Shown: positions 1 to 64,000 of the stretch, one piece after another
How positions within the stretch are numbered: position 1 is the first letter of the stretch
Layout of the letters: the number at the start of each line of letters is the position of its first letter
Assembly: GCF_037975245.1 (NCBI RefSeq)
Contig: NC_092562.1
Span: 10,455,001 to 10,519,000 of the forward strand
Source: Apostichopus japonicus
Lineage: Eukaryota > Echinodermata > Holothuroidea > Aspidochirotida > Stichopodidae
DNA length: 64,000 nucleotides
Direction: 5' to 3'
Notes under the pieces: model-generated
The model's database searches: none
The model's input: only the letters and a program-made list of their open reading frames with translations
Told to the model about the DNA's origin: nothing
Position numbers and translations under genes: made by a program

Positions 1-3000
1 TGTAAGAAATTTTAATATAAGATTCCAAATTTTGTATCACAGCCCGCTACCATTTTTACTCGTACCAGTATTTTTCAAGTCTCTTGGAGATTGCTTTCAA
101 AATCATTTATCATGTAATAGTTTTTTTATTTTTTTTATAATACTGCATCAATTCATTTTTAGTGAAAAGTAAAGGCAAATTTTTTTATTTTTCAGTTTTG
201 TAGCAATGTTAGTATTTTTGAAATGATTTTTAAAATGACGATTTTTTGTTTATATACTTCTGTGTCTCCTTTGATCATTGATACGTACAACATGACAATA
301 ACTTTGATCTGAGATAATTGAGGCAGATCTATTTGCAAATCATCATACAGGGTATGTTTTTCCTTGCTTTGTTTAAATTTCAAAACAAATATTTATTGGA
401 AAACAAAGTGAAAAAAAAGTGCCTTTCATCTGTAGGCATTTATTTACAATAGCACATCTTTCATGTTACAGTATTTACACACACACACACAAAATTAAAA
501 AAAAAAATCAGGAATTATGCAACAACTGTCTTGCCATGGGAGACTTAAAACCTTATCCACGATTTGGACATTTGATAAAAAGAAACCTTATATTTGTCTT
601 GTTAGCACTATGATTGAAATGTTAGGTCATATCTTACAGACATTTACACAAATTTGTTATTGCCCATTTTTATTTGACTTGTTTTTTTCCTTTGACAGCA
701 ATGGTGCTACATCAATGAACATACATATATTACAGTATGTGTGATCATGACCAGGACACATATTTTTTTAATTTATGAAATTACTTTCAAATTATTATGT
801 GTATAATTTTGTTGGATTGGGGGGGGGAGTCATTTTAAGCTTGAGGAAGTATGAGTAAAAGTTGTAAAATCCAAAAGAAATTTAAAGTTTATCAAAATGT
901 GAGGTTTAAAAGAGACCTACATGCAGTTAGTTCAAGAAATACATTTTCATTTCCAGTCATCCTACAGCATGTTCTGTTACCGACAAAGTTTGAGATTTAT
1001 TAATCCCAGTACAGTACATCATACAGTCTGTTTATATATTTTTTTACATTGAATACCTGTAGGAGTAACAGTGCATGCTCCCTGCATCACCAGGACCTGA
1101 GGAGATGGGACCCAATATTAAAAAGGGGAACCAGGGTTAATAAGGGGATCCAGGAAGATGTGAAGGGGCCCAGGAATTGCCAGAAATGTGTTAAAAAATT
1201 GTACACTCTCATCTGCAGGAGGAATGCATGGGGACAGGTCCAAGGCTCCAAACCTCAGCCCATCACAATTGAAATCACTCTGTGAAATCCCTGTGTGGTT
1301 ATATATCATTTTCAACCTTGCAGATAACATCTCTTCATACAGTTACCCTTCCCATAGTTATAAAATGATTTTCAAGTTGACCCCCACCCCCCTCCCCCCC
1401 CCACAAGAAAAGAAGAGTAATCCATGTATGACATCACACATTATTGCACAATATTTACATCCAGATAAAAGTGGATACAATTCAATATATATATGGTCTC
1501 TAGAACAGAAAGTCTGGAGTTGAACCAATGTTCTTCATTTCAAGACTGAAAAAAGTCTGTGGTACACATTTCCTTTTTATAAGCCCCAGACCGATTTTGT
1601 TTTAATTTGAATCCTAATTGTAAAGAGAAATTATGTTTTTCTTGTAAATTTATGTATCCATTAATTTTTTCCCTTAATCTTTCTTCCTCCATCGTATAAT
1701 TCTTTTCTTTTTTTTTTTACTATTTTCCTGTATTCCTAATTGTATACATTCACTGGAACATTATGCATAACCTTATAGCAACATCGATTGGTGATCATTT
1801 TTTATAAAAATCTCAAAATTAAATCGTGACAATTCTCAGAATGTGTTCTCATTTTCTTGACTTTTGGGGGGGGGGGTGGGAGGGGGTGGGTGGAGAAAGA
1901 GACTCCTATTTTGGGGAGTGGAAATTGCAAGAGCTTATTACAAATCTATTGTAATAATGGTTCCCATGCAGTGTGTCAAATGGGATATATAGGGAGGGGC
2001 GTTTTCTGTCTTGGCCGAAAAGTCCTTGAATTTCTCAAGTGCAGTCTGCAAAACTTGGGAAAGGCACTATTTGAACTCTTGACATCTTTTTACATGTATA
2101 TGAAGTTATGTAAATAGAATATTGTTAGGGGCATAAATCAAACTGTTGGAAAGTTATGTCCACAACATGCCATAATTTGGGTTCATCATGGTACTTTGGA
2201 TGTCCACCTCACCAATACTTAGCGAAAAGAGGTTAGCTTAGATGGCCATTTCCTAATTTCCAAAAAGGTGGAAAATTGCATACGTGGTCATAGGTAACCA
2301 CGTACATATTTATATGTGTGTGTGTGCTTTTAAAAATAATTTTCTATACAATCTAAACCGTTTTGCAAATACAGCAAATGCAAACAGATGAACACTTAAA
2401 AAACATGATCCTGTTTTTTTGGGGCCTGCAAAAACCTTTAACCAGAATATCAATGGTCTGTAGGGGCGCTTTCGGAACTAAGCGGAGCGCCACCACAGGT
2501 TGGCGCGGAGCGTACAGAAATTTTTTGAGTAAGGATACAGGTACTCCCTAGATCGGCGGAAATGGCGCTTAATTTCCGGGCCTTGCTAATTTGCAGATAA
2601 ACGAAGAATATGTAGGTGTCATCGCCATTTTACACCAACAAACTGTAACAAATGTCAATAGGTAGCAATAAAAAAGTCAATAATCACGAATAAGTAAAAA
2701 GTGGTAAAAAGCTGAAAAGGGTGCCAACAGTCCATTTCAGTCTGTTAGGGGGGGCATCCGCCCTCTGACTTTCTGGAAGCTCCGCCACTGCTTCAGTTCC
2801 CACTGTTTACAGTATACCCGAGGTAATTTGTATCAGATCTTTGGGCCAGAATCCAAAAAGGAGGACTAATCAAAGTCAGGCTGGAGGTTGCGACAGATGG
2901 AGAACAGAGTGCTCAAAAACAAGGGTTAAACTGGTAAACAAGTTGCAAGCCCTGGACAGAAGGGTCGGGGGGCAGGCCCTTTTAAGTCATCATTTTTCTC

Positions 3001-4063
3001 CCACCAATATGTTGAACTATAAATGAAATATCACCATCATCCGTGGAATAGCTGCCCCCTCTCCCACCCCCCCTCCCCTCGATGGGTTGTATATTGTTAT
3101 GTATTTGACTCTCCATGTTCAAACTTCTCCAAGCATTTTCAGGATTTTATGAGGCTTATGTCTTCTCCGAGACCTTTGACCTATTTATTGCATCAGAAGA
3201 TTTAAGAAGACGAAAGTACAGCTATTTTAGGTAATATGCTAAACTCTTTGATGGCATTACTGATCTGATAGACATTCAGATGGAAATTAGGAAACAAAGA
3301 GGGAAACAAAAAGGTACTTTGATGAGGATTGATAATATTCTTGTCCTCTCTAAGATATTTGACTTATTTATCACTTTTGCATCAGGGGGATTTAAAGGAA
3401 GACAGTACTTTTGAATACTTTCGGATATTTTAGATAATTTCCTCTCTTTTGATGGCAATACTGACAGGCATTCAGATGGAAAGGAAATAAAACAAAGGTA
3501 CTACGTACATACAACCAAAGATTGACAGTTAAACAAAGAAATCACCTGGTAGAGAACTGTTTATATATATGTATATTTAGCTAGCTTGATGGATGGTAAC
3601 AGGTTAGCAAAGATTATTGATAAGTAAGGCACACAATATCAAAATGAGAGCAATATTATAAACGACGACAACACAAAATATGGATAATTATGAAAAAGCA
3701 ATTATATGGAAGGCATATTTTGCTACTGTTTCAATGTCTAGTTGACATAACCACTGAACTATATTGTGCAATCGACACTCGGAGGTCAATAAACATAATC
3801 ATCACTGTACTGGAGTTATCAATCATTGTACAGTGCACCCTCGAAGTCAGATTGTATCGAGATACACCTGCAATTCATCAGATTACATTCAATAAATACG
3901 AAACGACCCTTTGCGTCGTATTTTAAGACTTCATCGTTCTCCTCCGATCCAGATTGTCGCAGGTACTGGACAGACTTTTGTGGTGCATTTTACTCAACGC
4001 TTCAGAGCTACATCTATCAAAGCAAACCTGTACCCTCAGATGTGCTACATAGTTCAGTTAAGT
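1..4063. other. Intergenic stretch without a recognisable gene
   Basis: No frame here looks like a protein family I recognise. The short open frames lack splice context and are broken by poly-T, poly-G and AC-rich tracts. A G-rich tract near 1864-1890 and a C-rich tract near 1380-1403 are simple-sequence features. A repeat at 2430-2794 is listed separately. The MTAP 3' untranslated region may reach into the right part, but I could not place its end. Confidence 0.5.
2430..2794 (+). repeat. Dispersed repeat ending in AGCTCCGCCACTG, copy 1
   Basis: The stretch closely resembles 49912-50315. Shared blocks in the same order are a segment reading 'AAGCGGAGCGCCACCA', a 'CTAGATCG' block, 'CTTGCTAATTTGCAG', 'AATAAAAAAGTCAATAAT', 'AAAAAGCTGAAAAGGG' and a final 'GGGGGGGCATCCGCCC' followed by the GCTCCGCCACTGCTT end. 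The left end seems truncated compared with the second copy, which keeps a TGGCGGAGCT inverted end. Probably a non-autonomous DNA transposon; the superfamily is not determined. Confidence 0.65.
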
Positions 4064-4074
4064 TTAGTTGATTA

Positions 4075-4520
4075 GAAAAAAGGATCAGGAGGGACACTTA
4101 AGTCCCCATCAAGGACCCTATAGAGAGAGAAAAAAAACTGAAGACACAAACACTCAGACCTAATTACAAGTGCTTGTCCAAAGCATTCTTAAACCCATTG
4201 ACACTACTTGCAAGTACAACTTTCTCAGGCAAACCATTCCACTCATTCACAACCCTATTAGAAAAATAGTTATGCCGAATATTAATCCTACTATGTGACT
4301 TTTGGGGTTTAAGACAATGACCTCTGGTACAACTACTGTTAGCAAACATGAAAAGTTGGTAAAGGTTCTGAAATATGTGAATATAACTTACTCTTTTAGC
4401 ATAATTCATAATATATATAAAAGCAGATAGTACCAATTGATATTGTTTACTGCTACACTTAAAGCCTAACATAACTGAATGTGAACTCTCATAGCTGCAT
4501 GCATTGTGACTGATGATCAA
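4075..4520 (-). mobile_element. 3' end of a non-LTR retrotransposon (LINE relic)
   Basis: A minus-strand frame ending at 4164 has the C-terminal signature of jockey/CR1/L2-type reverse-transcriptase polyproteins: a TRGH..K motif, then SR.N.R..YFS.RVVNEWN, then LPE.VV.A.SVN.FK..LD. This is the tail found after the RT domain in many invertebrate LINEs. The upstream RT domain is not present in the window, so this is a 5'-truncated copy. The 3' untranslated part continues to about 4075 and holds a pyrimidine-rich run on the minus strand. It lies downstream of MTAP in the same orientation and is not part of that gene. Confidence 0.75.
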
Positions 4521-5075
4521 AACACTTGTGACCTTTGCATATAACTATGGCGTCAGAGAAATGCTGTGACCAGGACCTCATCTTGAACAAACTTTTGGCA
4601 CAAAATACTGGGACCAATTTTCCTTTGACCATACAGTCAATGGTATGTAACTCTGTCTTGCACAGAAATTCCACTACTGCAGATGTGGTAGTTCTTGTGA
4701 TAGTACAGAACCTTACAGCAGTTTTAATATTTTATGACCAAAAACAGATCTCAAAATTAAAAATTGGTCTCAAAACTTTAAAAATTGCTACATGCAAAAA
4801 GTGAACACTATATTGTCCATTGATAAAGGGAAAATATGGAATGTAAGTTATGATGTACATTAGCAGTGTAGAAAGAGATATATTTGGTAGATAGGTATAG
4901 TACTGAAGTAAAAGACAAAACGATACTCCTTTATGTTTATATGCCTACTGGTTGAAAACCTGGATCACTACAACTCAACAGAACAACGACGATGTATTCA
5001 TGAATCACATGATCACATGATCAGGAACTTCATTCCTCCCCGTTTACCCATCACCAGACAGAGCAAGGTATGTGG

Positions 5076-5105
5076 TTATGTGAAAATGGCCCCTGTCGCT
5101 TTCTC
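5076..5105 (-). other. MTAP: Tentative last coding exon of MTAP
   Basis: After the exon ending at 6001 in phase 0 (residues ...VILEHK), the protein needs only about 10-15 more residues. On the minus strand a pyrimidine-rich acceptor ending in TCCACAG precedes an in-frame E-K-A-T-G-A-I-F-T-stop (stop at 5076-5078). This gives 288 aa in total, close to the human 283. The C-terminus is poorly conserved between species, so the match rests on length, phase and the acceptor rather than on sequence identity. Confidence 0.5.
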
Positions 5106-8100
5106 CTGTGGACAAGAAAAATTGAACAAGATGTGTGAATCATGGCCAAGGACAGGATGTAACGATCACCTGAAAATGATATTCCTCTTCCCCCTCCCCT
5201 ACCCTCTCCCCCCTCCCCCAAGTCAAATATGCCAAAGGTTAGTGAAATCTGGATGCATTTGAGATCGTTATAAAGAATGTGACAGTTACGATTAGTACAT
5301 CATATATAAAGTGCATACCTACCATGCAGTGGTGTAACCAGTTTGGGTGGATAAAATGCCAAATACAAATTTTCTTGTTACTTTTTATGACAATTGACCC
5401 TGCACATGGGTAGCAATTGTGTGAATTCCCAATTTGCTTTGGAAAAAAATGTTAAAAAATTCCTGTTTTACCGACGATTAGTACTGTGTGCAACCTTTGA
5501 GTCAAACTGAACAAAATGAAAATGGAAGTCAATGTTCTTTGAGGGATTTTAAACATTTCCAGGTGCTATTTCTCTTAAATTGGGAGACCATAAAAAAAAA
5601 AATTTTTTTTTAAATGGAAGAGCACTTAACTACTGTTTAAAGCCAGATCTTCCATTCGCCTCCGGCCAATGAAATTTGAGTATCGCCAAAATTTGCAATA
5701 GTTGGGTTTAACTGACCTTTCTGTTTAGACGGGGGTGGGGGGTGGGGAAGTGTTGGTGTTTAAATGTTTTCGTAGCAGTTTGGGTGTTGCCCATGAAAAC
5801 TGTTAAATATCAATAAATCAATCAGTCAGTATTTATATAGCGCTGATATCGTGGAACACTTCAAAAGCGAGTTGACAGAGAAATGTTTGAGGCTGTTTCT
5901 AGACACAAGTTCCCATGATACTGTCATTACTGTACAGGTTAATATTGAAACTATGAAGACAGGTAACATTGTTTGTATTAAACAAGTTTACCCACAATAC
6001 CTTGTGTTCCAGGATGACATCGTGCCAGTTTGTCGACGGCAGCTCCCGAATTACCTTCTTGAGAATCTTTTCGGCATTTTCGCTATTCTTTTGAAGTGTT
6101 TTCATCACCTTTGAGCAATCGACCTGAGGAAGCAATTGTTATCATCATGAAAGTAATGTTTCACTAAACAGGCCCTAACTATATAATCTGTCATTTAATG
6201 TTTCAAATAGTGTACACCTACGAAAGCATGTACTGCTACGCTGTCAAACTATATCCTGGGCAGCTCAAATTGTGCAACTGAATGTCAGAATACCCTAACA
6301 AGGTGATCTTAACAAAAAACGTTTAAAATTGAGAGGCAAACGTTTCTGTTCTTCGTAGTCAATGTATCGACACGCCATCACCGAAAGAATGCCTGGGCGA
6401 TTGAATAAGACGGAATAATGATAATAATTTATCATAATTAACAGTTCTAACATAGCGCAACTTACAATAAAGTCTCGCCGTGCTGTACTTAAACCTGGTC
6501 ATTGGTAACTTGTCACACACACACTTCAAAGTGTGCACAATTCAAACAATCTCTCCTGGGACACCACAGTGCACCACAGCCACGTGTTCCCTGGGGGACT
6601 TCCCATAGGGTGCACGCACAAACCGGCGCACGCAACTATATTTACAAGTCACCTCGCAAGTCCCCATTTATACATTTATATCGGTGAAGAGAGGCAATGG
6701 AGATAAAGTGCCTTGACCAAGGACACAACGCAATGCTCTGGCCATGGCTCGAACCTGTAATCCTTAGATCACAAGTCCACTACCTTAACCACTTTACCAC
6801 TACGCCCTCCGGAAGGCCAACGACGTGACTACTAGTACGTCAATTTTTTTTGGTTACAGCTACAAAAGTGCTGCCCCAGCATAGAGTGCATGGATGGATG
6901 TGGGTTAGACAATACATAAAATTATTTTTTAAGGGTTCATATGAGAATAATGGTCTGCATCAGTTGAAGTTAACCACTCAATCTTTGAGTTTTAAAGATG
7001 CATCGGAATAGGCAAAGGTTTGTACGATAAGTTACATTAGTTTATAAATTCAACTTAATATCTTGTAACAACAACAGTATGAAATACTACCAAAACTTGA
7101 AAAGATACACAATTATTCTATTTATGATATTTTGAATGATGATATTTCCTCTTCTTAAACCATCAAACGACTCACATGGTCTTGGGGATCCTCACGCCAG
7201 CTGTCGTAGTCTGTTGCCATAGCGATGGCAGCATAAGGTAGGCCCAGCTCGTTGGCTAGGACCACCTCTGGTACCGTGGTCATGTTGATGACATCGCCTT
7301 GCCACGACCTGAACATGATGCTCTCGGCCCTGGATGAGAACCTTGGTCCTTCGATGGTGACCATTGTGCCCTTCTCGTGACAGGGCAATTTCAACGATTT
7401 GACCGTCTTTATGAGGACCTGGAGAGATCGTTGGATGAAAAAGTTGTCTTATTTTGCTATTGAAAACAAAGTAGTTTTCTAACTTTCAAATCTTGAGAAA
7501 CAATTCGCAAGAATAGTTTCCCCTTTCTGTTTCTACCGATTTTTATAACATAATTCAGGGATGAGGCTGGGGTAAACAAGAAATCACAGACCTTTGCAAA
7601 AATTGCGGTATAGGGTCCAGTTTGCGTATGCTATAGTGTGTTAGGATAATAGTTTTTGTCCCCGAGGGTAGAAAAGAAATCACGGATTTTCCGCGAATTT
7701 GCGGAAAAAGCTCATACCTGATAATTAAATGATGAGGGTTAAAATGATATCATCTTCACAGACAGACCTATTTGTGGGACAATATGCTCTTGCTGTAAGA
7801 GAAAAAAATTACATGAATCAACATGCTGCTGCCCCTATCCCATGTGTTCATGGGGTACAGCACTACACTTTAAACACAAGATGTACTAGGTAACCCTCAA
7901 AAGGTACCAGCATGTCAATTCATACCTCTCTTAGTGGCTGACAGAATGGTTCCCCCATGGCAATATGAGAGACACCCTTCAAGTGTCCCTCCTTCCCATC
8001 GTAGAAGCTGCTCTCCCTCCTGTAAGTCCTGTCGATAAACTGGTCTATAATGACAACGTCTCCGGGCTCTATGTGTTCACGTAGAGATCCGCATGCTGTG

Positions 8101-11100
8101 GTTACTATTAACAGAGTGCAGCCTTCCTTATGTAAGGCAAATATATTAGCTCGGTAGTTGATGAAGGTCGGACTCTGTCCATGCTGTCTGTCGTGACTGT
8201 CAAAATAATTAGTGAGAAAAAGTTGAATGCAGTTCTACTGTATATATATGCCTTTTTGTACCACCACTTAACACAAATATATCCCTTATCAAAGAAGTTC
8301 ATAGCTTCACTAGTTAAAGCAGCATTTTGCATCCTTTTCTATGGTTTTTCTCAACCTCACTAATTCCACGATGCCATAACGACATACATAACTAGCTTAT
8401 CTATTCAATCTTACTTCAAATGGTGGCATAAAATTCGAAAAAATTTACAACTTTCAACTTTGTTTTTCTCTAAGATATTTTCCGTTGGGATCCAAATAAA
8501 CCTTGCCTATAATATGAATATTAAAAAGCTACGAGCGTCATTGGCCAATAGGTAATACAACACCATGATTGATTTGTGTAGATTGTCTATGGCAGTTGTA
8601 CCAGGGAGCTGTTAAGAGTCCAGGATGCTGGTTGTACCAAGTTACCAACTCAACATTTTGAATCTATTTTTAGCAACGTCTCATAACTAAACCTGCATCT
8701 CTGATTGGTTGAATTCAAACTAGTGGGTTGGGGGAACTGTGTGCGATTAATATTTAAATGTGTAATTTGCCAGACGACACTTTTCTCATTATCTGCAAAT
8801 GTCCTTAATTACTCACCAATTAACGCTTTTGGCAAGGAAAAAACTTGGCTTATATCTTAGTTTGCTGTTTTGTTATTGATATGTAAAAAACTTGATGGAC
8901 TTGTCAAAAAAATGGAAAACAGCGACAAAACATAAAATGCTGCTTTAAGATGCATTTCAAATTTAAATAAATAAACCCCAAAAAACTGGAGGATAAACCG
9001 AGGATTTCTGCTACTTTGCTTTCTTTCTCTCGCACAAAATTAATGGTAATACCAATTAAGGAATGTCTTGGAGCCCTACCAATTATTTATGATAGAATTG
9101 AATTTAACTTAAAATAACTTAACTTTTAGCTTTATGTTTACTCGTGAATGACGATTCTGGGAAGGTGCCTTTTTTGTTTATCGTGTTCAACCTAATTTGG
9201 TCGCCTTGGCAACCAAAGTAAATTGCGTGTTCATAGACTTAACTAGAAGTTATGTGTCAATATACAGTAGTTATGCACTTTCAGAGAGTGTCAAGTTTTT
9301 GATTCCATTGTGACTAGTTATTGATACAAGGAAACACATACCTTGTCCTCCCATATCAAGAAACCAAAAAAACTGGTTTTTTACTACAGTAATTTGCCCC
9401 AAAATATGCAATGATATGAATTTACCAACAGGTGATATATTACATACAGACTACAACAACAATGCCAAATTAGGACCGAAAGCATTTATTATAATAACTC
9501 ACTAGACCTACCGTGCTAGAAGTACACAATCAACATCGCCAATCTTCCCACAAATTAATTTGTCAGATGGCTGTAAAGGAAGAGCAAATTCTCTGTTTGC
9601 AAAAACATTTTTCAAAATTTATAGATATTAAACATTCGACAATAGTTAAACTGGCGCAACAGTGCAAGTGATAACAAAGGTTACATGAATTGCCCAAAAA
9701 ATGTCTCAATAAATTAATAATATTGTTCAGAAGGAAACTTCAAAGAAAAAGTCAAAGAAATATGTATTTTTCCCTCCCACATGTCTCATTAATCATAACA
9801 GGTTCATTGGCAGATGCTTAAAGATTGATATGAACTGTAGCATACTAATAGGGGAGGGAGGGGGGGTGCTTTTTACCAACATCTCCAAAAGTTTCAAATT
9901 AGGTTGAGCACTCAGTTTGTATTAAAGTGTTGCAAATCATGATTGCTACTGTTTGGGGCTTGACATGGGTGTTAACTGACATCAAAAATAATTACAAACA
10001 TAATAAAGTTATTAATATCAATGAATTGACAACAGAGTGTCACATGTTAGTTCTGACTCGTTATTTGTCATTTTTTTTTAATCAACACTTGATCTCATTA
10101 GACTTCCGTATTTTAATTCACACAACTTTTCCAGTAAATAAAAACTCTGCAATTTGGAATTGCATTTTACACATGAAATTATTTTCTATTTTAATTATTG
10201 AACAGGAAACTTCTAGCTTTTAATACTGACAAAAACAAAATTTCTCACCTGGCCATATGGAGTGTCAACTGATTTTTCTGACCGATCGGTCAAGATGTCA
10301 GGGTCGTCAAGACCACTTCCTCCGATTATACCGATCTGGGTAATGAAGGCAAAACTACTTTCACCAAACAGCTACTCATTAATCAAACTTAACTTTTACT
10401 AAGTCGTTATAAAAGTGGGCCACATTGATGCAGGACGGGGAGGGGAAGGGAATAGGTGTAAGCAAACAATAGACAATGTTCTTTGAACTGGCATTTCATT
10501 CCAAGGGGCATCTGTAGTTTCTTTGAGGACAATTTCATCAGGTAAGTGATACATATTTTCTGGTGGAGGGTGAAGTTGAGAATGGAGAGGGGAAGCGATA
10601 CTGCCATTGATAGAATGCTTCAATGTGTCTGCAGAAAATGTTAATGTAATTTTAATAATTGTAGGAAATGGAACTTTACAGCTCTTTCATTAATGTTCAA
10701 AGTACAGTCCTGTCCACGCCATCTTACAAAAAGAATAAATGCAAGTATATATACTCTGAAACATATGGTCAGTAGCAGTCTGGGGGAGGGGGGAGGGGGG
10801 CTTAATTTAGGCGCCTACTTGATCAGGGTTTGTAACTAGCGATGAACTACGTCTTACAATGTTATCAGGTCAAATGACAAATCAAGCAGTTTAAATACAC
10901 AACTCCATCATGACTCTTCATTTTATCAAAGGCTTCAAAGCAATGCAACTAGTACTGTACTATGGTGTGATAATGATGTAACAACACAATTTACTAATAC
11001 AAGAATAAATCTAGTTTCAGCATATAGTATACACACATGGGATCACCTATGCCATACCCCAATGTGAGTGTGGCATATTTAATTAAGCCTAACCTTCATC

Positions 11101-13409
11101 TGACCTACACTTGCACACAGAGTAGCCTACAATTAAATGGGGTTAGCCATGAACAAGGCCTGCCTACAAAGTGCCCTGACATCAGTAGTTAGCTGCTACA
11201 CTTGCACACAGAGTAGCCTACAATTAAATGGGGTTAGCCATGAACAAGGCCTGCCTACAGAGTGCCCTGACATCAGTAGTTAGCTGCTATACTTACACAC
11301 AGAGTAGCCTACAATTAAATGGGGTTAGCCATGAACAAGGCCTGCCTACAGAGTGCCCTGACATCAGTTGTTAGCTGCTATACTTACACAAAGAGTAACC
11401 TACAATTTAATGGGGTTAGCCATGAACAAGGCCTGCCTACAGAGTGCCCTGACATCAGTTGTTAGCTGCTACACTTGAACACAGAGTAGCCTACAATTTA
11501 ATGGGGTTAGCTATGAACAAGGCTTGCCTACAGAGTGTCCTGACATCAGTTGTTAGCTGCTACACTTGCACACAGAGTAGCCTACAGTTTAATGGGGTTA
11601 GCCATGAAGAAGGCCGGCCAACAGAGTGCCCTGCCATTGTCTACCTACTACAGAATATATATTACACTCCTTTGATATATGTTTCATTAATCCTCACCTT
11701 CATCTGAACTGCTATCTTGCTCTTCTTTTGCCTACGTTTACGCTGAGAGACAAGAACAAAAGTACAAAACATTAATAGAATTTAGATTACACACTGCACT
11801 GTACTAGTAAATTGTTGTAATCAGTTATAAATTGAATAACTTTATATTAGATCTGGCGAATCTCAAGTACAATATATATTTCTTAAGATCTACCAGCATT
11901 GGTTTGCTTGAAAAAAAAAACACAAAAATCTTGGGAATTGAACATAAGAAAATGCATAAAATTTCCAGCCAACCAAAGAAATACAGTATATATATTTTCC
12001 CAAATGGGCATATGTGTGTGTGGGGGGGGGGGGGTGGGGGGAGGTATGCTTAACAACAGTTCCTTCAATCACTGTAGAATTTTGTCTGGATTTAATGTGG
12101 TTTTTCTGGAATGTTCAGCAAAAGTTACAAAACTTGTCCTCCAAAAGGTCCATCACCATTCTACACTTACCATATTACTTTATGGATTTAGCAATCATCA
12201 AACTTACTTGTGATAAGTATATATGCTTCATTATTTTATTTGAACATGTAGGCAAGTGATGATGTAGTCCCTCACCCATCAGCTTGCTGAAATACGGGTG
12301 ATCTTATTGTAAGCTAGGTCAAAGTAGAATAAAGGTGACCTGACGTCATCGATTTTCGGGGACTTCACATGCCATTCCCAAATTAAAAGTGTCCCTGGAA
12401 ATGTCCAAAGATTTTAGGTACCGTCCCTGGAATATCGCTGAACTTATAAACAGACCCTGAATAAGTTTAAGAAATACCTGTTTGGCCTACCCTCTGTAAA
12501 GACAGCTTGAACCTACTGTAAGCTAAGCTGTGACAGTTTACGAGTAGGTAATACAAATGTAAATTTCATTCAAGGTTCACAGATAAAGGCATTAACAACC
12601 CATTGCTGACTAAGCCTTTTTTTCAAAATCACAACATGTAGGTATTAACCCTTGATGTCAGAATAATGGGGAAGGGATGGGGGGGGGGGGAGGTTGGCAG
12701 GGGGAGTTGCCATAGATCATGTCCATGGATTTCTTGGAATAAAATATGATCTCATTATGAAGCCTGTACTATACAGTACAACACAGGACTACTTTTGTAA
12801 CTCATCAACAATTAAGAATAAGAAGCTGAACATGTGGATTCTGGAATGTCATATACTCAGTCATATGTATTCCAATTCCCATGTCCACTCATTTATACTT
12901 AACTGCAACATACACATGCTATGTCTATTGTTGACTTACGAATAAGAATAAGAAGCTGAACATGTGGATTCTGGAATGTCATATACTCAGTCATATGTAT
13001 TCCAATTTCCATGTCCACTCATTTATACTTAACTGCAACATACACATGCTATGTCTATTGTTGACTTACTGTAACACCAGCCTCCTAGTCCTACAGTTAT
13101 GTGGCCTAGCCTACACAAATTGTCTAGAGTTGCTCACAATTTGTCGCAATATCAAGTTTAACTTTTGCTAGGTCAAGCGTAATTCACGCATGCGTTGAAG
13201 TTTACTGTATAACTTTGTTAACTCCATTGAATGGGTGGAAATATTCGATGAAAGTGTCTAGCACAAAATACACACAAATATGTTTACTTTTTTTCACTGT
13301 GGCAATTATGGCAGTCTTCGTTAAGGCCTTGGTGGTTTAAATTGTGATTGAGAAAGGTTACAATTTGAGTTACTAACACGTCAACTACGAACCAACTTAC
13401 AGTGGCCAT
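5076..13409 (-). CDS. MTAP: S-methyl-5'-thioadenosine phosphorylase (MTAP)
   Basis: MTAP phosphorolyses 5'-methylthioadenosine to adenine and methylthioribose-1-phosphate in the methionine and purine salvage pathway of the cytosol. Coding exons by splice sites and phase: 13401-13409, 11698-11742, 10249-10335, 9512-9570, 7926-8196, 7176-7418, 6001-6123 and tentatively 5076-5105 (288 aa; human 283). Visible motifs are the phosphate loop GGSGLDDP (about residues 23-30; human has GGTGLDDP), R67-H68 at the human R60-H61 site, TTACGS (99-104), [21 protein letters not shown] (from 203) and ATDYDSW with D227 and D229, the aspartates that favour adenine over the asparagine of purine nucleoside phosphorylases. 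Exon 1 codes only M-A-T; the ATG is followed by a perfect ACT|GTAAGT donor. Exon 2 adds a basic stretch, RKRRQKK, in front of the catalytic core. Introns hold a SINE, two MITEs, a 91-bp satellite and a 130-bp duplication. The identification is firm; only the last exon is uncertain. Confidence 0.94.
6500..6815 (-). mobile_element. tRNA-derived SINE, minus strand (MTAP intron 6)
   Basis: Read on the minus strand the unit begins near 6815 with an A-box-like segment around GTGGTTAAGGTAGTGG and has a B box GGTTCGAGCC (6746-6755 in complement). A shared body follows, 'CCTTGGTCAAGGCACTTTAT', then an 'ATTGCCTCTCTTC' block. The body matches the elements at 37683-37995 and 60098-60404. The distal end toward 6500 is less certain. 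Confidence 0.65.
7556..7720. mobile_element. 165-bp MITE, CAGG...CCTG ends, 6-bp target duplication, copy 1
   Basis: The element starts CAGGGATGAGGCTGGGGT and ends AAGCTCATACCTG; ends are inverted as CAGG..TGAG. It is flanked on both sides by ATAATT (7550-7555 and 7721-7726). A second copy at 20307-20464 has the same body ('TTTGCAAAAA.TGCGGTATAG', 'GAAATCACGGATTTTCCGCG') and is also flanked by a 6-bp duplication. It lies in MTAP intron 5. The ends and duplication length fit an hAT-related (hAT6-like) non-autonomous family; this assignment is inference. Confidence 0.8.
7926..8196 (-). other. MTAP: MTAP exon 5, central catalytic exon
   Basis: The exon enters in phase 2 (CG from the previous exon plus T) and codes 90 residues from H68 to E157. 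It includes [39 protein letters not shown] and SFYDG. The human RHGRQH motif reads RHDRQH here, so a glycine that is usually invariant is replaced by aspartate just after the catalytic-site histidine. The acceptor TTTTGACAG and the donor GAG|GTATGA are clean. Confidence 0.9.
8318..8944. mobile_element. 627-bp MITE with TTAA target duplication, AGCAGCATTTT ends
   Basis: TTAA (8314-8317) is followed by AGCAGCATTTTGC, and the right end AAAATGCTGCT is followed by TTAA (8945-8948), so the termini are perfect inverted repeats of about 11 bp. The body is nearly repeated at 32797-33393. It lies in MTAP intron 4, about 120 nt upstream of the exon 5 acceptor. TTAA duplications are made by piggyBac and Kolobok transposases; the AG start is shared with the other TTAA families in this window. 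Confidence 0.88.
11101..11640 (+). repeat. 91-bp tandem satellite, six copies
   Basis: A marker motif GAGTAGCC (once GAGTAACC) recurs at 11120, 11211, 11302, 11393, 11484 and 11575, an exact 91-bp spacing. Each unit also carries AATGGGGTTAGCCATGAA, AAGGCCTGCCTACAGAGTG and CTGACATCAGT. Copies differ by point changes only. It lies in MTAP intron 2, about 60 nt from the exon 2 donor. Confidence 0.93.
12814..13069 (+). repeat. 130-bp tandem duplication
   Basis: A unit beginning AAGAATAAGAAGCTGAAC at 12814 repeats from 12944 with almost no differences through the shared 'GTCTATTGTTGACTTAC' end. The near identity suggests a recent duplication. It lies in MTAP intron 1, about 330 nt from exon 1. 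Confidence 0.93.
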
Positions 13410-14869
13410 AATTGCGATGAGCTAGCTATAGCTATACGTTGTGGACGAAGAAACCGGAAACGTTACCAGACACCGAACTTGACCCAGTTAGTATAGATCA
13501 GTGACTTGACCACGACTCCTGTCAAAGGAAACGGCATGCGCTCACAAGTCACAAAGCGCCCTCAGAACCTATAATAGGTACCTACACATGACTATACTCC
13601 CTTTAGTGTGTTGTCCGCCCAAAAAATATACATCCGAAAAGTCAAGTTTTTATGGCTTGCATGTTGAAGAGCATGAATGGAAGTACATGTGGTGCACAAA
13701 TTCTGTCAATTGAAGTAATTTTAGACCCCCTTCAAGCCTCCCAGGAGCAGGGCAGCGTATGAAAATGGTTTACTACTGAGAAAAGTGGATTGTTTATAAG
13801 TGACGAAAACTTCAGGCTCTCATGGCAAAATATCTGCAGCGTCATGATAGGGAAATTGATAGTAATAATAATGGCCAACTTGTCAGCTATCCAGCGATGG
13901 GTAGCGTTAAGCTAGTGAGAACTCCTATCAAGACTTAGAGACCACATTACATTTGTGATTTTGTGTGTAAGATAATGGGGCTGCGTGAAACTTTTCATTT
14001 TAACTGCTAGAAGTCCCAAATCTGGACCAAAGTGGTTGCTATGGTGTGTAAAAATGGCTGTAAGGAAAAGTTTAAGTGATATTTAATTTTATAATTGTAT
14101 TTCAGTCTAAAAGCACCACAATTTCATGTGTGCTTCTATACATGAGACCAGAACAGCCTTCTGATGATGTCTGATAAGTTTTTCTTCCCAATATACTATT
14201 GGGTCATTAAGCCATGATCTGCAAAAGCTTCCGTACGTTGGTTCTTCTCTTCTATGGAACGAAAAAAGAAAAAAATATTTTGTTGTTTGAACTAAGTTTG
14301 TTGTTGCTGCTATTTTACTATATTGCTGTTGTTCGTTGATGTCTAACATTACTGTTTTTATGTCTAATCTCACGTTGATGTCAATTCACTTTCGTTGCTA
14401 TCTAAATTTTCGTTGTTATAACAAAACACATTGTGAAAATAAATCACTTCTTTTCCAATTTTTTTCCCAATCCTACAGATGATTGTCTGAAACAAAATAA
14501 AATCAGAAAAAAAAAATCAACAGCAAGTTGCTAATTCCGTGCAGAGCCAACAACATTTCTATTACAGAGATTTTCATGCTGAATATAGCCAATGATGTTT
14601 TTCCAAATTTCCCGCGATTTGATAGGCTAATATGCCCTTACCCGTTGTCTGCAAACATTATTGCATCTTCAGATTAGTTGAGTTTATTTCTCTATGTATC
14701 ATCCAAGGAAGAGACATAAATACATTAACAAATAGAGATAACACATTACATAATTCAAATGGCAGTCACAAGAGAGATACAAGACAAGAAAAAAGAAGTA
14801 AAAGTTCTGAAAGTGTGGCACCAGCACTACAGTAAGCGCTAGCCTGAGCATTGATGTGACAAAAAATTA
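13410..14869. other. MTAP promoter side and intergenic DNA
   Basis: The first 150 bases upstream of the MTAP ATG (13410-13560 in plus coordinates) should hold the promoter. An ETS-like ACCGGAAAC lies at about 13453 on the plus strand; I see no TATA box at a convincing place. The rest shows no gene. Short frames at 14107-14373 and 14632-14835 lack family features. Confidence 0.4.
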
Positions 14870-15215
14870 CGAGAAGGTTATTATTATCTTAATTAGCACA
14901 AAATGACTTAAATTGGAAATAACAACAGACTTCGAACGATTGCAAAGATCATGCATCTTAATCGAACTGGGTCTTGTTCTGAAATACGGCTTTATTTAAT
15001 AATGAATTCTTGCTTTCTAAAAAGCTGGGCACTCGAAAATGTAATAAAATTCCTCACCTAATTTATTACTGTTACATAAGTTACATATCCGATCATTAAA
15101 CACAATATCTTGTTATCTTCCAGAAATAATCGACATATTAGTATTGCAGCAACGATATTTACTCAAATAGTTACGGTTCCGGAGATCGAGGGTTTCAAAT
15201 ACTTTTCGAATTCAC
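14870..15215 (-). mobile_element. LINE relic, C-terminal CCHC-like region of a reverse-transcriptase polyprotein
   Basis: Minus-strand translation across stops gives a segment reading DIVFNDRICNLCNSNK, then G.EFYYIFECPAF, then after a stop a KMHDLCN...VVISNL block. This is the known C-terminal C-x2-C...H/Y-x4-C pattern at the end of CR1/Crack-like LINE polyproteins. At least two in-frame stops make it a dead fragment. No RT core is visible nearby. Confidence 0.72.
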
Positions 15216-15489
15216 CGGCCCGGGGTTGGTCTTGAACATTCTATACACTTTACAATGCGAATTACTATTGACACTCGGCCAGCCACACCTGTTTATACAT
15301 GTCACCTATAGTCTTAACTTAATCGCTCTACTTACCATGCTTGGGATGTAATAGGGTCAAAAGAATAATGAACTTGGCTGGCCCCGTACGGTAGGCTCCA
15401 CACATATGACATTCTAGCTTTGTCAAGAATACTTTTAAATTACTTAACCAAGGAGACGAATAAATGTTTTGATCGTGAGTAGTATATGT

Positions 15490-16325
15490 CGTGCCACTTC
15501 ACCCCCCCCCTGCATGGGAGCCTCTACTGGGAGCCGAATTCCCCCGTTTTTCCGGGGTCCCCGTTCTTTCGGGAGCCTTTGCCACATTGTACCGGCTCCC
15601 GTCTTTTCGCGCCACATGGTACTGGTGGTCTCCGGATATTGGGATCAGTTTCGGGGGCTCCCGTTTTTGTGATTACGCAACGGTCAGGCGGCACTAAACA
15701 AAGGCTCTTATTGGGTGATAGATGTATCTACACAAACAGCAATAAAAAAATATACATAATGTAGCTATCTGTTGTTTGGGAGCCGTTTCGGGGGGCCCCC
15801 GTTTTTGTGAAAAAATTATTCCCTGAAGCCTCCACCAAATCAAAAGAGAAGTCGTAGTACCAAACCAGCAATAGTTGCAAGACTTACCAATGCGATTAAT
15901 ATCCAGATAGTGATTTCCTACACACACACACTGCAGAAGGGAATGTATACACGTCTACGCTATCATCCTATCGCTCCCGTTTGTAACAGAAGTCATAGTA
16001 CCAAACCAGCAACAGTTGCAAGACCTGCAACAGTCCCAAACAACTTACGTATAACGGTGAAGCGGCACTAAACTAAAACGCTTATCGGGAGTGTTAGATC
16101 ATGGAGGTTTTTACCTCCATGGTTAGATGTATAGAAGATACCGTGCATCGGCGCCAAGGTCCTTCAAGATGAAAGAGATTGAAGCAAAACGAGTTGTAAC
16201 GCGACTTGATGATATTATGTCATCGTTATGTTGGGAATGCCCCTCCGGGGGGCGCAGGCATCCGTTTTTCGGGACCGTCTCCTGCTTTTCGGGCCGTTTC
16301 GGAAGCCTTCGTTTTAGCTTGTAAG
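15490..16325. repeat. GC-rich hairpin-forming repeat block with internal duplications
   Basis: The block alternates GGGAGCC, CCCCCGTTTTTC and CGGGGGGCCCCCG motifs in both orientations (15490-15680, 15778-15810, 16240-16315). Two sub-blocks are duplicated: 'GCGGCACTAAACAAA' near 15690 and 'GCGGCACTAAACTAAA' near 16062; and 'AGTACCAAACCAGCAA' near 15857 and 15996. Apparent open frames here come from the low-complexity GC sequence. It may be a degraded transposon; no clear termini or target duplication were found. Confidence 0.5.
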
Positions 16326-16404
16326 AGTAATATATTATGTATCGATAAAAGTACACTTGTTAAAGTATTTATAATCCTGAGTTTTTTTTTGGGGGGGGGA
16401 CAAG

Positions 16405-16771
16405 GGCGTAGGAACCGGGGGGCTGGGGGGGCGCCAGCCCCCCCAGTGAAAAATGTGGAGGGGCGGAAGTATCATTCCGCCCCCCCCCGCTCCGCAAGTC
16501 AGAAAACCCCTTTTTCATTTCCAAATGAGAAAAAAAAATCTCATTTGGAGCACCAAATTGCATCTAAGGCCTGGTGAAAATACAAAATTAAGTTTACAAA
16601 ATGCAGTGGGTGTTGAAGTGTGCTATATTGCACCAAATTGCATCTGAGGATACCTGGAAATGCAAAAAATTCCAAAGGGGAGGGGGACACCCCCTCCCCT
16701 TAGACCCCTCCCCCAGGCCGGCCATCAGTCTTCAGCCCCCCCCCCACTCAAAAGTACCTTCCTACGCCACT
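16405..16771. mobile_element. MITE-like repeat with GGCGTAGGAA inverted ends
   Basis: The left end GGCGTAGGAACC (about 16405) and right end CCTTCCTACGCC (about 16758-16769) are inverted. The interior is rich in G and C runs and ends with 'CCCCTCCCCTTAGACCCC'. A similar G/C-rich end occurs at 52670-52710. The target duplication could not be read because of flanking G runs. Confidence 0.55.
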
Positions 16772-16889
16772 GGGGGGGTGGGGGCATGTCAAAAGATTAT
16801 TTTCGTTACAAAAAGAGAAAGGAAAACATTTTATTGGGGCACAATTTTCAAAATTATATATTGAGGGGATTCGCCCCCCCTCCCTAACC

Positions 16890-17203
16890 AGACGCGTAGC
16901 CAGGAATTTGCCAACGGAGGGGCAAAAATGTAGGCAAACTATCAGAGCCATAGAAACAGCATTGCAAAATATCTAAGCGTAGCGCCACCATAGGTTGGCG
17001 CGAAGCGTACAAGAAAATTTTGGCAGAAAATGCCTCCCAGATCGCTGGAAATGGCACTTCCCAGGCCTTGTAAGTTGCTTCTTAGCATTTTCTCTTTTGA
17101 AATTACTAGCGATATCATAAAAACATTAATTTTTTTTAAATATGCTCAAGGGGGGGAGGCGGCTGCCCCTTCGCCCCCCCCCCCCTTGGCTACGCGCCTG
17201 TCC
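16890..17203. mobile_element. MITE-like repeat with CGCGTAGCCA inverted ends
   Basis: The left end reads ACGCGTAGCCAGG and the right end TTGGCTACGCGCCTG, an imperfect inverted pair. The interior shares 'AGCGCCACCATAGGTTGGCG' with the elements at 2430-2794 and 49912-50315, so the three are related. The G/C runs just inside the ends produce spurious proline-rich frames. Confidence 0.62.
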
Positions 17204-17673
17204 CCGACTTCTCCAACGCCCATACCAACCAATTCCAAACCATCCCGTCCGAAAATCTCCTTCGCTCCTGAAACGTCCTGCAGGGTAGAAATGTAATTAA
17301 AAAAGCTGAGAGGGGCGCACCAGAACTGACCATCAAGAGCCCACTTTTGGAATAATTAAAACGAATCGTGATAGTATGGCATCACTAGAAGGTAGAGATG
17401 ATGTTGATAGGATATATTGCGTCATTGGGTAATGCTATATCAAATATTTTTTCCAATGAGTGACCTCTAAAACAAGACTGCTAATGAACTTGCATTCACA
17501 TACCTCCTTTAATAAGAAATGTCATCATCACTACTAGTCTATGGGCACAAAAATTCTGCCTAATTAATTAGTGATGCTTTATTCAAATGATTTTCATTGA
17601 GTATACTGATGGATTGCCTTAGGATTGGTGCGTGTGTATGTATGGTGTGTGGAAAATGAGACTCTTGTTTTAA

Positions 17674-18021
17674 AGGCATTGAAGACTCGCCCCAAACCGT
17701 GTGCCGCGCTCTGGAAAAGTTAACTTTCCGTTGCTTGCAAGTGAAGTTTTCTTCTTGTCGCTACTAAATGCAGACAGTAGTGACACGTGATACCTTGTTA
17801 TCTTTTATCAAGACCTGAGATGTCCATCGCTGCTATGTACACCGTGTTGTGGGTAGCTGTTTGTATTGACTATACACTAGTGTCTAATTACTGACGGTAG
17901 TAAGCTGTGCATGTATTTTCTGGGATCGATGGTGGTGTCTAACACTTCTGGTACAACTCATTCGAAACTAGGTCAGATTACCGTCACAAGACGTTTCTTT
18001 GTGCGCGAGTCTTAACACCCT
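17674..18021 (+). mobile_element. 348-bp TTAA-flanked MITE (AGGCATTGAAGACTCGC family), copy 1
   Basis: TTAA at 17670-17673 and 18022-18025 flank an element that starts AGGCATTGAAGACTCGC and ends GCGAGTCTTAACACCCT. The ends are imperfect inverted repeats sharing the GACTCGC block. Other copies are at 29880-30242 (opposite strand), 43130-44123 (interrupted) and 44128-44357. This is the most complete plus-strand reference copy in the window. Confidence 0.88.
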
Positions 18022-18025
18022 TTAA

Positions 18026-20300
18026 GTGGTAAAGAATTCATGTTTCCATCAAACTCTTCATAAAACATTACAATGCAGGAACTAGATGACACAAGCAGAG
18101 AAGAGAATGGGGGAAAAAATTCAGTTTTTCCTTTTTATGTACAAAGCTTCCATAAGAGTTCATTTACAAGCTTCTCGAAAGTGAAAACCCCATGTACAAA
18201 TCAGTAATACATTTAATTTCTTGATGGATCGACTCTGTATGATAACAAGAAAGTTTTATCCCTCCACAACCCCCAATGGAGTACCAGTGCTGCCCTTCAC
18301 ATGTAAGGTGACCTCTGTTATTGGGGGGGGGGTCCTATAGTTTCAAATGTCCATCCAGAAACAAGAATTTTGTCCAAGATAAAACCTTGAAGGTAGCTGG
18401 AAGTCTAACTATTCATCACTCACTTGCAACATGATGCTGTCCTTGAATTACATGCTATATGAAATCATTCATTGATCTGGGTTGCCTTTATCTGTGACTG
18501 TGAGCATTTGTAGCCTAGTTGTAAAACAATCACAGATTATCCTAGCAAAGTTCTAGCTGTCTCTGTGTATGGGAGGCCAAAGAGGCAAAAGTGAAATTAA
18601 TTCAGGGCCTTGTTACACAATTCGGGGATATTCCAGGGACGGTAGTTTTAAAACCAGGGACTTTTTCAGGGAAACTTCCCCCAGAGTTAGTGGCCTCTGA
18701 TCACCTTATTCTAACGTCCAGACAGCTACCATTTCCTTCATATCGTTCTTGACGTTTATAGATCGAGTGAGGATGTCTCTTTCAACTTTTGAAACATCAA
18801 TGTATAATTCACAACTCGGGAATTCAAAGTTTTGTACATTTCCATGGATGACAAATCAGGTATTTAATATTAGTATTTAAGCACAAAACTACATTCCTCA
18901 AAATGTATCACTGCCTCGATGATTTTTTGTTGTTGCAGATCACCGTTCTGTAACATCTCATATGCTGGCCACATGATACAGTGCTACCATTGAAACAGTC
19001 ACAGAATCATATTATAGCTTAGCACAGGTGAAATATACATACAAATTGTATGGCTTCTTCATGTGCACCTTAAAGTGCATTTTGGAGGTATATATAGTAA
19101 AATTGTATAGAAGTGTCAAATTGACAATTTTAACTGTTTTCAATCATCAACAACATTTGCTTCTAAGGTGCTCATTACCATGTGTTTGAAACACAAATGA
19201 GATCTATAAAAAAACATAACAAGAGAATATTTCAATATTTAAAAAGAACTTCTTGTCAAAAAGTTAAGTTTACTATGGCACAAGGTTACTGTATGTATGA
19301 ATGCTACACTACCCATCCCCTCACCCCAGCCCCCACCCCCAAAAAACTAACATTAAAAAATTATATTAGAAGCTACACAGTCATCTATAACATCGTTAAC
19401 ATTTAATATGCATCCATGCTGTTGTCTTCATCATTAAAAAGAATCAACAAAATTGTTAATGATAACAGTAAGCGTTTAATCAATCAGAATCGATGTACCT
19501 ACCCCCTATGTGAACAGTGACGACAAACGTTGATACTATTATGATTTTACAGTCAAAAGCTTTAATTAGAAATTGAATATACATTTGTACTGTTAACATA
19601 AGCTGCTATTGTAACTTAAAACAACAGGTCACTACAATACATTTAATTAGAATTGACAAACAAGTCCGATAGTAACATAAGGAGCAAACCACTAATTATA
19701 ACATTAACAAGCCTTAAACAAAATTTACGTACTCTGTTCACATAGACTGATTTTGTTTTATTTCAACAGTTTAAAGGTTTATCCAAAGTCCATACGTAAT
19801 ATGTCTGCTCTTTGTTATCACAACAAGGAAATGCTGTTAATGGTAACGGTAAATGCATTTACTTCTGTTAACTGATAACAGTAACCAAGAGTCCATGTAA
19901 ATGCCCTCGCATTACTGCGACGACTTAGCAAATGCTGTTAAACGTAACAGCTAAAACATTTATTGAAACTCCATGCCTATGTCCTATGTAAAAACAAAAA
20001 TTTGGCTTTTCCTTTTATTACAACAGTAATATAAACAGATATCTAAAGTCCATGACTCTGTGTGCATGTTCTCTGTGGCCACAACAAGTGAATGTTGTTA
20101 ATGATTATATTAAAATCATCTCATCAGAAGTCTTCTGTTAACACTATAAGTTTTATGTCCTTTACTCCTTCATGAAGACAGTATTGAACCCAGAGTCCAT
20201 CATTTCCTGTGCAAAACTCTCTCTGTGACCTTGACAAGTGAATTCTGCAGATTATTATCAGATAACAGTTAAATCAATCATCTAGGCAGATATCCATACA
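18026..20300. other. Intergenic DNA between MTAP and SREK1 3' end
   Basis: No gene is visible. A fragment at about 18604-18720 with 'CCAGGGACGGTAGTTTTAAA' and 'CAGGGACTTTTTCAGGGA' resembles, in inverted orientation, pieces near 12360-12450 and, directly, 43030-43090: another dispersed repeat without resolved borders. The stretch from 19440 to 20280 contains repeated 'GTTAATG.TAACAGT'-like phrases at irregular spacing, probably an old degenerate repeat. The SREK1 3' untranslated region may extend into its right end. Confidence 0.4.
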
Positions 20301-20306
20301 GGTCTG

Positions 20307-20464
20307 CAGGGATGAGCCTGGGGTAAAAAAAATCACGGAACTTTGCAAAAACTGCGGTATAGGCTCCAGTTTGAGTATGCTACAGTTTGTTAGGATGTTT
20401 CTGTCCCCGACGTAGAAAAGAAATCACGGATTTTCCGCGAATTCGCAGAAAAAGTTCATGCCTG
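20307..20464. mobile_element. 158-bp MITE, CAGG...CCTG ends, 6-bp target duplication, copy 2
   Basis: The same family as 7556-7720, in the same orientation. It starts CAGGGATGAGCCTGGGGT and ends AAGTTCATGCCTG. GGTCTG flanks it on both sides (20301-20306 and 20465-20470). It lies about 130 bp downstream of the SREK1 stop codon and so is probably in the 3' untranslated region or just beyond. Confidence 0.82.
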
Positions 20465-20595
20465 GGTCTGTGTTTCTCGTTCACACAACAAGTCTTATAT
20501 CCTTAATGCTAATAACAACAACCCAGAGTCCACAGACTCCTTGTGCACTCTCCTCTCCATTACCCCAAGAAGCAAACATTGGCACTGATTAGCAT

Positions 20596-42363
<21,768 letters not shown>

Positions 42364-43125
42364 CTTTGCACTAGCCAACAAGCCTTCTGCAACTCACGAA
42401 AGAAATTTCGAATACGTGGGCAAAATCCCACTGTGGTTTTTAAATCAAGCGATAGAAATTTAGTTAGAAAATGTGTTAAACATTTTCTAATTGCACCATA
42501 AATCGGTGAAATTGAACACAAAAGACCCTCACGGTAAAGCAAAACGTGAGCTACCGTTTTGAAGTTTTTATGGACAGTAACCATTTCTCTGAGACAAATT
42601 ACGGCTAATAAAATTAGCTAGGAGAATGAGTAAACCGTCGATGATCGAGGGACGTCGTGAAAAGTTGTGTACTGCCTTGTCCAGTGTCTGGGATTTGAAA
42701 GACTGAATGATTTATCAGTGGGTAATAGCACAGTCAAAAGAGAGCGTTTTGCACAATATACGGTATTTGAACACTTTCGATATTGTGTTTCACTGTTTTT
42801 GATATTTCGCCGTCAGATCTACAACAATTAAACAGTACAGTTAAGCAGTGTAAGCCTACAGTACTGTAGTACTAGTTTAGCTACTGTCAGAGTCCGACTG
42901 CAGTTTAGGCTAACTACTACTAGTATATTTGTCTATGTTTATTTCTAATGACGTGTAATTATGCTAACGTATTAACAGGTAGGAAGGTAACCTTTCTACA
43001 TCTGTTGTGAATAAAATGTTGTATTTTAAAAGTTCAGGGACTTCTTGGTAAATCTGGTACTTTTTCAGGGACACTTGTCCCAGGGTTGGCTGATTAAAAT
43101 CACTAATTTAAGTCGCGATTTAAAT
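42364..43125. other. SREK1 upstream region
   Basis: This is the region 5' of the SREK1 start codon and should hold its promoter and 5' untranslated region. I see no TATA box at a fixed distance and no strong motif. A fragment near 43030-43090 ('TCAGGGACTTCTTGG', 'TTTTTCAGGGACACTTG') belongs to the dispersed repeat also seen near 12360 and 18610. Confidence 0.35.
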
Positions 43126-43129
43126 TTAA

Positions 43130-44123
43130 GGCATTGAGAATCGTCCCAAACCGCGTGCCACCTTCTGAAAAAGTTAACTTTCCGGTACAATTATAGAATA
43201 CAGGGCCATTCATTAACTCTTCCCAGCATCCGGATGCGCGGATGCGCGGTGTGTCTGTACATGTCCGTACACGTATGGCGCCCTCTAAAATTCCATTACG
43301 TATTTTATTTTGACTCCGCATCCGCGCATCCGCGCATCCACCCCGGGAGTACAAGGAAAGGACTTAGATAATTTTCGAAGGTTTCCCCATAATGGACTTA
43401 AATAATTTTCGAAAGTTTCCCCATATACCATCACGTATTTCATTTTGACTCCGCATCCGCGCATCCGCGCATCCACCCCGGGAGTACAAGGAAAGGACTT
43501 AGATAATTTTCGAAGGTTTCCCCATAATGGACTTAAATAATTTTCGAAAAGTTTCGACATATACCATCACGTATTTCCAATACTGAAAGTCCCGTATGTA
43601 CGAAGATATTCCACATCAATAGTGTGTCGTTCTTAAAAGGACTTAGGAAATTTTTGACTCCGCATCCACGCATCCGCGCATCCACTCAAAAAGAAAGAAC
43701 TGGGACTTTGACATTTTTTACTCACATACGTACTGGGGTGAGACTGAGCATCCGCGCATCCGGATGCTCAGATAGTATCATCGAGTGGCCCTGTATTCTA
43801 TAATTACTCCAACTTTCCATTGCTTGCAAGTGAAGTTTTTTTCTTGTGACTACAAACTGCAGACAGTACTGAAACGTAATACCTTGTTATCTTTTATCTA
43901 GCCCTGAGATGTCCATCACTGCTATGTACACTGTGTTGTGGGTATTGACCAAAGACTGTATTTATTGACTGTACACTAGTGTCTAATTACCGACGGTAGC
44001 AAACTGTGTGTGTATTTTCTGGAATCGATGGTGGTGTCTAACACTTCTGTTACACCTCATTCGAAACTAGGTCAGATTACCGGCAAAAGAAGTTTCTTTG
44101 TGCGCGAGTCTTCACACGTCCCT
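43130..44123 (+). mobile_element. TTAA MITE (AGGCATTGAAGACTCGC family), split by an inserted element
   Basis: TTAA at 43126-43129 precedes a diverged left end (GGCATTGAGAATCGTCCC) and TTAA at 44124-44127 follows the right end GCGAGTCTTCACACGTCCCT. The middle is interrupted from 43184 to 43810 by another transposon. Removing that insert and one copy of its duplication restores the order seen in the copy at 17674. Confidence 0.85.
43184..43810. mobile_element. 627-bp nested element with 8-bp duplication AACTTTCC
   Basis: AACTTTCC at 43176-43183 and 43811-43818 duplicates host MITE sequence exactly at the insertion point. The ends share AATTATAGAATACAGGGCC in inverted orientation. Just inside both ends is GCATCCGGATGC next to GCGCATCC repeats, and the interior holds a roughly 136-bp duplication (CTCCGCATCCGCGCATCC at about 43314 and 43450, partial third copy near 43659). 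This is a non-autonomous DNA transposon of an 8-bp-duplication superfamily (hAT or P type). Confidence 0.87.
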
Positions 44124-44127
44124 TTAA

Positions 44128-44357
44128 AGGCATTGAAGACTCGACCCAAACCGTGTGCGGCCATCTGAAAAAGTTAACTTTCTGTTGCTTGCAAGTGACG
44201 TTTTGTTGTGTCGCTACAAAATGCAGACAGTAATGAAATGTGATACCTTGTTATCTTAAGCTGGACCTGAGATGTCCATCGCTGTATCGTTTATACACTG
44301 TGCTGTGGGTATTGACCGCAGTTTTATGTACTGACTGTACACTAGTCTTCACACCCT
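44128..44357 (+). mobile_element. TTAA MITE copy abutting the previous one
   Basis: It begins AGGCATTGAAGACTCGACC right after the TTAA (44124-44127) that also closes the preceding copy, and ends TCTTCACACCCT before TTAA at 44358-44361. Internal sequence is deleted relative to 17674, giving 230 bp. A third, inverted fragment (AGGGTGTGAAGACTCACGC) begins at 44362 and is cut off at about 44393, where the element at 44402 starts. Confidence 0.85.
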
Positions 44358-44401
44358 TTAAAGGGTGTGAAGACTCACGCAAAAAGAAACGTCTACACAA
44401 G

Positions 44402-45305
44402 CATTGGCGTACGAGGCGGGGGGCAGACTGCCCCCCCAAATTTCCAGAGGACAAGAAATTCGGGCAAAAGTCCTGAAAAATTTGGGCAGCCTAAGAGGAG
44501 AAAAAAAATATATATATGTATATATAAATATGCAGTAGCTTGCCCAAATCTTTTTCAAATTTTTGCCCGAAAATTCTGTGGAGAGCGTTATATGTTATTG
44601 TTTTGTGACATTAATATTAATACATGCCTAATGATTTTCTTTATTTAGCATCATGTTGCCCGAATATTTTGGTGTAACACCACCGTAAGCGCAGCTCATC
44701 TGGGCTACTACGCTTTTTGCACTATCAAAAATTTGTCTAACTAGTCAACTGTATACCTGGACATCCCCGACATGAGTGTATGTAAGAAACGTTTTCTTGT
44801 TCATGGATGGTGGGGGGGGGGGTGCCTACAAGCCTAGAAGTACAGGTTTATCGTTTTCTTTGTTATTTTTTATACTTTTTTGTGAGACAAATTGCAGTCT
44901 CACCCGACACAGCGTCATTATCCCACCTACGTGTCAATGAACAATGTACAGTATGTTTTTCTGGATGTAGCTGAGTACTGTGTTAAAATAATAAATACGG
45001 TAACTAAATAGGAGCTTAAAAAATATACTGTCCTATTTTTCCCCTTCAAAGTGATGTTACCATTTTTTCTTCTTCTAATTTACCAAATTTTTGGGGAAGT
45101 GAGATTATAAAATAAAGAATGTTTATATACAACTTGCAAGGCCTCAGAAGGGCCATTTCCGGCAATCTGAGAGGCATTTTTTGCCAAAAATTTCTTGTAC
45201 GCTACGCGCCAACCGATGGTGGCGCTCCGCTTGGATAATGTCACAGGAACTTTTGGACACAAAAGTTTCTGCCCCCCCAAACTGAAATGATCCCATACGC
45301 CTATG
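44402..45305. mobile_element. 904-bp element with 8-bp duplication TACACAAG
   Basis: TACACAAG at 44394-44401 and 45306-45313 flanks ends CATTGGCGTACG and CATACGCCTATG, an inverted pair. Just inside both ends are C/G-rich blocks (GGGGGGCAGACTGCCCCCCC on the left, CTGCCCCCCCAAACTG on the right). The segment near 45190-45230 holds the complement of the 'AGCGGAGCGCCACCA' block of the repeats at 2430 and 49912, tying these families together. Confidence 0.82.
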
Positions 45306-45973
45306 TACACAAGGTGGTTTCTCAGCTTAGAATGGACCAGACCAAACATGGTTTCAATTTTCTGCGGAATAGCCTGTACTCTATATATACTGTATGAGAT
45401 ACATCCAGGTGTGCACATGTGTATTAGTTACGTCAATATCTCCTTTGAATGGAGAGCAAGATTTCATTTAAAGAAAACAGGAAGTCAAGCAGACATCCTA
45501 TTGTTATTTATAGTTGATTATGTTTTGTAACAAGATAGTGAACATGGGGTATTCTGCATCATTATTGAATGATTGAAACAAAGAATCTAAGAATTGAGCG
45601 TTCTGACTTCATGTGGTTTGTGTTGATCGCTTTTATACCTCCTGATGCCCCTCCCCTTCCCCTTGTTTTTGTTGTTGTTGTTTTTGTTTTGTTTAAATTG
45701 CTTCTTACGGACCAAGGACCACACAGCGTTTTTGTCCTGTCTGGCCTTTGTTACGTTACTTTCTCTAAAGTTCTGTCTTGAGATTTCTATTTACTGTAAT
45801 GATACATCATTTTAAGACATTGAAGGTTGGGAAAGTTTGCAATGCAATGCAGGATTGTAAGCTCTTATCCTGTTTGTTAAGAATTTAGAAATCGATTTTT
45901 TCTTGAGCATGATAAACTGCATGTTTATCGTTTTTAATTATGGTTCAACTTTTCATCTCTTTGCATTCTCCAG

Positions 45974-46015
45974 AAATTTGTGAAGAAGACAGAAATACAA
46001 GACGTATCATTCATC
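45974..46015 (+). other. PSMG3: PSMG3 probable 5' untranslated segment
   Basis: A good acceptor (TTGCATTCTCCAG) ends at 45973, 42 nt before the PSMG3 start codon. This suggests that the first translated exon is preceded by a separate upstream exon. The 42 nt are open in the ATG frame, so a longer N-terminus cannot be excluded, but the human protein starts at about the same place. Confidence 0.5.
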
Positions 46016-48559
46016 ATGCCTGGACAAGTTGCAAAACCCCATTCAAAAAAGGTGATTATCATTTATTACTTTCAAGGTAAACATCTGCTTCTTTTTTGTG
46101 GAAACTTCTCCTTTAAGGTTCATTGTGTTGTTCCTTACATAACATGATAGTTTTAGCTAGTACCACTGAACATGCCTAGACAAACTTGAAAAACCCCATT
46201 CAAAAGTGGTGATTTTCATTTATTACATTTCAAAGTGAACATTGTCAACTTTTAATTTCTTTTTAGAAACTTCTCCTTTAAGGGTCGTTGTGTTGTTCAG
46301 TTTAAGCTAGTACCACTTAACAGTACAATAATGTTATAATGTAAGACATACATCTTATTTTTACATGTTCAGTTGATTACTACTGCAGAGTTATGACATT
46401 TGCCAATCTAGCACTGAACTTCATCCCACAGAAGAACAAATTCTCTATAAAATATGTAATGTCTTGTACAACTTTATTTTATTTTATTTAAATTACATTG
46501 GACCATTTTTTCTCATTTTCTGAACACAACTTATACCTGCTTTTCCTTCTAATAGGGGGCAGCAGTCATCAATGGCAACCACACAGATGTAGTTTGTATA
46601 GGTTATGAAGATAAGACAATGTTAATTGTCTCCCAGTATCAGAAGATGGGATCTATGGTATGTCCAACGTTTCAAATGTTCGATTCTATTCCGACTTTGG
46701 AGGACTTCTTCATATAGTTTAAAGTTTATCTCATATTAAATAATAAAGGTGAATTGCTGTTTTAAAAAAACACTTATGATGGAGACAAGTTACAGTACTA
46801 TGAAGTTAGAATGTTCACAAAGCACTGTATTGAACTAAACAGTCTAGTAGTTACTGGCAAATTAACTTTGTTTATGCTTTTGCTTTACTCTGTCTTGTCC
46901 TGTCCTGTTCTGTCTTTTCTTGTCGTTAAATTGTAGCTTTTCTTTTGTATGTCCTGGGTTGTGCAATGGTACATGGGTAGTATTCAGAAGTTTCAAAATA
47001 CAGAGAACAATGCATTAAAAGTAGTGTCAATATCTCGAAAGAGTGAATCCATTTTGCCTCAATAGCAAATATATACCTGAACTGTCATTAAACGTCACAT
47101 TAGGCCATGCATTTTATGATTGGTCTCCATTATAAGTCAGAGGGCCTGACATTTTTGGCAGGCATTTCTCGTTGATCAAGTTTGGAACATTGCTGAGCCT
47201 ATTGTTCAGAAATTGCTGCACAAATTGAGAACAGTTAACACAATTTTTTGTCTCAAAAATTCTATTTTACATATTGCCAATATAAGAACCCAATATGACA
47301 AATTGGTTTTTTTTTTGTAAGAAGCGAAAATATATGGAAGAACAAAGTCCTTCAGCTGGAATATTCAGTTAAACAACATATAATGTCTGCATTTGATTTA
47401 ATAGTCTGCATTACTAGTAAGAGGGCCTGACATTCCTATTCAGATAGCAGAATCTTCAAGGGCATTGTCCAATGTTCCGAATAACAATTTACCCTTTCTT
47501 CCATTCAAAATGTTTTTCTATACGTTAATATCCATTTGCCTTCGTAGAAGTTCCTGTTAAGATTGAAACAGTAGGCTCTCTAACTTTATAGTTCCCTATA
47601 AACTATAAAGACTGTTTGTAGTAGATAAACAGTATTTTTTAACATATTATTAATATTCTGTCTTAGGTCTACATTACCAAGGATGGAGCACCCATCGATA
47701 ACAAACGTCAAGGTTTTACAACGAATGTTCTGCTTGGAGAGGATAAGGTAAACTATTGATTTATTGGTGTTGATTTAAAACCATCAATATGAGTTTTATG
47801 CTCCCCATATTCTCCAACAAAATAAACAAAGAAATTATATAGCAATAATTGACAAATAAAAGATAGAGATTTTACTGACAAAGAAATGAGAAATAAATCA
47901 TATTTAGCTTTGGAATAAAAGATTGTTCTTTGTTTTAAAGTGCAACTGTGACTGCCGGGTATTTAATGCCCTTGCTCGGTTTGAAATGTGCAAGCGTAAT
48001 GTTACCGTATCATGCTTATTGTTTGGACTGAGAATTTTCACAATATGGAAAATTATATTTAAATGACATTGGTTTACTCAAAATGTAATTTCCACTCTAA
48101 CTGTCCATTCAATTTTTGATTACTTCAGTAAAGTTTTGTTAATATATAGTGAACTCGTTGCAGCATTTTCCACTACCAATATATTGTTATAGTTGGGCAT
48201 ACAGTATATTGTAAAATCTATAATATTCTTGTTCTGCCTGAATGGAATTTTGTTTTTGTTTGTATCACTAGCTTAGCATCGAGGCACTGGTTGCCAATAA
48301 AAATTATTAAGAGCCCCTAACCCTTTCCCCTGTGCTCCCAACCCCCCTCCCTTCCTCCTTTGTGGACAGGTTTAGGAGGTCAAATTTGGTTAATGGTTTC
48401 AAATGTTACCATCTCCAGCCTGTCCTCCATGTGTTTGCAAGAAACCTTGCAGAAGTCGTGTACGCTGGGAAACCAATCGTGATGGGAATTGCCTTGAAAG
48501 ACGACTGTCCATCTGTCATGAAAGCTCTACAAAGTCTGCTTAAAGATTACAAAATGTGA
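46016..48559 (+). CDS. PSMG3: Proteasome assembly chaperone 3 (PSMG3/PAC3)
   Basis: PSMG3 pairs with PSMG4 and helps assemble the alpha ring of the 20S proteasome in the cytosol, then leaves before the particle matures. Exons: 46016-46051, 46556-46657, 47667-47747 and 48419-48559, all joined in phase 0 (119 aa; human 122). Matches to the human protein as I recall it are TDVVC (human TQVVC), L.VSQYQKMGSMV (human LVTQFGKMGTLV), FTTNVLLGEDKPVLHVFARN (human LTTKVLLGQDEPLIHVFAKN) and GIALKD (human AVAVKD). The start codon is the only ATG near the human start and follows a good acceptor. An AATAAA lies at 48575-48580, just after the stop. It converges on PHF24. Intron 1 holds a decayed copy of the exon 1 region. 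Confidence 0.93.
46171..46320 (+). pseudogene. Duplicated, stop-containing copy of PSMG3 exon 1 region
   Basis: Sequence around PSMG3 exon 1 (CATGCC.GACAA, AAACCCCATTCAAAA, GGTGATT, TTCATTTATTAC) recurs 156 bp downstream. The copied ATG (46172-46174) is followed by a stop codon at 46187-46189. The duplication also covers the intron part with GAAACTTCTCCTTTAAGG and AGCTAGTACCACT. Confidence 0.85.
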
Positions 48560-48574
48560 TTCAAAAGAATCTGG

Positions 48575-48580
48575 AATAAA
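48575..48580 (+). terminator. PSMG3 polyadenylation signal
   Basis: AATAAA 16 nt after the PSMG3 stop codon. Another AATAAA-rich stretch at about 48950-48963 could serve a longer transcript. Confidence 0.55.
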
Positions 48581-49220
48581 ACCAAAGAAGAAGAAAAATA
48601 TAAAGGTGAGGGAGACAAACACACTTTGTTTACAAGATTTATAATCCTCAGTACTGGCTACAACACCACAAAGTCAATTAAATATTCATTTTCAACATTT
48701 ACACATTACATTATACACTATTAAGTGTAAAATTTAGCTATAATATGTACAGTAATGTTCTTTTTGTTTCTTCTTCATTTTTCTTTTGTTTTGGTAGTTT
48801 ACACAAGCTTGCCTCTAGCTTTTTTTGTGTGTGAATAATCTTTCAGCTTTGATGGCAACTTTTGCTGTTTTTTCTTTTTATCTTGGCCATGGCCAAACTT
48901 GAAGCCTGTATGACTATAGAATGCTGCAAAGAACACTTTTTGTTTACAGAAATAAAAATAAATCAAAATACGAATCTTATTTAAAAAAAAATGTTATTGA
49001 AAGATACAAATTGGTTTCCAAGCCATCAGCTCATAGCGTAATTCAGCTATAAGAAATATAGTACACATCTGATAGGTTTTAATGGTCGAAATAATGATTA
49101 AGGTATCAACAAATCAGTGTTTTTATATTTCACTGAAAAGTAACAAAAACAGATATTGCTGTTTTGGTTTTGTCTCTTGTACTGTTATTTTATTTTATAA
49201 ATTTAGTGCAAGATAATAGC

Positions 49221-52200
49221 TTATAACTTCATAAACATTGGTCCCTGGTTAAGGTGAACTGGTCCTTGGTTAGGTCTAGCGGCTATGATGTACACAGCTT
49301 GCTCCGTGATGAATTCATCCCAAGATATTGTCCTGTGCAGAGAACGCATTGAAAAATTAAAATACATCCTAGAATTGACCAAGAATAATCACACATTGGA
49401 ATAAAAACTTGACAAATATTGAGGACCCATTCAATAAGAACCTGTTTTAGTTACAGTGCAGTCAAGTAGAACATAAAATCACCCTTGTTACACCTCCACC
49501 CCCCACCCCCAGTTCCCCTAATACCCCCATCTGGTCCTCTTACGATTGTCAATTTGTTCTTTCCATATTTTCTCCACCTTTTTGGTCATTAAAGCTTTTC
49601 GTTCTGTTATAAACACTTCTTGTAGGATGTGCATTGAAATTGTACTTCATTGTTGAAAGTGTGCACAGCTGTTAAAAAATCTTGAAGTCCTTTTCAATGT
49701 TTTTTTTCCTTTTTGGTGTTACCCTAAAATGACCTGTATGTACATTGTCTGGGAAAGACAAAAAAGATATTCATGAAATTTTGAAAAACCTTAAAGGATA
49801 TTCTTAGAACTTAACTCAAAATATTCTTTGAGGTGGTTAAATTTTCAAGCATTTCGAATACGTAAGGTTTAGTGAAATGATTAAGGCCGTAATCAACTTT
49901 TGCCATAGGACCAATGGCGGAGCTAGGGGTATTGGTCAGCAGGGGCGAGAATGGTCTGTAGGGGCACTTTCGACACTATCCAAGCGGAGCGCCACCACAC
50001 GTTGGTGCGGAATTTTTGGGTAAAGATAATCCCTAGATCGCTGGGAATGACCCTTTCCGGCACTTGCTAATTTGCAGGTAAACAAAGACTAAATAGCTGA
50101 TAATTAAAGACTGTTGTTAGAGCATTTTGTCAGAAAATTACACCAACAAAATGTGACAAATTTCAATAGGTACAGTAGATGAGAGCGCAATAAAAAAGTC
50201 AATAATCGCAAATAAGTAGAAAGTGATAAAAAGCTGAAAAGGGCAACAGCAGCCCATTTGAGTTCGTCTGGGGGGGCATCCGCCCCCCTGACTGTATGGA
50301 CGCTCCGCCACTGCTTAGGACAGTACATACCCTGAATGGTCGGTGTCAGCGTCCATCAGTATCCCTGTGTTTGTTGTAACGTGAGTTGATAGCGTCATAT
50401 CCAGTTCAGTAAGCTGTCTGGAGAGTTTTCTCCTGGGGGTCGCGGGGAAAAAAACATGAAAGTTCTGAACAAATTCCTAAAAAAAAACCTTGAACAAAAA
50501 AGTTGTGTGTAAACCATGGAATATCCATGCAACTGTAAATTAGTGGTGAACCCTAAAGTTGGTAAAAAATTTTCATCCTTTTCTCTGGGTGTATGTCAGA
50601 AGCCACACTGCCTTGTGCAACAACATTAAATCATACTGGAGATCTCACCAAGTTTCAAACTGATAATAAAAAAAATCTATTTTTTTTTTACAATTTGTGT
50701 ACAAATTGTGAACAGAAAAACGTTTGGGAAATATTTAATCAAATTTGGAAAAACCAATGAAATTTGGCAGAAGCAGGATTCAAACCAGTGATAACATTGG
50801 GGATGTTAGTCATGTGCTGCATCAAGTGAGTTCTAAATTGTTCAAGAGTATCAACAGAATTTGTCAAAACACCTTATTTTATTGATCATAAAAATTGAGA
50901 AAATTGTCATTTGCTCGTGCTCACAACTTTGATTGCTGACAGATATCCCAGCTAGCTTCCGCTTGACAAAGATTCTGAGCATAGCGTACTGTAGCTGTTT
51001 AATAGTACATATCTATTTAGCATGAAGCAGGGAAGGGTGAAAACATGTTATGATGCAAACATGAAGCAGCTTATGGCTAAAAAGTGGCAGCGGCATTATA
51101 ATTTTAATAAAATTTAATGCATGAATTTAACACCCGAATATCATAATAACAATACCTCAATATGAGAAATGTGGGCAAGTGGCCATGCATGTTTTTGAAG
51201 AATAATGAATGCGAGTTACCTAGTTGTTTTCATGAGGGTCAATACCCTTTGAGGTCAGCAGCAGTCATTAGTGTGGAAATCTAAGCAGTTAGCTTCATTG
51301 CAAGAATCATATTACTTTAGAGAGAGAAATTGTACATCAAAGATAGGCCTTTACAGTATATATAAGCTATCTCTACACAGTGTTTGGTGGAGGTCAAAGG
51401 TCACTCAAGAGTGGTCAAAAGCTGTAGACGACAGTAATAGCTGATTAACTGTCTTGTTGTGGAATTTTAGTGAAAACACAATCCTGGTACCAAAAATGTT
51501 GTCAAAATCAATGCGTAAAGCTGTGTTTAAGAACCTTGGCGTTTTTGAAGAAGACGAGTGACCCCTGAATGGTAATCACCATGGATTAGTAATATTTGTA
51601 ATATTAGATATATAGATTAGTAATATTTGTCTCTTTTTCTTGCAGTACCTTTCAGTTGGAGACATTTCGCTAGGGTTGGCTGTGAAGTTACTGAACCAGT
51701 GCTTGTAAGCCCTCCTCGCCTCATAGTCGGTTATCTGGCCGTTACCATCGGTGTCGAAGGCTGTGAAGTTTTGGTGAGCCCGGTGGATTTCTTTGGGCTT
51801 CAGAAGCCTCAGCAGCTTCTTCTGCAGGAAGAATTGAAATCACCAAGAAAAAAACATCGTCACAGAGACAGAAATCCTCCGAACATCAGAAAATAAAGCG
51901 GCGATCTAGTTGAAGCATGTGCTGTGTCACAACACCCAGGTTTCAGGTTTCTCTGTTACCTTCATTCATTCTAAAACTTTGGTTTGAAACATGATGGGTG
52001 ACTCTTAGGAAATATGTAAGCCGTTAGAGCGTGCCGGTATATTTTTCAAAATCCGAGATTTCTTGATAATGAAAGAGCGATGTTCAAGTTGATGTTTCCA
52101 TTTCGAAGTAACATGAACATACAAGGAAAGACATTTGTTACACCAGTAGCAGGATGAGGGTAATCTCTCTGCTGTTGTCCAGGTCTATTAATTAATAAAA

Positions 52201-55200
52201 TTAATTAAATATACCAAATTCCTTGCTCTCAGCCATACTATAAGTGTACAGTTTGCTTCACAAATTTTGGTACTGTAGCTAGTGTCTGTCAAAATGTTGT
52301 TTCCAGCTCAGCCAATCAATTAAATGCAACATTTCTCATTACAGTTGTCCTGACTTTATTGTCCTATGATTATGTGACACATTATTATGATGAAAATCAT
52401 GGGGAGGGGAATTTGAATGAAACAGCATGCCGCTGGTAAAATTGCTGCAACATGCTGACCAGTTGCTAAAGTCCTCTTTAATTGTAAGTGAGCTAAAAAT
52501 CCCTAGTTTTCATAGTGTGGTCGAGACCATTTGTAGAGTTACCAAAAACTTTGGGAAGGGTCCCCAAGAATTTGGGAGTAAAGGGAGATTGCCAACATTG
52601 GAAAAGAAAGAAAAAAGGAAGAAAATCTTGAACAAATCTTACTTCAAAAGTTTCAAAATGTATGAAAAGGGAGGGGAATACCCCTCCCTGTGACCCCTTC
52701 CCCAGGACACAAGGTCTATGATGGTGCAATTGTGGGTCACCTTGCAAGGGAACTACACTCCGGAGCGCAGCATTTATATTGGCTGTCGAATCACACACAC
52801 ACAGAATTGTCTAGTCCTTGATTGAATCCAGTTGGTATACATATTATATACTATATTATAATGTCTATGTTGTTTCCTATTATTTGAAAGACTTGATCTA
52901 TACAGGGAGAGAAAGTTTGCTACATTTTGGTTAAGATTTTTTTTTCTCAGCCCATTAAAATACGAACCCTTGGTTGAGTTGCTAATCTTCTAAGCGCTTC
53001 GTGGTTTAAGAACTCCCACCAAGATATGGACCCGCCGAGGTCGCTGTCCATCGTTTGGAATTTGACTTGTTCTTCCCGTATCTCCTCCTGGGTGATTTCT
53101 CGCCCTTCTCCCTGTTTGATGGCCATCGTACGGTATTTCAGAAACTCGTCCAACGAGATCGTGGCATCTGAGAAGAATCGAGAGAGTTAAGGAGGTAACT
53201 TTGAATTGTATTTATTTAGATCCTCCTGCAAGCAGGAACTCGCGAAGAAGCCATCATTGGCTTATCAAAGCCTCAAGCTGACCGAAGTCGGTCTCTTAGA
53301 TTCATATGTAACGTCCATGATTATGAATTGTCAACAACTCTGTAACTGGACGACATACATTAATCTTGGAGTGACTTGAACTGGATCTTGGAGTGGCTCG
53401 AATTGCATGCCCACTTGTCCAATATGAGTAGAACATGGTTGGGTGGGATGGAAGGGGTGTAGGTGGAGGGGTATGGAAAGGAATGTGAGGGAGAAGGAAG
53501 AGAAAGGGAGGGGGAGGATAAAGATGAATGTCATCGAGACTCCAAACTGGTAAAAGACAACTATCTCTGCCACATTGTTTTTTGGTTCCTTGCTTTAGCA
53601 AAAGGAACCTATGCAGTCAGGTTGGCGTGTGTGTGTGTGTGTGGGTGTGTCTGTGTGTGTGTGCATCTGTGACACTTGCTTGGGTACGCTCTATCTCAAT
53701 AAGGGAAAGTTGGATTGAGGCCAAACTTGGACTATAGATCCGCCATATGGAGAAGGTGTGCCCTATTGTTTTTGGTGCCCACAAAGGTCACCAAAGGTCA
53801 GTTATGGTCCAAAAACCGAAAATATTAAAACTGCAATAACTCCCAGTGCCAATGTGCGACAAGATTGATATTTTGGGACAAGTTGTGAACTGGTTAGGGG
53901 AGCATTTTCAAACTTAACGGTCATGTGATCCGAGGTCACCAAAGGTCAATTAATGATAAAAAACTAGTATTTTTGCGATAACTTGAGAACAAATTGTCCG
54001 TTAGGGTTGGGAGTTGCTTCAATGTTATCCTATTGTTGACCCGCATCTGGGTGACCCTTGACCTCAATTTGACCTCTGGTGACCTTTACATGTTTTTGGG
54101 GATTTTTACAGTTTTGATGCTATTTTCAGATGTCAAAGGTACCTTCTGATCATAAATGTCAATAGGTTGACCCCGTGTGACCTTTATGTGCGAAGTTATA
54201 TGGGGTCACAGTTTTTCGGTCGGAGTTAGGATGGTTGTACAGACTTGTCGTTTTGTTTTTTGGAATCAGGAGATTAAACTTCATCTGAAACCAAGGTCAA
54301 AAGGTCAAAGGTCACATTAGAAAAAATGTGCTTATTTTGGGAGGAAACGAGCAAAAGAGGAAATGTTTGGTTTTGATGCTAGATTTGGATATCAAAGGTA
54401 CCTTCCGATCAAAAATGTCAATTGGTTGACACCCGTGTGACCTTCGTGTGCGAAGTTATACGAGGTCAAAGTTAATTTTCAGACATTTAATGCAACAACT
54501 CCCAGTTCCAAGGTGTGGCATGGTTGATATTTTTGGACAAGTTGCAAATGGTATAGGGGAATATTTTCAAACTTAACGGTCATGTGATCCGAGGTCACCA
54601 AAGGTCAATTAATGTCAAAAAACTAGTATTTTGGGGGTAGAAAATGGGCAAAGAAAAGAAAGTTTGGTTTTGTATAGTTTGATGCTCTAATTTAGGTCTC
54701 ATCAATCAAAAATGTCAATAAGTTGACCCAAGGTGACCTTTGTGTGTTAAGTTATATGAGGTCAAAGTTAATTTTCAGACATTTAGTGTAATAACTCCCA
54801 GTGCCAAGGTGTTACACAGTTGATATTTTGAGACAAGTTGCAAATGGTATAGGGGAATATTTTCAAACTTAACGGTCATGTGATCCGAGGTCACCAAAGG
54901 TCAATTAATGATAAAAAACTAGTATTTTTGCGATAACTTGAGAACAAATTGTCCGTTAGGGTTGGGAGTTGCTTCAATGTAATCCAATTGTCGACCCGCA
55001 TCTGGGTGACCCTTGACCTCAATTTGACCTCTGGTGACCTTTTTAGTGTTTTAGGGATTTTTACAGTTTTGATGCTATTTTCAGATGTCAAAGGTACCTT
55101 CTGATCATAAATGTCAATGGGTTGACCCCCGTGTGACCTTCGTGTGCGAAGTTATATGAGGTCAAAGTTAATTTTCAGACATTTAATGCAATAACTCCCA

Positions 55201-58200
55201 GTTCCGAGGTGTGACAAGGTTGATATTTTTGGAGTAGTTGCAAATGGTATAGGGGAATATTTTCAAACTTAACGGTCATGTGATCCGAGGTCACCAAAGG
55301 TCAATTAATGATAAAAAACTAGTATTTTTGCGACAACTTGAGAACAAATTGTCCGTTAGGGTTGGGAGTTGCTTCAATGTAATCCAATTGTTGACCCGCA
55401 TCTGGGTGACCCTTATGTGCCCCTTGATCCAAAATCCGATCACATTTTGTGATCACAAAAGTGTTGGCTATAGTGTTGGTTACTTTATGGGAACATAAAT
55501 AGTGCCTCTTGATCCAAAATCCGATCACATTTTGTGATCACAAAAGTGTTGGCTATAGTGTTGGTTACTTTATGGGAACATGTAGGACCACAATTACTTG
55601 GACTATTTCAGCCCAATCTTGCTTGATAATATTATGTGTATTGTCATATACCCCAAGCAAGGAACCACAGTGCCCTTGGGCTCTTGTCTTACAATTAAAG
55701 CCAAACGAATGATCACCAGTGTCACAAATACTGGTTGCCAATCTTGTTAAAGTTTTGTGTTATGTGTAAAAAAAAACTCGCAGAAATAAGTTGTGGTACA
55801 AATATATCTGAGGGTATTTTTGTTATGTAGATAATGTTAAGGTGAGAAATAAACTTGTGGAAACGAAGATTATACTTTATTCATTTTCTTTCAAAGATTC
55901 ATTTCGATGTGGGAAGAAATATTGGAACAGGAAATGATAGATGTTAGAGTGTAATAGATCTTGGTGCAAATATTGAATTCAATAAGTATTCCTTGGTAGT
56001 CTCCATTGTTGAACTAATACAAAATGATCAATGTCCATTATTCTTTTCCTGCTCATTTTGACAAGTTTCATATCTATATAGTTGGTAAAAGGATGACTTA
56101 AGGGCCGAAACTAATATTGACATGTTAAAGACTGTTAAAAAAAGTGTTATCGATCGTGGTTTGTTAATTTTATTAGTTTGTGTGAAGTGACCCTTAAAGT
56201 ATATTAGACTCATCGGTCGAAGTGTCTGGACCTGCTACAACAGACTGTTAGTCAGTTCCACAGATACAACACAAAACTCTATAGCAAAACAAGACACTTA
56301 TGGCCTCAAGTCATATATGTTTACAATTCATTACATATATATCAATGAGAAATGGTGTTGAATGTCATTAATGGGTGCTTATCCATTTGAAGATCAAATA
56401 ACATATTTTGGTTGATTTATTAGAATTTTTAAAACCACTGTAGTGAAGCGCCAATATCATCATCACTTTAGCCTTAAAGGACAATTCCAGAGATTTATAT
56501 TGAAAATCAGAATAGCTTATTAGAAACGTTTACTAGCACCATTTTCTTCTTGGAATCTTTAAATACTAAAATACTGCTTGAAGTGATCTTTGAAGGAAGG
56601 AGTTGGGTCAGGATTTTTTTCTTGTAACAAAAAAAAATATCAGTTGTTACTAGCTTCATCTGTTCAATTATTCTTACCTTGGTCTACGTCACACTGATCA
56701 AAAATATCCATTAATTCCTGCATATCCTCTTCATGAAGCATTTGAGCAAGGTTTTCCTAAATTTGAAAAAAAGAAGAAAAAACAGAGATCTGAAAGTAGT
56801 TTTTCCTCACAAATATGACAATGAATATCCTGAATAAAACCAAAAATGATTAATTCAATTCCACTACCACATGCGTAGCTCATGAGATTTAAGGACGTTA
56901 GGACGACTGAATTTGAGACTAGCCAAATACTTTCCAAGGGATGGGAGGAGTGGGGGTCGCGTCGTGCAACATTTATGCATATCATTAGCCCACTTTGATG
57001 AGACAATGGTTTAGCTGCATGCATGCTATGAAGTAACCCTTTAACTGATCATGCGTAGTATCTATCATCTTTCGTTAGGGACTCGTGATAAGCGCTTGAC
57101 GTAACATTATCATAATAAATCAATCAACCAATCATCGTTGATAATTATTTCAATGGAGGATTTTATTCCAAGTTTAGTGTACACCCCCCTCATCCCTCCC
57201 CTCCCCAACCATGCCCTTCCTCTCCTATCGATCTCGTTTATTTCTTACTATTCATACTTACGCATTCGTGACAGGACCATCCGATATTGGTATGAGCTCT
57301 GTGAAAGATCTCGATTTCTTCATCTCCATTAAGATGGCCTCTCTTTTTAAGACAATGCTCGTGGTAAACTTTCTCACAGATTCGGCAGGGGTGAAGAGAT
57401 TCCTTCTTGAACATATTACACACAGCGCAATCTGTGTCGTTAGATATCTGGCATAGGGAAAAAAAACAATTGATCAATAAGAATGGTATCCTACACCCAG
57501 GGGCACCGTAGTGGGGGGGGGCAGGGAACGTTCCCGCATTGTTTCAAAAGACATTCAAAGCTCCAATTTTCATGAATTAAAAGTCTCTATCACCCTTTAT
57601 ATAGTGCCATTTTGATGAAAAACATTCAATTGATGGAATTCTGATTTTCGTAACATTCTTAAGACAAAAGAAAAGAAGTCTTCAAACAGATTCTCCGGTG
57701 ATATAATTGACATGTTCCCGGGGCCCGACCAGGCCTTCCACACCCCTGGATGATAAAAACGTCAGCTGCGTCGCAAGAAAAGGTCCGAACGGTACGAAGG
57801 AGAAACACAGCTGGGATGTGCTGTCGTGTTCGTTTGTACGTGGGGAGGGGGAAGAGGAGGGCGTGGGAGTAGCTGTTTCACCGAAAACTACTAAGAACAA
57901 ATATACATGGTTGTTTGTAAGGCCCATGTAGACTGTAACGGACATGTCCCCTCCACCCCCCCCCCCCTCTCGACCACCTTGGAAGCTTTTTGTACTTCAC
58001 AGTAACGCTTCCCGCGGGCTTGACTCTGTTCGGTAGATATAGCTGTATGGTATATATGAGTTCGAAAAGTACTAAGGTCCTCGAAGCGAATAACCATCTT
58101 ATTAATAAAGCAGAACTCAATCTTACACTTTTAGCATTAATGAAGTCGTGGATAAATATATTAACGATCTATAGATCTCATTGTGCAAGTTGAAAGGGAC

Positions 58201-59640
58201 ATTTCAATCCAGTGGCTTGTTTAACAATAGAAATAGAATTAGATTTTGAATTAGATCTATATGTGCCTGATGTTGCTCGATATACCCTGCCGCTCAGTTA
58301 TATTGATTTCATGGGTCTCAATTTGAACAATAGGGAGCAACGAACACACAAAGGTGTAATTATTGACGAGTGGCTTAGACCTGTCAAGCATGGAACGACA
58401 TAATGCATTGTTTATAGTTTCATATGGTTGATGGGTAAAGAACACTCTATGAATGTGAGGTATACGGGCTCATTAGTCAACATCGATCACCAGTAATCCA
58501 GTTAAAGCCTTCAGAATATAGACCGGCCCTAACTGTATAGTAGGCCCAGTGTTGGGTATATACAGTCAACGATAGGCTATCGACTATAGGGGCCCCGCAG
58601 AATGTTATAAGGGTCTAGGGCGTACGTCCTGCAGATAAACACGAGGCTTCGCCTATTGGGCAGACAGATTCACCCTCGTCACGGTATCAGTTCTATATGT
58701 ATCAATAGAGTGTATAGGCCATACATTATGACGTCATATGTTTGAAACATGTCACTTTATGATGTTTGGGAAGATTAAGTCTTTACACGAGCTCCTCGAA
58801 AGGTCATCGGGATTGTCACCAAATATGCTAGAAATTTAAAATTATGGTCACTAATGTTCAGATTTCAAGAAGCATTTGAAAGCCATCCTGAAACCATTGT
58901 GCCTCACTGATACAACATATCTGATTGGACCTCCTCAATGTTTTGGGAATAATTCTGAGAGTCAGCATCTCGTGAAAAATAAACATGAAACCCTTTAGCA
59001 ATTTTCAGCTCCTTTTTTTCGGAGAGTGTGGGAAAAAGAGGGGGAGGGGGCAACACTTAATAAAGCCTGCAATCCTTACCCTTGTTTCCCAATCTATGGG
59101 TAACTCATATGGCACCATAAACTCCTCCTCGTCTTCTGTCTCCGTCTTATTCACCCCACTTGTAAAGTCGTTACGATAAAGTCCTTCATCTCTAACGTTG
59201 ACATTACTTCTCTCCACTGTTTGGAATCCACCCAATGCCGAGTCGACCACCACTAACTCAGTGTTTGGTAGTTCACTCTCTGTAGTATCACCACGTTTTA
59301 AAGCTTCCCAAGCAGAAGAAGTGTCTTTGAACATCAACGCCCTCGGTGAATTTTGCACTTCACTTCTATATCCTGTATCCACGTTAGAGTCATTTTCTTC
59401 GACATTACTCCTCGGCGAAATTCGCGCACTTGTGCGCCTATTGTCTTGTGCAGAATTGATTTCTTGATGTTGATTGGTCAATAGACTATTACGCATGCCG
59501 GTAGCTGTTCCCTGATTGGTCTGAAACTTCTTAATGTTGGCCGGAGAGTTTGTGTTCACTTTATTTATTTGAATCACTCCTCTCGCGATTTTGCGGAAGT
59601 TGTCAGTTGGTTCCTTTTTCTTTCCTAAAGTAACTCCCAT
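49221..59640 (-). CDS. PHF24: PHD finger protein 24-like (PHF24/GINIP), PHD plus four EF-hand-like loops
   Basis: Vertebrate PHF24 (GINIP/KIAA1045) is a neuronal protein reported to bind inhibitory G-protein alpha subunits and tune GABA-B signalling. Exons: 59080-59640, 57262-57447, 56678-56756, 52968-53167, 51649-51821, 50331-50432 and 49221-49332 (1413 nt, 470 aa; human about 400). N-terminus MGVTLGKKKE is a likely myristoylation site, as in human MGVLMSKR. A low-complexity region follows to residue 187, including AWEALKRG (human AAWERLRDG). The PHD finger at 188-249 has C194, C197, C208, C211, H216, C219, C246 and C249. EF-like loops are at 272-283, 316-327, 365-376 and 429-440. The C-terminus VYIIAARPN..PVHL matches human LYILAARPN..AIHL. 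The final donor of exon 4 (AGG|GTTCGT) is non-consensus but required by phase. Identification is firm. Confidence 0.93.
49912..50315 (+). mobile_element. MITE-like repeat, TGGCGGAGCT ends, copy 2
   Basis: The left end CAATGGCGGAGC and right end GCTCCGCCACTGCT are inverted, and TAGGAC lies on both sides (49906-49911 and 50316-50321), a possible 6-bp target duplication. The body matches 2430-2794. On the minus strand it starts 15 nt after the donor of PHF24 exon 6. Confidence 0.72.
50331..50432 (-). other. PHF24: PHF24 exon 6: linker and start of EF loop 4
   Basis: Entering in phase 2, it codes RRKLSRQLTELD and then HVTTNTGILMDADTDHSG, ending in phase 2. It supplies D429, D431 and S433 of the fourth loop; exon 7 adds G434-T-I-S-W-D-E440. 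Acceptor CGACCCCCAG, donor CAGG|GTATGT. Confidence 0.88.
51649..51821 (-). other. PHF24: PHF24 exon 5: EF loop 3
   Basis: Codes KKLLRLLKPKEIHRAHQNF, then FDTDGNGQITDYEARRAYKH and SNFTANPSEMSPTE. The loop DTDGNGQITDYE has every canonical calcium-ligand position filled (D, D, N, Q carbonyl, T, E). The human counterpart ARGSGSTVSEAE is degenerate as I recall it. Acceptor CTTCCTGCAG; donor AAAG|GTACTG. Confidence 0.93.
52968..53167 (-). other. PHF24: PHF24 exon 4: EF loops 1 (second half) and 2
   Basis: Completes loop 1 (DVDQDATISLDE, residues 272-283) and holds loop 2 (DSDLGGSISWWE, 316-327). Between them lies LKYRTMAIKQGEGREITQEE, matching human [20 protein letters not shown]. The donor AGG|GTTCGT is weak; no other donor keeps phase 0 with exon 5. 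Confidence 0.9.
53580..55690. repeat. 2.1-kb composite repeat with tandem AGGTCA-rich units
   Basis: The left border has GGTTCCTTGCTTTAGC and the right border AAGCAAGGAACC, an inverted pair, with a (GT)n tract just inside the left. The interior repeats blocks such as GGTCATGTGATCCGAGGTCA four times (about 53918, 54577, 54874, 55274), GTTGGGAGTTGCTTCAATGT three times and GACCTT.GTGTGCGAAGTTAT several times. The unit includes AGGTCACCAAAGGTCA, a DR4 arrangement of AGGTCA half-sites. It lies in PHF24 intron 3. Probably a transposon-derived repeat; the class is unknown. Confidence 0.8.
55428..55581 (+). repeat. 80-bp direct duplication with a palindrome
   Basis: A segment starting CTTGATCCAAAATCCGATC at about 55425 repeats from about 55507 through TTACTTTATGGGAACAT. 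Each copy has the 16-bp perfect palindrome TTTTGTGATCACAAAA. It forms the right part of the composite repeat. Confidence 0.88.
56678..56756 (-). other. PHF24: PHF24 exon 3: helix and start of EF loop 1
   Basis: Codes ENLAQMLHEEDMQELMDIFD then QCDVDQ, ending in phase 1. It aligns with human [20 protein letters not shown]. It supplies the incoming helix and D272, D274 and, with exon 4, D276 of loop 1. Acceptor CAAATTTAG; donor CAAG|GTAAGA. Confidence 0.9.
57262..57447 (-). other. PHF24: PHF24 exon 2: PHD finger
   Basis: Exactly 62 codons in phase 0 at both ends, covering the whole zinc-binding finger: CAVC, CRICEKVYHEHC, then GWSCHEC. The C4-H-C3 ligand order is complete. Human has CDVC...CRVCTRVFHDGC...GWSCHYC. 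Acceptor TATGCCAG; donor TGC|GTAAGT. Confidence 0.95.
59080..59640 (-). other. PHF24: PHF24 exon 1: N-terminal region
   Basis: 187 codons from MGVTLGKKKE to DWETR, ending with a strong donor AGG|GTAAGG. Mostly polar, low-complexity sequence (many N, S, T, E). It is longer than the human N-terminal region, which accounts for most of the size difference. The frame stays open past the donor by chance. Confidence 0.9.
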
Positions 59641-60097
59641 TGTAATACTTGTAGATTCACACAGTAACAATTACAAAAAAAATCCAGATAAAATATTCTG
59701 CAGATGAAACAGAAATTTAGAGGTATTTTAATTTGTAAGTACGTTGAAAATGTTCTACTTACTAATTTAGATGATGGTGAATACCATATATCGAAATATA
59801 ATATTAGCCGTGATAACAACTATAAGTTTAATCATAAGTATTTTTAACCTGATTAGGTTTGTTATCATATTATACATTAAATTAAGGAAACTTTTAAATA
59901 TGGAAACGTCATAGTGCCATCGACATACATAAAATGTTCAGTTTATGACGTGACCAGTGTTGAATGTCATCCCAGGGTCAAGACTGAAATTCTGCCTAAA
60001 GACATCCATTGAACATACTCATATTTGCCGAACAATTCATTAGTTTGCTAAGAAAGCGTGAATTGTTACTATTTCTTCATTGTACAATGAAATTGAG

Positions 60098-60404
60098 GAG
60101 GAGGATCGAGGATTTATAACGCGCAGACATATCCACCGATAACGGTGCTCATGGCGCATCACAATATTAGCCTGGTCAACAATACCCTGTCAAACATATA
60201 GAGACAATCCCTCCACATGGCATCAGCTAAACAGCTGCCCAACTGACAGTTTATCTCACAGGTCCCCATTTATACACCTGGGTGAAGAGAGGCAATGGAG
60301 ATAAAGAGCCTTGCCCAAGGACACACGTAATGATCTGGACAGGACTCAAACCTGCAAGCCTTAGACCATTAGTCCACTGCCTTAACAACTGGATCACACT
60401 AATT
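60098..60404 (-). mobile_element. tRNA-derived SINE, minus strand
   Basis: On the minus strand it has an A-box region around TTGTTAAGGCAGTGGAC, a B-box-like GGTTTGAGTCC, the CCTTGGGCAAGGCTCTTTAT body and a distal part near 60100-60150 with a GCGCCATGAGC block. It belongs to the same family as 37683-37995 and 6500-6815. It lies upstream of PHF24. Confidence 0.68.
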
Positions 60405-63400
60405 AAGGGTTAATCACGTATTAATCCCACATTTAATTAAATAACACATCCCTGTTAATACTATGTGGGGCAGTTAATTAACCAAATCTTTTCTAGTTAT
60501 CAACTAATAAATTGATCATTTTGTAGAGGATCTCTTACTTAGTCAAATGAACAAATTCAACATTACGACGGCACCTCAACGGTTCCTAGCTTAACCATTC
60601 ATAGGCGTACGTAATAATAGACAGTGTTCAGGTGACCCTCAAGGGTTAGTTCCAACATTTCTGCCAACGGATCACATCTGCCGATCTTGTTTTGATTGAC
60701 TAATTTAATTTAGTGCCAACATGCATACATGCCAAAGTCTGTCTAATTTTGTTGACAACTGATATTTCCTGTTGACAAATAAATTAACTACTCACATGCT
60801 TTCACTCAAATAATTTAAGTCACGTACGTATTTTACCAGTGCATATATATCCAACCTGCATCATTACAGCACATGCTGAAAACCGGTCTGATAAATAATA
60901 TTAACTGATATTGTCGAAATCGAAGCATTTCGATACCAAGGATACAGTACTAAATCAATTTTTTTGTAATTGTTTTACATTTATGACTTTGTGTCAAATG
61001 TAGTTTAGATGAAGTAACCGGGTATAGGGGTTGGTTATGCTGAGAGCACCATGGCTCCGTTACTAATGAACGAGAGGGGGGGGGGGGGGAGTGGCTAAAA
61101 CCCAAGCTACTCCTCTATGCTCAACAGATTCAAGTATAGAAGTGATATTGATAATTTTCTCTAAACATTATAAATTTTGTACTTTGTTCTCCAAAAACAA
61201 CTTTAAAAGTGATGACATTTTTACAATTTTTTTTCGCAACACAAGGTTTAATTGATCCGAATTTTACGTTGCCAGGTGAGCTAATACTAATGTTATTGAA
61301 ATTTTATTTTCTTCAGCTGTTACGTATAATTTACTAATTATTTTAATGAATTGTTTCAAATATATTCAGCATACTTTAACATATATACATATTTTATTTA
61401 TGGAAAGTTCTCAACATAAGACAGAATGCAACTTCCTAAACTGGGCGAATTCAAGAAAACATCTAAACTCATCTGTACGTTGTCAAACTTAGCCAAAGGC
61501 TTGTGAACAAGGGAGGACCCACCACCACGATTTGATAAAAACATCATTTTGTCATTTTGCAGTATTATATTGAACTCCTTACTTATAGATGTAATTTAAA
61601 GAATTTCATTTTCAAACTTTCGCAAATTGTTAAAATATTAACTGAACAAAATAATCAATTTGTTGAACAATTGATTCTATTTCTACACAAATATCTTAGC
61701 CTATTTGGGAGCACCTTAAAGGTAGTCAGCATATACCCCAAATTATAACACGCTATAATTGCTAGAAGATTTTAAAAAGTACCTTCATGGAGGTCTACAT
61801 ACTCTCCAAAATTGTTCTCAGACATTTTTCAGGGAACATACAAAATGAATGAAAACAGTTTAAGCATTTTTACCACAGGTGCCCGTATTTGAATATCTAG
61901 CATATTTCGGACCAATACAGCATACCTTTAACGTTTCCCATAGCGGTAGGGGACAGATTCCGTATACCCCGTACAGTATATGTACAGGAATCCGATCTAG
62001 TCACCGTTAAATGTGAACCTTGAATATCAGTGTCCGCATCACCACTCATTTGGGATTCCCGACACCACTATATCTCGATTTAACTTAAGAGTCAGGGTTG
62101 GGAATACGATTAGTCCAGTTGTTTTCTTATCCGTTGGGTGAAGAATCTTGTTCATTAATACAGTAAAACAACTACATCTTGACTAAGCTCCGTTTCACTC
62201 ACAATATAATACAACCTGAACCTCAAATCCATGTCTTTATAATTGCCAGCATTCATTTTATACGCTATTGCCGAAAGCATCATGGAAAATTTCTCTTGCA
62301 GTAAACTTAGAATAGCTACTTTTCAGTATAGAAAGTCCATATTTGCGATCGTTTGTAACAAAGATGAAGAGGATGCATTTTAACTTACCACACGAATAAC
62401 TGGTTCATCTCAATGACTATGATACTGGTAATCTTGACAAGGATAGCCTGAACTCTTCTTACGTGAAAAATCACTTTGATGAAAATGAAACTTTCGTACA
62501 CGAATATTGTCGATGTGTATCACAGTCTCAGAATCAGTTGAAAGGTCTTGGACTCCATCACGCGCCCCGGCTCGTAACTAGAACCTCAAATGTTTTCAAT
62601 AAGTTGATCAATCCTGTACGAGATTACAGCTACTGCTTTTTGAGTTAATTACAGCTAATGCGGGTTCAAACCAAAAAGAGTTTGCAGTCTGATACTATAG
62701 TAAATAAGTCCGAGATCTTACTAGAAATCTAACTTCTTACATTGTTCTATCCAACGAATCCGCAAAGTGCCCTTTGAACTAAAGAAGCACCTGCTAAGCC
62801 ATAAAGATCAGAGGCTTATGAGTTAAATAGGCAGCTTACTAATCAATAGTTGCTAGGGTAGCTGTCACCTTTAGAGTACAGTTAGAGGACACTAAGCTGT
62901 TAGCAGACAACACTTACAAGTGACGACATAGCAGATCTCAAGAGGTTGCATCGACACGATTGATCGATCTGACGCACTACCCAGCTGAGATGGTACCCTC
63001 TAGATTGGTAGGGGGTCACCCAGACAGTTATACTGGGGCCTGATTGTTCACTTAGCTAAAATGTCGATCTCATATTCTTAAAATTTATCACATGTCCAGC
63101 AGTTTTCAATCTTTCACTGACGAGGTATCTGAGAAAAGTTGGCCTATATTGATTTTAATGGATAAGCAACTCCAAAAATTTTCATTGGCCAGGATCAAAG
63201 AAATCCCCTTATCACATCAGACAGTTTTTACTCTTTCTTCATATACACAACGCTGAAGATTTGAACAAATTTAAAATCGAAGTCATTGAGACATGCGTAT
63301 GATATTAGCTTTAAAGTCACAATACGTATTTGCTGATGAATTTCGGAAAACAAACTTCCGAAGGAGAGTCAATGTTTCTTATTCTCAATGAACTCTGACC

Positions 63401-64000
63401 ATGCAAGTGGGTTTAATGGAGAAAATCTGTCGCAATTGAAAGAAAGAAATTTATTTTCTGTTGCCCTAATGGCGCGAACGATTTACCGTAAAATCACTGC
63501 GACCGCTCATATCAGCATGCTCATTACATAAATGTAACCTATATATACTCGTGTCTTCCACCCTTTTACTCAATTCCACGGAGGAAAGGTCTGCAAATAC
63601 CTGCTTATTCATTGCAATGGAAGGAAATGACACAATTTCGCAAGCTACATCGGTAAGCCCGAAGAAAGATACTATTCGAGAGAATAGACATAACACAAGC
63701 TAGCCACGAAAGTGAAAGTAGGATAGGCCTAACAAAACAGAGAGATTGGATTGCACGTTCTGTTGAGCGGGGCTTGGAATTTTTATAGAAGTTTGAGGAA
63801 TCTACGGACTCGTTAAAAAATTTGGCGAATTTTGTTCAGCTCAAAATGTTTAACAACAGATAAATCAATAAAAATAATGAAAATTAATACGAAAATTGCA
63901 TAGAACGGTATCATTTTTACTGAGCTTTTAGGGCAATAAGCTGGAAAGGTCGGAGTTTAAATTTGGCAAACACACATTGAGACTTTAACATTAAATGGTT
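60405..64000. other. Upstream flank of PHF24 without a recognisable gene
   Basis: AT-rich DNA with no coding exon I can support on either strand. A G-run lies at about 61073-61090. Frames at 62463-62648 and 63466-63696 have no family features or paired splice sites. Untranslated first exons of PHF24 could be here but cannot be seen without transcripts. Confidence 0.45.

Follow-up and report, generated by a model that had tools for sequence, protein, structure and literature searches.

A PHF24/GINIP homologue with four putative, mostly intact EF-hands in Apostichopus japonicus

The PHF24-like gene and its surroundings

The window analyzed here, a single stretch of 64,000 nucleotides from Apostichopus japonicus, encompasses on the minus strand a PHF24-like gene that consists of seven exons (59640..49221) and six introns, all with GT..AG boundaries, with a reading frame that is open throughout. 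The coding sequence is 1413 nt long, encodes 470 amino acids and ends with a TAA stop codon at 49221; the coordinates given in the original prediction (49221..59640) coincide with it exactly, and the predicted EF-hand loops lie in exons 3-7 of the spliced coding sequence, where they had been placed. The exons are as follows.

59080..59640, minus strand: coding exon 1, with the start codon, the MGVTLGKKK N-terminus, which fits the myristoylation pattern, and a long linker
57262..57447, minus strand: coding exon 2, with the KIAA1045-type zinc finger (zf-RING_15; amino acids 188-249; Pfam and PDB matches)
56678..56756, minus strand: coding exon 3, with the incoming helix and the first four residues of predicted EF loop 1
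52968..53167, minus strand: coding exon 4, with the remainder of EF loop 1 and the complete predicted EF2 (modeled as an AlphaFold fragment)
51649..51821, minus strand: coding exon 5, with predicted EF3 (modeled as an AlphaFold fragment)
50331..50432, minus strand: coding exon 6, with a linker, the incoming stretch and the start of predicted EF loop 4
49221..49332, minus strand: coding exon 7, with the end of EF loop 4, the C-terminal tail (YIIAARPN...) and the stop codon

The splice donors match 6 to 8 of the 9 consensus positions, the minimum of 6 being found in exons 2, 4 and 5. The donor of exon 4 (6/9) reads GTTCGT, and there is no better GT from 40 bases upstream to 60 bases downstream of it. 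Intron 3 contains diverged direct repeats of 263-300 nt (53832-55581) that form two families with three copies each, the copies being 76-93% identical to the reference copy, as well as an 80-nt stretch present twice in nearly the same form, at 55417 and 55502.

Several other genes appear to be represented in the window. Two exons on the minus strand (7158-8234) encode parts of a phosphorylase superfamily protein (PF01048; E 5.7e-18 and 3.2e-14), which resembles methylthioadenosine phosphorylase (MTAP) in sequence; when 10 ORFs of the window were compared with Pfam, these two exons were the only ones that matched (2/10). Two RRM-like exons are also located on the minus strand, one at 35580-35789 (RRM_1, E 2.4e-11) and the other at 42244-42393 (RRM_1, E 0.0005; 20.3 bits, slightly below the cut-off of 20.7), along with two RS-rich ORFs without a Pfam match (27250-27537 and 22214-22522). 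The minus-strand region 20592-42393 might correspond to a single SR-type splicing factor such as SREK1. On the plus strand, an ORF at 48311-48556 lies tail to tail with the PHF24-like gene; it matches proteasome assembly chaperone 3 (PF10178; 25.9 bits, cut-off 21.2; E 1.2e-05) and is perhaps a PSMG3 exon. At 40784-41036, ORFs that overlap on both strands consist of a recurring EETGRN/KKP-like unit and, judged by eye, seem to form a short repeat array. Scans of the whole window for Rfam families (at the gathering threshold) and for tRNAs found nothing.

Zinc finger, N-terminus and family membership

The zinc finger (amino acids 189-259) scores 78.7 bits with PF16744 (zf-RING_15, 'KIAA1045 RING finger'), for which the cut-off is 30.8, whereas only 12 bits are obtained with the generic PHD model, half of its cut-off of 24. 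The top PDB matches are 1wil (KIAA1045 protein, E 9.8e-21), with identical Cys/His zinc ligands in the alignment, and 5xht (PHD finger protein 24, E 3.8e-17). The human PHF24 used for comparison throughout is a provisional sequence, of which the PHD part agrees with a database chain (1wil). A blastp comparison with this provisional sequence yields one alignment that spans amino acids 177-462 (E 2.4e-55; 33.6% identity over 289 columns) and extends through the EF region to the AARPN motif. These matches strongly indicate that the gene is a homologue of PHF24/GINIP (KIAA1045), in agreement with the original prediction, and orthology appears likely or even very likely.

The N-terminus starts with Met-Gly (MGVTLGKKK) and fits the PS00008 myristoylation pattern, a permissive one, in keeping with the proposal of a myristoylation-type N-terminus. 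The first loop of the GINIP zinc finger makes the contact with Gαi, and Trp139 in this loop matters; in the present protein, this position of the provisional human PHF24 is occupied by Phe, and the ESL motif that follows is kept.

Three NCBIfam families were recovered, all with scores far below the respective cut-offs, namely a family of bacterial effectors that bind calcium (36.9 of 120 bits), lanmodulin (20.3 of 135 bits) and a transaldolase (15.3 of 550 bits), and were dismissed as relatives. PHF24 is an animal gene family. Searches of viral contigs with the whole protein (8 pattern matches) and of prokaryotic genome contigs with amino acids 188-388 (12 pattern matches) found no relatives, and are uninformative about animals. 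A phf24 gene is reported from the transcriptome of a pygmy squid (PMC11202396), and thus, outgroups exist.

EF-hand loops and their counterparts in human PHF24

The C-terminal half of the protein contains four predicted EF-hand loops, of which the first and the last are each split between two exons.

EF loop 1, minus strand: DVDQDATISLDE, starting at amino acid 272 of the spliced product, exons 3 and 4
56678..56690, minus strand: exon 3 portion of EF loop 1, DVDQ and the first base of D5
53145..53167, minus strand: exon 4 portion of EF loop 1, the remaining bases of D5, then ATISLDE
53013..53048, minus strand: EF loop 2, DSDLGGSISWWE, amino acid 316, exon 4
51720..51755, minus strand: EF loop 3, DTDGNGQITDYE, amino acid 365, exon 5
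EF loop 4, minus strand: DTDHSGTISWDE, starting at amino acid 429 of the spliced product, exons 6 and 7
50331..50347, minus strand: exon 6 portion of EF loop 4, DTDHS and two bases of G6
49314..49332, minus strand: exon 7 portion of EF loop 4, the final base of G6, then TISWDE

All four loops contain D1, D3, I8 and E12, so that the claim of four loops with the key positions holds for each of them. The core loop pattern, D-x-[DNS]-x4-[LIVM]-x3-[DE], occurs four times in the protein, and at least four times in only 4 of 100,000 composition shuffles of the same protein (82846, 15691, 1384, 75, 3 and 1 shuffles contained 0, 1, 2, 3, 4 and 5 core loops, respectively). The strict PROSITE pattern PS00018 is satisfied by loop 4 alone (1/4), with single misses at A6 in loop 1, L4 in loop 2 and A13 in loop 3; many EF-hands that do bind violate this pattern. 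Loops 3 and 4 have full sets of side-chain ligands. The description of the loops as near-canonical is appropriate for loops 1, 3 and 4 and somewhat too favourable for loop 2, a weak loop with Leu4 and, additionally, Gly at the fifth (ligand) position.

In Pfam searches, the whole protein matches EF-hand_7 with 63.7 bits (cut-off 30, E 2.1e-17) and EF-hand_1 with 49 bits (cut-off 25.4, E 2.5e-13). The original prediction had proposed that each loop be scored against the EF-hand profile, and the outcome is divided: isolated EF1, EF3 and EF4 match EF-hand_1 with 23.3, 18.8 and 21.2 bits, all below the cut-off of 25.4, and isolated EF2 matches no Pfam family at E<=1. When the hands are considered in pairs, EF1-EF2 reaches 40.3 bits with EF-hand_7, above the cut-off of 30 (22.4 bits for the same pair of the provisional human PHF24), and EF3-EF4 reaches 30.4 bits, barely above the cut-off (no match in the provisional human sequence). 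AlphaFold models, built without an alignment for single-exon fragments (exons 4 and 5), display a helix-loop-helix arrangement; for hands 1, 2 and 3, the exiting helix begins at loop position 10. The mean pLDDT of the best model is 83.8 for the exon 4 fragment, in which hand 1 is represented without its incoming helix, and 67.7, that is, low confidence, for the exon 5 fragment. In the exon 4 fragment, the initial Asp is read with the genomic base at the acceptor, which yields the residue that the spliced protein has there too.

The whole EF region of the provisional human PHF24 scores 17.9 bits. Given the lower EF-hand_7 scores of the human pairs, the human loops do look degenerate in the provisional sequence, yet a trace of the fold persists. 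The original claim of degenerate human loops agrees with these scores, with a qualification for loop 2, which is partial: in the provisional human sequence, this loop reads DPEHRGHIEWPD, with D1, E3, G6, I8, E9 and D12 retained. Because of this loop, the human protein is better described as having lost most loop ligands than as having lost calcium binding. The ability of human PHF24 to sense calcium seems to be mostly lost and, considering that the degenerate loops of the provisional human sequence are found at the same places, loss of calcium binding in the vertebrate line is a plausible and the simplest account.

Predicted calcium binding and the proposed interaction with Gαi

Altogether, the protein is probably a PHF24/GINIP orthologue with four C-terminal EF-hands that form two pairs. 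Of these hands, EF3 and EF4 at least, and probably EF1, would bind Ca2+; in other words, the protein is most likely a calcium-binding form of GINIP. Mammalian GINIP is reported to bind the α3/switch II groove of active Gαi and to hinder the interaction of Gαi with adenylyl cyclase (PMC10996109). Binding to GTP-bound Gi is likewise reported (PMC12796736, PMC12336858); from brain, GINIP was also recovered with Go-GTPγS, against earlier reports of, apparently, no Go binding (PMC12796736). GINIP is reported to shift GPCR responses from Gαi toward Gβγ, and has been linked in mammals to seizure susceptibility (PMC12189920) and also to neuropathic pain.

The published binding of GINIP to GTP-bound Gαi suggests a likely mechanism for the present protein. 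The protein would be anchored at the plasma membrane through a myristoyl group and the nearby lysines, its zinc finger would bind GTP-loaded Gαi as that of mammalian GINIP does, and the adjoining EF module would bind calcium. The binding of calcium to the EF module might then alter the form in which Gαi encounters the zinc finger; this is the least certain step of the scheme and a rather unlikely one when taken separately. The mammalian protein would have kept the EF scaffold, with most of the loops unfit for calcium. An early form of this G-protein regulator may have sensed calcium. The full version of this idea, according to which GINIP began as an adaptor for activated Gαi under calcium control, with EF-bound calcium toggling the zinc-finger loop, and vertebrates dropped the control while keeping the scaffold, is offered tentatively and with more doubt than trust.

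An alternative that contradicts the gating step alone is that the EF-hands bind Ca2+ or Mg2+ just for the stability of the fold, in which case the protein would be a constitutive Gαi binder without any sensing. This possibility has to be taken seriously, with a chance somewhat short of even: loop 2 is poor, loop 1 has Ala6, and the provisional human sequence shares the architecture with weaker loops, so that Gαi binding need not require calcium. However, the complete side-chain ligands of loops 3 and 4, together with a score of the EF3-EF4 pair just over the EF-hand_7 cut-off, are more in line with sensing, given that regulatory EF pairs commonly look like this one. Since the comparison covers the present protein and the provisional human PHF24, the intact loops could also be specific to this lineage, derived from an already degenerate ancestor, with nothing lost in vertebrates. 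Such a scenario is quite improbable because D1, D3, I8 and E12 would have to be re-invented at matching positions in as many as four loops, and degenerate loops inside a recognizable EF fold normally descend from binding ones.

The remaining alternatives concern the identity of the protein itself. Given that databases call the zinc finger PHD or RING, the protein could be perceived as a nuclear histone reader that also carries EF-hands, rather than a membrane-associated G-protein regulator; nevertheless, the large gap between the scores of the generic PHD and the KIAA1045-specific models, the Met-Gly N-terminus and the activity of the mammalian orthologue on Gαi, as reported in three papers (PMC10996109, PMC12189920, PMC12336858), make this very improbable. 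It is scarcely credible that the gene model is wrong in such a way that a pseudogene or a neighbouring gene contributes some of the exons. The exons are read from genomic sequence, and three donors, including that of exon 4, are at the low end of consensus matching, but the seven exons are ordered on the same strand, with in-frame joins and GT-AG sites, and the homology is collinear as far as the C-terminus.

Thus, the preferred reading is that of a GINIP orthologue that probably binds calcium. The PHF24/GINIP family is known, and what is new are the predicted mostly intact EF-hands, the consequence of which is testable and moderately surprising. In the open-licence literature searched, outside of which the main GINIP papers lie, no description of GINIP/PHF24 as a calcium or EF-hand protein was found; in the papers that pair PHF24/GINIP with EF-hand or calcium-binding, the calcium term, in the passages concerned, refers to other genes (EFHC1, Hpcal1, CAB39L, Necab2 and Iqck's partners, EFCAB8 and EFCAB14). 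The mammalian protein has an odd EF-like half, which would make sense in the light of an orthologue whose EF-hands are mostly intact; such an orthologue also allows a direct experiment on past calcium control of the switch. If GINIP indeed originated as a calcium-gated adaptor, calcium entry would decide between Gαi and Gβγ signaling by Gi-coupled receptors.

Among known systems, the closest counterpart is mammalian PHF24/GINIP/KIAA1045, which, judging by the provisional human sequence, shares the zinc finger (PF16744), the Met-Gly N-terminus, the EF-like C-terminal half and the AARPN tail in a collinear arrangement. The differences lie in the loops, where D1, D3, I8 and E12 are kept here whereas human loops 1, 3 and 4 lack most of the ligands and loop 2 is partial, and in the length, 470 residues against 400 in the provisional human PHF24, a difference due for the most part to the N-terminal linker. 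Neuronal calcium sensor proteins (recoverin, NCS-1, GCAP) similarly combine a myristoylation-type N-terminus with four EF-hands but lack the zinc finger and belong to a different family, so that the resemblance is one of architecture only. Finally, calmodulins and calmodulin fusions account for the remaining PDB matches among the best 60 of 225 (E 9.5e-05 to 0.0039); in the present protein, however, 44 residues separate the two loop starts of the first pair and 64 those of the second, a spacing wider than that of calmodulin, and the EF module is joined to a zinc finger.
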